Assembly (NCBI RefSeq): GCF_023897065.1
Contig: NZ_JAMHIV010000015.1
Coordinates: 124,001 to 188,000 of the forward strand
Reading direction: 5' to 3'
Origin: Crossiella sp. SN42
GTDB lineage: Bacteria > Actinomycetota > Actinomycetes > Mycobacteriales > Pseudonocardiaceae
Length of the DNA stretch: 64,000 bases
This document shows, one piece after another, positions 1 to 64,000 of this stretch (the stretch's first letter is position 1; the number at the start of each line of letters is the position of its first letter). The translations under genes and the position numbers were made by a program. Below the pieces are notes generated by a model. That model did not search any database and was not told the DNA's origin. It was given only the letters and a program-made list of their open reading frames with translations.

Positions 1-3000
1 GGTCACCTGGTGGGCGGGGGCGGCGGGCACGTGGATCTCCGCGGTCGCGCCGACCGGGACGGTGGCGGTGAGGGTGAGGCCGGTCTGGGTGGTCTCCCAG
101 CTGACCGCGGCGCGGCCGCGGACGGTGTCGATGCTGGTGCGGGCCCAGGCCACGCCGGCCCTGGCGTCCGGGCGGATGAGGATGCGTTCGTAGCCGTTGG
201 CCAGTGGGCGCAGGCCCGCCACGTTCTCGTACAGCCACTGGGTGACGGTGCCCTGGAAGTAGTGGTTGCGGGAGCGGGAGTCCTGGTGCCACATCTCCCA
301 CATGGTGTCCGCGCCCTGCTCGATCCAGTAGCCCCAGCTGGGTTCGGTGCGCTGCACGGCGATCGCGTGCGCCAGGTCGGCGTGGCCGTGCGCGGTGAGC
401 ACCGGCAGCAGCACGCTGGTGCCCAGGCAGCCGGTGTTGAGGTGGTTGCCGCGCTTGCGGATGTCCGCGGCGAGACTGTCCACAACGGACTGGACTGACG
501 CCGCTGGCACCAGGCCGAAGGCCAGCGGGATGGCGTTGCTGGTCTGGCGGTAGCCCTGGTCGCGGTCGCTGCGGTAGTGGCCGCCGCGCAGGAAGGTGCG
601 GTTGAGGGTGTCCTTGGCCTGCGCGGCGACCGCGCGGTAGCGGGCGGCGGTGGCCTGGTGGCCGAGCAGCTCCCCCATTTCCGCCACCCCGGTCAGCGCG
701 CGGTGCAGGTAGGCGGTGGCGGTGAGCCGGTTGTCCTCGGGGGCCACGCCCCAGGGCGCGTCCGGGGACAGGAAGTCGCCGAGGGCGGTCAGCGCCAGGC
801 CGCCGCTCATCCGGTTGATCTCCCAGTCCAGGTAGCGGGTGAGCGCGGGCCAGTGTTCGGCGGCCACCCGGTCGTCGCCGTACCAGCGGTGCATTTCCCT
901 GGCCAGGAACGGGAAGACGGTGGTCCACTCCGGGGTGGGGGCGAGCTGGCGGTAGCCCCAGCGGCCGCCGTTGGGCACGATCACCGGGACCTGGCCCGCG
1001 CTGTCCTGGGCGTCGGCCAGGTCGCCCGCCCACTTGGCGAACAGGCGCTGCATGCCGAAGGCGTAGGCCATGCTGGGCGCGCCGACCTGGGCGTCGCCGG
1101 TCCAGCCGTTCTTCTCGTACGTGGGGGTGTCGGTGGGCAGGGCGTGCAGGTTGTTCACGATGGTGCGGCGCATCATCCGGTCCAGCTGCTCGAACATCGG
1201 CTCGGCGCAGCGGAACTCGCTGACCTCGGGCACATCGCTGTGCACCAGCCGCCCCAGCACCTCCGCCGGCCGCGGCCCGGTGATCTGCACGTAGCGGAAA
1301 CCCTTGTAGGAGAACCGGGGTTCCCAGGTCTCCGCGCCGGTGCCCGCGGCTATGTACTCGTCGCGCTGCTGGCGGGTGTCCTTGACGTGCTCGTTGACCG
1401 ACTGCACGCTGCCGTCCGGGTTGAGCTTCTCCCCGTGCAGCAAGGAGATCCGGGTGCCTGCCGGGGCGCGGACGGTGATCTTGGTCCAGCCGGCCATGGT
1501 GCGACCCATGTCCGCCACGTGCACGCCGGGCCGCAGCTCGGTGATGCTCGCCGGGCGGATGGTCCCGGTGACCCGGATGGGTTCGTTGGGCTGGGCGCGC
1601 AGGACCCCGGCAGGGGCGGGGACCAGCTGGGCGTCGGTCCAGTGCTGGGGAACGTGCCGGGCGTCGTAGGTTTCGCCGGAGTACTGGGAGTTCGCGCGGG
1701 TGGGGCTGTCGGTGAGCCGCCAGCTGCCGTCGGTGCCGATGGTGGTGCGCCCGCCGTCGGGGTGGTCGATCTCCAGCTGGGCCAGCAGTCTGGGCTCGCC
1801 GTGCCACTTGGCCAGGTGCCAGTCCCAGACGTTGATCGTGGTCATGCCGTAGAAACCGCGGCCCAGTGTGACGTCGAGCCGGTTGTCGCCTTGCTGGAGC
1901 TGGCCGGTGATGTCGTGCACGGCGTAGAGCACGGTCTTGTCGTAGCCGGTGAAACCCGGGTCCAGGACCTGGTCGCCGACGCGGTGGCCGTTGAGCTGGG
2001 CGTCGTAGTAGGCCAGGCCGCTGAGGTAGAGGCGGGCCCGGGTGACCGGGCGGTCGAGGTGGAAGTCCTTGCGCAGCAACGGGGCCGGTCGCGGCGGGGC
2101 GGGCACGGTGACGTCGCGGGACCAGGGGCCTTCGCCGTAGCGGGCCAGGACGGCCGCAGCGGGCCAGCCGGAGTCGTCGAAGCCGGGACTGGTCCAGTGG
2201 GGGTGCGCGCTGTCGGTGGCGCGCCAGCCCGGGCCGGTGGCCAGTTCGCGGGTGCTGCCGTCGGTGTGCTCGACGAGCAGGCGCAGCAACAGCCCGGCCG
2301 GGCCGCCGCGGTTGGCGGCCTCGACCGCGACGGTGAGCCGGGGGCCGACGGCGCGCACCTCCTCGGTGACGTCGAGCAGGTGCGCGGCGGTCCAGGCGTT
2401 GCCGGAAGTGTTGGCGGACAACACTTCCCGGCCGTGCAGGTGCACGTTCAGCGCGTCGTCGGCGGTGGCGACCAGGGTGGCGGCGCGGACCTCGGCCGGG
2501 AGGTCCAGGGTGGCGCGGAACCAGCGAGAGCCGGTCGGTGCCCCGGTCAGCGTCCAGCCGGGGCCGCCGATCCAGGACGCCTGGTCCAGGGCCGGTGGCG
2601 GCGGCGGTGCGGCGGGGCCGATCCAGCTGGCGGACCAGGGCTGGCCCAGGTGGCCGGTCTCCCACCAGGCCGGGGCGCTCCAGGGGCTGGGCCGGTTCTC
2701 GCCGTCCCAGACCCGGACCCGCCAGTGGTAGCGGGTGCGGGGACGCAGCGGCGGGCCGTCGTAGCGGATGCCCAGGGTGCGGTTTGAGTCGACCCGGCCG
2801 GTGTCCCAGCGGGGGCGACCCTCGGCGAGGCGTTGCGGGTCGGGGTCGGCCTGGACCTGGTAGGCGGATTGGGTCGCGCCGTTGACATCAGCTTGCAGCA
2901 CCCAGGCCAGCCGGGGGTGCGGGACGTCGGTGCCGAGCGGGTTGTCCGCGTACTCGGTGGTGAGCCGGGTGATCGACACAGCGCACACGGGTTGGTCCTC

Positions 3001-3036
3001 CCCAGCCTCGGCGGTCCCGCCACCCGACAGTGCCAC
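1..3036 (-). CDS. Alpha-L-rhamnosidase, GH78 (C-terminus cut by window edge)
   Basis: Secreted glycosidase that would remove terminal alpha-L-rhamnose from glycosides or polysaccharides. Read on the minus strand, the frame stays open from 3198 to base 1 and shows the usual GH78 order: an N-terminal fibronectin-like part with LGTDVPHPRLAW, a beta-sandwich region, then an (alpha/alpha)6 barrel with TDTPTYEKNGWTGDAQ and TPEWTTVFPF, and a C-terminal beta domain that runs off the edge. About 1,012 codons are visible, near full length for the family. The first usable start is GTG at 3036. Upstream of it, in the same frame, lies a good Tat leader (RRRRDFCR followed by an Ala/Gly-rich stretch, about 3099-3010) with no in-frame ATG, GTG or TTG before the stop at 3199. 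The family call is firm; the start is not. Confidence 0.88.
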   Translation of the reverse strand, partial: MALSGGGTAEAGEDQPVCAVSITRLTTEYADNPLGTDVPHPRLAWVLQADVNGATQSAYQVQADPDPQRLAEGRPRWDTGRVDSNRTLGIRYDGPPLRPRTRYHWRVRVWDGENRPSPWSAPAWWETGHLGQPWSASWIGPAAPPPPPALDQASWIGGPGWTLTGAPTGSRWFRATLDLPAEVRAATLVATADDALNVHLHGREVLSANTSGNAWTAAHLLDVTEEVRAVGPRLTVAVEAANRGGPAGLLLRLLVEHTDGSTRELATGPGWRATDSAHPHWTSPGFDDSGWPAAAVLARYGEGPWSRDVTVPAPPRPAPLLRKDFHLDRPVTRARLYLSGLAYYDAQLNGHRVGDQVLDPGFTGYDKTVLYAVHDITGQLQQGDNRLDVTLGRGFYGMTTINVWDWHLAKWHGEPRLLAQLEIDHPDGGRTTIGTDGSWRLTDSPTRANSQYSGETYDARHVPQHWTDAQLVPAPAGVLRAQPNEPIRVTGTIRPASITELRPGVHVADMGRTMAGWTKITVRAPAGTRISLLHGEKLNPDGSVQSVNEHVKDTRQQRDEYIAAGTGAETWEPRFSYKGFRYVQITGPRPAEVLGRLVHSDVPEVSEFRCAEPMFEQLDRMMRRTIVNNLHALPTDTPTYEKNGWTGDAQVGAPSMAYAFGMQRLFAKWAGDLADAQDSAGQVPVIVPNGGRWGYRQLAPTPEWTTVFPFLAREMHRWYGDDRVAAEHWPALTRYLDWEINRMSGGLALTALGDFLSPDAPWGVAPEDNRLTATAYLHRALTGVAEMGELLGHQATAARYRAVAAQAKDTLNRTFLRGGHYRSDRDQGYRQTSNAIPLAFGLVPAASVQSVVDSLAADIRKRGNHLNTGCLGTSVLLPVLTAHGHADLAHAIAVQRTEPSWGYWIEQGADTMWEMWHQDSRSRNHYFQGTVTQWLYENVAGLRPLANGYERILIRPDARAGVAWARTSIDTVRGRAAVSWETTQTGLTLTATVPVGATAEIHVPAAPAHQVT

Positions 3037-3125
3037 CGCCGCCGCGCCCGCGCCAGCGCCGCGGCAGAAGTCCCGCCTTCGGCGGTCAGCGGCGAACGGG
3101 TGAGCTTCGCTGGCACACTGGGCTG

Positions 3126-3959
3126 ATGCCGTATCCCGGGGCCGAACGCACCGCCGCCCGCTACCTGGCCGTGGCCGACCGGCTGCTGCCGGGCCGGATC
3201 ACCGGCTGCTACCTGGTCGGCTCGGCCGCGCTGGGCGCCTGGCGGGCCGGGCGCAGCGACATCGACTTCATCGCGGTGGTGGACGGCGGTTTCGGCGAGC
3301 GGGAGCTGCGCCGCCTGCGGGTGCTGCACCTCGCGGGCAACCTGCCCGCCGCCGGACGCGCGCTGCTCAGGGCGGACCCGACCATCCCCGGCACGATGAA
3401 CGGCGCGTTCGTGCCCGCGGCGGAGCTCGCCAAGCCGGTGACCCAGATTCGGCCGCTGGCCTCGCACAGCGGCCGTTCGTTCAAGCGCGGCCGCGGGTTC
3501 GACGTGAACCCGGTGATGTGGAAGGTGTTGCGGGAACAGGGAATCACGGTGCGCGGCCCGGCCCCGGATCAACTAGGGCTCGACCCGGAACCGGACCGGC
3601 TGCGGGAGTGGAACCTGGGCCAGCTGCGCTGCCACTACCGGGACTGGGCCCAGCAGTGCGTCACCGGCCGGGCATCGGGCAAACCGCTGGTGCCCGCGCA
3701 CCGGGCGGCGCTGGCCAGGGTGCTCGGCCCGCCGCGCCTGCACCACACCATCGCCACCGGCGCGGTGATCTCGAAAGAAGCGGCGGCCGAATACGCCCTC
3801 GATGCCTTCGACACCCGCTGGCATTCATTGCTGCGCGCCGCCTTGGCCCAGCGCACCGGCGGGCCGGGCCCGGAAATCCCGGAACCCGGCCTGCTGCGGC
3901 GACTGGCCGGTGAGTTCACCCTGGAACTGATCAGCGATGCCGAACGGTTGGCGCGCTGA
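3126..3959 (+). CDS. Nucleotidyltransferase-domain protein (aminoglycoside adenylyltransferase-like)
   Basis: A 277-aa cytoplasmic protein with an N-terminal pol-beta-type nucleotidyltransferase motif: GSAALGAWRAGRSDIDF at about residues 31-47, matching the G-S...D-x-D metal-binding pattern. The C-terminal half is helical, like the helical domain that follows the catalytic domain in ANT(9)/ANT(3'')-type enzymes. It may transfer AMP to a small molecule such as an aminoglycoside, but the substrate cannot be read from sequence. ATG at 3126 is chosen because upstream in-frame residues fall in the leader region of the divergent rhamnosidase. The gene ends directly against the convergent AA10 gene. 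Confidence 0.75.
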   Translation: MPYPGAERTAARYLAVADRLLPGRITGCYLVGSAALGAWRAGRSDIDFIAVVDGGFGERELRRLRVLHLAGNLPAAGRALLRADPTIPGTMNGAFVPAAELAKPVTQIRPLASHSGRSFKRGRGFDVNPVMWKVLREQGITVRGPAPDQLGLDPEPDRLREWNLGQLRCHYRDWAQQCVTGRASGKPLVPAHRAALARVLGPPRLHHTIATGAVISKEAAAEYALDAFDTRWHSLLRAALAQRTGGPGPEIPEPGLLRRLAGEFTLELISDAERLAR

Positions 3960-4565
3960 TCAGAAAGTGACGTCGATGCACTGGTAGAACGCGTTTCCGG
4001 TGTCCGCGATGTCCCAGACCGCCAGGATCAGGTGCCTGCCGGTCTTGCCCGCCGGCACCGTGCCGGTGTGCGAGACCGCGTTCGGCGGCCGCGCGCCACC
4101 GTTGCTGACACTGATGAACGGGGCGGGATCCAGCGCGGCGCGGGTCAGTTTCGCGTTGGCGTCCCAGCCGTTCTTGGTGATGAAGTACTTGAACGAGGTG
4201 GTCGCGTGCGGCGCGGTCAGGTGCCAGCTGAACGTGCGGCTCGCGCCGCTGGTCAGCTGGGTGGACGGCCAGCTCCCGCCGCGCGGGTCGTCCAGCTGCG
4301 CGAACTGGCGGAGCCCGCCGGCACAGATGCTGCCGTCAGCGGGTCCGCGGGCCGGGAATCCCTTGGGGCCCTCCACACTTTGTGGTTCCCACTGGATCGG
4401 CCCGCAGTTCTTGGCGGTGCCGAGTTTGCAGAAGTAGGCCCGGCTGTTCGGGCCGTTGGTGTAACCGTGCGCGCTGGCCGTGGCCGGTACCAGGACGGAA
4501 AGCGCCATCAGCGCCAGGCTCATCAGGCCGACGAGAATCGAGCGCGTGATCGGAGTGGTGTGCAA
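3960..4565 (-). CDS. AA10 lytic polysaccharide monooxygenase (chitin-binding protein)
   Basis: Secreted copper enzyme that cleaves chitin or cellulose oxidatively. The 201-aa product has a Sec signal peptide ending ATASA, so the mature protein starts with His33, the first half of the copper histidine brace. His120 (in HLTAPHATTSF) is the likely second brace histidine. The C-terminal NAFYQCIDVTF has the conserved Phe/Tyr and Cys of single-domain AA10 enzymes. There is no extra carbohydrate-binding module. Translation appears to start at TTG: GGAGG lies five bases upstream and no ATG or GTG fits. It is convergent with the nucleotidyltransferase gene with no gap. Confidence 0.9.
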   Translation of the reverse strand: MHTTPITRSILVGLMSLALMALSVLVPATASAHGYTNGPNSRAYFCKLGTAKNCGPIQWEPQSVEGPKGFPARGPADGSICAGGLRQFAQLDDPRGGSWPSTQLTSGASRTFSWHLTAPHATTSFKYFITKNGWDANAKLTRAALDPAPFISVSNGGARPPNAVSHTGTVPAGKTGRHLILAVWDIADTGNAFYQCIDVTF

Positions 4566-4675
4566 GGCAACCTCCGCGGTGTTTCCGGCGGCGGGGGTTG
4601 CACCTCATGATGACAGCGCGCGGAGAATTCCCGGCAGCGACTAACGTCGGATTACCGGTTCTCCGGCGAACGCCA

Positions 4676-4713
4676 GGGCCGGGTGTCGCCGGAATCGCGG
4701 CGGCACCCGGCCC
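4676..4713 (-). terminator. Hairpin terminator downstream of gnd
   Basis: A 15-bp stem (4676-4690 with 4699-4713, one mismatched pair) around an 8-base loop lies ten bases past the gnd stop codon on the minus strand. There is no T-tract, as is usual in high-GC actinomycetes. It would separate gnd from the downstream AA10 gene. Confidence 0.6.
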
Positions 4714-4722
4714 GGCGTGGCT

Positions 4723-6186
4723 TCACCCGGCCTGTTCGGTCTTCTCCGGCGTGGCCCACAGGGTGTGGAAGGAGCCCTCGGCGTCCACCCTGCGGTAGGT
4801 GTGCGCGCCGAAGTTGTCCCGCAGGCCCTGGATCAGCGCGGCCGGCAGGCGGTCGCGGCGCAGGCCGTCGTAGTAGGCCAGCGAGGAGGAGAACGCCGGG
4901 GTCGGCACGCCTTCGCGGACCGCGTCCACGACCACCCGCCGCCAGCTGTCCACCCCACTGGAGACGGCCTCGGCGAAGTACGGGGCGACCAGCAGGCTGG
5001 GCAGGTCGGGGTTGGCGTCGTAGGACTCGCGGATGCGGTCCAGGAACCGGGCCCTGATGATGCAGCCGCCGCGCCAGATGGTGGCGGTGGCGCCCAGGTC
5101 GATGTCCCAGCCGTACTCCTGGCTGCCCGCGCGGATGTGGTCGAAGCCCTGGGCGTAGGCGACCACCTTGGAGGCGTAGAGCGCCTTGCGCACGTCCTCG
5201 ATGAAGGCGTCGCGGTCGCTGTCCTTCACCCAGCCCGCGCCCGCCTCGCTGCCGAAGGCCTCGGCCGCGGCGGCGCGCTGGCCGGCGTGCCCGGACAGGG
5301 ACCTGGCGAAGGTGGCCTCGGCGATCCCGGTGATCGGCACGCCCAGGTCCAGCGCGCTCTGCACGGTCCAGCGGCCGGTGCCCTTCTGCTCGGCCTGGTC
5401 CTGCACCACGTCGACGAACGGCTTGCCGGTGCGGGCGTCGGTGTGCGCGAGCACGTCCGCGGTGATCTCGATGAGGAAGGACTCCAGGTCGCCCTCGTTC
5501 CAGCCGCGGAAGATCTCCGCGATCTCCGCGGGGGTGGCGCCGAGTCCGGCGCGGAGCAGGTCGTAGGCCTCCGCGATGAGCTGCATGTCGGCGTACTCGA
5601 TGCCGTTGTGCACCATCTTCACGAAGTGGCCAGCCCCGTCCGGGCCGACGTGCACGCAGCAGGCCTGCCCGTCCACGGTGGCCGCGATCGACTCGAACAC
5701 CGGCCCGAGCCGCTCGTAGGACTCCTTGGAGCCGCCCGGCATGATGCTGGGCCCGAGCAGCGCGCCCTCCTCGCCGCCGGAGACGCCGGCGCCGACGAAG
5801 TGCAGGCCCTTCTCCTTGAGCGCGGCCTCGCGGCGGCGGGTGTCGGCGAAGTGCGCGTTGCCGCAGTCCACCACGATGTCGCCGGGTTCGAGCAGCTCGG
5901 CCAGCTCGTCGATGACCGCGTCGGTCGGGCCGCCGGCCTTGACCATGACGATCGCCACCCGCGGGCGCTCCAGCGCGTCCACGAAGTCGGCGAGGGTCTC
6001 CGCCGGGACGAAGGCGCCCTCGTCGCCGTGCTCGGCGACCAGGCTCTTCATCCGCTCCACCGACCGGTTGTGCACGGCGACCGGGTAGCCGTTGCGGGCG
6101 AGGTTGCGGGCCAGGTTGCGGCCCATCACCGCCAACCCGGTCACCCCGATGCGTGCCGTCGCGGTCCTGGAGGTCTCGCTGCTCAT
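4723..6186 (-). CDS. gnd: 6-phosphogluconate dehydrogenase, decarboxylating
   Basis: Oxidises 6-phosphogluconate to ribulose 5-phosphate and CO2 with NAD(P)+ in the oxidative pentose phosphate pathway. About 487 aa, the length of the long homodimeric form. The N-terminal Rossmann domain shows IGVTGLAVMGRNLARN, followed by the substrate-binding signature GVSGGEEGALLGPSIMPGG and HFVKMVHNGIEYADMQ (catalytic Lys and Asn). The C-terminal part contains ADVLAHTD and IWRGGCIIRA. ATG 6186 is preferred; an in-frame GTG at 6195 is possible, but its GGAA would sit only two bases away. A hairpin terminator follows. Confidence 0.95.
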   Translation of the reverse strand: MSSETSRTATARIGVTGLAVMGRNLARNLARNGYPVAVHNRSVERMKSLVAEHGDEGAFVPAETLADFVDALERPRVAIVMVKAGGPTDAVIDELAELLEPGDIVVDCGNAHFADTRRREAALKEKGLHFVGAGVSGGEEGALLGPSIMPGGSKESYERLGPVFESIAATVDGQACCVHVGPDGAGHFVKMVHNGIEYADMQLIAEAYDLLRAGLGATPAEIAEIFRGWNEGDLESFLIEITADVLAHTDARTGKPFVDVVQDQAEQKGTGRWTVQSALDLGVPITGIAEATFARSLSGHAGQRAAAAEAFGSEAGAGWVKDSDRDAFIEDVRKALYASKVVAYAQGFDHIRAGSQEYGWDIDLGATATIWRGGCIIRARFLDRIRESYDANPDLPSLLVAPYFAEAVSSGVDSWRRVVVDAVREGVPTPAFSSSLAYYDGLRRDRLPAALIQGLRDNFGAHTYRRVDAEGSFHTLWATPEKTEQAG

Positions 6187-6282
6187 CCTGCCCACCGTTC
6201 CGTGTCTGTGGCTGGTGCTACCTAGCGCAACACCAACCCTGCCACTCCTACTCCCTGTTCAACGTGCGGGACCAAGGATCGT

Positions 6283-7236
6283 TCACCCGCGGCCACCCCG
6301 CAGCGCACGGCGGAGCGCGTCGGTGAGGTCCCGGCCCATGCGGAGGGTGACCGCGGCCCCGGCGACGAACGAGGAGCCGTGGAAAGTTCCCGGGTACAGG
6401 TGCAGTTCGGTGGACACTCCGGCCTGGACCAGTCGCTGCGCGTAGTCGAGTCCCTCGTCCCGGAGCGGGTCGAACTCGCACACCGCGACGAAGGCCGGGG
6501 GCAGCCCGGACAGGTCGGTGGCGCGGGCCGGGGCGGCGTACGGGGAGACCTCCGCGGTGCCGCGCTTGCCGTCGCCGAGGTAGAAGTCCCAGCTCAGGAT
6601 GGCGTTGGGCCGGTGCCACATCGGGGTGTCGGTGAAGGCGGTCATGGACGGGGTGCTCAGCCGGTCGTCCAGCTCGGGGATGTTGAGCACCTGGTAGGCC
6701 AGCGCGGGGCCGCCGCGGTCGCGGGCCAGCAGCGCGACCGCCGCGGTCAGGCCGCCGCCCGCGCTGTCCCCGCCGACCGCGATCCGGTCCGGGTCCACGC
6801 CCAGCTCGGCGGCGTGCTTGACGGTCCACTCCAGGGTGGCGTAGCAGTCCTCCAGCCCGGCCGGGAACGGGTGCTCCGGGGCCAGCCGGTAGTCCATGGC
6901 GACCACGACCACGCCGACCTCGTCGGCCACCCGCAGCGCGGTCCGCTCGGCCATGTCCAGGTCGCCGATGACGAACCCGCCGCCGTGGATGTGCACCAGC
7001 GCGCCCAGCGGACCGGGCTCGGCGGTGGGGGTGTAGACCCGGATGTCCACCTCGGGCGCGCCCGCCGGGCCGGGGATGCTCAGCGCACGCACCTCGACCG
7101 GGTTCACCGGCTGGTAGGCGGGGATCACGTCGGCCATCTCCCGCATCCGGGCGCGGATGGCCGCCGGGTCGGCGAAGTCCACCTCGGGGACCATGGGGAT
7201 CCAGGTGGCCAGTTCGGGGTCGATCGGGTAGCTCAT
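6283..7236 (-). CDS. Alpha/beta hydrolase, hormone-sensitive-lipase family esterase
   Basis: A 317-aa cytosolic carboxylesterase of the HSL (bacterial family IV) type. It has the oxyanion-hole motif HGGGFVIGD, the nucleophile elbow GDSAGGGL, and a C-terminal acid/His pair in CEFDPLRDEG and PGTFHGS. MDYRLAPEHPFPA, typical of the family, lies between them. The natural substrate is unknown; such enzymes cleave short-chain acyl esters. ATG 7236 fits the family N-terminus (MSYPIDPEL). It shares a divergent promoter region of about 90 bases with the PucR-like regulator at 7329. Confidence 0.88.
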   Translation of the reverse strand: MSYPIDPELATWIPMVPEVDFADPAAIRARMREMADVIPAYQPVNPVEVRALSIPGPAGAPEVDIRVYTPTAEPGPLGALVHIHGGGFVIGDLDMAERTALRVADEVGVVVVAMDYRLAPEHPFPAGLEDCYATLEWTVKHAAELGVDPDRIAVGGDSAGGGLTAAVALLARDRGGPALAYQVLNIPELDDRLSTPSMTAFTDTPMWHRPNAILSWDFYLGDGKRGTAEVSPYAAPARATDLSGLPPAFVAVCEFDPLRDEGLDYAQRLVQAGVSTELHLYPGTFHGSSFVAGAAVTLRMGRDLTDALRRALRGGRG

Positions 7237-7328
7237 GATCGAAGTCTGCGCCGCCCGCGGGGGCCGCGCCCACCGCCAACCGCCGGTGGTCACCGGGCCT
7301 GGACCCGCCAGCTGGCTACGCTGACGGC

Positions 7329-8350
7329 ATGGAGGGCCTGCTGCTGCGCCTGTCCGCGTTGGACGCCGACGCGGCCGGTGAGGTGCGCGTGATCGCCTTC
7401 TTCGACTCGCTGATCGCCCGCCGGGCCGGTGTGGACACCCTGCTGGCCACCACGGCCCAGCTGGCCGAGTGCCCGGTCGGCCTGGACGCCGCCGAGCGGG
7501 GACTCGCGCTGGCCGCCGATCCGTCCGGCGAGGTGCGGGCCGGGGCGTCAACGCCGAAGGGCGCGCGGGCGCGGGAGCTGCCGGACGGGTCGCGGGTGTG
7601 GCTCGCGCGGCCGGGGGCTGGGCTGCCGATGGATGAGATGGTCCTAGAACGGTTCGCGATCGCCGCGGAGCTGGTGCTGGCCAGGGGCGCCTTGCCGGAG
7701 CTGGGCGATCCGGCGCTGGTGGAGCTGGTGCTGGCGGAGCGGGCCGGGGAGGCGGAGCGGTCGCGGGCGCTGCACCTGCTCGGGCTCACGCCGGGCACGC
7801 GGGTGCGGGTGCTCGCGGTGGCGGGGGACTCGGCCGGGCTGGGCGGGTGGTCGGCGGAGCTGGGGCAGCTGCGGGCGGTGCTGCTGGCCGGACCGCCGGA
7901 GCTGGACCAGGTGCGGCCGCCCGCGCGGGTCGGGGTCGGCGGCGAGGTGGCCGCGATCGAGGCGCGCCGTTCCTGGCGGCAGGCCCGGCTCGCGGTGCGG
8001 CTGGCCGGATCGCTGCCCTGGGACCCGCCGGTGTGCTGGTGGGAGCGGCTGGGCGCGCTGGCCACGGTGGCCGAGGGCTTGCGCGGCAACGACATCGGCC
8101 AGATCGAGGACGTGCGCGCGCTGGACCGGCTGGCCGAGGGCCCGCTCGGCGCGGACCTGCTGCTGATCCTGTCCGCGGTGTGCGCGCACGACTCGGTGCG
8201 CAAGGCCGCGGCCGAGGTGCACCGGCACCACAGCTCGGTCGCCGCGCGCCTGGCGCACGCCGAAAGCGAGCTGGGGTTCCCGGTGACCACGGCCGCGGGC
8301 CGCTTCCGGCTGCACCTGGCGATGGTGCTGCGCCGGTTGCGGGACAACGC

Positions 8351-8354
<4 letters not shown>
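7329..8354 (+). CDS. PucR/CdaR-type regulator, C-terminal helix-turn-helix
   Basis: A 341-aa protein whose last 70 residues (LLLILSAVCAHDSVRKAAAEVHRHHSSVAARL, then RLHLAMVLRRL) match the C-terminal HTH of PucR-family regulators. The N-terminal part is a GAF-like or ligand-sensing region without a recognisable catalytic site. It probably binds DNA and may control the divergent esterase or the cob genes, but nothing in the sequence proves a target. The gene is convergent with cobN and its stop codon overlaps the cobN stop by three bases. Confidence 0.7.
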
Positions 8355-11956
<3,602 letters not shown>

Positions 11957-11984
11957 GCCGGTCTCCACATCCCTCGGGGTCCGC

Positions 11985-12112
11985 GCCCCACATCGGTCGG
12001 GACGGTGACGGAGTGTCTGGCTCCCAGGCGGGCCTGGTGACAGTGGCGGGACCGCGCCGGACTCGCACCGGCTTCCTCCGTGGTTCACCGTTCGGAGAGG
12101 ACCCTACCCGCC
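11985..12112 (-). ncRNA. Cobalamin riboswitch in the cobN leader
   Basis: On the minus strand, between the cobG start and the cobN start, the RNA carries the adenosylcobalamin-riboswitch core. GAGGAAGCCGGTGCGAGTCC is followed by GGCGCGGTCCCGCCACTGT (about 12078-12040), and a B12-box-like GGGAGCCAGACACTC follows at about 12026-12012. Spacing and order match the class. It ends about 30 bases before the cobN Shine-Dalgarno sequence, so it probably lowers cobN translation or transcription when B12 is plentiful. Exact ends are approximate. Confidence 0.88.
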
Positions 12113-12128
12113 GCGTAGCATCCGGCGC

Positions 12129-13250
12129 GTGCCCTCTTCACCACATCGCTCGCGCCCGGACGCCTGTCCCGGCGCCATCGAGGTGCACCCGGCCGCGGAC
12201 GGCGGCCTGGCCAGGGTGCGGATCCCCGGCGGCACGCTGACCGCCGACCGGCTCGCGGTGCTGCGCAAGGCCGCGATCGAGCTGGGCGACGGCTCCCTTG
12301 AGCTGACCTCGCGGGCGAACGTGCAGATCAGGGGCCTGACACCGGGTTCGGAGCCGGAGCTGGGCAAGCGGCTGGCCCAGGCCGGTCTGCTGCCCTCGCT
12401 GACCCACGAGCGGATGCGGAACATCATCGCCTCGCCACTGGCCGGCACCCAGGACCTGGTCGACGCGATCGACGCGGCGCTGTGCGCGCGACCGGAGTTG
12501 GCCGAGCTGCCGGGCCGGTTCCTGGTCACGGTGGACGAGGGCGGCGACGTGAGCGGGCTGGGCGCGGACGTCGGGCTGCACCGGGCAGGCGCGGCGTGGG
12601 TGTTGCTGCTGGCCGGGACCGATTCAGGGCTGCGGCCGGGCGATCCGGTGGCGGCGGTGACCAGGGCCGCGGCGGAGTTCCTGGCGCTGCGGGCCGAGCG
12701 CGGCGGGGTGGCCTGGCGGCTGGCGGAGATCGAGGACGGTGTCGCGGAGATCACGCGCCGGCTCGCGGCGGGCGGCGACGCCGTTTCCGCCGATCGCGTC
12801 CAGCCCGCGCGCTCCCAGCCACTCCCGCCTGGCCCGCTGCCCGATGGCCGGCTCCTGGTCGGCGTGCCCCTCGGCCGCCTGGACCCGGCCCAGTCCGAGG
12901 CCCTGCTCGCCGCCGAGCACCTCCGCCTCACCCCCTGGCGCAGCGTGCTGCTCCCGCACCCGATCACCCTGGGGCACGGCCTGATCACCGACCCGCACTC
13001 GCCCTGGCACGCGGTCACCGCCTGCACCGGCCGCCCCGGCTGTGCCAAGGCCCTGGCCGACGTGCGCGCCGACGCGCCCCGGCTGCTCGGCGGCGCGGGC
13101 CGGTCGGTGCACTTCTCCGGCTGCGAACGCCGCTGCGGCCGCCCGCGCGGCGCGATCGACGTGCTGGCCACGGCGGAGGGCTACCTGGTCGACGGACAAC
13201 GGCACGAGGACACGGCCGCGGCGATCGACGCGGCCCGGAGGAAGCAGTAG
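12129..13250 (+). CDS. cobG: Precorrin-3B synthase CobG
   Basis: Iron-sulfur monooxygenase that makes precorrin-3B from precorrin-3A, the step needing O2 and the hallmark of the aerobic B12 route. 373 aa, with the nitrite/sulfite-reductase ferredoxin-like fold. The [4Fe-4S] ligands are visible as a CTGRPGC pair and a CERRC pair (about residues 297-345). [10 protein letters not shown] near residue 60 is the conserved siroheme-reductase-type motif. GTG start at 12129. The gene faces away from cobN and overlaps cobH by one base, so it leads a cobG-cobH-cobIJ operon. Confidence 0.92.
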
Positions 13251-13876
13251 TGACCGACTACATCAAGGACGGCGCGGAGATCTACCGCCGGTCCTTCGCC
13301 ACCATCCGCGCCGAGGCCGGCCTGACCGGTCTGCCCCCGGACGTGGCGCGGGTGGCCGTGCGGATGATCCACGCCTGCGGGATGGTCGACCTGGTCGAGG
13401 ACCTCGGCTACTCCCCCGGCGTGGTCGCCTCGGCACGGGCCGCGCTCGATGCCGGTGCGCCGATCCTGTGTGATGCCAACATGGTCGCGGCCGGGGTGAC
13501 CCGGCGACGGCTGCCCGCGGACAACGAGGTGGTGTGCCTGCTCGGCGATCCACGGGTGCCGGGGCTGGCCAAGGACATGGGCAACACGCGCAGTGTGGCG
13601 GCGCTGGAGTTGTTGCGGGACAAGCTCGGCGGGGCGGTGGTGGCCATCGGCAACGCGCCGACCGCGCTGTTCCACCTGCTGGAGATGATCGCCGGTGGCG
13701 CGCCCAAACCCGCGGCGGTGCTGGGGATTCCGGTGGGGTTCATCGGCGCGGCGGAGTCGAAGGAGGCCCTGGCCGCCAACGCGCTGGGGCTGGAGTACCT
13801 GGTGGTGCGGGGCAGGCGGGGCGGCAGCGCGATGACCGCCGCCGCGATCAACGCGATTGCGAGTGACGAAGAGTGA
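13250..13876 (+). CDS. cobH: Precorrin-8X methylmutase CobH
   Basis: Moves the C11 methyl group to C12, giving hydrogenobyrinate. 208 aa, the usual length. The catalytic His is in [11 protein letters not shown] (His41 here), and the glycine-rich [16 protein letters not shown] region is conserved. The GTG start shares its first base with the cobG stop, and the last bases overlap the GTG of cobIJ, so translation is probably coupled through the three genes. Confidence 0.95.
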
Positions 13877-15372
13877 GTGAGCTGGGACGGCTGTACGGCG
13901 TCGGGCTGGGCCCTGGCGACCCGGAGCTGGTGACGGTCAAGGCGGCACGGCTGATCGGCGCGGCGGACGTGGTGGTGTTCCACAGCGCGCGGCACGGCCG
14001 CAGCATCGCCCGCTCGATCGCCGAGCCCTACCTGCGCCCCGGTCAGATCGAGGAGCAGCTGGTCTACCCGGTGACCACCGAGGACACCGAGGACTACCAG
14101 GGCGAGATCGACGCCTTCTACGAGCAGAGCGCGCAACGCCTTGCCGCGCACCTGTCCGAGGGCCGGACCGTGGTGGTGCTCGCGGCCGGGGACCCGTTCT
14201 TCTACGGCTCCTACATGCACATGCACAAGCGGCTGGCGCACCGGTTCCCGACCGAGGTGGTGCCGGGGGTGACCTCGGTGAGCGGGGCCGCCGCGGTGCT
14301 CGGGCGGCCGCTGGTGGAGCGGGACGAGGTGCTCACCGTGCTGCCCGGCACGCTGCCGCAGGAGGAGCTGGCCGAGTGGCTGGCCACCACCGACTCGGCC
14401 GCGATCATGAAGCTGGGCCGAACTTTCGGCGTGGTGCGCGAGGCGCTGCACGCGGCCGGACGGCTGGAGGACGCCTGGTACGTGGAGCGGGCGACCACCG
14501 GGCGGCAGCGGGTGGCCCCACTGTCCGAAGTGGACCCCGAAGGCGTGCCGTACTTCTCGCTGGCGCTGCTGCCCAGCCAGGCGCACCAGACCATCGAGGC
14601 CGCCCCGGACACGGCGACCGGCGGTCCGGGCGAGGTGGTCGTGGTCGGCCTCGGTCCCGCCGGACGCGAGTGGCTCACCCCGCAGGCGCAGGACGCGCTG
14701 GCCACCGCCGACGAGCTGATCGGCTACGGCCCCTACCTGGACCGGGTCCCGCCCAACCCGCGCCAGCGGCGGCACCCCTCGGACAACCGGGTGGAGGCCG
14801 AGCGGGCCGCGTTCGCGCTGGACCTGGCCAAGAACGGCGCCCGGGTCGCGGTGGTCTCCTCCGGTGACCCCGGCGTGTTCGCGATGGCCAGCGCGGTGCT
14901 GGAGGTGGCCGGTGAGGAGCAGTTCACCGGGGTGCCGGTGCGGGTGCTGCCGGGGCTGACCGCGGCGCACGCGGTGGCCAGCCGGGTGGGCGCGCCGCTG
15001 GGCCACGACTACTGCGTGCTCTCGCTGTCGGACCGGCTCAAGCCGTGGGAGGTCATCGAACGGCGGCTGGCCGCGGCGGCCGCGGCCGACCTGGTGATCG
15101 CGATCTACAACCCGGCCTCGCGCAGCCGCACCTGGCAGGTCGAGTCGGCCAGGGAAACCCTGCTGGCGCACCGGTCCCCGGATACGCCGGTGGTCATCGG
15201 CCGGGACGTCGGCGGCCCGGAGGAGTCGGTGCGGGTGGTCCGCCTCGCCGACCTCGATCCGTCCACTGTGGACATGCGCTGCCTGCTGCTGGTCGGCTCC
15301 TCCACCACCCGGTTCCGCACCGGCCCCGACGGCGAGCCGGTGGTGTTCACCCCGCGCCGCTACCCCGCCTGA
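13873..15372 (+). CDS. cobIJ: CobI-CobJ fusion: precorrin-2 C20- and precorrin-3B C17-methyltransferase
   Basis: Bifunctional corrin-ring SAM methyltransferase of 499 aa. Residues 1-240 are CobI-like, with [17 protein letters not shown] at the start and [17 protein letters not shown]. Residues 250-499 are CobJ-like, with [28 protein letters not shown] and [11 protein letters not shown]. The fusion joins two steps on either side of CobG chemistry and is common in actinomycetes. It overlaps cobH by four bases (GTGA). Its 3' end overlaps the convergent cobK by 26 bases. Confidence 0.94.
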
Positions 15373-16099
15373 CCCACTCGACGGCCGCGGCCACGGTGCC
15401 TGCCGTGGTCGCGGCCGGCAGCGGCGGACGGCGGACCAGGACCACCGGCAGGCCGAGCCTGCGGGCCGCGGTGAGCTTGGCCGCGGTCTGCTCGCCGCCG
15501 CTGTCCTTGCTGACCACCACGTCGATCCGGTTGGCGCGCAACAGCTCCAGCTCACCGTCCACTGTGTACGGTCCCCGGTCCAGCAGGACGGTCACGTTTG
15601 GCGGGGGCCGCTCCGGCGGGTCGACCGAGCGGCTGAGGATCCACAGGTCCGGGTTGGCGAAGGCGGGCAGGTCGCGGCGGCCGGTGGTGAGCAGCACCCG
15701 GCGGCCCAGCGCGGGCAGCGCCTCGGCGGCCTCGGCGATCGAGGACACCCAGTGCCAGCGGTCCCCCGGCTGCTCGGCCCAGCCCGGCCTGCGCAGCACC
15801 AGCAGCGGCAGCCCGAGCTCGGCGGTCGCGGCGGCGGCGTTGCCGGTCATGGTCGCGGCGAACGGGTGCGTGGCATCGACCACCAGGTCGGCCCCGTTGT
15901 CCCGCAACCACTCCCGCAGCCCGGCCACCCCGCCGAACCCGCCGATCCGCACCTCGCCGACCGGCAGCACCGGTTCCCGCACCCGCCCGGCCAGCGAGGA
16001 CACCACCCGCAGCCCAGGGATCCCGGCCAGGGCCGCGGCCAGCTTCCGGGCCTCGCCGGTGCCACCCAGCACCAGCACCGTCGTCGTCACGACTGGCAT
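15347..16099 (-). CDS. cobK: Precorrin-6A reductase CobK
   Basis: NADPH-dependent reduction of precorrin-6A to dihydro-precorrin-6. 250 aa. It opens with the nucleotide-binding LVLGGTGEARKLAAAL, has DLVVDATHPFAATMTGNA in the middle, and VVSKDSGGEQTAAKLTAARRLGLP near the end, all typical of CobK/CbiJ. It lies on the opposite strand to cobGHIJ and overlaps cobIJ tail to tail. It starts 22 bases after the stop of the GH95 gene on the same strand, so it may be read from that transcript or from its own promoter. Confidence 0.92.
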   Translation of the reverse strand: MPVVTTTVLVLGGTGEARKLAAALAGIPGLRVVSSLAGRVREPVLPVGEVRIGGFGGVAGLREWLRDNGADLVVDATHPFAATMTGNAAAATAELGLPLLVLRRPGWAEQPGDRWHWVSSIAEAAEALPALGRRVLLTTGRRDLPAFANPDLWILSRSVDPPERPPPNVTVLLDRGPYTVDGELELLRANRIDVVVSKDSGGEQTAAKLTAARRLGLPVVLVRRPPLPAATTAGTVAAAVEWVRRGSGAG

Positions 16100-16120
16100 C
16101 CTGCCACCCGAGGGCCAGGG

Positions 16121-18505
16121 TCAGTTCGGCCGGATCGTGACGGACTCGCCGGGCCGCACGCTGATCACCCGCTTCCAGGAGCCCGCGCGCACCTCGGTGC
16201 TGGTGCCGCCGACACTGCGCAGCACCGCGGTGGTGACCTTGCCGTCCCGCCAGCGCAGGTCGACCTCGAACCCGCCCTTGACGCCGACACCGGTGACCCG
16301 GCCCCGTTTCGCCCACGCGCCGGGCAGCGCGGGCAGCAGTTCGACCACGCCCGGCCGGGAGTACAGGATCATCTCCAGCATCGCGGCCGGCGCGCCGAAG
16401 TTGGCGTCGATCTGGAAGATGGCCCGGTCGTTGTTGCGGTACATGTCGAAGAAGTTGGCCGAGGTGCCGTTCTCGTTGGCGATGGACGGGCGCAGCACGG
16501 TGAGCAGCAGCTGGTAGGCGCGGTCGGCGTCGCGGAGCCTGGCCCAGCAGGCGGACCGCCAGGCGCAGGCCCAGCCGAAGCTCTCCATGCCGCGCACCTC
16601 CAGCAGCTTGCGGATGCCCTCGATGGTGGCCTGGGGCGTGTCGTCGTGGTTCATGTGATCGCCGGGGAAGAACCCGATCAGCGGCGAGAGGTGCCGGTGG
16701 GTGCGCTCGCCGATGTCATCCGGGTGCATCCACTCCTGCAGCATGCCGGTCTTCGGACTGACCTCCGGCAGGTACAGCCGCGACTGGAGGCCCTTGACCC
16801 GCGCCGCGAACTCCTTGTCCCGCCCCAGTCTCGCCGCCGCGAGCTGGAGTTCGCGGAACAGCTCCCAGACGATCTCCTGGGCGTAGCTGATGCCCAGCGC
16901 GTCCTGCGGCCCGTGCTCCGGCGACCAGTCCTTGTCGTCGACCAGCACCTCCCGGGTGCTGCCGTCGGGGTAGGTGTGCGTGATGGTGACCAGCCGCGCG
17001 GCCCAGAACTCGGCCGCGCCCTTGAGCAGCGGGTAGATCCGTTCCAGGTGCTGGGCGTCCAGGGTGAACTCGTAGTGCTCCCACAGCGACTGGCACAGCC
17101 AGGCGTTGCCTGCGGGGTGCCACCACCAGCCGAGACCGCCGTGGGTGTTGGCGGAGAAGGCCACCGTCCACCCGGCGACCTTGCCGGAGGAGTTGCGGAA
17201 CCGGTTGCGCGGATCGTTGAACAGGCGCTGGGTCTGCCGCGACCACTCGGGCAGCTGGGCCAGGCAGTAGTCGGCGAGAGCGGTGAAGCAGCGGCCGAGA
17301 CCGGCGCGGTCGGTCAGCCAGTAGTTCATCTGGAGGTTGATGTCGGTGTGGTAGTCGGCGTACCAGTCCGGCGAGTTGTTGTGCAGCCACAAACCTTGGA
17401 GGTTGATCGGCAGACTGTCCCGGGACCCGGTGATCATCAGGTACCGCCCGAACTGGAGGTAGCTGGCCTCCAGCTCCGGGTCTGGCTGCCCGGGATTGGT
17501 GTGCCGCACCGCGAGCCGGGACCAGGAGTCCAGGTTCCGCTGAGCGCGGCTGGACTCACCGAGGTCCACGGTCATCCGCCGGTACAGCGACTGGTAGTCG
17601 GCCACGTGCGTGTTCAGCAACGCGCCCCCGGCCACCTTCGCCTTGGCCAGCGCCCGCTCCCGCGCCACCACCAGCGGGTCGATGGCGGTGTTCCGGAACC
17701 CCCTGGCCGCGTCCGCGAGGTAGTCGGTGCCACCGGAGACGATGACCAGCACCTCCCGGCAGTCCCGGAAAACCAGCTCGTTGCCGGTCACCGTGATCGT
17801 CCCGGTCTCGCTGAACGCGGTGACCACCGCGGCATAGCGCAACCCGTTGCCGAACCGCGAGCTCAACGAGATCGTGCGGCTGGCGGGCTCGCCCACCACC
17901 GTCTCGGTGCGGGTGGCCTCCAGCCGGATCCGTCCACTGTGGACACCGCCGCCGCGCTGGGTCAGCCGCACCACCACCACGTCGTCCGGGCGACTGGAGT
18001 AGGTCTCCCGCCGGTACTGCGCGCCCCGGTAGCGGTAGGAACTGGTGACCAGCCCGTTGCTCAGGTCCAGCCGCCGCCGGTAGCCGGTCACCGCGGCCTT
18101 GGTGTGCCCGGTGGCCTCCACCCGCACCTTGGCCAGCAACCCGAAGGACCCGAAATCGTTGGGCCCGTATGGGAACTGCCCGTCGTCCTGGAGGACGTCG
18201 TTGCGGTGCCCGGTCCACAGCGTGGCATCGGTCAGGTAAAGCACGTCATCGGCCGGATCGGAGCCGACCAACGCCCCCAGCCGCCCGTTCCCGATCGGCA
18301 GACCCTGCTGGATGATCCGGCTCTCCTCAGCAGGCGCCGGGTACCAGAGACTGGTCGCCTCACCCTCCGGCACCAGACTGACGTTCTCCGGCCGAGCCAC
18401 CTCCTCGGCCTGGGCGATGAACGGCCGGACCCCGCTCAACATCATCCCGGCGCCCACGGCGCCCGTGATGCGCAGGAAGTCCCGGCGCGACGGCGAGTCG
18501 GACAT
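16121..18505 (-). CDS. GH95 alpha-L-fucosidase-type glycoside hydrolase, Tat-exported
   Basis: Exported 794-aa hydrolase of the GH95 type, which removes alpha-1,2-linked L-fucose or L-galactose. The N-terminus has a clear Tat leader (SPSRRDFLRITGAVGAGMML). Family motifs include LWYPAPAEESRIIQQGLPIGNGR, then LYLTDATLWTGH, and in the (alpha/alpha)6 domain WYADYHTDINLQMNYW, where the catalytic Asn/Asp lie. The C-terminus is a small beta domain. It sits 22 bases upstream of cobK without obvious functional connection. Its upstream region is the AT-rich spacer that also holds the toxin-antitoxin promoter. Confidence 0.9.
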   Translation of the reverse strand: MSDSPSRRDFLRITGAVGAGMMLSGVRPFIAQAEEVARPENVSLVPEGEATSLWYPAPAEESRIIQQGLPIGNGRLGALVGSDPADDVLYLTDATLWTGHRNDVLQDDGQFPYGPNDFGSFGLLAKVRVEATGHTKAAVTGYRRRLDLSNGLVTSSYRYRGAQYRRETYSSRPDDVVVVRLTQRGGGVHSGRIRLEATRTETVVGEPASRTISLSSRFGNGLRYAAVVTAFSETGTITVTGNELVFRDCREVLVIVSGGTDYLADAARGFRNTAIDPLVVARERALAKAKVAGGALLNTHVADYQSLYRRMTVDLGESSRAQRNLDSWSRLAVRHTNPGQPDPELEASYLQFGRYLMITGSRDSLPINLQGLWLHNNSPDWYADYHTDINLQMNYWLTDRAGLGRCFTALADYCLAQLPEWSRQTQRLFNDPRNRFRNSSGKVAGWTVAFSANTHGGLGWWWHPAGNAWLCQSLWEHYEFTLDAQHLERIYPLLKGAAEFWAARLVTITHTYPDGSTREVLVDDKDWSPEHGPQDALGISYAQEIVWELFRELQLAAARLGRDKEFAARVKGLQSRLYLPEVSPKTGMLQEWMHPDDIGERTHRHLSPLIGFFPGDHMNHDDTPQATIEGIRKLLEVRGMESFGWACAWRSACWARLRDADRAYQLLLTVLRPSIANENGTSANFFDMYRNNDRAIFQIDANFGAPAAMLEMILYSRPGVVELLPALPGAWAKRGRVTGVGVKGGFEVDLRWRDGKVTTAVLRSVGGTSTEVRAGSWKRVISVRPGESVTIRPN

Positions 18506-18793
18506 GGTCGAGTCCCTTCGACGGCTGTGGCGGAAGGTCCACTCGAGGCTCGATGTGGTGCGGCGCAGGAAAGATACGATCTCTGGCCAGGTGCGTCAAC
18601 GGTCCGTGGTCGTCGACTGAGCAGAGCAGCCTTCAGAAAATGCTGGTAGCAACCAAATCAGCGGAACTTCGCCGTCCGAAACTTACCCTTGATAGATCAT
18701 CCAGATACTCAACACATCGGATGACTACTCGCCGTTATCCCTCAACTACGCCCTGTTGCTGGAGCGTTTTCGACTACATATAGCATCGATGGT
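18506..18793. other. AT-rich spacer between GH95 and toxin genes
   Basis: From about 18620 to 18793 base composition drops to roughly half G+C, against a strongly GC-rich background. No reading frame with codon bias is present. It separates two divergent genes and must hold both promoters. The composition suggests DNA that arrived with the toxin-antitoxin module, or a silenced promoter region. Confidence 0.6.
18756..18784 (+). promoter_or_regulatory. Candidate promoter of the toxin-antitoxin pair
   Basis: TTGCTG at 18756-18761 and TATAGC at 18779-18784 are spaced by 17 bases, a good housekeeping-sigma pattern. Transcription would start at about 18791, only a few bases before the toxin ATG at 18794, so the mRNA would be leaderless or nearly so. 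No Shine-Dalgarno sequence precedes the ATG, which agrees. Confidence 0.5.
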
Positions 18794-19138
18794 ATGAACT
18801 GGGGTACGGTTGAACTGGAGCCGGAGGTTCGGGACTGGTTGGCGGGTCTGCCGACAGCTCACTTCGCCACGGCGGCGTTCTACATCGATCTGGTCGCCGA
18901 CCAGGGACCGCTGCTGGGTGAGCCGTACAGCCGCCAGCTGGACAGGAAGCTGCGGGAACTACGGTTCCACCTGGATGGCGAGGCGATGCGGGTGACCTAC
19001 TGGATCGCCCCGGGACGCCGGGTCGTGCTGCTGACGGTCTTCCGCAAGACTCGGATGCGCGAGGTCCGCGAGGTCGCTCGCGCGCAGCGGGCCCTGCGGC
19101 GATGCGTTGCCGAGGAACACAGTGTGGACGGGGAGTGA
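18794..19138 (+). CDS. HigB/RelE-superfamily toxin (Gp49-like)
   Basis: A 114-aa basic protein with the layout of phage-derived Gp49-like HigB toxins: RDWLAGLP near the N-terminus, LGEPYSRQLDRKLRELRFHLDGEAMRV in the middle, then YWIAPGRRVVLLTVFRKTRMR. Such proteins are ribosome-dependent mRNA endonucleases. The conserved order toxin first, HTH antitoxin second, matches higBA. Start ATG 18794 is close to the predicted transcription start. Confidence 0.82.
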   Translation: MNWGTVELEPEVRDWLAGLPTAHFATAAFYIDLVADQGPLLGEPYSRQLDRKLRELRFHLDGEAMRVTYWIAPGRRVVLLTVFRKTRMREVREVARAQRALRRCVAEEHSVDGE

Positions 19139-19143
19139 GCGCG

Positions 19144-19449
19144 ATGGTTGACGGCAACGACTGGGCGGAGCTGCGCGAGCGCAGGCTCGCCGAGCCGGGC
19201 GCGGCCGAGGCGTACGACGCGGCGCGGCTGGCCTACGAGCTCGGCAAGGCCGTGCGGGAGATGCGGGAGCAGCGCGACTGGACCCAGTCCCGGCTGGCCG
19301 AGGTCGCGGGTATGACCCAACCGGCGATCGCGCGGTTCGAGGCCGGCGGCACGGTGCCGACCATCCCGGTCCTGGAACGACTGGCCCACGCGCTGGACGC
19401 CGAGCTCGTGGTCCGGCTGACCCCGCACCTCCGCCCGGTGACGGCGTAG
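19144..19449 (+). CDS. HigA-type XRE antitoxin
   Basis: A 101-aa DNA-binding protein with a Cro/CI-type HTH: REQRDWTQSRLAEVAGMTQPAIARFEAGG (about residues 42-70). It should neutralise the upstream toxin and repress the operon. ATG 19144 is chosen because GGGGAG lies eight bases upstream; an in-frame GTG at 19135, overlapping the toxin stop, has no properly spaced ribosome-binding site. A hairpin follows the stop. Confidence 0.82.
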   Translation: MVDGNDWAELRERRLAEPGAAEAYDAARLAYELGKAVREMREQRDWTQSRLAEVAGMTQPAIARFEAGGTVPTIPVLERLAHALDAELVVRLTPHLRPVTA

Positions 19450-19454
19450 GCCCA

Positions 19455-19493
19455 ACGGCCGCCGCCATAACCAAGCGTTATGACGACGGCCGT
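19455..19493 (+). terminator. Hairpin after the toxin-antitoxin pair
   Basis: A 17-bp stem with two mismatches (19455-19471 with 19477-19493) around a 5-base loop begins six bases past the antitoxin stop. It is a likely factor-independent terminator that isolates the module from the transporter gene at 19586. Confidence 0.6.
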
Positions 19494-19585
19494 GCGGGTG
19501 GTGCGGTCGACTCAGCGGGCCAGACGGCAGGCGTCCGGACCCTGCCAATTCGCCGCACCCGACTCCGCCAGTGAGGATGCGGTCC

Positions 19586-20497
19586 GTGCCCCATCGTCTC
19601 CCACTGGCCCCGCTGCTGGCGCTGGTCGTCGCCGTGCTCGCGGTGTCCACCTCCGGCCCGCTGATCGCCTTCGCCGCCGCGCCCGCGCTGGCCATCGCGT
19701 TCTGGCGCAACACGATCGCGGTCGGCCTGCTCACCCCGTTCGCCGCGCTCCGCCGTGGACCCGAGTTGCGCGCGGCGGTCAGCGGTGACAAACGCGGCCA
19801 GGGTGGGTACAGCATGCTGGCCGGGGCGATGCTGGCGCTGCACTTCGGCACCTGGATGTCCAGCGCGCAGCTGACCACGGTGGCCACCTCGATCGCGCTG
19901 GGCTGCACCCAGCCGGTGTGGGCCGGGCTGATCGCGGTGGGGCAGGGCAAACGGCTGCCGCTGACCACCTGGCTGGGCATCGGGCTCGCGGTGGCCGGGG
20001 CGGCCTGGACCACCGGCGCGGACTTCCAGGTCTCCGGCGCCGCGCTGTGGGGCGATGTGCTCGCGGTGCTCGGCGGGATGGCCGCGGCCGGGTACGTGGC
20101 CCTCGGCGAGCACGCGCGGGCCAGCCTGAGCACCACGACCTACACCACGATCTGCTACGCCACCTGCGCGCTGGTGCTGCTGGTGGTGTGCCTGGGCGCG
20201 GGCATCCCGCTGGCCGGTTTCCCGGACTCCACCTGGCTGGCCATCCTGGCCATCGCGCTGGGCGCCCAGCTGCTCGGGCACTCGATGTTCAACTACGCGC
20301 TGCACGCGGTCTCGGCCACCACGATCAGCCTGGTCACCCTGCTGGAGGTGCCGGGCGCGGCGCTGCTGGCCTGGCTGTGGCTCGGGCAGGTGCCCAGGGC
20401 GGCCGCCCTGCCGGGGATGGCGTTGCTGCTGGCCGGAGTCGCGGTGGTGGTGCTGGCCGGGACCCGGCGACCCGCGGCGGCGCGGGTCGCCGGGTAG
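19586..20497 (+). CDS. EamA/DMT-family transporter
   Basis: About 303 aa with ten hydrophobic segments arranged as two EamA repeats; a conserved FWRNTIAVGLLTPF follows the second helix and GCTQPVWAGLIA ends the fourth. The C-terminal repeat has TTISLVTLLEVPGAALLAWLWLGQ, typical of drug/metabolite transporters. It exports an unknown small metabolite across the cytoplasmic membrane. GTG 19586 is chosen because GAGG sits nine bases upstream; earlier starts at 19571 and 19577 lack a ribosome-binding site. It converges on the pseudoprotease gene with a six-base gap. Confidence 0.85.
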   Translation: MPHRLPLAPLLALVVAVLAVSTSGPLIAFAAAPALAIAFWRNTIAVGLLTPFAALRRGPELRAAVSGDKRGQGGYSMLAGAMLALHFGTWMSSAQLTTVATSIALGCTQPVWAGLIAVGQGKRLPLTTWLGIGLAVAGAAWTTGADFQVSGAALWGDVLAVLGGMAAAGYVALGEHARASLSTTTYTTICYATCALVLLVVCLGAGIPLAGFPDSTWLAILAIALGAQLLGHSMFNYALHAVSATTISLVTLLEVPGAALLAWLWLGQVPRAAALPGMALLLAGVAVVVLAGTRRPAAARVAG

Positions 20498-20503
20498 CGG
20501 CGG

Positions 20504-22132
20504 TCAGGGCTTGAGCGGCGGCGCGACCACCCAGCTGCTGTCCGGCTCGAAGAAGGCCGGGTTCTCATACCACTGGGCGCCGCCCTTGTAGGCGCTCCAC
20601 ACCTCGCCGCGGATGTGCCGCAGGTAGTTGTCCGGGAAGTTCAGCGCGGCGAAGGACACCCCGGTGCCGCTGAGGCCGTCCCTGGCGCACCAGGTGGCGT
20701 CGGCGTCGAACGGGCCGCCACCGACCCTGTCGTCCAGCCGGATCCGGCCGTACTGGTGGCGCAGGTACGCGCCGGGAATGTTGGATGCCTCGAAGGAGTA
20801 GCAGTCGGCGTTGGCCAGGCCGGGCACCAGGCGGAAGGTGGCGTCGGCCTTGTCCAGGTCCGGGTTGCTCGCGGTGATCAGGTTCAGCCAGCCCTCGCCG
20901 CGGCCGTGCCGCAGGTAGTGGTCGGGCAGGCCCTCGTTGGTGGCCTTGAGCGAACCGCGCTGCGGCAGGTCGTGCCGGGCCTTGCCCTTGGCGGTCAGCC
21001 GCCACAGCTGGTAGGCGTAGGGCTGGTTGGCGCGCAGCACCGGCTTGGTCTGCTCGACCAGCTCGGGCACGGTCAGCGGCTTGTTGTGCTGCTGGTTGAC
21101 CAGCTGCACGGTGCCGCCCTTGCCGGGCAGCAGGGCCCAGCCCTGGGCCGGGTTGTTCGCGTCGCAGGCCTGCGAGGCCAGCGAGTTGCCGTCGATGCCC
21201 AGGCACTGGCGGCTGTGCAGGTTGCGCAGCCGCTTGTGCTCGCCGGCGCCGAGCAGCTCGAACTCCTGGGCGGAGCGGCCGGAGCCGCAGGTGGCGGTGG
21301 TGTCGCCGTTGAGGCAGCCGCCGGTGATGTTGTTGGCCAGCTCGACGATCCCGCTGTCTGCCACGGCCGGGTTGGCCCGGCTCGCCGCGACGCTCTCCTT
21401 GATCCAGGAGACCAGGTCGTCCACCCGTTCGGCGGCGGAGCTCGCGGCCTGCTCGGTCTCGCCGAGGCAGTTGCGCTGCTTGGCCGAGGTGACGATGCCG
21501 CCCAGCTCCAGCGCTCCGTCGCGCTGGCGCAGCACCGGGCCGCCCAGGTCGCCGGAGCACAGGTCCGCGCCTACCGGGGTGGCCGCGCCGAAGGTGAGCT
21601 GGGTGCCGGTCACCGCGCCGAGGGCGAAGGCCGCGGTGTGCAGGCGGTCCTCGTCCTCGCTGGCCGTGGCGAGCGCGCCGTAGCCGGTGATGGTGAGCTG
21701 CTCGCCGGTGGTGAAGCCGGCCGCAGCGGGCAGCGGGACCGGTGCGACGTCGGCGACGGGATCGGCGAGCTTGGCCAGGACCACGTCCCGGCCGGTCTGG
21801 GTGGCGATGCTCTGCACCTCCACCACCTCGCCGGAGCCGTGCGCGAGCTTGGTGCGGCCGACCGTGACCACGGTGCGCTCGGCCGGCGTGCCGGGCCTGA
21901 CCTGGCCGGGTTCGCCGAAGCAGCGGGCGGCGGTGAGCACCCACTGCTGATCGACCAGCACCCCGGAACAGCTCTTGGTGCCCACCCGGACGTAGGCGGT
22001 GTAGCCGTGCGCGCCATCGGTTGCGGCGGTGCCGCCGCTGATCGCGTGTGCGGGCAGTGCGGTCAGCACTCCGGTGATCACCGACGCGGCCAGTACCCCA
22101 GCCAGCGCTTTGCTCAACTCAGGACGCGCCAC
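20504..22132 (-). CDS. Secreted trypsin-fold pseudoprotease with ricin-like and AbfB domains
   Basis: About 542 aa, with a Sec signal peptide ending LPAHA. Residues 31-260 have a chymotrypsin-like fold (mature start ISGGTAATDG), but the His-loop reads TAARCF where TAAHC is expected and the Ser-loop reads CSGDLGGPV where GDSGGP is expected. Only the Asp (RDVVLAKL) is kept, so it is probably not a protease. A ricin-type segment (QCLGIDGNSLASQACD) and a C-terminal AbfB/CBM42-like pair of repeats (DHYLRHGRGEG, GAYLRHQYG, DNYLRHIRGE) suggest sugar binding. GTG 22132 is chosen because AGGGGGA lies about eight bases upstream. Confidence 0.85.
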   Translation of the reverse strand: MARPELSKALAGVLAASVITGVLTALPAHAISGGTAATDGAHGYTAYVRVGTKSCSGVLVDQQWVLTAARCFGEPGQVRPGTPAERTVVTVGRTKLAHGSGEVVEVQSIATQTGRDVVLAKLADPVADVAPVPLPAAAGFTTGEQLTITGYGALATASEDEDRLHTAAFALGAVTGTQLTFGAATPVGADLCSGDLGGPVLRQRDGALELGGIVTSAKQRNCLGETEQAASSAAERVDDLVSWIKESVAASRANPAVADSGIVELANNITGGCLNGDTTATCGSGRSAQEFELLGAGEHKRLRNLHSRQCLGIDGNSLASQACDANNPAQGWALLPGKGGTVQLVNQQHNKPLTVPELVEQTKPVLRANQPYAYQLWRLTAKGKARHDLPQRGSLKATNEGLPDHYLRHGRGEGWLNLITASNPDLDKADATFRLVPGLANADCYSFEASNIPGAYLRHQYGRIRLDDRVGGGPFDADATWCARDGLSGTGVSFAALNFPDNYLRHIRGEVWSAYKGGAQWYENPAFFEPDSSWVVAPPLKP

Positions 22133-22220
22133 AGCGCAGTTCCCCCTCATGACGAAGTCATTGCATGCCAAGGGGATGCGCTCCCCCAGCTGGCGAGCGT
22201 AGGCAGGCCGCCGGGGGCCG

Positions 22221-24377
22221 TCAATCCGCTGTTTGCCGTCCGGTCGCGCCGACCGGGGGCGCGCCGGCGTCGGGGGCCAGCGGCACGAACCCGCCGGTCT
22301 CCGGGTCCACAATGGACAGTTGAGCTCGGCCGATGTCGAAGAACAGCCCGATGACCTGCAACCGGCCCTCGGCGATCGCGGTCCGCACCATGGGCAGCCG
22401 GGCCAGCGCCTCGGCCTGCACCGCGACGTTGACCCTGGCCAGCCGGTCCACCTCCGCGCCGTCGCCCTGGCCAGCCGGGTGCCCGGCGCGGAAGGCGTGC
22501 AGGCTGGGCAGTCCGGCGCGCAGCCAGCGGCCGAGCGAGTCGTCCTGCTCGGCGCGGCCGGAGAGCAGGCTGGTCATGCCGGCGCAGGCGGAGTGGCCGC
22601 AGACCATCAGCGTGGGCACCCGCAGCACCTCTACCGCGACGTGCACCGAGGCCTCGATGCCGTCGTCCCCGGCGGGCACCAGGTTGCCCACGTTGCGCAC
22701 GGTGAACAGGTCGCCGGGCCCGCTTGAGGTGATCATGTTGGGCACGATCCGGGAGTCCGCGCAGGTCAGGAACAGCCCGTGCGGGCGCTGCAACAGGGCG
22801 AGCTGCTCGAACACCGGGCGCAGCAGCGGGGCGGAGTACCGATGGTACTCGGCCACGCCGGTGACCAGCGGGGAGGACGCGCGCTGGCTGGGCACCTCGG
22901 CCTGCCAGTCCGACCAGGGCGCGAACCAGCGCGGCAGCACCGGTTTCCGGCCGCCGCCGACCTCCTCCACGGTGACCGTGCCGCCGCGGTCCTCGTGCTG
23001 GCGCTGCCAGGAGGACAGGTGCTCGTAGGCGGCGTGGTCCAGGTAGTCCGCACGCAGTTCTATGTCCACAGTGGACTCATCGGGCACCTGGGCGAGCACC
23101 CGGGCCAACCGGGGCAGGGACAGGAAGCTCAGCGTCCCGGCCACCGTCACCCGCCAGTGCCCCGGCGCGGTCTCGGTGGCCCGCACCTTGGCCCAGACCA
23201 CCCGGCGCAGCACCAGCACCACCGAGATGGCCAGCCCGATCAGCACGCCCCGCAACAGGTCCAGGAACACCACGCCGACCACGGTGGCCAGGTAGGCGGC
23301 GGCCTCCCCGTGCCGCCAGGCCGCGCGCACGTCCCGCAACCGCACCAGTTGCAGCCCGATGAAGACCAGCAGCCCGGCCAGCGCGGCCATCGGGATCCGC
23401 TCGATCGTCCCGGCCAGCACCAGCGTGAACAGCAGCACCCAGAGGCTGTGCAGGATGGCCGAGGCCCTGGTGCGGGCCCCGGCGGCGACGTTGGTGGAGG
23501 CGCGCACGATCACTCCGGTGACCGGCAGCCCGCCGAGCAGGCCGGAGGCGGTGTTGGCCACGCCCTGGCCGACCAGCTCGCGGTCCAGGTTGCTGCGGGT
23601 GCCGCCGAGCTTGTCCACCGCCACCGCGGAGAGCAGGCTTTCCACGCTGGCGATGACCGCCAGGGTGAACACGGCGAGCGCCACCGCGCCCCACTCCCCG
23701 CCGGGCAGTTTGGGCAGGTGCAGCGAGGCCAGCACGGAGTCCGGCAGGTCCACCCGGACCAGCTGTAACCCGGCGGTCTCGGCCAGCACGGTCGCGCCGA
23801 CCACCGCGACCAGCGGCCCCGGCACCTTGCGCACCGCCGCGGGCAGGAACCCCCACAGCAGCAGCACACCCAGCACCAGCAGGCCGATCAGCGCGGCCGG
23901 TCCGTGGATGTCGATCAGCTGGCCGGGCAGTTCGAGCAGGTTGGTCAGCGCGCTGGTGCCCGGCTGCCCGCCGAGCAGCACGTGCAGCTGGCCGAGCACG
24001 ATGACCACGCCGATCCCGGCCAGCATCCCGTGCACCACCGCGGGCGAGATGGCCAGCGCCGCCCTGGCCACCCGGCACAGCCCGAGCACCAGCTGCACCA
24101 GCCCGGCCGCCACGGTGATCGCGCAGGTGACCGCCCAGCCGAACTGGTCGACGAACCCGGCCACCACCACGGTCAGCCCGGCGGCGGGTCCGCTGACCAG
24201 CAGCGGCGAGCCGCCGAAGGCCGCGGCCAGGATGCCGCCCACCACCGCGGCGACCAGTCCGGCCACGATCGGCGCGCCGGAGGCCACCGCGATGCCCAGC
24301 GACAACGGCACCGCGACCAGGAAGACCACCAGCGAGGCGGCCAGGTCGTGCCGCAGGTCCTGTCGCAACCAGCGCAT
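22221..24377 (-). CDS. SulP-family anion transporter fused to beta-carbonic anhydrase
   Basis: A 718-aa membrane protein. Residues 1-430 are a SulP/SLC26 transporter (about 11-12 helices), followed by a short STAS-like region (about 430-500). From about residue 510 a beta-class carbonic anhydrase domain carries the zinc ligands CADSR and CGHSACAG. Such fusions are thought to move bicarbonate and interconvert it with CO2 at the membrane. An AGGGGGAA ribosome-binding site precedes ATG 24377. The gene is transcribed towards the pseudoprotease gene, 88 bases away. Confidence 0.92.
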   Translation of the reverse strand: MRWLRQDLRHDLAASLVVFLVAVPLSLGIAVASGAPIVAGLVAAVVGGILAAAFGGSPLLVSGPAAGLTVVVAGFVDQFGWAVTCAITVAAGLVQLVLGLCRVARAALAISPAVVHGMLAGIGVVIVLGQLHVLLGGQPGTSALTNLLELPGQLIDIHGPAALIGLLVLGVLLLWGFLPAAVRKVPGPLVAVVGATVLAETAGLQLVRVDLPDSVLASLHLPKLPGGEWGAVALAVFTLAVIASVESLLSAVAVDKLGGTRSNLDRELVGQGVANTASGLLGGLPVTGVIVRASTNVAAGARTRASAILHSLWVLLFTLVLAGTIERIPMAALAGLLVFIGLQLVRLRDVRAAWRHGEAAAYLATVVGVVFLDLLRGVLIGLAISVVLVLRRVVWAKVRATETAPGHWRVTVAGTLSFLSLPRLARVLAQVPDESTVDIELRADYLDHAAYEHLSSWQRQHEDRGGTVTVEEVGGGRKPVLPRWFAPWSDWQAEVPSQRASSPLVTGVAEYHRYSAPLLRPVFEQLALLQRPHGLFLTCADSRIVPNMITSSGPGDLFTVRNVGNLVPAGDDGIEASVHVAVEVLRVPTLMVCGHSACAGMTSLLSGRAEQDDSLGRWLRAGLPSLHAFRAGHPAGQGDGAEVDRLARVNVAVQAEALARLPMVRTAIAEGRLQVIGLFFDIGRAQLSIVDPETGGFVPLAPDAGAPPVGATGRQTAD

Positions 24378-24732
24378 GTGGTTCCCCCTTTCCTACCAAC
24401 ACTATGGACCAATTGTCCGATTAGTCGGAACAGGGCGCGATGGCACCACTACGCAGGGCAAGGGCGGGCGGCCCAGCTTCACTCGATCGACAAGTGGCAG
24501 GCGGGAACTCTGGCCGGGTTGGCCGGTTCGTGCGCGTGCGTGGCCCGGCGGCGCGGGCGGGCGGGGGTGGCGGCGGGCGCAGGAGTTCACCCGCATCGGT
24601 GACCCCGGGCGGGGGTGGCGGCCGTGGATAGCTGGGCGGCTGACGGCAGCCGGGGTGGCCGGGCGGGGGTGGCGGCCGGAATGGCCGGGCGGCTGACGGC
24701 GGCCGAAATGGCCGGGCGGGAGCGGCGGCCGG
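24378..24732. other. 355-base spacer between SulP-CA and cobM
   Basis: The first 60 bases form the SulP-CA leader and promoter, with short inverted repeats near 24409-24431 (GGAC/GTCC and CCGA/TCGG). The rest is extremely G-rich on the plus strand and ends in the tandem repeat described separately. I see no gene in it. Confidence 0.6.
24607..24732 (+). repeat. Tandem GC-rich repeat, 53-54-bp unit
   Basis: Two nearly identical units, 24607-24660 and 24661-24713, each begin GGGCGGGGGTGGCGGCC and contain GGGCGGCTGACGGC. A third, partial unit starts at 24714 and runs to the cobM stop codon. There is no coding signal in it. Confidence 0.75.
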
Positions 24733-25482
24733 TCAGTCCGTGCTGCGGCAGCGGTCCGCGGAGTACAGGTGGCTGTCCGGGAAGGAGGACGCGGTCAGCA
24801 CCTCGCCGACCACGATCACCGCGGTCCGCTTGACCCCGGCCGCGTGCACCGCCCCGGCGATGTCCCGCAGCGTGCCGCGCAGCACCAGCTCATCGGCCCT
24901 GCTGGCCCGCGCCACCACCGCGACCGGGCAGTCCGGCCCGTAGTTCGGCAGCAGCTCGGCCACCACCTCGTCGATCCGCTGCACGGCCAGGTGCAGCACC
25001 ATCGTCGCCCGGCTCCGGCCCAGCGTGGCCAGGTCCTCCCCCGGCGGCATCGGGGTGGCGCGCGCGGAGGTGCGGGTGAGCACCACGGTCTGGCCGACGC
25101 CCGGCACGGTCAGCTCCCGGCCCAGCGCGGCGGCGGCCGCGGCGAAGGCGGGCACGCCGGGGACCACGTCGTAGGGCACCCCGGCGGCGTCCAGGCGGCG
25201 CATCTGCTCGGCCATCGCGCTGTACACCGAGGGATCGCCGGAGTGCAGCCGGGCCACGTCGAAACCGTTGGCGTGCGCGGAGACCAGCTCCTCGGTGATC
25301 TGGTCCAGGTCCAGGTTCGCGGTGTCCACCAGCCGCGCGCCGGGCGGGCAGGAGGCCAGGAGCTCTTGCGGCACAAGGGATCCGGCGTACAGGCAGACCG
25401 GCGAGGCGGCGATCACCCGCTGGCCGCGCACGGTGATCAGGTCGGCCGCGCCCGGCCCGGCCCCGATGAAGTGAACCGTCAC
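24733..25482 (-). CDS. cobM: Precorrin-4 C11-methyltransferase CobM
   Basis: SAM-dependent methylation of precorrin-4 at C11, giving precorrin-5. 249 aa. It starts VTVHFIGAGPGAADLITVRG, has LHSGDPSVYSAMAEQMRRL (SAM-binding GDPS loop) and YDVVPGVPAFAAAAAAL, all typical of CobM/CbiF. The GTG start overlaps the cobL stop by four bases (GTGA), with GGAGGAAC upstream. It is the last gene of def-cobL-cobM, about 9 kb from the rest of the cob cluster. Confidence 0.95.
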   Translation of the reverse strand: MTVHFIGAGPGAADLITVRGQRVIAASPVCLYAGSLVPQELLASCPPGARLVDTANLDLDQITEELVSAHANGFDVARLHSGDPSVYSAMAEQMRRLDAAGVPYDVVPGVPAFAAAAAALGRELTVPGVGQTVVLTRTSARATPMPPGEDLATLGRSRATMVLHLAVQRIDEVVAELLPNYGPDCPVAVVARASRADELVLRGTLRDIAGAVHAAGVKRTAVIVVGEVLTASSFPDSHLYSADRCRSTD

Positions 25483-26696
25483 CGTTCCTCCTTCGTCGCC
25501 ACCCAGGTGGTCACCGGCAGCATCGGTCGCATCGCGGTGAACCCGCCGACCGGCGCGGCCCGGCTGATCGCCACCCGCAGCAGGTCCCCGCCAAGTCGGG
25601 CATGCCATTGCGCCACCAGGGACTCCGACTCCACGGTCACCGCGTTGACCACCAGCCGTCCGCCGGGCAACAGGCTCTGCCAGCACTTCTCGATCACGCC
25701 GGGCCCGGTCGCGCCACCGCCGACGAACACCGCCGACGGCGCTTCCAGACCGTCCAAAGCGGACGGTGCCTCGCCTAAGACAACCTCGATCCCCGGCACG
25801 CCAAGGGCATAGGCGTTGCGGGTGATCCGCTCCGCGCGCTCCGGCTCGCGTTCCACCGCGACCGCCCGGCAGCTGGGATGGGTGCGCGACCACTCGATGG
25901 CCACGCTGCCCGCCCCGGCGCCGACGTCCCAGAGCAGCTGGCCGGGCACCGGGGCCAGCCGGGACAGGGTGAGCGCGCGCACCTCGCGTTTGGTCAGCTG
26001 GCCGTCGTGGTCGAAGGCGGAGTCGGGCAGGCCGGGCACGGTGGGCAGCAGCGGGGTGCCGGGATCGGCCACGCAGTCCACCGCGATCACGTTCAGCGCG
26101 GCGGTGCGCGGCAGCGACCACTCGCCCGCGGTGCCGCTGACCAGTCGTTCGTCCTTGCCGCCCAGGCGTTCCAGCACGGTCAGCCTGCTCGGGCCGTAGC
26201 CGCGCACGGTGAGCAGCGCGGCCACCTCGGCCGGGGTGCCGCCGCCCGCGCTGAGCACCAGCACCCGCCGTCCCGGCTGCACGAACGGGTGCAGCAGCTC
26301 CACCGGCCGCCCGACCGCGCTGACCACGTCCACCGCCTCCATCGGCCAGCCCAGCCGGGCGCAGGCCAGCGAGATCGAGGAGGCGTGCGGCAGCACCCGC
26401 AGCCGCTGTGGGCCGAGCAACCTGGCCAGGGTGGAGCCGACGCCGAAGAACATCGGGTCGCCGCTGGCCAGCACGCAGATCCGCCGGCCGCGGTGGCGTT
26501 CCAGCAGGCCGGGCAGGGCGGGCAGCATGGGCGAGGGCCAGGCCACGCGTTCGGCGGTGACCTTGTCGGGCACCAGGTCGAGCTGGCGGGAGCTGCCCAG
26601 CAGCACCTGCGCGGCGCGCACTTCCAGCTGGGCGGGCTGGGCGAGGCCGGGCCAGCCGTCCGCGCCGATGCCCACCACGGTGACGGGCTCGGTCAT
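25479..26696 (-). CDS. cobL: Precorrin-6Y C5,15-methyltransferase (decarboxylating) CobL
   Basis: Methylates C5 and C15 and decarboxylates the C12 acetate side chain, giving precorrin-8X. 405 aa with both domains: an N-terminal corrin methyltransferase (VVGIGADGWPGL, LASGDPMFFGVGSTLARLLG) and a C-terminal class I methyltransferase with LWDVGAGAGSVAIEW. Its ATG overlaps the def stop (ATGA), and its stop overlaps the cobM start. Confidence 0.95.
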   Translation of the reverse strand: MTEPVTVVGIGADGWPGLAQPAQLEVRAAQVLLGSSRQLDLVPDKVTAERVAWPSPMLPALPGLLERHRGRRICVLASGDPMFFGVGSTLARLLGPQRLRVLPHASSISLACARLGWPMEAVDVVSAVGRPVELLHPFVQPGRRVLVLSAGGGTPAEVAALLTVRGYGPSRLTVLERLGGKDERLVSGTAGEWSLPRTAALNVIAVDCVADPGTPLLPTVPGLPDSAFDHDGQLTKREVRALTLSRLAPVPGQLLWDVGAGAGSVAIEWSRTHPSCRAVAVEREPERAERITRNAYALGVPGIEVVLGEAPSALDGLEAPSAVFVGGGATGPGVIEKCWQSLLPGGRLVVNAVTVESESLVAQWHARLGGDLLRVAISRAAPVGGFTAMRPMLPVTTWVATKEER

Positions 26697-27211
26697 CAGC
26701 GCAGTCCGGCCTCGGTCAGGATCTGCTTGCGCTGCTTGGCAGGCAGCCGGTCCACGTAGAGCAGGCCGTCGAGGTGGTCCACCTCGTGCTGGAGGCAGCG
26801 GGCGGCGATCCCGTTGGTGCGCACGGTGACCGGGTTGCCCTCGGCGTCGAAGCCGCTGACCTCGGCGTGCTCGGACCGGGCCAGCTCGGCGTGCTGGCCG
26901 GGCACGGACAGGCAGCCCTCGTCGAACAGGGTCAGCTCGCGCGGGGCGGGCGGCAGCGTGAGCACCGGGTTGACCAGGGTCGCGACCACCGGGTTGCCGT
27001 CGGCGTCGGGGCAGTCCATGACGAAGACGCGGGCGTCCACGCCGATCTGGTTGGCGGCCAGGCCGACCCCCTCGGCGGCGTACATGGCGGCGAACATGTC
27101 CGCGACCAGGGCGCGCAGATCGTCATCGAAGCTGGTCACCGGGGCGCAGGACCGGTGCAGCACCGGGTCTCCGTAGTACACGATCGGCCGCGCGGTTCCG
27201 GTGGAGCTCAT
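26696..27211 (-). CDS. def: Peptide deformylase
   Basis: Removes the N-formyl group from nascent proteins. 171 aa, with all three metal-site motifs: GVGLAANQIG, EGCLSVPG (Cys ligand) and QHEVDHLDG (two His ligands and catalytic Glu). ATG 27211 is preferred over 27220. It heads a def-cobL-cobM operon with ATGA coupling, an odd partner for B12 genes. It may be a second copy beside a housekeeping def elsewhere, which this window cannot show. The palindromic element at 27266 lies in its upstream region. Confidence 0.95.
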   Translation of the reverse strand: MSSTGTARPIVYYGDPVLHRSCAPVTSFDDDLRALVADMFAAMYAAEGVGLAANQIGVDARVFVMDCPDADGNPVVATLVNPVLTLPPAPRELTLFDEGCLSVPGQHAELARSEHAEVSGFDAEGNPVTVRTNGIAARCLQHEVDHLDGLLYVDRLPAKQRKQILTEAGLR

Positions 27212-27265
27212 GGTCAGCATCGTAAGGTGGTCGCTTCGCCGGGTTTTCTCCGGCCCGGGGCCGGG

Positions 27266-27433
27266 CTAGTGTCCTGAGCTGGCCGTTCGGTGGCGGTATC
27301 GGCGGTCCAGCTTTCCGCTGGGCGTGCCGAGGGGAAGCCCTCGTACCGGGTTGTACGTGGGCTTTCCCGCGGTGCGGTCAGCGGGAAGCTGGGCCGTCGA
27401 GACCGCTGGCGAACGGCCAGCTCAGGACACTAG
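27266..27433. mobile_element. MITE-like 168-bp palindromic element
   Basis: The two halves (27266-27349 and 27350-27433) are inverted copies of each other. The outermost 24 bases match perfectly, from CTAGTGTCCTGAGC inward, and similarity continues to the centre with scattered mismatches. The ends read CTAG...CTAG, compatible with TA-target insertion as in IS630/Tc1-type elements (inference). It has no coding capacity. It lies between divergent def and the cyclophilin gene and ends ten bases before the latter's ATG, so it probably changes that gene's 5' leader. The whole unit could fold into one long hairpin. Confidence 0.72.
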
Positions 27434-27443
27434 GTTGACCGCT

Positions 27444-28112
27444 ATGAGAAAACGCTGGTCAGTTGGTGTTGTGGTGGCCGCGATGCTGGCCGCGCTGCCG
27501 GTCGGCGCGGCTCAGGCGGCGCCGGAGCCCGTCTCCGGGGGCTCGGTTCGCTGCACCTTCACCCCCACCCCGGAGGACCCGGCGGCCAAGCCGGTCCGCC
27601 CGCCCCGGTCGAAGGCGAAGGCCAGGGGCACGGTCACGGTGACCATCTCCACCAACCACGGCAAGATCGTGATGGAGCTGGACCGGGCGAACGCGCCCTG
27701 CGCGGTGCACAACTTCCTCTCCCTCACCCGGCAGCGGTTTTATCACAAGACCCAGTGCTGGCGGCTGACCAACTCCACCCGCCTCGGTGTGCTGCAGTGC
27801 GGCGACATCTGGGCGGCGGAGAAGGGCGGTCCCGGCTACAAGTTCGACGACGAGGTCACCGGCAAGGAGACCTATCCGCGCGGCACGGTGGCGATGGGCA
27901 ACTTCGGGCCGAACACCAACGGCAGCCAGTTCTTCATCGTGCACAGCTTCGCCAACATCAAGCCCGCCTACACCGTGCTTGGCAAGGTGACCAGGGGCAT
28001 GGCGGTGCTGGACAAGATCGTGGCCGGCGGCATCATCCCCGGTCCGAGCAACCCGTTGGACGGCCTGCCCAAGCTCCCGGTGCACATCCAGCGCGTGCGC
28101 TACGGGCACTGA
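27444..28112 (+). CDS. Secreted cyclophilin-type peptidyl-prolyl isomerase
   Basis: About 222 aa with a Sec signal peptide (MRKRWSVGVVVAAMLAALPVGAAQA) and a short Pro/Lys-rich linker. The cyclophilin domain shows NHGKIVMELDRANAPCAVHNFLSL, QCGDIWAAEKGGPGYKFDDE and MGNFGPNTNGSQFFIVHS. It should act on exported proteins outside the membrane. The arginine of the family FRVIxGF motif is not obvious (here LGVLQCGD), so catalytic strength is uncertain. The element at 27266-27433 abuts its leader. A perfect hairpin terminator follows. Confidence 0.88.
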   Translation: MRKRWSVGVVVAAMLAALPVGAAQAAPEPVSGGSVRCTFTPTPEDPAAKPVRPPRSKAKARGTVTVTISTNHGKIVMELDRANAPCAVHNFLSLTRQRFYHKTQCWRLTNSTRLGVLQCGDIWAAEKGGPGYKFDDEVTGKETYPRGTVAMGNFGPNTNGSQFFIVHSFANIKPAYTVLGKVTRGMAVLDKIVAGGIIPGPSNPLDGLPKLPVHIQRVRYGH

Positions 28113-28117
28113 GCACC

Positions 28118-28156
28118 GGCCGCGGAACCCGTTGCCCCACACCGGGTTCCGCGGCC
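28118..28156. terminator. Bidirectional hairpin terminator
   Basis: A perfect 14-bp inverted repeat (GGCCGCGGAACCCG at 28118-28131 with its complement at 28143-28156) lies between the convergent cyclophilin and SDR genes. It has no T-tract. It can end transcription from both sides. Confidence 0.75.
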
Positions 28157-28166
28157 ATCCCGGTGG

Positions 28167-28952
28167 TCAGTCCACCTGGCGGATGCTGCCGCCGTCGATC
28201 CGGAACTCCGCGCCGACCACCCACTCGGCCTGGTCGGAGGCCAGGTAGGCGACCGCGTTGGCGATGTCCTCCGGGGTGCCGACCCGGCCCGCCGGGATAC
28301 CGCCGACCAGCTCGACGATCTGCGCCTTGCCGTCCACGCCCTGGGTGTCCTGGATGTGCTGGGCGAAGGTCTGCACCGCCTCGGTCCAGATCATGCCGGG
28401 AGCGATCCGGTTGACCCGCACCCCGCGCGGCGCGACCTCGGTGGCCAGCGCCTTGCTGTAGGCGTTGAGGGCGGCCTTGGCCGCGCCGTAGTGCGTCAGC
28501 GGGGGCTGGACCAGCTGCGCGGCGATCGAGCTGATGTGGATGATCGAGCCGCTGCCACGCTCCAGCATGCCGGGCAGCAGCGCCCGGTCCAGCCGCACCG
28601 CGGACATCAGGTTGAGCTGGTAGGCGTCCTCCCAGAGCTGGTCGGACAGCTCGGGGATGGTGCCGGTGCCAAGTTCGGCCCCGCCGGCGTTGTCCACGAC
28701 CACGTCCACCCCGCCGAGGTGGGCCAGCGCGGCCTCGGCCAGCGCGGTCACGCCGGACTCGGTGGCCAGGTCGGCCTTGACGAAGTGCACGTTCGCCGGC
28801 AGCGACTCGGGCGCGGAGCGCGCCGCCACCACCACCGAGGCGCCTGCCCCGGCCAGTCGCGCGGTGATCGCCGCGCCGATTCCCTTGGTGCCACCGGTGA
28901 CGACGACCCGCTTGCCCGCCAGGCCGTCCGAGCTCGCAACGTTATTGACCAT
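28167..28952 (-). CDS. SDR-family oxidoreductase
   Basis: A 261-aa classical short-chain dehydrogenase/reductase. It has the cofactor motif TGGTKGIG, the structural NAGG, the active site Ser (HISSIAAQ) and a YGAAK motif, and ends with the family tail FRIDGGS. TGGTKGIG followed by AAR suggests NADP(H). Substrate unknown. ATG 28952 is preferred; an in-frame ATG at 28970 lies inside the palindrome at 28954-28979. It is divergent from the XdhC-like gene. Confidence 0.87.
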   Translation of the reverse strand: MVNNVASSDGLAGKRVVVTGGTKGIGAAITARLAGAGASVVVAARSAPESLPANVHFVKADLATESGVTALAEAALAHLGGVDVVVDNAGGAELGTGTIPELSDQLWEDAYQLNLMSAVRLDRALLPGMLERGSGSIIHISSIAAQLVQPPLTHYGAAKAALNAYSKALATEVAPRGVRVNRIAPGMIWTEAVQTFAQHIQDTQGVDGKAQIVELVGGIPAGRVGTPEDIANAVAYLASDQAEWVVGAEFRIDGGSIRQVD

Positions 28953-28953
28953 A

Positions 28954-28979
28954 CGGTCCACAATGCCCATTCTGGACCG
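28954..28979. promoter_or_regulatory. 26-bp palindromic operator candidate between SDR and XdhC-like genes
   Basis: CGGTCCACAATG, a CC centre, then CATTCTGGACCG form 12-base arms with one mismatch. The size and symmetry suit a TetR- or MarR-type dimer site (inference). It touches the SDR start and lies 47 bases before the divergent gene at 29027, so one repressor could control both. No regulator gene is next to it. Confidence 0.5.
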
Positions 28980-29026
28980 CCTAGTCAAATACAACTTCTT
29001 GACCGCCCGCGGCGCACAATGGGCCG

Positions 29027-30130
29027 ATGCGCGAACTGATCGCCCCACTGCTCGCCTGGTACCGCGAGGGACAGCCGTTCGCGCTGGCGACGGTGGTGCG
29101 GACCTGGCACTCGGCGCCGCGGCAGCCCGGCGCGGCGATGGCGGTGTCCGCGGCGGGTGAGGCGCTGGGCAGCGTGTCCGGCGGCTGCGTGGAGGGCGCG
29201 GTGTACGAGCTGGCCCAGCAGGTGCTGCGGACCGGCGTGCCGGAGCTGGCCACCTACGGGGTCAGCGATGACGACGCGTTCGCGGTCGGCCTGACCTGCG
29301 GCGGCACCCTCCAGGTCTTCGTGCAGCCGGTAACGCCCGAGCACTTCCCGGAGTTCCCGGCCATCGGCGAGTCCATCCGGTCGAGCGAACCGGTCGCGGT
29401 GGCCACGTTGCTCGACGGCGCGGCCAACCCGGGCGCGCACCTGCGGGTGACCCCGGCGGAGACTGTCGGCGCGCTGGGTTCGGCCCGGCTGAACGAGGCG
29501 GTCCGGGACCACGCCCTGGGCATGCTCGCCTTGGGCAGCACCGGTTTCCTGCACATCGGCGCGGACGGCGAGCAGCGCGGCGACGAGCTGTCGATCTTCG
29601 TGGAGTCCTTCGCGCCGCCGCCCCGGATGCTGGTCTTCGGCGCCATCGACTTCGCCGGCGCGGTGGCCCGCATCGGCAAGTTCCTCGGCTACCACGTGAC
29701 CGTCTGCGACGCCCGCCCGGTCTTCGCCACCAAGCGGCGCTTTCCGGAGGCCGACGAGCTGGTGGTGATGTGGCCGCACCAGTACCTGGCCCGGACCGAG
29801 GTGGACGAGCGCACGGTGATCTGCGTGCTCACCCACGACCCCAAGTTCGACGTGCCGCTGCTGGAGCTGGCGCTGCGCACCAAGGCCGCCTACATCGGCG
29901 CGATGGGCAGCCGCCGCACCCACCAAGATCGGCTGAACCGGTTGCGGGAGCTGGGTTTGACCGAACCGGAGCTGGCCAGGCTGTCCTCCCCGATCGGGCT
30001 GGACCTGGGCGCGCGCACGCCGGAGGAGACGGCGGTGTCCATCGCGGCCGAGATCGTGTCGCTGAACTGGGGCGGATCGGGCCGCCGCCTGGCCGAGACG
30101 GACAACCCGATCCACCACCCGCGCGGCTGA
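29027..30130 (+). CDS. XdhC/CoxI-family protein
   Basis: A 367-aa cytosolic protein with the N-terminal XdhC-CoxI domain (APRQPGAAMAVSAAGEALGSVSGGCVEGAV) and the C-terminal Rossmann-like domain (MLVFGAIDFAGAVARIGKFLGYHVTVCDARPVFA, later YIGAMGSRRTHQDRL). Relatives mature molybdenum cofactor for xanthine dehydrogenase or CO dehydrogenase. No molybdoenzyme gene is in the window, so its client is unknown. It ends four bases from the convergent aldo/keto reductase gene. Confidence 0.88.
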   Translation: MRELIAPLLAWYREGQPFALATVVRTWHSAPRQPGAAMAVSAAGEALGSVSGGCVEGAVYELAQQVLRTGVPELATYGVSDDDAFAVGLTCGGTLQVFVQPVTPEHFPEFPAIGESIRSSEPVAVATLLDGAANPGAHLRVTPAETVGALGSARLNEAVRDHALGMLALGSTGFLHIGADGEQRGDELSIFVESFAPPPRMLVFGAIDFAGAVARIGKFLGYHVTVCDARPVFATKRRFPEADELVVMWPHQYLARTEVDERTVICVLTHDPKFDVPLLELALRTKAAYIGAMGSRRTHQDRLNRLRELGLTEPELARLSSPIGLDLGARTPEETAVSIAAEIVSLNWGGSGRRLAETDNPIHHPRG

Positions 30131-30134
30131 GCGC

Positions 30135-30992
30135 TCAGTCCCGGATCGCGTCCAGCGCCGCGAACTGCTTGTCGCTGAGCTCGACCGTGGCCGCGCCCAG
30201 GTTGTCCTCCAGGTGCGAGACCGTCTTCGTGCCGGGGATCGGCAGCATCACCGGCGACCGCTTGAGCAGCCAGGCCAGCGCCACCTGCGCCGGGGTCGCG
30301 CCGAGCTCCGCGGCCACCGCGGCGACCGGGCTGTCCGGTTTGGTCAGGTCGCCGGTGGCGATCGGGAACCACGGGATGAAGGCGATGTTCTCCTTCTCCG
30401 CGTGGTCGAGCAGCTCCTCGCTGCCCCGGTCGATGAGGTTGTACCGGTTCTGCACGCTGACGATCGGCGTGATCTGCCGCGCCTGCTCCAACTCGGCCAC
30501 GCTCACCTCGGACAGCCCGATGTGCTTGACCTTGCCCGCCTCCCGCAGCTCCACGAACGCGCCCAGCTGGTCGGCCAGCGGCACGGCCGGGTCGATGCGG
30601 TGCAGCTGGATCAGGTCGATGTGGTCCAGGCGCAGGTGCCGCAGGCTCAGCTCGACCTGCTGGGTCAGGTACTCGGGACGGCCGCACACGGTCCACTGAC
30701 CAGGCCCCTGCCGGGTGAATCCGGCCTTCGTGGCGATGATCAAATCTTCCCGGTACGGGTGCAGGGCCTCGGCGATCAGCAGCTCGCTGACCAGCGGCCC
30801 GTAGGAGTCGGCGGTGTCGATGAAGGTGACGCCCAGTTCGACCGCCCGGCGCAGCACGGCCAGCGCACCAGCCCGGTCCGTCGGCCAGTCCCACACGCCG
30901 GGGCCGGTGATCTGCATGGCGCCGTAGCCGAGCCTGCCGATCGGCAGGTCGCCGCCCAGGTCGAACCGGCCGCCGAGGAAGTTCTCTGTCAC
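30135..30992 (-). CDS. Aldo/keto reductase
   Basis: About 285 aa, TIM-barrel NADPH-dependent oxidoreductase. It shows GVTFIDTADSYGP (catalytic Asp and Tyr), IIATKAGF (Lys), and LIQLHRIDP (His). The C-terminal cofactor-binding part reads PIPGTKTVSHLEDNLGA. Substrate unknown. GTG 30992 is chosen because GGGAG lies nine bases upstream and the family N-terminus follows; the frame is open further to 31073. Confidence 0.88.
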   Translation of the reverse strand: MTENFLGGRFDLGGDLPIGRLGYGAMQITGPGVWDWPTDRAGALAVLRRAVELGVTFIDTADSYGPLVSELLIAEALHPYREDLIIATKAGFTRQGPGQWTVCGRPEYLTQQVELSLRHLRLDHIDLIQLHRIDPAVPLADQLGAFVELREAGKVKHIGLSEVSVAELEQARQITPIVSVQNRYNLIDRGSEELLDHAEKENIAFIPWFPIATGDLTKPDSPVAAVAAELGATPAQVALAWLLKRSPVMLPIPGTKTVSHLEDNLGAATVELSDKQFAALDAIRD

Positions 30993-31009
30993 TGCTGCGA
31001 TCTCCCGCT

Positions 31010-31048
31010 GTTGGTTGGACTCGTATCCGGTGGTCACCGCCAACCAAC
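31010..31048. promoter_or_regulatory. Inverted repeat upstream of aldo/keto reductase
   Basis: GTTGGTTGG (31010-31018) and CCAACCAAC (31040-31048) are perfect 9-base arms 21 bases apart, ending 18 bases before the GTG start. This could be an operator or a leader hairpin; no regulator is adjacent. Confidence 0.4.
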
Positions 31049-31090
31049 GTCGACGAGCGGGTGTCTGTTCCACCTCCGCCGGTTTTTCCG

Positions 31091-33385
31091 CTATCCGGGC
31101 ACCATCGTCCGCCGCACGTGCAGGCTCCTGGGCAGTCCGCTGATCTTCCAGTCCCGGTGCGCGCGACCGTCCACGCTCACCGCCGAGGTGTACGGCCCCG
31201 CGCCGCTGGTGTCGATCAAGCTCGGCGTCCGCCCATCGGGTGAGATGAGCGCGCGCGGGAACAACGGGGTGGCCAGCAGGAGTTCCGCGCTGCCCGGGGT
31301 GCGCGGGAACAGGCCGAGCGCGCCGAAGACGTACCAGGCGGACATGGTGCCGAGGTCATCGTTGCCGGGCAGCCCGGCCGGGCCGGTGCGGTAGACGGTG
31401 TCCATCAGCCGCCGCACCGTCTCCTGGGTCTGCCACGGCTGACCGAGCTCGTTGTACAGCCAGGGCGCGTGGATGCCGGGTTCGTTGGCGGGGTCGTAGC
31501 GCAGCGGCCCGCCGCCGCCGAGGAAGAACTCGTCCAGCCGCCGGACCGCGTTCTCCTTGCCGCCCATGGCTTCGGCCAGCCCACTGACGTCCTGCGGCAC
31601 CATCCACACATAGGTCGCGGCACTGCCCTGCGCGAACCCCTGCTGACTGGCTGGGTCGAACGGCACGAGCCAGGAACCATCCAGCTTGCGCGCCTGGACG
31701 TACCCGGTGGCGGGGTTGAACACGTTGCGCCAGTACGTCCCCCGCTGCCGCAGCTCAGCGGATTCCTTGTCGCGCCCCAGTTCCTTGGCCCACCGGCCCA
31801 GCGCGTCATCGGCGACCGAGGCCTCCAGGGTCTCCGCCGCGCCGCCCCAGCAGTGGCAGACGTCGTGCGCGCTGTACCGGGACTGGAGGTACTGACCCAG
31901 GTTCGGCCGCTGCCCGACACACTGCCCGGGACAGCCCGCGTCCAGCAGCCCTTCCGGCCGGGGCACGGTGGCCTGCCGGTACAGCGAGTCGAACGCGCCC
32001 GCGACGTCGAAGTTCCGCACTCCCATGGCGTGGAAGGTGGCCAGGGTGGCCGCGGACGGGTCGCCGGTCATCACGTGGGTGGCGCCGTTGACGTGCACCC
32101 ACCGGTCCCAGACCCCGTCGTTCTGCCGCGCGTAGTTGAGCAGCGACTGCGCGAAGTCCCCGGCCAGCCCCGGTTTCAGCAACGCCAGCAGCTGGATCTG
32201 CGCCCGGTACTGGTCCCACCCGGAAAAGTTCCCGTACTGCGCGCCCTGCCCCGCCCCGACCCGGTGCACCCGCCGGTCCATGCCGGGATAACGACCGTCC
32301 ACATCAGACACCAGGTTGGGCTGCTGCAAGGCGTGGTACAGCGCGGTGTAGAACACGGTCCGCTGCTCGGCACTGCCCCCAGCGACCCGAACCCGCCGAA
32401 GCTCTCGGTCCCAGGCCCGGAACCCGTCCCGCGCCACCCCCGCCACGGTGTCCGAACGCCGGATCTCCCGCCGCAGGTTCTCCTCCGCGCCAGCAAGGTC
32501 CACATAGGACATCCCGATCCGCATCCGCACCGCACTCCCCGGCGCGAAGCTGACGTACCCGCCGGAGCCACGCCCGGCCCGCTCCGCCCCGGTGGCGTAA
32601 CCCTCCCCGCCGCTGACACTGGTGCCGCCGGGCGTGAGCGTGCCGTCCCGCCACACCCCGGTGCCGGTCACCGGCTGGTCGAACTCGGCGGTGAAGTGCA
32701 GCCGGTAGTAGCTCTTGCGGTTGTTCACCCCGCCGTTGGCCCGCCGCCCGCAGAACGCCCCGGTCAGCACCGACCCGGTGACCCGGCGTGCGGTGGGGTC
32801 GATCCGGATGTCGGCGTCCTCGCTGCCGTTGAGCGAGTTGGACGTGCGGAACAACAGGTTCGCGGCCTTCCCGGCGGGAAACCCGAACTCGGCGATCCCG
32901 GCCCGCTCGGTCACCGCGAGATCAACCCGTGCCCCGGAAGCCAGCCCCACCGAGTACCGTCCGGGCCGCGCGAGCTCGTCCTCGTGCGAGAAGTCGCTGG
33001 CGTACACGGCATCCGTGACATCCGCACTCGGCGAGCTGAGCACCTCGCCCACTTGCGGCATGATCGGCACATCCCCCGCCGCGCCAGGATTGCACCCCGC
33101 CCCGTTGACGTGGGTCAGCGAGAACCCCCGCACCCGGGTGACGTCGTAGGAGTACCCGTTCGCCGCCCCGGTCCCGGTCTGGTCACCACGCGTGCTGGTC
33201 GGACTCCACGCGATCATCCCGAACGGCCGCTGCGCGCCAGGAAAGGTGTTCCCATCCCGCGCCGACCCGATCAACGGATCAACGAACCCCGCGGGCTCAC
33301 CCACCCACTGCTCCCGGGCCTCGGCCACACCCCCAGCCGCCAGAACCCCAACCAGCCCAACCCCAACCACCCGCCACCACACCAC
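31091..33385 (-). CDS. GH92 alpha-1,2-mannosidase-type protein, secreted
   Basis: About 764 aa. GH92 enzymes are Ca2+-dependent exo-alpha-mannosidases. Family features: VDPLIGSARDGNTFPGAQRP near the N-terminus, GFSLTHVNGAGCNPGAAGD, a barrel domain with NFSGWDQYRAQIQLLALL, then NDDLGTMSAWYVFGALGLFP. A signal peptide is visible when translation starts at GTG 33385 (VVWWRVVGVGLVGVLAAGGVAEA), with AGGG seven bases upstream. The frame extends to 33487, but that stretch lacks a leader. The target is probably mannan or N-glycan-like material. Confidence 0.88.
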   Translation of the reverse strand: MVWWRVVGVGLVGVLAAGGVAEAREQWVGEPAGFVDPLIGSARDGNTFPGAQRPFGMIAWSPTSTRGDQTGTGAANGYSYDVTRVRGFSLTHVNGAGCNPGAAGDVPIMPQVGEVLSSPSADVTDAVYASDFSHEDELARPGRYSVGLASGARVDLAVTERAGIAEFGFPAGKAANLLFRTSNSLNGSEDADIRIDPTARRVTGSVLTGAFCGRRANGGVNNRKSYYRLHFTAEFDQPVTGTGVWRDGTLTPGGTSVSGGEGYATGAERAGRGSGGYVSFAPGSAVRMRIGMSYVDLAGAEENLRREIRRSDTVAGVARDGFRAWDRELRRVRVAGGSAEQRTVFYTALYHALQQPNLVSDVDGRYPGMDRRVHRVGAGQGAQYGNFSGWDQYRAQIQLLALLKPGLAGDFAQSLLNYARQNDGVWDRWVHVNGATHVMTGDPSAATLATFHAMGVRNFDVAGAFDSLYRQATVPRPEGLLDAGCPGQCVGQRPNLGQYLQSRYSAHDVCHCWGGAAETLEASVADDALGRWAKELGRDKESAELRQRGTYWRNVFNPATGYVQARKLDGSWLVPFDPASQQGFAQGSAATYVWMVPQDVSGLAEAMGGKENAVRRLDEFFLGGGGPLRYDPANEPGIHAPWLYNELGQPWQTQETVRRLMDTVYRTGPAGLPGNDDLGTMSAWYVFGALGLFPRTPGSAELLLATPLFPRALISPDGRTPSLIDTSGAGPYTSAVSVDGRAHRDWKISGLPRSLHVRRTMVPG

Positions 33386-34035
33386 CCCGCGACCCTGACA
33401 CGCCCCGGGCAGTCGACCCCTGAACCTGTCCGAATTCGGCCAACCCGAGCGACAAGCGGCCAACACGGTGACAACAACGCCCAACACGCGCGCAGCTCGG
33501 CCACCGAGCCCGCCGAAGCGGATGGCGAACGGCTCGGCAACCAGCCTGGGGCGGGGCGAGCGATGTGCGGGTCAGGAAAGCCGCGTCCGACCGGGCGTCC
33601 GGCTCCGACCGGGCGCCGGCTTCCGCCCAGGCGTCTAGCTACCGGCCAGGCAGCCAGCGTCCGACCAGGCAGCCAGCGTCCGACCAGGCCGCGAGGGTGC
33701 GGGCTGCGCAGCGAAGGTGCGGGCCGCGCAGCGAAGGTGCGGGCCGCGCAGCTAACTTGCAGGCCACGCAGTCAGGGGCAGGCCGCGCAGCCAGAGTCCG
33801 GGCCGGACGGCCAGGGCACGCGCCGGGCAGCCAACGTGCGGGACGGGTAGGCGGTGCGGGACGGGCAGCCAACGTGCGGGACGGGTGGGCGGTGCGGGAC
33901 GGGGTGGGCGGTGCGCGACCGGAGCGGCGTGTTCGCGAAATCGGCCAACACTGCGCAAACGCGTGATCGGCGAAACCCGGCGATAGACTGGATGCCGGGG
34001 GGCCGAGGGCCGCCCTCGAGCCTGCTGGGGGCGGC
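33386..34035. other. 650-base spacer upstream of GH92
   Basis: No supported gene. The first 150 bases form the GH92 leader and promoter region. From about 33600 to 33910 the sequence consists of degenerate tandem repeats listed separately. The last 120 bases lead into the small membrane-protein gene at 34036. Open frames through the repeats give low-complexity Arg/Ala/Gly peptides and look spurious. Confidence 0.6.
33600..33910. repeat. Degenerate tandem repeats, 19-20-bp period
   Basis: Three blocks are clear. A 19-bp unit (CAGGCAGCCAGCGTCCGAC) occurs twice at 33647-33684. A 20-bp unit (GCGAAGGTGCGGGCCGCGCA) occurs with few changes at 33691, 33711 and 33731 and in decayed form at 33751 and 33771. 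A 38-bp unit (about two 19-bp units) repeats at 33825-33862 and 33863-33900. The units abut without unique spacers, so this is not a CRISPR array. Confidence 0.8.
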
Positions 34036-34413
34036 GTGGTGGCGGATGCGGCGGTGGCGCGGGCCGGCCGGGCGGCGGGTTTGGGCTGGTCGGTCGGGGT
34101 GGCGGTGAACCTGGCGCTCGGGGTGGCCGCGTACTTCCCGCTGTTGTTCACCCGCATGTTCTTCTCCGCGATCGCCTACCGGCTGGGTGATTTCTCCGCG
34201 TACCCGGCGCGCGACGGCATCGACATCCCGATCATGATGGCCGGGGTGTGCTGGTTGCTGTTCCTGCCGCTGTGGTTCCTGGCCAACCGGTTCATCGCCC
34301 GCTGGACCGCGGTGCCGAGGCGGCCGTACTGGCTGATCGCGGTGCTGTTGCCGGGTGTGCTGTTCTTCGCGGACGCGGTGTTCGCGCTGCGCCTGCTCCA
34401 GCTGGTGTTCTGA
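34036..34413 (+). CDS. Small membrane protein of unknown function
   Basis: A 125-aa protein with three hydrophobic segments (about residues 18-45, 66-84 and 97-122). The loops carry Arg-rich ends that suggest a cytoplasmic segment around residues 85-96. I recognise no family. The GTG start at 34036 has GGGG four to seven bases upstream; a second GTG follows directly. Codon usage is typical of the window, so it is probably real. Confidence 0.55.
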   Translation: MVADAAVARAGRAAGLGWSVGVAVNLALGVAAYFPLLFTRMFFSAIAYRLGDFSAYPARDGIDIPIMMAGVCWLLFLPLWFLANRFIARWTAVPRRPYWLIAVLLPGVLFFADAVFALRLLQLVF

Positions 34414-34417
34414 GATA

Positions 34418-34537
34418 TCAGCCGTTCGCCGCCGGGATCGCCGCGGCGAGCACCTTGCAATGCGGATCCGGGATGAACATGCCGAGCTCGGTGCTGCGGT
34501 CGACGGCCGCCGGCATCGGCGTGCACCACGACCCCAT
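34418..34537 (-). pseudogene. Possible gene remnant, 39-codon frame
   Basis: A short minus-strand frame with normal-looking coding composition ends in STELGMFIPDPHCKVLAAA then IPAANG and a stop. It lacks a ribosome-binding site and is squeezed between a membrane-protein gene and a damaged hydrolase. It looks like the tail of a lost gene, but it may be chance. I cannot assign a family. Confidence 0.25.
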
Positions 34538-34554
34538 CGGTTTCGCGCCCCGCG

Positions 34555-34997
34555 TTGTCGCCGAAGGAGCGGGCGCGTTTGGTCGCCGAGCGGGACGGCC
34601 GCAACCACCAGCGGTGTGTTGCGGCCGATCCCGAGTTCACGCGCAATCTTTCCACTGCCAACATCGCGCGGGACATGGACCGGATCCGGCCGGCCCTGAC
34701 GGCATCTTCTGGGGCACCTCGCTGGGCGCGCAGTACCGCACGCGGTTCGCCGACCTGATCACCTTCGCCCGCCGGGACTGGGCCAAGTCGGCCCGGCGGT
34801 GGGCCGGACTGGGCGAGGGCAGCCAGCGTGAGCCGGTCGCGCCACCGAGGGAGCCGACCATGCTGGGCTGGGACAGCGAGCAGGTCGGCTTCAGCCCGTT
34901 CCACCAGACCTCGTTGCTGTGCAACGACTCCGCGAGCACCCGCGACTTCGAGCAGATCTGGCGCAGCCGCCAGGAACTGGTCCCCGCGCGCGGCTGA
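34555..34997 (+). pseudogene. Alpha/beta hydrolase (S33/TAP-like) remnant
   Basis: Two pieces in different frames line up with secreted tripeptidyl-aminopeptidase-like hydrolases. Frame one (from 34555) reads RCVAADPEFTRNLSTANIARD then MDRIRPAL. After about 34700 the frame shifts and reads DGIFWGTSLGAQYRTRFADL, the degraded nucleophile-elbow region. It then jumps to a C-terminal piece with FHQTSLLCNDSASTRDFEQ and ends at TGA 34995. The N-terminus, the leader, most of the core and the catalytic Asp/His parts are missing. It ends directly against the convergent Clp-N gene. Confidence 0.55.
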
Positions 34998-35738
34998 TCA
35001 GCCCTGGACCCGCTTCATGATCTTCTCCAGCTCGGCCACCGTCCACTCCTCGATGGGTTCGGCGGTGATGCCCAGCTCGGCGAGGGCCCGTGCGCCGGGT
35101 GAGTCCTGTTCGGCCAGCACGCCCAGCAGGATGTGTTCGGTGCCGATGTAGTTGTGGCCGAGGCGCAGCGCGGTGCGGCCGGTCAGTTCGAGCACTTTCA
35201 CCGCGGCCGGGGTGAACGGGACCTGCACGGTCATCTCCGCCACCGGTTCCGGCAGCAGCGGGGTGACCGCGTCGCGGACCTGGTCCAGGGTGACGCCCTG
35301 GGCCTGGATCGCCTTGGCCGCCAGGCCTTCCGACTGGTCCAGCAGGCCGAGGATCAGGTGTTCCGGGGTGCCCTTGCCGCTGCGCGCCTCGCGGGCCGCG
35401 TCCTGGGCGGCGACCACCACCTGGCGGGCGCGGTCGGTGAACCGGCTGAACAGGGTGAGGTCCAAGGTCTCGCCGCCTTCCTTGGGCACGAACCGCTTCT
35501 GCGCCGCCTGTTTGGTGACGCCCATGCTGCGGCCGATCTCGGTCCAGGACGCGCCGTTGCGGCGGGCTTGGTCGACGAAGTGGCCGATCAGGTGGTCGGC
35601 GAGTTCGCCGAGGCGTTCGCCGAGCACCACGGCGTCCTCCAGCTGGTGCAGGGCGTCGTGGTCGGGGTCCTGGTTGCGCAGGACCGACATGCGCCGTATC
35701 GCGGCGATGAGCTCGTCAAGTCGGGGTGCGTTGTCCAT
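34998..35738 (-). CDS. HTH protein with double Clp N-terminal repeat
   Basis: A 246-aa protein. Residues 35-80 hold a helix-turn-helix (ASWTEIGRSMGVTKQAAQKRF). Residues 92-240 form two Clp-N repeats (FSRFTDRARQVVVAAQDAARE...GTPEHLILGLLDQ, then VPFTPAAVKVLELTG...IGTEHILLGVLAE) as in ClpC/ClpA adaptor-binding domains. No AAA ATPase follows. It could be a regulator that senses Clp adaptors or substrates, or a Clp adaptor itself; the function is not established by sequence. Two palindromes overlap its promoter, and transcription probably starts at the ATG. Confidence 0.8.
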   Translation of the reverse strand: MDNAPRLDELIAAIRRMSVLRNQDPDHDALHQLEDAVVLGERLGELADHLIGHFVDQARRNGASWTEIGRSMGVTKQAAQKRFVPKEGGETLDLTLFSRFTDRARQVVVAAQDAAREARSGKGTPEHLILGLLDQSEGLAAKAIQAQGVTLDQVRDAVTPLLPEPVAEMTVQVPFTPAAVKVLELTGRTALRLGHNYIGTEHILLGVLAEQDSPGARALAELGITAEPIEEWTVAELEKIMKRVQG

Positions 35739-35740
35739 GC

Positions 35741-35788
35741 CGTCAACTCTAGGTTGACGCAGCGACTGCCGTCAACCTTGGGTTGACG
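35741..35788 (-). promoter_or_regulatory. Twin palindromic operators over a leaderless promoter
   Basis: Two 19-bp palindromes, CGTCAACTCTAGGTTGACG (35741-35759) and CGTCAACCTTGGGTTGACG (35770-35788), lie 29 bases apart centre to centre. On the minus strand the upstream one contains a -35 TTGACG (35775-35770). After an 18-base spacer the downstream one contains a -10 TAGAGT (35751-35746), and seven bases later comes the ATG at 35738. A bound dimer at either site would block RNA polymerase. The HTH in the gene product makes autoregulation likely (inference). Confidence 0.65.
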
Positions 35789-35823
35789 TATCTAGCTACT
35801 GGCAAGATGGCCTGGTGGCTCAG

Positions 35824-35918
35824 GGAGGCGTATCCGGCCTGGTGACCGGCGCGGTCTTCAACACCGTTGAGCGGCAGCAGCTGTCGCTGGCGGGTTCGAT
35901 TCCCGTCCGCCTCCGCCA
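35824..35918 (+). tRNA. selC: tRNA-Sec (anticodon TCA)
   Basis: A 95-base tRNA with the selenocysteine hallmarks. It has an acceptor stem GGAGGCG (35824-35830) paired with CGCCTCC (35908-35914), G discriminator, encoded CCA, a long variable arm, and an anticodon loop reading CTTCAAC with TCA. The T-loop GGTTCGATTCC is normal. It lies 12 bases before selA, the arrangement expected for a dedicated sel locus. Confidence 0.93.
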
Positions 35919-35930
35919 CCGGGGGCTCCG

Positions 35931-37268
35931 ATGACCGATCCGCGCGCCGACCAGCGTGGGCTCCCGCACACCGACGCCCCACCGGCCGATCCCCGCAGGC
36001 AGATCCCCCGCACCGACGCCTTGCTGGCTGACCCGCGCCTGGCCGCGGCGGCCGCCACCCTCGGCCGCGACACGGTCAAGGCCGCCATCACCCGCTCCCA
36101 GAACCTGGCCCGCTCCGGTGAGATCGCGCCTGCCGAAGTGGCCGGGCACGCGCTGGCGGCGCTGCCCACGGGGGCCAGCAGCCTGCGCCCGGTGCTCAAC
36201 GCCACCGGTGTCCTGGTGCACACCAACCTCGGCCGCGCCCCGCTCTCCCCCGCCGCTGTGGCCGCCATCGCCGCGGCCGCCGGGCCGACCGACGTGGAGT
36301 TCGACCTGGCCACCGGCGCCCGCGCCCGCCGGGGCCGGGACGCGCTGGCCGCGCTCGCCGAGGCGGTGCCGGCGGCCGGTGGCGTGCACGTGGTCAACAA
36401 CAACGCCGCCGCCCTGCTGCTGTGCGCGCTGGCCATGGCCGCCGGGCGGGAGATCGTGATCAGCCGGGGCGAGCTGGTGGAGATCGGCGACGGCTTCCGC
36501 ATCCCGGACCTGTTGCGCAGCACCGGCGCCCGCTTGCACGAGGTCGGCACCACCAACCGCGTGCACCTGCGCGACTACGCCGAGGCGGTCGGCCAGGACA
36601 CCGGCTTCATCCTCAAGGTGCACCCGTCCAACTTCCAGGTCACCGGGTTCACCTCCACTGTGGACACTGCCGAGCTGGCCGGCCTCGGGGTACCGGTGGT
36701 GGTGGACATCGGTTCCGGTCTGCTGCACCCGCATCCGCTGCTGCCGGACGAACCGGATGCCACCACGGCGCTGCGCGCGGGCGCGACCCTGGTCACCGCG
36801 AGCGGGGACAAGTTGCTCGGCGGCCCGCAGGCCGGGCTGCTGCTCGGCGAGGCGGAGTTGGTCGAGCGGCTGCGGCGGCATCCGGCGGCCCGGGCGCTGC
36901 GGGTGGACAAGCTCACCCTGGCCGCGCTGGAGGCGACCCTGCGCGGACCGGAAACCCCGGTGGCACAGGCACTTTCCGCTGACCAGGCCGAGCTGCTGGC
37001 CCGTGCCGAGCAGCTCGCGGCCGCGCTGGCCGGATCCGGTGTGGACGCGGTGGCGGTCCGGAGCATCGCCGCGGTCGGCGGTGGTGGCGCGCCGGGGGTG
37101 CCGCTGCCGAGTGCCGCGGTCAGCTTGCCCGAGCGCTACGCCGCCGCCCTGCGCGCGCTGGCCGTGGTCGGCCGGGTGGAGCGGGGGCGCTGCCTGCTCG
37201 ACCTGCGCACTGTTGCCCCGCAACAGGACGATCAGCTGTGCGCGGCGGTGCTGGCGGTGCCGCGCTGA
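35931..37268 (+). CDS. selA: L-seryl-tRNA(Sec) selenium transferase
   Basis: PLP enzyme that turns seryl-tRNA(Sec) into selenocysteyl-tRNA(Sec) using selenophosphate. 445 aa. It shows LRPVLNATGVLVHTNLGRAPL, HVVNNNAAALLL and the PLP-lysine region TASGDKLLGGPQAGLLLG. Its stop overlaps the selB start by one base, and tRNA-Sec lies just upstream. The selenophosphate synthetase gene selD is not in the window. Confidence 0.95.
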   Translation: MTDPRADQRGLPHTDAPPADPRRQIPRTDALLADPRLAAAAATLGRDTVKAAITRSQNLARSGEIAPAEVAGHALAALPTGASSLRPVLNATGVLVHTNLGRAPLSPAAVAAIAAAAGPTDVEFDLATGARARRGRDALAALAEAVPAAGGVHVVNNNAAALLLCALAMAAGREIVISRGELVEIGDGFRIPDLLRSTGARLHEVGTTNRVHLRDYAEAVGQDTGFILKVHPSNFQVTGFTSTVDTAELAGLGVPVVVDIGSGLLHPHPLLPDEPDATTALRAGATLVTASGDKLLGGPQAGLLLGEAELVERLRRHPAARALRVDKLTLAALEATLRGPETPVAQALSADQAELLARAEQLAAALAGSGVDAVAVRSIAAVGGGGAPGVPLPSAAVSLPERYAAALRALAVVGRVERGRCLLDLRTVAPQQDDQLCAAVLAVPR

Positions 37269-38965
37269 TGCGGGTGGTGGCCACCGCCGGGCACGTCGAC
37301 CACGGCAAGTCCACCCTGGTCCGCCTGCTCACCGGGATGGAGCCGGACCGCTGGGCCGAGGAACGCCGCCGCGGCCTGACCATCGACCTCGGTTTCGCCT
37401 GGACCACGCTGTCCGGTCAGGAGATCGCCTTCGTCGATGTGCCGGGGCACCACCGGTTCGTGCCCAACATGCTCGCCGGGATCGGGCCGGTGCCCGCGGT
37501 GCTGTTCGTGGTGGCCGCGGACGAGGGCTGGAAACCCCAGTCCGCCGAACACCTGGCCGCGATCCGCGCGCTCGGCGTCCGGCACCTGCTGCTGGTCATC
37601 ACGCGCGCCGACCTCGCCGACCCGGAAACCGCGCTGCGCCAAGCGAAACAGCACTTGGGCCAGGTTCCGCACGTGGTGGTCAGCGCGACCACCGGGCAGG
37701 GACTGGACGAGCTGCGGGCCGCGATCCTCGCGCTGACCGACCGGTTGCCCGCGCCCGAGCCCGCGGCGGATGTGCGGCTGTGGCTGGATCGCTCGTTCAC
37801 CGTGGGCGGCGCGGGCACCGTGGTCACCGGGACGCTCAGCGCGGGCACCATCGCCAAGGGCGAGGAGCTCCAGCTGGCCTCCACCGGGCAACTGCTCCGG
37901 GTGCGCGGCCTGCACACCTTGGGCCGTCAGTGCGACGCCGTGCCCGCGGTGGCCCGGATCGCGGTCAACCTGCGCGGGGTCGACCGGGCCGAGCTGGTGC
38001 GCGGGGACGCGCTGCTCTCCCCCGGCCGCTGGCGCACCGCGACCGTCGTGGACGTCCTGGTTGCTGCCGAGCTGCCAACGGAACTGGTGGCGCACCTGGG
38101 ATCGGTCGCGGTGCCCGTCCGGGTCCGTCCACTGGGGACGGTCGGGGCGCGGCTGCGGCTGGCCCGGCCGCTGCCGCTGCGGATCGGGGATCGGTTGCTG
38201 CTGCGCGATCCCGGCCGGGGCGAGGTGCTGGGCGGGGCGGAGGTCGTCGATCTCGACCCGCGCCCACTGCGCCGGGGCGGCACTGCGGCCAGGGCGGTCG
38301 AGCTGACCACGAATCCGTTGACGATCCACTTGCGCACCAAGGGTTTCGCTCGGACCGACGAGCTGCGGGCCGCTGGGTTGCGTGCGCCGGAACCGGTTTT
38401 CGCGGACTGGCATGCCGATCCGGAGCACTGGGCCGCCGTGGTCCGGCGCGCGCCCGGGGAGGTCGAGTCGTGGCGGCAGGCGCACCCGCTGGAACCGGGG
38501 ATGCCCGCCGAGGCCCTGCGGCAGCGGCTGGACCTGCCCGAGGTGGCGCTGATCGGGCCGCTGGCGAACGCGGCGGGGCTGGCGGTGTCGGCAGGGCGGG
38601 TTGGCGGCGCGGTGCTGCCCGCGCGGATGGAGCAGGCGCTGGGCGCGCTCGCGGCGGAACTGGCCGGGAACCCTTTCGCCGCACCGGATTTGGCCCGGCT
38701 GGCCGAACTGGGGCTGGGTGGCAAGGAGGTGGCGGCGGCGGTGCGGGCTGGGCGGCTGCTGCGGGTCGCCGAGGGTGTGGTGCTGTTACCCGAGGCGGTG
38801 ACTCAAGCCGCGAACGTGCTGGCCAGGCTCGCTGGCCCGTTCACGGTGAGTCAGGCCCGGCAGGCACTGGGCACCAGCCGCCGGGTGGCGGTGCCGCTGC
38901 TGGAACTGCTGGACCGGCGCGGGATCACCGAACGGCTGGCGGACTCGTCCCGCCGCCTGCGCTGA
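37268..38965 (+). CDS. selB: Selenocysteine-specific elongation factor SelB
   Basis: GTPase that delivers Sec-tRNA to the ribosome at UGA codons marked by an mRNA hairpin. 565 aa. The G domain has GHVDHGKSTL, the switch-II DVPGHHRF, and ITRADL in place of the usual NKxD. Two EF-Tu-like beta-barrel domains follow, then C-terminal winged helices (about residues 350-565) that would bind the SECIS hairpin. The C-terminal part is on the short side but complete. It overlaps the convergent MauE-type gene by 41 bases. Confidence 0.95.
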   Translation: MRVVATAGHVDHGKSTLVRLLTGMEPDRWAEERRRGLTIDLGFAWTTLSGQEIAFVDVPGHHRFVPNMLAGIGPVPAVLFVVAADEGWKPQSAEHLAAIRALGVRHLLLVITRADLADPETALRQAKQHLGQVPHVVVSATTGQGLDELRAAILALTDRLPAPEPAADVRLWLDRSFTVGGAGTVVTGTLSAGTIAKGEELQLASTGQLLRVRGLHTLGRQCDAVPAVARIAVNLRGVDRAELVRGDALLSPGRWRTATVVDVLVAAELPTELVAHLGSVAVPVRVRPLGTVGARLRLARPLPLRIGDRLLLRDPGRGEVLGGAEVVDLDPRPLRRGGTAARAVELTTNPLTIHLRTKGFARTDELRAAGLRAPEPVFADWHADPEHWAAVVRRAPGEVESWRQAHPLEPGMPAEALRQRLDLPEVALIGPLANAAGLAVSAGRVGGAVLPARMEQALGALAAELAGNPFAAPDLARLAELGLGGKEVAAAVRAGRLLRVAEGVVLLPEAVTQAANVLARLAGPFTVSQARQALGTSRRVAVPLLELLDRRGITERLADSSRRLR

Positions 38966-39470
38966 ACACCGGGGCCAGCCAGGCGATCGCGGCGAGCACG
39001 AGACTTGCGGCCAGGGTGGGCAGCAGCCAACCTTCCGGCAGCGGCGGCGCAAACGTGGTCACCAGCGTTGCGGCCGCGGCGAGGACCGCGCGCGCCACCG
39101 TCGCCCAGGTGGCTGGGGAGCGGGAGTTGAAGCAGCCGCAAGGCGTGCCGGGCCTGGTGCGCACCAAGATGCCCAGGTACCCGGCGAAGGCCAGGTAGAG
39201 GGCAGTCTGTGGCAGCAGCAGAGCACGGGGCAGGGAGGGCAGCAGCACGGTGGCGGTGGTGAGGGCCGCGGCCAGAAGTTCGGTGGCAGGCGTGAGCAAG
39301 GACACGGGGCGGTGCAGGGCCGGGGGCAGCAGGCGTTGCGCACGGAGCGTGGCCAGGAAAAGTCGGCGTTCGCGCAGGTGGCCGAGTCCGGCTACCAACA
39401 GGAGCAGTGCGGCGCCGAGCGAACAGGCGTTGAGCACGGCGGAGAACACCCGATGAGGGTAGCCGGACAC
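38925..39470 (-). CDS. MauE/DoxX-family redox-associated membrane protein
   Basis: A 181-aa protein with four to five hydrophobic helices. The motif GTPCGCFNS (about residue 110), a Cys pair at a helix end, is the MauE hallmark. In methylotrophs MauE with MauD supports disulfide formation in the methylamine dehydrogenase small subunit. Here it faces away from an operon with a CxxC thioredoxin-fold protein and a Tat-exported Cys-rich protein, which fits a similar folding role. GTG start at 39470 (GTG 39449 possible). Its 3' end overlaps selB. Confidence 0.78.
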   Translation of the reverse strand: MSGYPHRVFSAVLNACSLGAALLLLVAGLGHLRERRLFLATLRAQRLLPPALHRPVSLLTPATELLAAALTTATVLLPSLPRALLLPQTALYLAFAGYLGILVRTRPGTPCGCFNSRSPATWATVARAVLAAAATLVTTFAPPLPEGWLLPTLAASLVLAAIAWLAPVFSAGGGTSPPAVR

Positions 39471-39538
39471 CCGAATGACGGCTGTTGATCGTCTCTTCGG
39501 CCGTGTTTCATGAACCAGCCCTGGCGAGAGGAAAGGTG

Positions 39539-40252
39539 ATGGCGACCCAGCAGTTGACGCTGACCGCGCCCAGCGGGCGCCGGGTGAGCGTCACGCTGCC
39601 CGCGCACACCCCGGTGTCCAGCGTGGCCGCCGGTGTCCGGTTCGCCGGTGGTGTGCACGGCACCGGCTTCCAGATCGGGTCGCGCGGCTACCACGAGTTC
39701 GCGGTCACCCAGGTCGCGCCGATGCGGCAGCGGGAGCGGTTCCTGGTGCACGGCAGGGAGGTCGTGGTCGCCGAGGCCACCGACGGGCAGTCCTCGCTGG
39801 CCACCCTGTTCGGGGTCTACCACGAGCTGATGACCGTCTACTCCGGACCCGCGCCGCACCGGGACGCGGTGTTCGCGCTGTTCAACTCGTTGCGGGTGCA
39901 GGACACCGTGGCCGGGATGGTGGTGCGGCCGCGGTCGGCGACCATGCTGGAGCTGATGAGCGAGCAGCTCGTCCTGGCCGTCCGGGACCACGGTTCGCTG
40001 TCCATTCCCGGTCCGCGCCAGGCCGCCGCGCTCACCCCGCGCTTCGCCGGGGCGCGCACCCGGCACGGCGAGGTGTGGAAAACTCCTTATCCTGGCGCGG
40101 AAGGGTCCTCGCGGGCCAGCGAGCACGCGTTTGTGCTGGGCTGCCCGGCAGGCACCGCCGAGGTGCACCTGTGCGACACCGGCGCGACCACCGAACGGCA
40201 ACGGCTGGACTGGCTGAACGAGATCAACGTGGTCTGGCACAAGGCGAACTGA
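39539..40252 (+). CDS. Unknown soluble protein, first gene of Mau-like operon
   Basis: A 237-aa protein without signal peptide or membrane segment. I do not recognise a family. Visible features are an N-terminal beta-rich part with GGVHGTGFQIGSRGYHEFAV, a helical middle, and a C-terminal part with two Cys (FVLGCPAGTAEVHLCDTG). GAAAGG-type ribosome-binding sequence precedes ATG 39539. Eight bases separate it from the thioredoxin-fold gene, so it is very likely part of that operon. It may be a cytosolic partner or chaperone of the exported protein (inference only). Confidence 0.6.
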   Translation: MATQQLTLTAPSGRRVSVTLPAHTPVSSVAAGVRFAGGVHGTGFQIGSRGYHEFAVTQVAPMRQRERFLVHGREVVVAEATDGQSSLATLFGVYHELMTVYSGPAPHRDAVFALFNSLRVQDTVAGMVVRPRSATMLELMSEQLVLAVRDHGSLSIPGPRQAAALTPRFAGARTRHGEVWKTPYPGAEGSSRASEHAFVLGCPAGTAEVHLCDTGATTERQRLDWLNEINVVWHKAN

Positions 40253-40259
40253 GACGGAT

Positions 40260-40760
40260 ATGTCACCGGAAATGGCCTTCAACATCATCACCTGGGTGGC
40301 GATCCTGGTGCTGTTCCTCGGACTCGCCGCGGTGCTGCGGGAGATCCGCCTGCTGCGCAACGAGGTCCGGCGCAGCCCGGAGGCCTTCGCGGCCGCCCCG
40401 CCGGAGCTGCTGCTCGGCGCCCGGTTCGCCGGGCGGGGGCGGCGGATCGTGCTGGCCGCCGACTCCGGCTGCCCGCTCTGCCACGCCGTGCTGGACCGGC
40501 TGCTGGCCGTGGCGCCCGGCTCGGTGCTGCTGACGCACGAGCCGGAAGCGTTGTGGGCCAAGGTGTCCGGCCAGCTGGAGGTGGTCAGCGACGCCGAGGT
40601 GTGGCGCGCGGTCTCGCACCTGTCGCCGCCGGTGCTGATGCTGGTGGACGGTGCGGGCCGGGCCGAGCGGGTGCACCTGCCGGTGCGGGTGGCCGAGGTG
40701 GACACGGTGCTGGCCGAGTGGCAGCGGATCGTGGTGCGGGGGCACGCCGATGCCGCTTGA
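40260..40760 (+). CDS. Membrane-anchored thioredoxin-fold protein, MauD-like
   Basis: A 166-aa protein with one N-terminal helix (FNIITWVAILVLFLGLAAVL) and an exported thioredoxin-like domain whose active site reads SGCPLCHAVL (CPLC). PPVLMLVDGAGRA further on matches the cis-Pro region. This layout resembles MauD. It should oxidise or isomerise disulfides of an exported client, with the MauE-type protein as electron partner. Its last 11 bases overlap the Tat-protein gene. Confidence 0.78.
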   Translation: MSPEMAFNIITWVAILVLFLGLAAVLREIRLLRNEVRRSPEAFAAAPPELLLGARFAGRGRRIVLAADSGCPLCHAVLDRLLAVAPGSVLLTHEPEALWAKVSGQLEVVSDAEVWRAVSHLSPPVLMLVDGAGRAERVHLPVRVAEVDTVLAEWQRIVVRGHADAA

Positions 40761-41310
40761 CTTCACCGACATCCCGGACACCGACCAGGTCCCCGTGGAC
40801 GCGCGGCCGACCACCGCGTTGCGCGAGCTGGACTTCACCGGCAGCCGCCGCACCCTGTTCAAGGCCCTCGCGCTGGGCGCGGTCACGGTGGGCGCGAGCG
40901 CGCTGAACCTGTTCGGCGCGCGCCCGGCCGGCGCGGAGCCCGGTCCGTACGCCCTGTCCGGCTGGGACCGCAACGACTGCAAGGACGCCTACCCCAACGG
41001 CTACGCCGAGGTGGGCGACACCACCGGCGCGTACGTCAACACCTACGCGGCCTGCCTGTCCGGCACCTGGCGCGGCTCGGTGTACTGCGAGAACGGCTGG
41101 CACAAGTACGGGACCTATGAACACGGACCGGTGCAGAGCCAGCACGTGCCGATCTCCACCTCCTGCGGCACCTCCACCACCAAGAACGCGTGGAAGTGGA
41201 CCACCCCGGACGGCAAGGTGTGGCGCTGTTCTGACGGCTACTCCACGTTCTGGGGTCCTGGCCACAGTGGACAGACGTACCTGACGATCTGCCGGGCCCC
41301 CGTGCTGTGA
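40750..41310 (+). CDS. Tat-exported six-cysteine protein, MADH light-chain-like in context
   Basis: A 186-aa protein. Residues 1-65 are a long Tat leader (SRRTLFKALALGAVTVGASAL, then ARPAGAEP). The mature part of about 120 residues has six Cys (NDCKD, AACLS, VYCEN, TSCGT, WRCSD, TICRA) and many Trp/Tyr. It looks like a compact three-disulfide domain. Long Tat leader, Cys-rich small domain, and MauE/MauD neighbours recall the methylamine dehydrogenase light chain, but that protein has twelve Cys and a heavy-chain partner, and neither is seen. Function unknown. Confidence 0.72.
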   Translation: MPLDFTDIPDTDQVPVDARPTTALRELDFTGSRRTLFKALALGAVTVGASALNLFGARPAGAEPGPYALSGWDRNDCKDAYPNGYAEVGDTTGAYVNTYAACLSGTWRGSVYCENGWHKYGTYEHGPVQSQHVPISTSCGTSTTKNAWKWTTPDGKVWRCSDGYSTFWGPGHSGQTYLTICRAPVL

Positions 41311-41447
41311 CCAGGCTGCACTGGCATCCGCTGGCCGGAGCCGCCGTGGTGCTCGCGCTCGCCGCCGCCGCGACGGGTTTGCCCGTGCCGGCCGGGTGGC
41401 TGGCGATGGGCGCGGCCTCGGGGTTCGCCACCAGCGGCTCCACCTGA
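41307..41447 (+). CDS. 46-aa membrane peptide ending SGFATSGST
   Basis: Small gene with a GTG start overlapping the preceding stop by four bases (GTGA). The product has one hydrophobic helix (about residues 9-35) and a polar tail SGFATSGST, then TGA. Codon usage matches neighbours. The next gene continues in the same frame after the TGA, so this could instead be the start of one longer protein if the TGA is decoded as selenocysteine (see findings). Simplest reading: a separate small subunit of the operon. Confidence 0.6.
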   Translation: MTRLHWHPLAGAAVVLALAAAATGLPVPAGWLAMGAASGFATSGST

Positions 41448-41465
41448 AGCCGGAACTCGGCCCTG

Positions 41466-42047
41466 GTGCTGAGCTCGCCGGTCTGGCGAGGCACTCCGGC
41501 GGTGGCCTTCTGCCTGGGACTGCTGGGCGGCGGCCTGGTCACCGCGACCGTACTGGTGGTCCTCGGCTCGCTGCTGCGCGCCCCGCTGCCCGCGCCGGTG
41601 CCCTGGCTGCTGGTCGGGCTGATGCTCATCGTGGTGCTGGGCAAGGAGATCGGCTGGCTGCGGATCCGGCTGCCGGAGAACCGGCGGCTGGTGCCGGAGA
41701 CGGTGTTCCGGCTGGGGCGGCACGCCGGGCCGTTCCAGTTCGGGCTGGAGATGGGCACCGGGGCGCGCACCTACCTGCCCAGCGGGCTGCCGTACGTGGC
41801 CGCGGTCGCGGTGCTGTTCCTGGCCTCCGTCCCGGCCGCGCTGTGCGCCGGGCTGGGTTTTGGCCTGGGGCGGGCGCTGATGACCACGGCGAACCTGCGC
41901 TTCGGCGAGAGCGGGGCGTGGGACGCGGCGTGGACCCGCCACCGCCGCGTCCTCGCCCTGTTGGTGGGGCTCGCGTTCCTGTTGGCGCTGCTGGTGTTGC
42001 TGCTCAGTGATCCGACAGTCCGTATGCCCGGTGCACGGTCTGGCTGA
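41466..42047 (+). CDS. Polytopic membrane protein, last gene of Mau-like operon
   Basis: A 193-aa protein with about five hydrophobic segments. A central loop reads LPENRRLVPETVFRLGRHAGP, followed by FQFGLEMGTGARTYLPSGLPY and later FGLGRALMTTANL. I do not recognise a named family; the general look is of CcdA/LysE-type transporters. GTG 41466 has only a weak GGAA upstream, and the frame continues upstream to a TGA at 41445 in line with the preceding small gene. It overlaps the convergent subtilase gene by 44 bases. Confidence 0.65.
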   Translation: MLSSPVWRGTPAVAFCLGLLGGGLVTATVLVVLGSLLRAPLPAPVPWLLVGLMLIVVLGKEIGWLRIRLPENRRLVPETVFRLGRHAGPFQFGLEMGTGARTYLPSGLPYVAAVAVLFLASVPAALCAGLGFGLGRALMTTANLRFGESGAWDAAWTRHRRVLALLVGLAFLLALLVLLLSDPTVRMPGARSG

Positions 42048-45000
42048 CCGAGTTGCCGTCGGCGTCGGCCGCGGTGAGCCGGAGCGCGGCGAAACCGTTG
42101 CCGCGCGGGTGGTTCAGCAGCGTGTAGCCGTTGGCGCCGAAGCGCAGCACCGGGCTGCGGGTCCAGCTCTGGCCCTCGTCGTAGGAGACCTCGGCGGTCA
42201 GCGCGGTGATCGGGGCGGTGGGTGCGCCCGGCTGGTGGTGCGCGGATAGGTTCAGCAGGTAGGGCGCTCCGGCGCGGGCGCGGTTGTGCTCGTCGACCTG
42301 GCCGGTGGCGCGGATGGCCAGCACCGGCAACGGTTTCCCGTCGCCCGCGTCGCGGAAGGTCCAGCTGACCTCGGCGCGGCTGCCCAGGTCGGACCAGGGC
42401 ACAGCGCGGGTGGCGCTGGCGTGCACGGTGTAGCGACCGCCGGTGGTCGGCACGGTGAACACGCCGGAGCCTGGGGTGTCGGCCGCGCCGATTTGCTGGC
42501 CGTCGCGGGAGAGCGTGGTGCGGCCGGTCATGCCGACCGGCGGTGGCTCGGTGACCAGCGCGGGATCGTTGCCGGACAACAGCGGCACGCCGAACTGGAG
42601 GGTCTCGCCGGTGCGGTGCGCGCCCCAGCCGCGTTCCGGGTCGCCGAAGGCCGGGCCGAGCGGGGCGCGGTTCCAGGCGGTGGCGGACCGGCCGGGGCGC
42701 AGGGTGCGCACGGACCAGTGCAGTTCGGCGTCGGACTCATCCGGCGGGCGGAGCACCAGGAGCTGCTGCCAGGTGACGTCGGGGTGCGCGGTGAAGTACT
42801 CCACCCGCTGGGCGGGCAGGGCGAGCGGGTAGGAGATCAGCATGCCGTTGGTGGTGCCGGGCACCGGCAGCCGGGCGTAGTCGGCGCGCAGGCCGGTGGC
42901 CGGGTGACCCTGGTCGTGGTAGCGACTGTCCACTGTGGCCAGTTCGTGGTCCCGGACGCGGCGGTCCAGGGTGGCCGGGATGCGGCCGCGTTCCAGGAAG
43001 GCCAGGTGGTAGAGGTAGGGGACCGGGCCGGTGGCCGGGTGCGCCGGGCCGAGGGTGGCGCGCTGGAAGTAGGCGTAGGTGTGGTCGGTGACCTGGCCGG
43101 GGGTGGCGACGGCGAAGAGCTGCTGACCGAGGCCGGAGGTCCAGGACAGGGTGGAGGTGCGCACGCCGGACTTCTCGCCGGAGACCAGGCCGAACTCGCC
43201 GTACTGGTGCCGCGCGCCGGGCCGGTCCACGGTGGCGCGGACCGGTTTCGCGGTGGTCGCGTCCAGGGTCAGCTCGGTGTCGCGGGTCAGGCTGAGTCCG
43301 GTGCGGGACAACAGGGTCACCACGGTGGACTGCTCGGCCAGGTCGAGGGCGTTGATGTCGTAGCGGCCCTTGGGCAGCCGGAGGACCGCGGTGCCGGCGG
43401 CGTTGAAGCGGGGTCCGGTGGCCGCGCCGGTGCTGGTGTCCACGGCCTGGGCGAGGGCGGCGCTGAACTTGCCGCCACGGCTGCGGATCTTCAAGGTCAG
43501 CTGGTAGCTCTCCGGCTCCAGGACCGCGCCGAGGGCGGTGCGCACGGAGATACCTGGCGCGGTGGCGGTGAGCCGGATGCCCTGCGGCCCGGCCGTTCCG
43601 GTGGAACGGGCGGTGACCGCGACCTCGGCACTGCCCCCGGCGGGCACGGTGACCTGGTTGGCGGACAAGGCAAAGGCCGGGTTCTGGTCCAGGGCCAGGT
43701 TCAGCGTGACCGGGGCCGGTCCGTCGTTGTGGTAGCGGACGGTCTTGGTGGCGGACTGCCGGTAGGGTAAGAACCCGAAGCTGACACTGCCGCTGTCGCG
43801 CACGGACTGGCTGATCGCGCGGGCCACGTCCACCCGCCCCGCGCCCTGGTCGAAGACGCCGGCGGTCGGGGTGGCCGAGCTCATCAGCTGCGGCTTGAGC
43901 CGATCTACTGTCCACTGTGGATTCTGTTGCAGCAGCAGGGCGGCCGCGCCGGTGACGTGCGGGGCGGCCATCGAGGTGCCGCTGGCCCTGCTGTGCCGCT
44001 GGTCCACCGGGTCGGCGTCGCCGGTGGGGGTGCCGGGCACGCGGGCGGAGACGATGCCGCTGCCGGGCGCGGCGAGGTCGGGTTTGACCGCGTGGTCACC
44101 CAGGCGCGGGCCGTGGCTGGTGAACGGGCTGGGCGTGTCCTCGGCGGTGACGCTGCCGACGGCGAGTGCGGCGTCGGCCGAGGCGGGTGCGGTGACCCCG
44201 GCCAGCGGGTCCGGCGGGTCGATGCTGCGGTCGTTGCCCGCGGAGACCACGAACAGCGTGCCGTGCTTGGCGCTCAACGTGTTCAGCGCGGTGGACACCG
44301 GGTCGGCGCCGTCGGTGGTGTCGCCGCCGAGGCTGAGGTTGACCACCTTGGCGCGCGGCGCGATCCACTCCAGCCCGGCGATGACCATCGAGTCCGGGCA
44401 GCCGAAGGCCACGCACACCTTGCCGCTGACCAGCTTCACATCCGGGGCGACCCCGCGGTACTCGCGGCCGGCCGAGGCGATGATGCCGGCCACGTGCGTG
44501 CCGTGCCCGAGGTCGTCGCCGCCCTGCGGCAGGGTGCCGGTGAAGTCCTGCTGGACCAGCAGTTTCCCGGCCAGGTCGGGGTGGCCGCCGTCGATGCCGG
44601 AGTCCAGCACGCCGACGGTGACCCCGCTGCCGGTGAGCCCGCTCTGCCAGGCGGCGGCCGTGCCGATCTGCGGCACGCTGGTGGCCAGGGTGGGTTGGGC
44701 GGTCCCGTCCAGCCACACCTTGCCGAGTCCGGCCGGGCGGGTGCGCACCCAGTCCCAGAACTCGGCGCCCTTGGCGCGCACGGCCGCGCCGTTGATCGCG
44801 GGCAGCGCGCGGACCGTGCGGCCGCCGACCACCCCGGCGGCGCGGGCGCCGGTGTAGGTCAGGATGACCGGGGTGTCCCCGGCGGGCTGCCGGGCCAGGG
44901 TGGTGACGTCGAACAGGCGCGGGTCCAGGCGGCCCTCGGCCAGCAGCGGCACCGCGTCCGCGGGCACCACCCGGTGGTGGACGCCGTCCTTGCCGGTGGT

Positions 45001-45264
45001 GGTCTCGCGCAGGAAGCCGAGTTTCTCCCGGCCGGGCGCGGGTTCCACCAGCAGGGTGACCGTGCGGTCGGGGGCGGTGGCCAGGCGCACCCGGTCGCCG
45101 GTGACCAGGGTCACGGTCCGATTGTCCTTTGTGGCAGCCGGAATGGCCGGGGCAGGGTTGGCCGCGGCCGGTTCTCCTACCGGCAGCAGGGCGGCTACCA
45201 GGACCAGCGCAGCCATTCGGACGAAGTGGACACCACCTGATTGGCGGTCGGCATTCCGGGACAC
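42004..45264 (-). CDS. Secreted S8-family (subtilisin-like) serine protease
   Basis: A large subtilase of about 1,086 aa. After a signal peptide (MAALVLVAALLPVGEPAAA) and a propeptide of about 180 residues come the catalytic Asp (VLDSGIDGGHPDL), His (GHGTHVAG) and Ser (GTSMAAPHV), intact at about residues 221, 254 and 431. The long C-terminal part contains beta-sandwich domains of unknown role. It is exported and should degrade extracellular protein. Start uncertain: GTG 45264 is used; ATG 45216 would give a shorter leader. No clear ribosome-binding site precedes either. Confidence 0.9.
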   Translation of the reverse strand: MSRNADRQSGGVHFVRMAALVLVAALLPVGEPAAANPAPAIPAATKDNRTVTLVTGDRVRLATAPDRTVTLLVEPAPGREKLGFLRETTTGKDGVHHRVVPADAVPLLAEGRLDPRLFDVTTLARQPAGDTPVILTYTGARAAGVVGGRTVRALPAINGAAVRAKGAEFWDWVRTRPAGLGKVWLDGTAQPTLATSVPQIGTAAAWQSGLTGSGVTVGVLDSGIDGGHPDLAGKLLVQQDFTGTLPQGGDDLGHGTHVAGIIASAGREYRGVAPDVKLVSGKVCVAFGCPDSMVIAGLEWIAPRAKVVNLSLGGDTTDGADPVSTALNTLSAKHGTLFVVSAGNDRSIDPPDPLAGVTAPASADAALAVGSVTAEDTPSPFTSHGPRLGDHAVKPDLAAPGSGIVSARVPGTPTGDADPVDQRHSRASGTSMAAPHVTGAAALLLQQNPQWTVDRLKPQLMSSATPTAGVFDQGAGRVDVARAISQSVRDSGSVSFGFLPYRQSATKTVRYHNDGPAPVTLNLALDQNPAFALSANQVTVPAGGSAEVAVTARSTGTAGPQGIRLTATAPGISVRTALGAVLEPESYQLTLKIRSRGGKFSAALAQAVDTSTGAATGPRFNAAGTAVLRLPKGRYDINALDLAEQSTVVTLLSRTGLSLTRDTELTLDATTAKPVRATVDRPGARHQYGEFGLVSGEKSGVRTSTLSWTSGLGQQLFAVATPGQVTDHTYAYFQRATLGPAHPATGPVPYLYHLAFLERGRIPATLDRRVRDHELATVDSRYHDQGHPATGLRADYARLPVPGTTNGMLISYPLALPAQRVEYFTAHPDVTWQQLLVLRPPDESDAELHWSVRTLRPGRSATAWNRAPLGPAFGDPERGWGAHRTGETLQFGVPLLSGNDPALVTEPPPVGMTGRTTLSRDGQQIGAADTPGSGVFTVPTTGGRYTVHASATRAVPWSDLGSRAEVSWTFRDAGDGKPLPVLAIRATGQVDEHNRARAGAPYLLNLSAHHQPGAPTAPITALTAEVSYDEGQSWTRSPVLRFGANGYTLLNHPRGNGFAALRLTAADADGNSVSQTVHRAYGLSDH

Positions 45265-45337
45265 CGCCGGAGTATCACCGGGTTGGCGCAATGGGTGTAG
45301 CCGCCAGGCAGGTGACGGCCTCACCCGGTTGGCGGGT

Positions 45338-46933
45338 TCAGCCCAGATCGCGCCGCCGCAGCCCGAGCACACCGGTTCCGGCCAGCGCCAACGTCACCGC
45401 GGTCAGCGCCAGCAGCGGCAGTGTGGTGAACTCGCCGCCGGAAAGCACCTTGGGTATGTGGTGGAACGGCACGATCTGGTTGGCCAGCCAGTAGTCCACG
45501 CCGAGCACCGGGCCGAGCTGTTCGCCGAGCAGGTTGCACAGCAGCCACACCGACCAGGAGATCGCCGCGGCGGCCCTGGGCAGGAACCCGAAGGCGAGCA
45601 CCGCGACCGCGCCGATCGTCCAGGCCGCCGGGACCTGCACCAGCGCGCCCAGCAGCACCCGGCCGAGCTGAGTCGAGTCCGAAGTGGACAGTGCGTGCAC
45701 GGCGCCCGCGGCCAGGCCGCCCGCGCCCAGCATCACTGCGGTGCCCAGCAGCGCGAAGGCGAGGTGGCTGAGCGCCCAGCGGGTCCGGCCGACGGTGGTG
45801 GACAGGGTCAGCTCGGCCCGGCCGTCGGCCTCCTCGGCGCGCAGGCGCAGTGCCACCAGCATCGGGTACAGCGCGGCCACGCCGCCGAGGCTGAGCAGGA
45901 CCAGCCACAGGTAGGTGTCGGCGATCCCGGCCTCCGGACTGGCGGCGTACCGGCGGAAGAACTCCTGGATGGCCGGGCCGCCGCGACCGGCGATCTCCGG
46001 CATGCCCGTGGCCACCGTCGCGGTGGCCGCCCCGGCGACCGCGAACCCGGCGGTCCAGCCGAGCAGCTGCCCACGGTGCAGCCGCCAGGCCAGGCCGAAG
46101 GCCGACCGCAGCCGCATGGCGGTCGCGGGTCCGGGCCGGGTGGGCAGCACGCCGGCGCCGTGGTCGCGGCGCGCCACCAGCAGGACGGCCAGCGCGGTCA
46201 GCGACACCGTGGCCAGCAACGGAAGCAGCAGCACCGCCCAGCGCGGGTCGCCGGTGGGTTCGAGCAAGTGACTCCAGCCGGTGGGGCTGAGCCAGCGCAG
46301 CCAGAGCAGGCCGCTGCCGTCGGCCAGGAAGCGCAGCAGGTAGGCCAGGCCGAAGCCGGTGGCGGCCAGCGCGGTGGCGGTGCGGGCGCGCGGGGTCAGC
46401 TGCGCGGTGACCGCGGCCAGCGCGCCGAACACCAGGCCGGGCGCGGCCACCGCGAGCCCGAGGGCGAGCGCGTTGACGGCGGGGAATCCCATGGCGGGCA
46501 AGCCGATCGCGACCAGCGTGCCGGCGCCGAGGGCGGCGATCCAGGTGAGCAGCAGGGCGGCGGCGAGCCCGGCGTGGCGGCCGATCGCGCCCGCGCCCAG
46601 CAGTTCGGCGCGGCCGGACTCCTCCTCGGCGCGGGTGTGCCGCACGGTGATCAGCACGGCCATCAGCGAGACCAGCGCGTAGGCGATGTCGCCGATCTTC
46701 CAGGCGGTCAGCGCGGGCAGCCCGGCGCCGTGCACCTGGCCGGTGAAGGCGCTCAGCGCGGTGTTGCCGGTGACCTCGGCCAGGAACGCCTGCCGCAGCT
46801 CGGCGGTGGGGAACAGGCGCGCGTACTGGGCGGCGGTGCCCAGCACCAGCAGCGTGACCAGGCCGACCCAGGCGGGCAGCAGCAGCCGGTCGCGGCGCAG
46901 GAACAGGCGGAACAGCAACCCGGCGCCGGTCAT
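45338..46933 (-). CDS. ABC-2-type exporter permease
   Basis: A 531-aa integral membrane protein with about twelve helices in two similar halves. Each half has an EE...GRAELL/T loop ([19 protein letters not shown] and [19 protein letters not shown]), typical of actinomycete drug or polyketide exporters. It pairs with the ATP-binding protein next to it, whose stop overlaps its start by four bases (ATGA). Substrate unknown; antibiotic or lipid export is plausible. Confidence 0.88.
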
Positions 46934-47808
46934 CGGCTCGCCTCGTAGTGCCGGCGGAACAGCTCCTCCAGGGTCGGCGGATGGCTGGCCAGCGAGCTGA
47001 TCCCGGCCCCGGACAAGGCTTTCAGCACCGGCGCGAGCTGCTCGGGCTCAACCTGGCAGCGCACCCGGTTGCCGTCCACGGCCAGCTCGTGCACCCCGGT
47101 CAGCGCGGGCACCGGCCCGGTCAGCTCGGCGGTGATCGAGGTGCGGGTGAGGTGCCGCAGCTCGGCCAGCGTGCCGGTCTCCACGGTGCGCCCGGCGCGG
47201 ATGATGCTGACCCGGTCGCACAGCGCCTCCACCTCGGAGAGGATGTGGCTGGACAACAGGATCGTGCGCCCCCGGTCGCGCTCCTCGGCCACGCACTGCT
47301 GGAACACCGCCTCCATCAACGGGTCCAGCCCCGAGGTCGGCTCGTCCAGGATGAGCAGTTCCACGTCGGCGGCGAACGCGGCGACCAGCGCGACCTTCTG
47401 CCGGTTGCCCTTGGAGTAGGCGCGCCCGCGCACCCGGGGGTCCAGCTCGAACCGGGCCAGCAGCTCGGCCCGGCGCGCGGGGTCCAGACCACCGCGCAGC
47501 CTGCCGAGCAGGTCGATCGCCTCGCCGCCGGTGAGGCCGGGCCACAGGTTCACATCGCCCGGCACGTAGGCCAGCCGCCGGTGCAGCGTGGTCGCCTCCC
47601 GCCACGGATCGCCGCCGAGCAGCCGGGCCCGCCCCGCGTCGGCGCGGATCAGCCCGAGCAGCACCCGGATGGCCGTCGACTTGCCCGCCCCGTTCGGCCC
47701 GAGAAAGCCGTGCACCTCCCCCGCCGCCACAGCGAGGTCAAGCCCGTCAAGGGCGCGGGTCCGGCCATAGCTCTTGACCAGGCCGGACACCTCGATCACT
47801 GGAGTCAC
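46930..47808 (-). CDS. ABC transporter ATP-binding protein
   Basis: A 292-aa nucleotide-binding subunit of DrrA type. It has Walker [10 protein letters not shown], a signature-like [15 protein letters not shown] (degenerate LSGGQ), Walker [14 protein letters not shown], and the H-loop SSHILSEVE. It energises the downstream-encoded permease. GTG 47808 is used; GTG 47799 is an alternative. The upstream region has TTCA-8-TGAA dyad symmetry at about 47830-47845, a possible operator. Confidence 0.92.
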
Positions 47809-47986
47809 ACCGATGAATCTACAGAGATTTCATAAACTTGTGAACGTACGAAACGCGTAAAGACGCGGAGATCACCCCACGGTGATGTGCTCCAGCACGT
47901 CCTCCGTCGCCGATCTGGACCCACGGAGGTATGGCACAGACTGCATTCGCAGGTGTTTGCCCGATCAAGCCACCTACTGTGGTGAC

Positions 47987-48688
47987 ATGAAGCGCAGGGA
48001 ACGCGGCGGGTTCTGGGTCGGACTGACCGCCACCATCTTGTACCCGGTGACCTGGCTGCTGGCCCGGCGCCGCACCGCGGGCGGCACGATCCCCGCCGAA
48101 GGCCCGGCACTGCTGATCATGAACCACCCCTCGCACCTGGACCCGGTGCTGGACGCGGTGTTCGTGCACCAGCAGCGGCGGGTGCCGCGGTTCTTCGCCA
48201 AGCACAGCCTGTGGCGGGTGCTGGTGGTGGGCAGCGTGTTCCGGGCCACCGGCCAGATCCCGGTCTACCGCGGCACCTCCGCCGCCGGGGACAGCCTGCG
48301 CGCCGGGGACACCGCCCTGGAGGAGGGCAAGGTCGTGGTGATCTACCCGGAGGGCACGCTCACCCACGACGAGGACGGCTGGCCGGTGCTCGGCCGCACC
48401 GGCGCGGCCCGGCTCGCGCTGGCGCACGACGTGCCGATCATCCCGGTCGTGCGCTGGGGCACCAAGGCCATCCTGGACGCCCCGCGCAAGCGGTTCCGCC
48501 CGTTGCCGCGCAAGACGGTGGACTTCCTGATCGGCGAGCCCCTCGACCTGTCCGCCTTCCGCTCCCGGCCGGTGGACCGCGAACTGCTGCAGGAGGTCAC
48601 CGACCTGATCCTGCTGCGGCTCCAGGAACTGCTGGGCACCCTGCGCGGCGAGACCCCGCCGGGCCTGCGGCCGGGGCAGGCGGCCTGA
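47987..48688 (+). CDS. 1-acyl-sn-glycerol-3-phosphate acyltransferase-like protein
   Basis: A 233-aa acyltransferase of the PlsC family that adds an acyl chain to lysophosphatidate or a related acceptor. Block I is NHPSHLDP (HX4D form), block III YPEGTLT, and IIPVVRWG forms block IV. One hydrophobic segment near the N-terminus suggests membrane attachment. ATG 47987 is the first plausible start, with a divergent ABC gene upstream. Confidence 0.9.
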   Translation: MKRRERGGFWVGLTATILYPVTWLLARRRTAGGTIPAEGPALLIMNHPSHLDPVLDAVFVHQQRRVPRFFAKHSLWRVLVVGSVFRATGQIPVYRGTSAAGDSLRAGDTALEEGKVVVIYPEGTLTHDEDGWPVLGRTGAARLALAHDVPIIPVVRWGTKAILDAPRKRFRPLPRKTVDFLIGEPLDLSAFRSRPVDRELLQEVTDLILLRLQELLGTLRGETPPGLRPGQAA

Positions 48689-48816
48689 CCGCGGAAAGTT
48701 CCGGGTTCCCTTAAGGGCAGGGTGATCCTCTCCAGCGCCGGGGTTTCGGTATACCTGGAAGCGGGCGGTGTTCGTCGCAGGGGGCGACGGGAGTCACCGC
48801 CCATGGGGGAAACACC

Positions 48817-50232
48817 ATGAGCGACAACGTCATTGTGGGCGCCATCGCCCAGCCCGAACCCGGTCACCGCCTGGCGGAGCTGTACGCGGACAAGCCGGTG
48901 CAGCGCATCCTGTGCTACACCGACTCCGTCCGCGACGTGCAGCTGAACAACGTGGCGGCCTTCGGCGTCGGGCTGCTGCGCGACCTGACCGAGCGGAACG
49001 CGCCGTTCCACACCGACTTCCGGCTGGACCTGGTGCAGCGCCACGGGAACGGGCACGCCAGCGACAAGCTGACCGCCGAGCTGCTCGGCAAGTACGACCA
49101 GGTCTGGTTCTTCGGCATCCAGCCCTGCGACCTGCCGGAGCAGGACCAGCCGGAGAACGAGCTGACCGGTCCCGAGGTGGCCGCGCTGCGGGCCTGGATG
49201 GACGCCGGTGGCGGGGTGCTGGTCACCGGCGACCACTCCAACCCGAAGCCGCCCGGCGCGGACCCGGCCCTGGACGAGCTGCTGAACCTGGGCCGGGCCA
49301 TCGCGCACCGGGTGCCCAGGGCCGGCGAGCTGCGGGTGTGGGAGGGACTGCCGGACTCCAGCATCGAGTTCAGCCACAACACCCACCAGCCCGACGACCG
49401 GGGCAGCGACATCAACAACCCGATCCCGATGGACGCCGACCACCACCCGCAGCAGCTGATCCTCAAGCGGTACCTGCCCTCCGGCCGGCCGCACTCGCTC
49501 TTCAGCGGCAAACGCGGGCCGATCACCGTGTTCCCGGACCACATGCACGAGGGGCAGCTGCGCATCCCGGACAGCTATCCCGCCGAGGTCTGGCCCAGCG
49601 GTCCGTTCGGCCAGCCGAAGCCGGAGATCGTGGCCCGCGGCACCGACAAGCGCAACGGCTCGGTCTACGGCGTGGTCAGCACCTACGACGGCCACGCGGC
49701 CGGGGTGGGCCGCATCGTGGCCGACTCCACCTGGCACCACTACTTCAACATCAACCTGTTCGGCTTCCTGACCGAACCAGCGGTAGCGGCCAAGCTGGGC
49801 GAGTACTACGTCAACCTGGCGCTGTGGCTGGCCCCGCCCCGCGCGCGGCAGCAGGCGCGGGCCAGGATGCTGTGGTGGCTGGTCAACCACCCGGTGGTGC
49901 GGATGGCCTTCGGCAACCCGGCCGCCGACGTGGGCCGCACCGCGCTGGGCCTACTCGCCTCGGTGACCAACCCGGCCACCGCGCACGACCTGGCCTGGCC
50001 GCTGCCCACCGCCACCGACCTGCCCGCCGAGCTCGCGCTGGGCGGCCAGCTGGTGGCGTACTGGCAGGAGCTGAACTCGACCGCCGACACCGTGCCCAGC
50101 CCCGCCGAGCTCATCGACCGGGGCCTGCGCGCGGCGGCCGAGGAACACGCCGCGAAACTCCGCGAATCCCTTGCCCGCACGGAGAACCTGAGCGAGAGCA
50201 TCGAGTCGGGCCTGCGCCTGACCGCGAGCTGA
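48817..50232 (+). CDS. Conserved-looking protein of unknown function, 471 aa
   Basis: Cytosolic protein with no signal peptide. Residues 30-150 look like a ThuA/class-I-amidotransferase-like Rossmann fold (RILCYTDSVRDVQLN, VWFFGIQPCD, RAWMDAGGGVLVTGDH). The middle is rich in His/Asp (EFSHNTHQPDDRGSD, MDADHHPQQ, FPDHMHEG, STWHHYFNIN), which could bind metal. The C-terminus is helical. No family name is safe. It stands alone: a 128-base spacer precedes it, and a hairpin terminator follows. ATG 48817 has GGGGGAAA five bases upstream. Confidence 0.65.
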   Translation: MSDNVIVGAIAQPEPGHRLAELYADKPVQRILCYTDSVRDVQLNNVAAFGVGLLRDLTERNAPFHTDFRLDLVQRHGNGHASDKLTAELLGKYDQVWFFGIQPCDLPEQDQPENELTGPEVAALRAWMDAGGGVLVTGDHSNPKPPGADPALDELLNLGRAIAHRVPRAGELRVWEGLPDSSIEFSHNTHQPDDRGSDINNPIPMDADHHPQQLILKRYLPSGRPHSLFSGKRGPITVFPDHMHEGQLRIPDSYPAEVWPSGPFGQPKPEIVARGTDKRNGSVYGVVSTYDGHAAGVGRIVADSTWHHYFNINLFGFLTEPAVAAKLGEYYVNLALWLAPPRARQQARARMLWWLVNHPVVRMAFGNPAADVGRTALGLLASVTNPATAHDLAWPLPTATDLPAELALGGQLVAYWQELNSTADTVPSPAELIDRGLRAAAEEHAAKLRESLARTENLSESIESGLRLTAS

Positions 50233-50244
50233 GGCCGGTCGGGG

Positions 50245-50268
50245 CGCCCCGGCGACTCAGCCGGGGCG
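50245..50268. terminator. Hairpin between convergent genes
   Basis: CGCCCCGGC (50245-50253), a 6-base loop and GCCGGGGCG (50260-50268) form a perfect stem. It starts 12 bases after the 48817 gene and overlaps the last codons of the convergent secreted-protein gene, so it probably stops transcription from both directions. Confidence 0.6.
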
Positions 50269-51495
50269 CACCCCGAACTCGTACCGCTTCAACGGACTCC
50301 GGTGCCCAGCCTGGTCGATGCTGTAGACCTCGATCCACAGCGGCCTGGACCGCGACGGCTTGTACACCACGGACGCGGTGCCATCCGGCCCCGCGGGCAC
50401 CCGGCCGCCCTCACCGGTCAACGCCTGCCAGTCGTAGGCCACCACATCGGTGACCCCGTTGGGGGAGAACACGAACGTGCCCGGCTTCGGCGGACCCGGC
50501 TGCCACTCGCCTTCCGGGTACTCCGCGGAGCTCACCAGCGGCGCCACCCGCGGCGGCTCGGCGTCGACCCGGACACCGCACCACCCCGACCACGCCCCGG
50601 TGGCCATCCGGTCCTTCGCCCGGACCCGCCAGGAGAACACCGACTCATGCGCGAACACCCCTCGGGGCACCGTGACCTGCGCCGCGCTACCGTCTGGGAT
50701 CGTGGTGGCGACCGCCCCGCCGACCCGGGAACCGCCGGCCCACCACTCGAACTCGGCGTCCATCACGTCACCGTCCACATCGGACAGTGTCGCCCGCAGC
50801 ACCGGCGCGGGGGTGAACAGGACCAGCTCGGCCGGGGACGGCGGGCAGTCCATGATCTCCACCTGTTGCCGCCCGGGAGTCCCGGGCGCCGAGTTGTAGT
50901 CGACGGTCAGCCGCGGCGCGGTGCCGAAGGACTTCCACGACCCGCGGTTCCACTCCTGCTCCGCGCGCAGGCCCAGGGTGAGCCGCCCGCTGTCGGCCGC
51001 CTGGGCCACCGCCGCCGTGGCGTTCAACGCGACCGGCTGGGCCGGGCACCCGGCCGCGCCTGAGGACGCCGGTTTGCTGTCTACTTTGGACAGCCAGGCC
51101 GGTTGCCGGTCCCAGCTGGTGTCCTGCTCCACCGGGCCGGTGCGCCACAGCTCGACCGCGCTCGGGCGGCAGCTGCCGGTCCCGGTCTGGTCGAGGTAGA
51201 GCCGCGCGTCCAGGATCTGCTTACCGCGCAACCGGCTCAGGTCGAAGCCGAAGAACGAGCGGGTGACCTCCCAGCGCTCGCCATCGAGTCCCACGGTCAC
51301 CGGAGCGTCCCGGTTGTGGTCCGGCAGCTTCGGGGTCCGGCTGGACACCACGGCCCACTCCCGCGGCCGGACCGTGGTCAGGTGCTCGGCCGCGCCCGCG
51401 CTCGCCTCGTCCAGCGCGGCCGCGGGCAGCGCGGTCACCCCCGAGGCGGCCAGCAGCACCGCGATGAGCAGCAACCGACGGGCAGCACAAAACAT
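50257..51495 (-). CDS. Secreted DNRLRE-domain protein
   Basis: A 412-aa protein with a Sec signal peptide (LLLIAVLLAASGVTALPAAA). Residues 45-200 resemble a DNRLRE/CBM96-type beta-sandwich: FFGFDLSRLRGKQILDARLYL, QDTSWDRQPAW, SWKSFGTAPRLTVDYN. Residues 215-412 are two Ig- or fibronectin-like modules ending KRYEFGVRPG. Related modules often sit at the front of long secreted repeat or YD-repeat proteins; here it stands alone. It is probably a cell-surface or extracellular binding protein. Confidence 0.72.
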   Translation of the reverse strand: MFCAARRLLLIAVLLAASGVTALPAAALDEASAGAAEHLTTVRPREWAVVSSRTPKLPDHNRDAPVTVGLDGERWEVTRSFFGFDLSRLRGKQILDARLYLDQTGTGSCRPSAVELWRTGPVEQDTSWDRQPAWLSKVDSKPASSGAAGCPAQPVALNATAAVAQAADSGRLTLGLRAEQEWNRGSWKSFGTAPRLTVDYNSAPGTPGRQQVEIMDCPPSPAELVLFTPAPVLRATLSDVDGDVMDAEFEWWAGGSRVGGAVATTIPDGSAAQVTVPRGVFAHESVFSWRVRAKDRMATGAWSGWCGVRVDAEPPRVAPLVSSAEYPEGEWQPGPPKPGTFVFSPNGVTDVVAYDWQALTGEGGRVPAGPDGTASVVYKPSRSRPLWIEVYSIDQAGHRSPLKRYEFGVRPG

Positions 51496-51547
51496 GGTTC
51501 CCCCCTTGAGTCCCTGCCGGAACCCTACGAGCGCGGACCGGCCCCCG

Positions 51548-51973
51548 CTATCGGCCAGTCGGCCCAGTCGCCGCGCCGCGGCCCGCGTCCGGCCGCACCG
51601 TGCTCGGCCCGGTCACCGCCGCCCCCAGCGCCAGCACCCGCTCCCGCAACCCGCGATCCGCCGTCACCACCAGGCAGGGCCGCTGCTCCGCGCGCACCAG
51701 GTCCACGATCGCGTCATCCCCCGACCCGCGCGCCGCGACCACCCGCACCGCGCCGGTCGCCGCCACCCGGGACGCCTTGCCCTCCACCACCAGCACGACC
51801 TCCACCGGCCCGAGCGCCCACTCCGGCACCCCGCTCACCGGCGGCAACCCGTTGCCCGGCAACGCGTTCAACGTCTCCAGCAGCCGTGCGGTGGCGCCTG
51901 CCCGGTCCCGCCACCAGCCGTCGGGCACCGAGCCGACCACGTTGGCCGCGTCCACGATCACCAGGCCGGTCAA
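51548..51973 (-). CDS. NYN/PIN-fold domain protein
   Basis: A 141-aa protein with the NYN-type nuclease pattern: LVIVDAANVVGSVPDGWWRDR (first Asp and Asn), VEVVLVVEGKAS, ARGSGDDAIVDLV (Asp pair) and LVVTADRGLRERV. Such domains act as Mg2+-dependent RNases, but the substrate is unknown. A TTG start at 51973 overlaps the stop of the GGDEF gene by four bases (TTGA), so it is coupled to that gene; GTG 51961 is the alternative start. Confidence 0.78.
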   Translation of the reverse strand: MTGLVIVDAANVVGSVPDGWWRDRAGATARLLETLNALPGNGLPPVSGVPEWALGPVEVVLVVEGKASRVAATGAVRVVAARGSGDDAIVDLVRAEQRPCLVVTADRGLRERVLALGAAVTGPSTVRPDAGRGAATGPTGR

Positions 51974-54072
51974 GGGAAACTCCGCGCCAGCACCGCCGAC
52001 ATGGTCGCGGGCGGTCCCGGCGAGCCGAAGAACGAGCCCTGGGCCAGGTCGGCGCCGAGGTCGCGGCAGCGGCGGGCGTGTTCGGCGGTACCGACACCGT
52101 CCATCAGCACCGCGGCCTCCAGCCGGTGCACCATGGGCAGCAGGGTCTCCACCGCGTCGGCGAGCAGGCCCGGCGGGGCGGGCTGGCCGAGCCGGTGCAC
52201 CAGGCGCGGGGACAGCCGGACCGAGCTGACCGCCAGCTCGTCCAGCAGGGTCAGCTCGTCGGTGCCGCAGCAGAACTCGTCCAGCAGCACCGGAACCGCC
52301 ATGTCCGCCAAGGTTTCCACGTTGTCCTCGATCTCGCCGAACCCGGCCAGCAGCGCGGCCGCCGGCACGCCCAGCCACAGCTGGTCCGGCGCGATCGCGA
52401 AGCCGTCGAGCACCTTGCGCACATCGCCGACCAGGTCCGGATCGGCCGCCTGGCTGCGGCCCAGCCGCAGGCCGATCGGCGGCATCCGGATCTGGAACTC
52501 CTGCTGCCACAACGCGAGCTGCTCACAGGCCGCGCGCAGCATCCACTGTCCGATGAGGATGGTCAGGCCGGTCTCCTCGGCCAGCCGCACGCACTCGTCG
52601 TGCCGGATCTCACCGAGGTCGGGGTGCGCCCAGTGCAGCAGCACCTCCACCCCGGCCAGCCGGTCGTCGGCGAGCTGGCGGACCGGTTGGTACAGCAGGC
52701 GCAGCTGGCCGTTCTCCCAGGCGCCGGGCATGGTCGCGGCCAGCGCGAACCGCTCCCGGTCCCGCCGGTCGGCGTCCTGGTCGTGCAGGCCCCACTGGCG
52801 GCGGCCGGAGGCCTTGACCCGGCGCAGCGTGGCCGCCGCGGCGCGCAGCAGCTCCACCGGTTTGATCCGCCCGGCCTGCTGCTGCACCACGCCGATGCTG
52901 GCCGAGACCGCCACCCCGCGCTCGTTCAGGTAGACCGGCTCGCTCAGCTCCTCGTTGATCCGGGCGGCCATGGTGGCCACATCCGGGGTGCTCGCGGTGT
53001 GCTCGATCAGGATCGCGAACTCGTCCCCGCCGAACCGGGCGACCAGGGCCTTCTCGTTGTCCACCAGCGCGCGCAGCTTGTCCGCGACCAACCGCAGCAC
53101 CTGGTCGCCGACCTCGTGCCCGAGCCCGCTGTTGATCATCCCGAAGCCGTCGATGTCCAGGTGGTACAGGCTCATCCCGGTGGCCGGGTCGATCCGGCCG
53201 AGCACCGACTCCAAGCGGGACAGGAAGAACTGCCGGTTCGCCAGCCCGGTCAGCCGGTCGTGCAAGGCCTGGTGGTGCAGGCGGTCCTGCACCAGCTTCA
53301 GCTCGGTGACGTCCTCCACCATGGTCACGCAGCCGGTCGGCTCGCCCTGCTCGTCGCGCAGCAGCGACACCGCGAGGTAGGCGAACCCGGTCTCCTCATC
53401 GCCCTTGCGCAGCCTGGCCATCACCCGGAACCGGTCCAGCCGCCCGGCGAAGAGCGCGTCGTAGGCGCGGGTGACCTCGGCGGCGGTGTCGGCGTGCACG
53501 AAGTCCATCAGCCGCCTGCCGCGCAGGTCCGCCGGGTCCTGGCCGAGGATCCCGCACAGCGCCTGGTTGAAGTGGACGAACGTGCCGTCCAGCTCGGTGA
53601 TCGCGATGCCCACCACCGAGCTGGTGAACACCTCGCGCAGCCGCGCCTCGCTGCCGCGCAGGGCCCGCTCGGCGTTGTCCTTGGCCCGCAACAGCGCCTG
53701 CTTGACGTCCTCCTGCTGCTCGAAGGTGCGCTGCCGCGTCGCCTCGGCGTACCCGGCGGAGACCGCGCCCAGCGCCAGCACCACCCGCTGCACCAGCTCA
53801 GGCGCCCCGGCCAGCTCGGCCAGCCTCGGCAGCCCCGAGCCCAGCACCTTCATCGTGCACAGCAGGCTTTCCGCCGGGGTGAACTGCCCGGCCACCAGGC
53901 GCTTGCCCACCTCGCCCGCCCGCGCCAGCCCGCCCGCGGGCGCCAGCAGCTCCTCGACCAGCTCGTCGAGCAGCTCGCGCAGGAACGCGGCGATCTCCGC
54001 CTGGGACCGCGGCACGTACACGGTCCGGCTGATCTCGTGCAGCCACTGCCCCGCCAGCTCGGCCCGGTTCAC
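51970..54072 (-). CDS. PAS-GGDEF-EAL protein; EAL half degenerate
   Basis: About 700 aa, cytosolic. An N-terminal helical region (1-140), a PAS domain (about 155-275), a GGDEF domain with intact RFGGDEFAILI and no RxxD inhibitory site in front of it, then an EAL domain. In the EAL part the first motif is EVL, DDFGTG is DEFCCG, the catalytic Lys region reads VRLSP, and the LEITE glutamate is absent. It is therefore probably a diguanylate cyclase with a c-di-GMP-binding or dead EAL domain. GTG 54072 has GAGGT six bases upstream. Confidence 0.9.
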   Translation of the reverse strand: MNRAELAGQWLHEISRTVYVPRSQAEIAAFLRELLDELVEELLAPAGGLARAGEVGKRLVAGQFTPAESLLCTMKVLGSGLPRLAELAGAPELVQRVVLALGAVSAGYAEATRQRTFEQQEDVKQALLRAKDNAERALRGSEARLREVFTSSVVGIAITELDGTFVHFNQALCGILGQDPADLRGRRLMDFVHADTAAEVTRAYDALFAGRLDRFRVMARLRKGDEETGFAYLAVSLLRDEQGEPTGCVTMVEDVTELKLVQDRLHHQALHDRLTGLANRQFFLSRLESVLGRIDPATGMSLYHLDIDGFGMINSGLGHEVGDQVLRLVADKLRALVDNEKALVARFGGDEFAILIEHTASTPDVATMAARINEELSEPVYLNERGVAVSASIGVVQQQAGRIKPVELLRAAAATLRRVKASGRRQWGLHDQDADRRDRERFALAATMPGAWENGQLRLLYQPVRQLADDRLAGVEVLLHWAHPDLGEIRHDECVRLAEETGLTILIGQWMLRAACEQLALWQQEFQIRMPPIGLRLGRSQAADPDLVGDVRKVLDGFAIAPDQLWLGVPAAALLAGFGEIEDNVETLADMAVPVLLDEFCCGTDELTLLDELAVSSVRLSPRLVHRLGQPAPPGLLADAVETLLPMVHRLEAAVLMDGVGTAEHARRCRDLGADLAQGSFFGSPGPPATMSAVLARSFP

Positions 54073-54329
54073 CGCGGCACCTCGCCCAGCACGGCACGCC
54101 ACGGGGCGGCCGGACACGGCAGCGGCACGGCGAACACCTCATCGCGGTCTCGAGACGGTGGCGGGACTCGGGCGGAACACGCGATCCGAATCCCACCACC
54201 ATATTCCGCCGATCCGCCCCCGGGCGGGGACCGATACCCGGGGGCGCCTGGATCGTCGCCCGATCGGTACCCGGATGGCCCAGTGCCTCACCCGGGCGGC
54301 TGGATTCCGATGAGCGGTCGCCGGGATAC

Positions 54330-55136
54330 CTAGACCTTGCGGCCCACCGCGGCGAACAGGTTGGAGTGGCGCACGTCCTCCTCGGCCACCTCGCCGGTCT
54401 CCGGCCGCCAGTTCGGCGTGTAGACCAGGCCGGGCTCGACCAGCTCGAAGCCATCGGCGAAGCGCAGGATGTCCGCCCTGGTGCGCGGGTGGATCGGCTC
54501 CTGGGTGTTCTTGAAGACCTCCACCGCCTTGGTCATCGCCTCCCGGTTGCCGTCCCAGGTGAAGGCGGAGAAGGCCAGGTAGCTGCCCTCGGGCAGGGCT
54601 GCCCGGTAGCGCTGGATGACTGCCCACGGGTCGTCGGCGTCCGGGATGAACTGCAGCACGCCGACCATCAGCAGCGCGACCGGCTGGGTGAAGTCCAGCA
54701 GCCGCCTGGTCTCCTGGTGGTTCAGGATCGTCTCGGGGTCGCGCAGGTCGGCCTGGATCGCCCCGGCGTTCGGGTTGTCCCGCAGCAGCAGCTCGCTGTG
54801 CGCCACCGCGACCGGCTCGATGTCGACGTAGACCACCTTGGACTCCGGCGCGGCGGCCTGCGCCACCTCGTGCACGTTGCCCACCGTCGGCACGCCCGAG
54901 CCGAGGTCCAGGAACTGGCGGATGCCTTGGCCCACCAGGTACTGCACCGCGCGGCCGAGGAAGGCTCGGTTGAGCCGGGCCATGTCCCTGGCCGGCACCA
55001 CGGTCAGCAGCCGGTCGGCCAGCGTCCGGTCCATCTCGAAGTTGTGGCCACCGCCGAGCAGGTAGTCGTAGATGCGGGCCGAACTCGGCAGCTCCATGTT
55101 GACCCCTTCGGGCACCCAGCTCAGTTCGTTCGACAC
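54330..55136 (-). CDS. S-adenosyl methyltransferase, PF04672 type (copy 2)
   Basis: A 268-aa SAM-dependent methyltransferase of the actinomycete family with the N-terminal signature SSARIYDYLLGGGHNFEMDR. The SAM-binding motif is FLDLGSGVPT, followed by VVYVDIEPVAVAHS. Substrate unknown; these proteins are abundant in actinomycetes. GTG 55136 begins two bases after the end of the upstream paralogue, with AAGGGA nine bases before it, so both are read together. Confidence 0.88.
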   Translation of the reverse strand: MSNELSWVPEGVNMELPSSARIYDYLLGGGHNFEMDRTLADRLLTVVPARDMARLNRAFLGRAVQYLVGQGIRQFLDLGSGVPTVGNVHEVAQAAAPESKVVYVDIEPVAVAHSELLLRDNPNAGAIQADLRDPETILNHQETRRLLDFTQPVALLMVGVLQFIPDADDPWAVIQRYRAALPEGSYLAFSAFTWDGNREAMTKAVEVFKNTQEPIHPRTRADILRFADGFELVEPGLVYTPNWRPETGEVAEEDVRHSNLFAAVGRKV

Positions 55137-55137
55137 G

Positions 55138-55941
55138 TCACGCTGTCCCTTCGGTGGAGGATGACTTGCGGCCGACACCGGCGAAGGACCACTCGCCGAC
55201 GGCGCCGGGACCGGGGCGCACCGGGTTGCGCCACTGCCCCGGATGTACCAGTCCCGGCGCGACCAGGTCGAAACCGGTGAAGAAGCCCTCGATCCGGTCC
55301 CGGCCGCGTGGGTGCACCGGGTCACTGTCGACCATCCAGCCCTGCGCCTGCTTCACCGGTTCGGGTGATACGTCGAAGGTGGCGTGGCTCAGCGCCAGGA
55401 AACTGCCCACGGCCAGCCGGTTCGCGTAGCCGGTGAGCATCCCCTCGGGATCTCGCTCGTTGGGCACGTAGTGCAGCAGGGCTATCGCGAGCAGGCCGAT
55501 CGGGGCCGTGAAGTCGAGCATCCGGCGGACCTCGGGCGCGGTCAGCACCGCGCGCGGGTCGGCCGCGTCCGCGCGCAGCACGGTGGCCCGCTCGTCGCCG
55601 TCGAGCAGCAGTTCGGCGTGCGCCACCGCCAGCTCGTCGTGGTCGACGTAGACCACCCTGGTCTCCGGCGCGGCCTGCCTGGCGACCAGGTGCACCGGGT
55701 CCACGCCGGGGATGCCGCAGCCCAGGTCCAGGAACTGGCGCACCCCGGCGGAGAGCATGAAGTGCACCACCCGGCGCACGAACGCCCGGTTGACCACCGC
55801 CGAGTGCGCCACCCACGGCATCTCGGCGACCATCCGGTCGGCGAACTCGCGGTCCACGGCGAAGTTGTGGCCGCCGCCGAGCAGGTAGTCATAGACCCGG
55901 GCGGACCTGGGCCCTGCCCAGTCGCGCTGCGCTCCGGTCAC
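55138..55941 (-). CDS. S-adenosyl methyltransferase, PF04672 type (copy 1)
   Basis: A 267-aa paralogue of the gene just downstream. It opens with SARVYDYLLGGGHNFAVDR, has FLDLGCGIPGVDPVH as SAM-binding loop, and VVYVDHDELAVAHAE. The two proteins differ widely in sequence, so the duplication is old. Its upstream region contains the hairpin at 55978-56005, shared with the divergent ROK gene. Confidence 0.88.
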   Translation of the reverse strand: MTGAQRDWAGPRSARVYDYLLGGGHNFAVDREFADRMVAEMPWVAHSAVVNRAFVRRVVHFMLSAGVRQFLDLGCGIPGVDPVHLVARQAAPETRVVYVDHDELAVAHAELLLDGDERATVLRADAADPRAVLTAPEVRRMLDFTAPIGLLAIALLHYVPNERDPEGMLTGYANRLAVGSFLALSHATFDVSPEPVKQAQGWMVDSDPVHPRGRDRIEGFFTGFDLVAPGLVHPGQWRNPVRPGPGAVGEWSFAGVGRKSSSTEGTA

Positions 55942-55977
55942 GGCACACCTCGGGGATGTCGGCGGGTGGCGAACACA

Positions 55978-56005
55978 CTACTGAGGGTGGCCAGTCCCCC
56001 AGTAG
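55978..56005. promoter_or_regulatory. Dyad in the methyltransferase/ROK divergent region
   Basis: CTACTGAGGG and CCCCCAGTAG form arms with one mismatch around TGGCCAGT. It lies 37 bases upstream of the methyltransferase start. It could be an operator or a leader hairpin; the ROK protein encoded next door is a candidate binder (inference). Confidence 0.4.
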
Positions 56006-56152
56006 CACCCCGTTGCGCGACGGCTCGCGCCGATATGCCGGACCGGACCCGGAGGAGGTCCTACGATTCGGCGGGCACCCGCGCTCGGGTGACACCTGGA
56101 TGGCCGTATCCGGTGACACGTCCAGTTACGTACGTGTGAAGGGGGAGTGGTG

Positions 56153-57361
56153 GTGCGAGCCGGAAGTCCGCGTCTGCTGCGGGAGATCAACGATCGGGCG
56201 GCCATCGAGATCCTCCTGGCCAACGGGGCGATGACCCGTTCCGAGCTGGAGACCGCGATCGGCCTGTCCAAACCGGCCACCGCGCAGCTGCTGGCGCGGC
56301 TGGAGGAGGACGACGTGGTGCGCCGGGAGGGGCTGCGCGGCGGCGCGCGCGGGCCGAGGGCGCAACTGTGGGCGGTCAACGGGGCGCTGTGCCACGTGGC
56401 CGCGGTGGACCTGACCGCGGCGTCGGTGGACATCGCGGTCGCGGACATCTCCGGCAGGCTGCTGGCCGAGCACCGCGCGGTGATGCCCGCCGGGCCGACC
56501 GAGGCGGTGCTGGCCGCCTTCACCACGGCGCTGGGCGCGGCGGTGCGGCTGGCCGGGCTGCCCGAGGACGGGCTGCGGCACGTGGTGGTGGGCAGTCCCG
56601 GCGCGGTGGACCGGGCCACCGGACAGCTCGGGTTCGCCCCGCACCTGCCCGGCTGGGAGGGCTTCGACCTGCCGGGGCGGCTCAGCGAGCTGCTCAACGC
56701 CACGGTCACGGTGGAGAACGACGTGAACCTGGTCGCGCTGGAGGAGATGGTCTCCGGCAAGGCCGTCGACGTGCGGGACATGGTGCTGGTCTGGCCCGCG
56801 GACGCGGTGGGCAGCGCGGTGGTGGTCAACCGGGTGCTGCTGCGCGGGGCCACCGGCGGCGCTGGCGAGATCGACTGGATGCGGGTGCCGGACCGGGCCC
56901 AGGCCGGCAGCGAGGTCGGCCGGGAGGGGATCCGCTTCGGCGACCTGGTCAGCTCGGCCTCGATCACCGGCCTGGCCGCGGCGCACGGGGTGGTGGCCGA
57001 GACCGGGATCGAGGCGGTGCGCGCCGCGGTGGCCGACCCCGAGCTGGGCCTGCCGTTCCTGACCGACCTGGCCCGCCGGATCGCCACCGGGGTGGCCAAC
57101 CTGGTCTCGGTGCTCGATCCGGAGCTGGTGCTGCTCTCCGGGGAGACCGCGGAGACCGGCGGGCAGCTGCTGTGCGAGCTGGTGCAGACCGAGCTGCACC
57201 AGCTGGTGATCCCGAAGACGCCGGTGGAGCTGGCCTCGGTGACCGGCAACGCGGTGCGGGCCGGCGCGCTGCACGCGGCCTACGCGATCGCCCGCGAGGA
57301 GATCTTCGGGCTGCCCGCCGCGGACTTCATGAAGCCGGCGGGGTCACGGTCGCACCGGTAG
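56153..57361 (+). CDS. ROK-family transcriptional regulator
   Basis: About 402 aa. An N-terminal winged helix (AIEILLANGAMTRSELETAIGLSKPATAQLLARLEEDD) is followed by a ROK sugar-kinase-like domain with DLTAASVDIAVADISG, VGSPGAVDR and VENDVNLVALEE. The canonical ROK zinc motif CxCGxxGC is absent, so the ligand domain is divergent. Three GTG codons in a row (56147, 56150, 56153) could serve; the last has the best distance to GGGGGAG. Neighbouring methyltransferase genes are possible targets. It overlaps the convergent methyltransferase by 18 bases. Confidence 0.85.
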   Translation: MRAGSPRLLREINDRAAIEILLANGAMTRSELETAIGLSKPATAQLLARLEEDDVVRREGLRGGARGPRAQLWAVNGALCHVAAVDLTAASVDIAVADISGRLLAEHRAVMPAGPTEAVLAAFTTALGAAVRLAGLPEDGLRHVVVGSPGAVDRATGQLGFAPHLPGWEGFDLPGRLSELLNATVTVENDVNLVALEEMVSGKAVDVRDMVLVWPADAVGSAVVVNRVLLRGATGGAGEIDWMRVPDRAQAGSEVGREGIRFGDLVSSASITGLAAAHGVVAETGIEAVRAAVADPELGLPFLTDLARRIATGVANLVSVLDPELVLLSGETAETGGQLLCELVQTELHQLVIPKTPVELASVTGNAVRAGALHAAYAIAREEIFGLPAADFMKPAGSRSHR

Positions 57362-58054
57362 CTGGTCGATCTCCCACATGCCCAGCGCCTTGTCGGCGAA
57401 GGCGCCGTCCTGCTCGGTGCAGTTCTCCACCAGCACGGCGACCGGGTCGGGCAGGCGGAACGGGGCGCGCTGCAGGTTGAGCGGGCGCCAGTCGCCGGTG
57501 GCGATGTCCTCGTTGTGCTCCAGTTCGAGGAAGGTGGTGGCGAGCAGGTAGCGGGAGCCGCTGCGGCGCAGGTTGTCCAGCGCGTCCCAGACCTGCTCGA
57601 AGCTCAGGTGCACCAGGCAGTCCCGGCAGAGCACCGCGTCGGTGCGCGGCAGCGGGTCCCTGGTGAGGTCGAGGGTGTAGAAGCGGCGGTTGCCGCCGTG
57701 CCGGAAGTACTTGGCCAGGTTGGCCGCGATCAGCTCCTCCACGATGTCCGCGCCCAGGTAGGTCTCCAGGCCGAGGTCGCAGCCGGCCAGCCAGCCGAAG
57801 TCGCCGCACGGGATGTCCAGCAGGCTGCGGATGCCGAAGCGGCGCAACAGCTTCGGCAGCTCGGTGCGCAGCACGGCGGTCTGCTCCAGCGCGGAGCCGC
57901 AGCCGGAGACCGAGTCCGCGCTGCCCCACATGTTGCTGTGGAAGATGTGCGCGAACACCTCCCTGGTGCTCAGCCCGGTCAGTTCGTCGGCCTTGGCGAG
58001 GTAGTTCAGGTGCGCGGGCACCGGTGGGCGGGGGCTGTGGTTCACGGGTCTCAT
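57344..58054 (-). CDS. Class I SAM-dependent methyltransferase
   Basis: A 236-aa methyltransferase with LLDIPCGDFGWLAG as SAM-binding motif and VLCRDCLVHLSFEQVWDAL further on. LLATTFLELEHNEDIATGDWRPLNLQRAPF places it near glycan- or sugar-modifying class I methyltransferases, but the substrate is not known. ATG 58054 is chosen; the frame is open to 58105 without a ribosome-binding site. Confidence 0.82.
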   Translation of the reverse strand: MRPVNHSPRPPVPAHLNYLAKADELTGLSTREVFAHIFHSNMWGSADSVSGCGSALEQTAVLRTELPKLLRRFGIRSLLDIPCGDFGWLAGCDLGLETYLGADIVEELIAANLAKYFRHGGNRRFYTLDLTRDPLPRTDAVLCRDCLVHLSFEQVWDALDNLRRSGSRYLLATTFLELEHNEDIATGDWRPLNLQRAPFRLPDPVAVLVENCTEQDGAFADKALGMWEIDQLPVRP

Positions 58055-58226
58055 TGTGTGCGGCGGAAAACACGGATCGGCCACGGAACGCCGACGACCC
58101 GGCACCTGACCCCCTCAAGCACACATCGAGTGATGCCCGTTCGCCCCCAGCGGAATCACCCGATCGCACCCCTGCCCACCCGGCAGTCTGAACCCACCAC
58201 ACCACCGCCACCCTGGGGAGAGAAAG

Positions 58227-59378
58227 GTGCTTCGAACCCGCTTCACCGCCCTGCTCACCGCGTTCCTCCTGCTGCTGACCACCGTGCTGTCCACCGCCAC
58301 CGCGGCGGCCAAGCCCACCCTGGACCTGCCGGCCACCGGCGGCCCGTTCCCGGTCGGCACCACCAACCTGCACCTGGTCGACCACGCCCGGCCTGACCCG
58401 CGGGCGCCCGCGCCAGGACCACGCGAGCTGATGGTCCAGCTCTGGTACCCGGCCGTGCCGGTGGGCGCCCGCGCCCGCTACGGCGATCCCTCGGTCGACC
58501 GGCACTACGCCGACCTGATCACCGCGCTCGGCCTCGGCCGCGGCGAGCCGTTCCTGGACCGGGTGCGCCCCACCGCCCGCCTGGACGCGCCGGTGCTGCC
58601 GGGCAGGTGGCCGCTGCTGCTGCACAGCCACGGCCGAGGCTTGATGCGCAGCACCACCACCGCGATCGCCGAGGGCCTGGCCGCCAATGGCTACGTGGTG
58701 GCCGCCGTGGACCACACCTACGACGCCGCCGCGGTCCGCTTCCCGGACGGCCGCACCGCCACCGCCAACCGCCCGGCCAAGCCCACCGAGCCCGTACTCT
58801 CCGCCGAGGTCCAGGTCCGGGTCGCCGACCTGCGCTTCACCCTCGACCAGCTCAGCACCACCGCCACCCCGCTCCGCCACCGCCTCGACCCGCGCCGGAC
58901 CGGCGTCTTCGGCCACTCCATCGGCGGAGACACCGCGGCCGAGGCCATGCGCGCCGACCGCCGCTTCCGAGTCGGCGCGAACCTCGACGGCGCCTTCTGG
59001 GGCGAGGTCAGGGACAAGGGCACCCCCGGCCCGTTCGCCCTGTTCAGCGCGGGCACAGTCGACCACCCCAGCTTCGCCAGCTGGCGCGCGAACCAGCGGT
59101 CCTGGGGCCGCCACTTCACCCTGCCCGCCGGCGTGCACAGCACCCCCACCGACATCTCCCTGTTCCCGGAAGTCTCCGGCCTCCGCGACCTCCTCAAGGA
59201 CCACCCAGACCTGTACCGCCAGCTCTTCGGCACCCTGGACGGCGTCCGCACCACCCAGCTGTACCGCGCCTACCTCACCGCCCTGTTCGACCACCACCTC
59301 ACCGGCCGCCCAGCCCCGTTACTGGACCAGAACTCCCCACACTGGCCAGAACACAACCTCCTCTGGTCCCACCCCTGA
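58227..59378 (+). CDS. Secreted PAF-acetylhydrolase-like alpha/beta hydrolase (copy 1)
   Basis: A 383-aa protein with a Sec signal peptide (FLLLLTTVLSTATAAA). It has RELMVQLWYPA, typical of type-II PAF-acetylhydrolase relatives, then LLLHSHGRG, YVVAAVDHTYDAAAVRFPDG and the nucleophile elbow GHSIGGDTAAE. The acid and His lie in the last third (LDGAFWGE, AGVHSTPTD). It should cleave short-chain esters or lipids outside the cell. GTG 58227 has GAGAAAGG just upstream. A close relative follows at 59878. Confidence 0.87.
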   Translation: MLRTRFTALLTAFLLLLTTVLSTATAAAKPTLDLPATGGPFPVGTTNLHLVDHARPDPRAPAPGPRELMVQLWYPAVPVGARARYGDPSVDRHYADLITALGLGRGEPFLDRVRPTARLDAPVLPGRWPLLLHSHGRGLMRSTTTAIAEGLAANGYVVAAVDHTYDAAAVRFPDGRTATANRPAKPTEPVLSAEVQVRVADLRFTLDQLSTTATPLRHRLDPRRTGVFGHSIGGDTAAEAMRADRRFRVGANLDGAFWGEVRDKGTPGPFALFSAGTVDHPSFASWRANQRSWGRHFTLPAGVHSTPTDISLFPEVSGLRDLLKDHPDLYRQLFGTLDGVRTTQLYRAYLTALFDHHLTGRPAPLLDQNSPHWPEHNLLWSHP

Positions 59379-59877
59379 CCCCGCAACGGCGACCACCGCC
59401 GTAGCTCCCGCCCGGCGAGCACGCCGCACTACCGCCGGCCCACCCGCACTTGCCGACGCAAGACTCGACGTGACCGCAACCGAGCACCCGCTGCTCGCCG
59501 CGGCCCCGCCACTGCTCAGCACCGCCTTCCTCGACCTCACCCCGCATGCCGCCCGCCAACTCGGCACGGACACCGTGGCCGACCGTCGAAGCCCGCTGGC
59601 GCCGGCCGCCGACGCTGAACCGGCCAAGCCCAAAAACCTGGCCGCCAGCCAACGCCGGCCATCCACCGCTCGCAGGCGTCCCAGCAGGCCAGCCCACCGA
59701 ACTCCGCAGCCAGGCCCGCGGCCCGGATCGAATACGCGCGCCCGCGAACCGCGCCACCACTTCGGCAGCTGAGAATCCTGAGAGCCCCAAAGGGCAGACC
59801 CCGCCCGCCAACGATCATCACCCCATTTCCGCTGGCAGGGTGAAAGGACGGTGAACCACCACTCCAGAGGGGACTCC
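59379..59877. other. 499-base spacer between the two esterase genes
   Basis: No supported gene. It begins with a small hairpin (ACGGCG...CGCCGT, about 59387-59403) that may end the first gene. The remainder is C-rich with no codon-bias signal in any frame, and the promoter and ribosome-binding site (GAGGGG) of the second esterase lie at its end. Confidence 0.5.
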
Positions 59878-61029
59878 ATGCGTTCAACACGGCTGCTGGC
59901 CGTGCTGCTGACCCTGGCCGCCGGCACCGCCACCGCCCTGCCCGCGGCGGCCGCGCCCGCGCGCACGCAGCACCTGGACCTGCCCACGCCCACCGGCCGC
60001 CTGGCCGTGGGCGTCACCGACCTGCACCTGACCGACCCGTCCCGCCCCGATCCCTGGTCCCCAGCCCCGGCGGCCCGCGAGCTGATGGTCCGCGCCTGGT
60101 ACCCCGCGATCGCGGTGACCCCAAGAGCCCGCTACACCGACGACACCATCAGCACCACCGTGGCCGCCCACCTCAACGGCGTCATCGGCGGCGGGGTCAG
60201 CCCGTTCCTGGACCGGGTGCGCCCGCACGCGCGCCAGGACGCCCCGGTGTTCGGCGCGGGCTGGCCGGTGCTGCTGTACAGCCAGGGCCGCGGCGGCATG
60301 CGCGTCCTGTCCACCTCACTGGCCGAGGACCTGGCCAGCCACGGCTACGTGGTGCTGTCGGTGGACCACACCTACGACGCCGCCGCGGTCCGCTTCCCGG
60401 ACGGCCGCGTGGTCAGGGGAAACCGCCCCGAGATCCCCACCGAGGAACAACGGGCCGAAGAGCTCCGCGTCCGGGTCGCCGACCTGCGCACCACCCTCGA
60501 CCAGGCCGTCACCACCCCCCGCTTCCGCGGCCGCCTGGACGTGACCAAGATCGGCGCCTTGGGCCACTCCATGGGCGGCGCCACCGCCGCCGAGACCATG
60601 CGCGCCGACCCCCGCTTCCGCGCGGGCCTCAACCTGGACGGCGGCTTCTGGAACGGAGCCGCCAACCACGGCGTCCCCGGCCCCTTCCTCCTGCTCAGCA
60701 CAGCCGCCCCCGACTACCCCACCTTCACCGCCTGGAAGGCCAACCACCGAGCCTGGGGCCGCCACTTCGCCCTGACCGGCGCCTCCCACTACTCCGCCAC
60801 CGACCTGTCCCTGTTCCCCGACATCTCCGGCGCCCGCGCCCTGCTGCACGACCGCCCAGCCGTCTTCACCGCCCTGTTCGGCGACCTGTTCGGCCCCAGG
60901 GCGACCCAGATCAACCGCACCTACAGCCGAGCCTTCTTCCACCAACACCTGCACGGCATCCCCAGCCCCCTGCTCAACGCCCCATCCCCCGACTACCCAG
61001 AACAAACCCTCCGCTGGTCCCACCCATGA
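59878..61029 (+). CDS. Secreted PAF-acetylhydrolase-like alpha/beta hydrolase (copy 2)
   Basis: A 383-aa paralogue of the gene at 58227, with the same length and motif order: signal peptide MRSTRLLAVLLTLAAGTATA, RELMVRAWYPA, LLYSQGRGG, VVLSVDHTYDAAAVRFPDG and GHSMGGATAAE. The shared HTYDAAAVRFPDG block and ...LRWSHP/LLWSHP ends show a tandem duplication. ATG 59878 is preceded by GAGGGG at five bases. A perfect hairpin terminator follows. Confidence 0.87.
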   Translation: MRSTRLLAVLLTLAAGTATALPAAAAPARTQHLDLPTPTGRLAVGVTDLHLTDPSRPDPWSPAPAARELMVRAWYPAIAVTPRARYTDDTISTTVAAHLNGVIGGGVSPFLDRVRPHARQDAPVFGAGWPVLLYSQGRGGMRVLSTSLAEDLASHGYVVLSVDHTYDAAAVRFPDGRVVRGNRPEIPTEEQRAEELRVRVADLRTTLDQAVTTPRFRGRLDVTKIGALGHSMGGATAAETMRADPRFRAGLNLDGGFWNGAANHGVPGPFLLLSTAAPDYPTFTAWKANHRAWGRHFALTGASHYSATDLSLFPDISGARALLHDRPAVFTALFGDLFGPRATQINRTYSRAFFHQHLHGIPSPLLNAPSPDYPEQTLRWSHP

Positions 61030-61035
61030 CGAACC

Positions 61036-61067
61036 CCGGGCAGCGGCCCCACCCCGCCGCTGCCCGG
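61036..61067 (+). terminator. Perfect 12-bp hairpin terminator
   Basis: CCGGGCAGCGGC (61036-61047) and its exact complement (61056-61067) surround an 8-base loop, seven bases past the second esterase stop. Confidence 0.75.
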
Positions 61068-61690
61068 CCAGCCCCGCCACAACAGCCCCGCCTTGCCCGC
61101 CGCACCCGGCCCACCGCCGCCCACCACCGCCGCTCGCACAATCCACCTGCCCCGGCCAACCGCACGCAGCCCTGCGCCGCTGCCCGCCGCGCCCCGACCT
61201 TGCCCGCCGCACCCGGCCCTACTGCCGTTGCCCGCCCGATCCGACCGGACCCACCGCTGCCGCCAACCCCGCCCCGCGCAGCCCGACACAGCCCACCGCT
61301 GCCGCCCGACACTCCGCCTGCCCGGCCCCGCCTCGCCTAGCCCGCCGCGGGCGGCCCATCGCCGCCCACCCACTCCGCCCACCCGACCCGGTCCACCGCG
61401 CGCAGTTCTGCGTCGCCACCCGCGCAATCTGCCTGCCCAGCCCCTGCCCGCCCCGCATGGCCCACCGCTGCCACCCGACACTCCGCCTGCCCGGCCCGGT
61501 CCACCCCGCGCCGCCCGCGCTGCCACCCGCGCCGCCCGCGCTGCCACCCGCGCCGCCCGCCCAACCCCTCGCTCGCAGCCCCGCGCCGCTGCCGACCCGC
61601 CCCAGCCCACCCCACCCGACCCCGCCTGCCCTGCCCCTCCCCCATTTGTTGTTTCTCCCCCAAAATCCCGCCCAATCGTTGACAACACCC
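61068..61690. repeat. C-rich low-complexity spacer with internal direct repeats
   Basis: About 620 bases with a strong C-over-G skew on the plus strand and no codon-bias signal. A block of about 40 bases starting CCCACCGCTGCC and containing GACACTCCGCCTGCCCGGCC occurs at 61292-61331 and again at 61461-61500 with one change. A 21-base unit built on GCTGCCACCCGCGCCGCCCGC repeats in tandem around 61510-61560. No gene is supported here. Confidence 0.7.
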
Positions 61691-61707
61691 CCTGAGAGCG
61701 CTCTCAT
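61679..61707 (+). promoter_or_regulatory. GH16 promoter with LacI-type palindrome
   Basis: TTGACA (61679-61684) and TCTCAT (61702-61707) are 17 bases apart. The perfect palindrome TGAGAGCGCTCTCA (61693-61706) covers the spacer and most of the -10. It resembles the CebR/CelR-type box TGGGAGCGCTCCCA that controls cellulase genes in actinomycetes. A LacI-family repressor released by an oligosaccharide is the likely control (inference). Confidence 0.7.
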
Positions 61708-61801
61708 CAACCCACGGCAACGCGGCCGGAGACGCACCGACCGTGGCCCGCACCCCTTCCCCCTGCTGTGCCGCCGCCACGGACCGAGGAGGCGCTCGCC
61801 C

Positions 61802-63217
61802 ATGTCCACCGCCAGTCCCCCCATTCGCCGATCTCGTTCCCGTCGCTGGGCGATCGGCGCCGCCGTGGCCGCCGCGGCCACGGTCGTCCCCCTCTCCCTG
61901 TTCGCTCCGGCAGGCGCCGCCGTTCCGCCGCCCCCGCCTGGCTGGTCCCAGGTCTGGGCCGATGACTTCAACGGGCCCTCCGGCTCGCTGCCCTCGGGCA
62001 ACAACTGGATCTTCGACATCGGTCACGGCTATCCCGGCGGGCCCGCCAACTGGGGCACCGGGGAGATCGCCTACCACACCAACAGCCCGAACAACGTCAG
62101 CCTGGACGGTGGCGGCAACCTGCGGATCACGCCGCTGCGGGACGGTGCCGGGAAGTGGACCTCGGCCCGGATCGAGACCCACCGCGGTGACTTCCAGGCG
62201 CCCGCGGGCGGGGTGCTGGCCATCGAGGGCCGGATCCAGATGCCCAACGTCACCGGCACCGCGGCGCTTGGGTACTGGCCCGCGTTCTGGGCGCTGGGCA
62301 CGCCGTATCGCGGGAACTACTGGAACTGGCCTGGTATCGGCGAGTTCGACATCATGGAGAACGTCAACGGGGTCAACTCGGTCTGGGGCGTGCTGCACTG
62401 CGGGGTCAACCCCGGCGGCCCGTGCAACGAGACCGACGGCCTCGGCGCCAGCCGGGCCTGCCCCGGCGCGAGCTGCCAGTCGGCCTTCCACACCTACCGG
62501 TTCGAGTGGGACCGCTCGGTCTCGCCCAACCAACTCCGCTGGTACGTCGACGGCCAGCAGTTCCACAGCGTGCGCCAGGACCAGTTCGACGCGGGCACCT
62601 GGAACAACATGACCAACCACGGCTACTTCATCATCCTCAACGTGGCCATCGGCGGCGCCTTCCCCAACGGCGTGCACGGCGGCACCACTCCGGTGGCGGC
62701 CACCGTGCCGGGGCGGCCGATGCTGGTCGACTACGTCGCGGTCTTCCAGCGCGGCGGTGGTGGCGGCAACCCGACCACGACCAGCGCGCCGCCGCCCGCG
62801 GGTGGCAGCGCGTACAGCCGGTGGGAGGCCGAGCGGTTCGCCGCGCAGTCCGGGGTGCGCACCGAGTCCACTTCGGACAGTGGGGGCGGCTCGAACATCA
62901 GCGGCGTCGGCAACGGCGACTGGGTGCAGTACCGGGGCGTGGACTTCGGTTCCGGGGGTGCGCGGCAGGTGCAGGCCAGGGTCGCCTCCGGCGTGGGTGG
63001 CGGGGCCAGCGGGCTGGTCGAGGTGCGGCTGGACAGCCGGACCGGTCCGGTGATCGGGTCCTTCTCGGTGGGCAACACCGGCGGCTGGCAGAGCTGGCGG
63101 ACCGTGCCGGCCAACCTCAGCCACACCACCGGGGTGCACGACGTCTACCTGACCTTCGCCAGCGGGCAGCCCGCCGACTTCGTCAACGTCAACTGGTTCA
63201 CCTTCGCCGCCAGTTAG
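61802..63217 (+). CDS. GH16 endo-beta-glucanase with C-terminal CBM6
   Basis: A 471-aa secreted enzyme. After a signal peptide with an Arg-rich start (RRSRSRRWAIGAAVAAAATV) the GH16 domain covers about residues 45-320, with the catalytic GEFDIMENVNG (E-x-D-x-x-E), GYWPAFWALG, and YFIILNVAIGGAFP. A Gly/Pro/Thr linker leads to a CBM6-type domain (about 340-471: YSRWEAERFAAQSG, NGDWVQYRGVDFG, NVNWFTFAAS). It should cut beta-1,3- or mixed-linkage glucans such as laminarin. ATG 61802. Confidence 0.93.
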   Translation: MSTASPPIRRSRSRRWAIGAAVAAAATVVPLSLFAPAGAAVPPPPPGWSQVWADDFNGPSGSLPSGNNWIFDIGHGYPGGPANWGTGEIAYHTNSPNNVSLDGGGNLRITPLRDGAGKWTSARIETHRGDFQAPAGGVLAIEGRIQMPNVTGTAALGYWPAFWALGTPYRGNYWNWPGIGEFDIMENVNGVNSVWGVLHCGVNPGGPCNETDGLGASRACPGASCQSAFHTYRFEWDRSVSPNQLRWYVDGQQFHSVRQDQFDAGTWNNMTNHGYFIILNVAIGGAFPNGVHGGTTPVAATVPGRPMLVDYVAVFQRGGGGGNPTTTSAPPPAGGSAYSRWEAERFAAQSGVRTESTSDSGGGSNISGVGNGDWVQYRGVDFGSGGARQVQARVASGVGGGASGLVEVRLDSRTGPVIGSFSVGNTGGWQSWRTVPANLSHTTGVHDVYLTFASGQPADFVNVNWFTFAAS

Positions 63218-63225
63218 CCAGACCC

Positions 63226-63268
63226 GCGGCCGGCCGGTGGAGACGGCGGCGACCCACCGGCCGGCCGC
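63226..63268 (+). terminator. Perfect 15-bp hairpin terminator after GH16
   Basis: GCGGCCGGCCGGTGG (63226-63240) and its exact complement (63254-63268) around a 13-base loop, eight bases after the GH16 stop. Confidence 0.8.
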
Positions 63269-63374
63269 ACCCCAAACTGACCGCACCGAATGTGACCTGG
63301 TTTACACACGTAGTCACCGGCCCGGGTTAGTTTGCCCCCTTGACCGAGGTCTCTCGGCGCAAGGGGGCTGGGCG

Positions 63375-64000
63375 ATGGGCGGCGAACCGCACGCGATGAC
63401 CACGATGGTGCTGACCGCGACCGAGTTCGAGGTGGTGTGGGCGCGGCTCTCGCTCGGCGAGCCGCCGCTGGCGCTGGAGCTGCCCAGCTTCGGCGCCACC
63501 GACTCCGAGCGCCGGATGCTGACCGCGCTGGCCATGGAGTCGCTGCGGCAGCGCGGCCTGGCCGACCGGGTCGGGCCGACCTCCTGGCTCACCGACGCCT
63601 GCCTCGGCCTGGCCGAGTACACCTGGTCCCTGGACGCCCGGCTGTGGACCGGCGAGCTGCTGCGCGCCTTCGGCGCCGCCCGCGGTGAGAGCGGCACGCT
63701 GGCGGTGCGCATCGGCGACACCGTGCACCTGACCCGCCTGCCCGACTACCTGCTGCCCACCGACCTGGCCACGCTGGCCGGCGGCACCCCCAGCGGTCCC
63801 GGCGAGGCGCTGAGCGTGCGCGGTGACTCCCTGGACGCCGCCGCCCGGGCCGCGGGTTCGGACCCGGTGGCCTTCGCCGAGGTGCTCGCCGCGCGCGGCG
63901 AGACCCCGCAGGCCGCCCGCGAGCTGGCCCGGCGCTGCGCCGGATCGGGCTGGTGGGGCCAGTTCGGCTGCACGGTGCGGGACCGGTTCGGCGCGACCAG
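63375..64000 (+). CDS. EspG-family ESX secretion-associated protein (cut by window edge)
   Basis: About 208 codons are visible and the frame is open at the edge. The start VLTATEFEVVWARL followed by LPSFGATDSERRMLTALAMESLRQRGL matches EspG proteins, cytosolic chaperones that bind PE/PPE- or WXG-type substrates of type VII secretion in mycobacteria and relatives. ATG 63375 has GGGGG eight bases upstream. No other ESX gene is in the window, so its partner substrate should lie to the right or elsewhere. Confidence 0.8.
   Translation, partial: MGGEPHAMTTMVLTATEFEVVWARLSLGEPPLALELPSFGATDSERRMLTALAMESLRQRGLADRVGPTSWLTDACLGLAEYTWSLDARLWTGELLRAFGAARGESGTLAVRIGDTVHLTRLPDYLLPTDLATLAGGTPSGPGEALSVRGDSLDAAARAAGSDPVAFAEVLAARGETPQAARELARRCAGSGWWGQFGCTVRDRFGAT

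Follow-up and report, generated by a model that had tools for sequence, protein, structure and literature searches.

In the mau cluster of methylotrophs, MauD, MauE and MauF have a role in maturation. MauF is, to our knowledge, little studied. Among users of selenocysteine (Sec), some without known selenoproteins were recorded in 2016 and put down mostly to incomplete genomes, in the part of that survey available to us (PMC5029168). The locus described here brings the two subjects together. It lies in a stretch of 64,000 nucleotides from Crossiella sp. SN42, referred to below as the window, and is by homology a Mau-type set (MauE, a MauD-like protein and a predicted selenocysteine-containing MauF) around a Tat-leader protein with six cysteines.

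Layout and conservation of the operon

The selenocysteine genes tRNA-Sec, selA and selB stand directly upstream of the operon (35824-38965; Table 1), and the 3' ends of selB and mauE overlap by 41 bp. These three genes do not figure in an earlier note on this DNA, which had described a MauE-type protein with a GTPCGCF motif divergent from five close-packed genes. The MauE-type protein was confirmed on the minus strand, and the soluble protein, the anchored CPLC protein and the six-Cys protein were all recovered in their places. The positions of the last two genes held as well, but these genes, given there as a separate 46-aa membrane peptide (41307-41447) and a polytopic protein (41466-42047, 193 aa), form one read-through frame: the second ORF begins 18 nt past the TGA of the first and keeps its frame, and the two frames join across the TGA in all 31 distinct coding sequences of homologues.

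Table 1. Selenocysteine genes and Mau-type operon, with positions in the window
Feature	Position	Strand	Remarks
tRNA-Sec, anticodon tca	35824..35918	+	ARAGORN; same place by Rfam model, 78.1 bits
selA	35931..37268	+	TIGR00474, 424 bits vs cut-off 267.9
selB	37238..38965	+	start uncertain; TIGR00475, 291 bits vs cut-off 242.25
mauE	38925-39470	-	divergent, motif GTPCGCF; PF07291 72.7 bits, cut-off 27, E 4.6e-20
gene B	39539..40252	+	237 aa, soluble, no visible signal peptide (by eye)
gene C, MauD-like	40260..40760	+	thioredoxin-like, N-terminal membrane anchor, CPLC
gene D	40750..41310	+	186 aa, Tat leader, six Cys, likely folding client
gene F, putative selenocysteine MauF homologue	41307..42047	+	one predicted selenoprotein gene, 246 aa, Sec = residue 47
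UGA, predicted selenocysteine codon	41445..41447	+
bSECIS-like hairpin CUCGCC-GGUCU-GGCGAG	41474..41490	+	loop begins 32 nt after UGA

Genes B, C, D and F were all found in 27 of 27 loci by tblastn on genome contigs, and their association is more than chance. Two loci are the weak points of this count. In L044 the C match has E 0.003 and B has its best match on the opposite strand; an ORF immediately upstream of C groups with B by clustering. In L034, D is 3.3 kb away from the other genes. MauE-like ORFs were detected in the same 27 loci at E<=1e-3 in 17 cases and more weakly in 4, and 6 loci were without one. The homologues of the six-Cys protein, which the earlier note had allowed might mostly stand apart from MauE- and MauD-like neighbours, are accompanied by the MauD-like C in 27/27 loci and by MauE in 17/27. 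Gene C resembles P. denitrificans MauD in profile comparison (hhalign, 79.6%, E 1.5e-5) and matches no NCBIfam or Pfam family, curated MauD models included. Gene B gave no match among Pfam and NCBIfam families or PDB sequences, and its identification as MauJ was ruled out (hhalign, 0.2%).

A predicted selenocysteine MauF and its machinery

The in-frame TGA occurs in all 35 loci read, four of which repeat others, and the alignment runs through the site with the reading frame conserved on either side. In the window gene the motif is GFATSGST-U-SRNSA; the residues right after the TGA are conserved as S-[RKN]-N-S-A in an alignment of 24 sequences. The excess identity at synonymous sites is +0.343 over the first 15 codons that follow the TGA and +0.107 elsewhere; the best 14-codon window of this constraint begins at the TGA and its peak is the hairpin region. 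AlphaFold2 modelled the read-through chain with a pLDDT of 90.2 and a pTM of 0.88.

The hairpin has the loop GGUCU and fits the published bSECIS rule, which in the accessible part of the source requires a loop of 3-9 nt with G in the first two, a spacing of 16-37 nt and an energy <= -7.5 (PMC13188914). This rule was passed by 31/31 close and 10/11 distant TGA genes; it also lets through about a quarter (25%) of the control windows, 1498/6016 and 579/2804 control codons of the same genes, respectively. A stricter rule, devised after the hairpin was seen, was passed by the same 31/31 and 10/11 genes versus 273/6016 and 92/2804 control codons. One of four Cys homologues passes under either rule. 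In 30 loci fetched later, many of whose genomes repeat earlier ones, the strict rule was passed by 24 of 26 TGA genes. The 6-bp stem is present in 29/29 distinct sequences, one of them at -6.7 kcal/mol. All 126 stem cells of 21 distinct alignment rows are paired with one two-sided change, and covariation is thin (19/500 shuffles were equally good). A first SECIS candidate, at positions 12-29 after the UGA, was dropped because this second hairpin fits the published rule.

Profile comparison identifies the fused protein as a MauF homologue. With a profile of close and distant relatives, hhalign matched it to MauF at 99.5% (E 3.9e-22); the close family alone reached only 76.1% (E 2.3e-5), and the controls MauE, NapH and reversed MauF gave 0.1-0.3%. 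The Mau comparison drawn in the earlier note is thereby borne out and extended. In this comparison the UGA aligns with the cysteine of the MauF motif WSPCG, the position being Cys in P. denitrificans MauF. The close family lacks WSPCG, having SGS[TSV]-U-S there, and most distant relatives examined carry WSP-U-G or WSP-C-G. A search of 396 actinobacterial genomes returned 75 matches in 70 genomes. Among the 65 that span the UGA site, 56 have a single TGA, none TAA or TAG, and 9 are without a stop (counted by hand). The codon at the site, read in 30 loci, is TGA in 26 and TGC in four (L104, L106, L109, L125). One Cys-form relative, L078, had no mau-like neighbours that could be seen. One distant relative weakly matches DsbD_2 (8.4e-5) and DsbD_TM (2.6e-4), both under cut-off; the distant MauF-like protein L081 and P. 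denitrificans MauF gave no DsbD match. The read-through model found no PDB fold at E<=0.001 (Foldseek).

The same genome holds a SelD gene, convergent with and adjoining a second copy of the operon. In 26/26 related genomes the best match was SelB-like, 17 of them over cut-off. tRNA-Sec lies within the same locus in 12/27 cases; it stands beside the operon in 11/11 genomes without a TGA-containing FdhA vs 1/15 with one (p 1.6e-6), FdhA absence being judged among the matches listed. At a post hoc limit of at least 56 bits, tRNA-Sec was found in 46/51 TGA-type vs 1/8 stop-free genomes (p 1.7e-5), the Cys codon having been checked in four of these eight; at Rfam's 47 bits the counts are 47/51 vs 4/8 (p 0.008). 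All these p-values overstate the case because species are not independent. The exceptions are five TGA-type genomes with no clear tRNA-Sec and a single stop-free genome that has it. Where the codon was seen, tRNA-Sec accompanied 26/26 TGA and 0/4 TGC forms. Within the order its presence is useless as a test, since 224/298 genomes are over cut-off.

Rival readings and the proposed role

The peptide and the polytopic protein are, from the sequence, almost certainly one gene in which UGA is read as selenocysteine. The alternative supposes a small membrane peptide ending at the TGA and a translationally coupled protein starting from GTG 41466. TGA is indeed the usual stop here, closing genes B, C, D and F in 117/123 ends, so that an invariant TGA in the close family counts for little on its own, and the GTG, seven codons past the TGA, is kept in 29/31 sequences. 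Nevertheless, this start is missing in 2/31, and a 4-mer of Shine-Dalgarno type stands ahead of the earliest start available after the TGA in 0/31, vs 6/8 hand-picked B starts. The stretch between TGA and GTG is itself conserved, relatives have Cys in place of the TGA, MauF is continuous through WSPCG, and the locus has sel genes as well as a SECIS-like hairpin. Two separate genes are thus extremely improbable, and selenium incorporation is the predicted outcome.

In 25/25 aligned homologues of D the twin arginines R33/R34, C77, C102, C113 and C160 are invariant, and C139 and C181 are kept in at least 90%. In favour of D being a divergent light chain of methylamine dehydrogenase (MADH) whose quinone derives from tryptophan, an idea that the earlier note had contemplated, are the neighbours, which are those of mauA, the Tat leader and the invariant W117, W148 and W150. 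Distant clusters moreover carry Cys-rich Tat proteins that look MauA-like by eye, with CPPG and GWWK stretches. However, D matches no Pfam or NCBIfam family over cut-off, no PDB sequence and not the MauA profile (hhalign, 0.4%); the Cys-rich relatives were likewise rejected as MauA (0.5%, none over cut-off), and MauA identity is claimed for neither because neither matches by profile. The fold prediction for D (pLDDT 49.9) is too poor for its PDB matches to mean anything. Its cysteines number six, not twelve, and the residue two before C160 varies (W, Y or F). PF02975 is over cut-off in 0/396 genomes, and this genome gave no match to MauG (PF03150) or to the heavy chain (PF06433), the latter a weak point as the control was also silent. 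The light-chain idea is therefore very unlikely. Somewhat less remote, yet still unlikely, is a genuine selenoprotein with another job, such as transport of a compound of a metal, of sulfur or of selenium, or electron supply to some other enzyme; D would then be an enzyme or redox carrier that it serves. The absence of a solved fold match for F, its top Foldseek ranks (mostly transporters, non-significant, E 0.41 and worse) and the lack of any known family or PDB match for D would suit such a role. Against it, the mau cluster has this very layout, with MauF, MauE and MauD next to a Cys protein exported by Tat, and several distant clusters, among the loci listed, retain MauE-like, MauD-like and MauF genes beside much more Cys-rich Tat proteins (by eye).

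The explanation we hold with considerable confidence is that the operon serves to produce and mature a single small secreted protein, with selenocysteine MauF in the redox path; the conserved operon probably folds a single cysteine protein. The dedicated export-and-folding unit proposed in the earlier note agrees with the conserved gene set, its light-chain link and separate peptide being the parts that did not stand. D would be exported by Tat, carrying its presumed disulfides. MauE and MauF, as predicted membrane proteins, would stand in the membrane, MauF obtaining its selenocysteine by recoding of the UGA guided by the hairpin and supplied by the adjoining selenocysteine genes. MauF would be DsbD/CcdA-like, its selenol carrying reducing equivalents across the membrane together with the CxC motif of MauE. 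The MauD-like CPLC protein would receive them and rearrange or reset the disulfides of D outside the cell, and B might work in the cytosol, on the precursor of D. Which way the electrons run is a guess.

The novelty is the predicted selenocysteine in a MauF homologue, which the earlier note does not mention. The family is absent from the table of 119 selenoprotein families, as far as the accessible part of the source goes (PMC13188914), and is in neither NCBIfam nor Pfam, judged by the members scanned. By titles and abstracts, no literature was found that links MauE, MauF or methylamine with selenocysteine or selenoproteins. It adds a widespread selenoprotein family (56/65 site-spanning matches, 396 genomes) that standard-code translation cuts in two, and whose relatives recur across the phylum in TGA or TGC form. 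It also assigns a likely redox residue to MauF, and culturable soil bacteria become available for tests of the client and the chemistry of Mau-type maturation. A possible reason is offered why some actinomycetes without selenocysteine formate dehydrogenase retain selenocysteine genes. Amycolatopsis vancoresmycina DSM 44592 is an orphan-SelD organism in the accessible part of the 2016 survey (PMC5029168); in strain NRRL B-24208 the operon, SelB and a UGA-containing FdhA are all present. More tentatively, actinomycetes in which no selenocysteine formate dehydrogenase was found might keep the whole Sec machinery solely for the sake of a selenium-containing MauF; its task would be the maturation of a single secreted cysteine protein, which might thereby gain a new protein-derived cofactor. 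If true, this would be, as far as we know, the first case of selenocysteine in such extracytoplasmic protein maturation.

Comparison with known systems

The rhodanese/DsbD fusion TsoB (NF045694) is likewise a DsbD-like selenoprotein, and one family member (L043) touches its model at E 0.09. The score is 10.8 against a cut-off of 805 bits, however, and the window family has no rhodanese part and another Sec motif. DsbD and CcdA (PF13386, PF02683) share with it a multi-helix membrane build, and in the model the redox residue stands where a helix begins; one of the distant relatives has weak matches to both, under the curated cut-offs. The window family differs in having only one conserved redox residue and no significant Foldseek match. 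Of the MauD/MauE maturation set, MauE is a clear PF07291 member here and C is MauD-like, reaching no curated MauD model. The mau cluster of P. denitrificans (NC_008688.1) has the same partners, MauE, MauD and a Tat-leader Cys protein, whereas its MADH heavy chain, amicyanin, MauG and MauJ were not seen beside the MauF homologue of the window. MauF itself is homologous over about 170-190 columns with the redox site at the same position, where P. denitrificans has the Cys of WSPCG and the window gene a predicted selenocysteine, set in SGST-U-S in the close family.

Probable read-through of an in-frame TGA

The two last ORFs of the operon are, as judged from their sequence, one gene. The earlier note had counted a 46-aa membrane peptide and a separate polytopic membrane protein; these are joined in frame, the 193-aa ORF sharing the frame of the 46-aa ORF and beginning 18 nt past its TGA. 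The in-frame TGA was found in 35/35 loci read (including four repeats) and in 31/31 distinct coding sequences, and the flanking residues are kept (SGS[TSV]-U-S[RKN]NSA). The constancy of the TGA alone is weak evidence because 117/123 stop codons of the genes B, C, D and F are TGA as well. A Shine-Dalgarno-like 4-mer was found ahead of the first start past the TGA in 0/31 sequences, against 6/8 hand-picked starts of the control gene B. The read-through chain is predicted to adopt a high-confidence fold, which is no proof of a single chain.

The published bSECIS model calls for a stem of 4-16 bp, a loop of 3-9 nt that lies 16-37 nt past the UGA and carries a G among its first two positions, and an energy <= -7.5 (PMC13188914). 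The hairpin CUCGCC-GGUCU-GGCGAG, its loop at 32 nt, agrees with this model, as do 1498/6016 other codons of the same genes taken as control; 273/6016 agree with a stricter version of our own, devised post hoc. Its stem is intact in 29/29 distinct sequences, 28 at <= -7.5 kcal/mol and one at -6.7, and one pair is altered on both sides, from U-A to G-C, in Phytoactinopolyspora (L044). Synonymous codon choice is most constrained over the 14 codons starting at the TGA, a stretch containing a CGA arginine codon in 25/31 sequences.

Relatives of the gene and the selenocysteine machinery

Searching with the close-family profile also reached other actinobacterial groups, whose matching proteins read WSP-U-G or WSP-C-G at this position. 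A broader profile had 75 matches in 70/396 genomes; by a hand count of matches rather than genes, 65 extend across the site: 56 of them contain a single TGA, no match contains TAA or TAG, and 9 are stop-free. The codon, inspected in 30 fetched loci, was TGA in 26 and TGC in 4. The tRNA-Sec search covered 59 of the genomes matched by this broader profile (51 TGA-type, 8 stop-free). At >=56 bits, tRNA-Sec was detected in 46/51 TGA-type versus 1/8 stop-free genomes, and at the Rfam cut-off in 47/51 versus 4/8; among codon-inspected genomes, the figures are 26/26 for TGA versus 0/4 for TGC.

tRNA-Sec also lies within 12/27 operon loci (~20 kb or shorter), which represent 26 genomes, one locus being a second copy. 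Formate dehydrogenase FdhA, the one selenoprotein compared in these genomes, has an internal TGA in 15/26, and no such form is among the matches listed in 11/26. Linkage of tRNA-Sec to the operon occurs in 11/11 genomes without TGA-containing FdhA among the matches listed versus 1/15 with it, an Actinoplanes (L036) (p 1.6e-6, uncorrected for kinship). A search of the window's own genome for TGA-containing FdhA returned none.

Operon surroundings and the exported protein D

The host is a Crossiella-like actinomycete with a 9.7 Mb genome; its D and the D of Crossiella sp. S99.2 share 86% identity. The genome holds the set of B, C, D and MauF genes a second time, at another place and in diverged form, adjoined by a convergent SelD gene. 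Six more MauE-like matches were seen on host contigs C38, C29, C31 (two), C14 and C8, one at 102.7 bits. Subtilase homologues, grouped by clustering, lie close to the operon in 19/28 loci. Protein family 15 of the same clustering occurs near it in L036, L038, L040 and L044, the L036 member being sigma-factor-like by eye.

Features in the window and in fetched loci
Feature	Position	Strand	Remark
tRNA-Sec	window, starts 35824		followed by selA, selB
mauE	window	-	3' of selB, their 3' ends sharing 41 bp
B, C, D and two last ORFs	window		divergent from mauE
Subtilase (PF00082)	window, 42004-45372	-	convergent to operon
Second operon copy	L050, 9957-10922		TGA present
MauF relative	L088, 8529-9000; L089, 1-440		apparently split over two contig ends of one assembly; oriented coordinates
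GWEG-like-start protein	L087, 2364-2837; L085, 9079-9561		oriented coordinates
Cys-rich proteins near MauF relatives	L074, L076, L077, L079, L080, L082, L085, L086, L087		

D carries a Tat leader and six Cys, four of them invariant and the others almost so; W117, W148 and W150 are invariant as well. It had no match above cut-off in Pfam, NCBIfam or the PDB. MauE- and MauD-like genes, recognized by eye, stand beside MauF in several distant loci (at least L075, L077, L085, L087). Nine loci hold, near MauF relatives, proteins that contain 18-24 Cys and mostly start with a Tat-like leader. Their Cys-rich domain matched no known family; the L080 protein had no match in Pfam, and six LGFP repeats are present in the L087 protein. 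Near the MauF relative of L078, which is a Cys form, no mau-like neighbours were seen. The L088 genome holds an intermediate, a D with 15 Cys, and by eye D, this intermediate and the Cys-rich proteins look like variants of one theme; the comparison of D with the Cys-rich family was not significant. Some distant clusters have, between MauF and the Cys-rich protein, a further protein of ~160 aa whose start is GWEG-like; the one scanned belongs to no Pfam or NCBIfam family.

MauF and a candidate redox relay

Profile comparisons identify the predicted selenoprotein of the operon as MauF. Compared with Paracoccus denitrificans MauF, close family and distant relatives together scored 99.5%, distant relatives alone 99.3% and the close family alone 76.1%; the controls MauE, NapH and reversed MauF gave 0.1-0.3%, and close family against distant relatives 98.7%. 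The annotated MauF of Paracoccus denitrificans (L102) reads GLLSTWSPCGYSS at the site, its Cys being paired with the UGA. Neither MauF nor any scanned relative reached the cut-off of a Pfam or NCBIfam model; one distant relative gave weak DsbD-type scores. An unannotated Nonomuraea gerenzanensis record (L103, NZ_LT559118.1) matches the second half of MauF over 40 residues, in two places.

As the most likely mechanism, MauE and selenocysteine-MauF would transfer reducing power across the membrane; the MauD-like CPLC protein would receive it and correct the disulfides of Tat-exported D. Electrons could also flow in reverse. The advantage of selenium, we infer, may be speed or, in aerobes, resistance to over-oxidation. 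A DsbD-like redox site is expected at a helix start following a break. In the model of the MauF chain, residue 47 (the predicted Sec) is placed at such a helix start after a break, as expected for a DsbD-like site.
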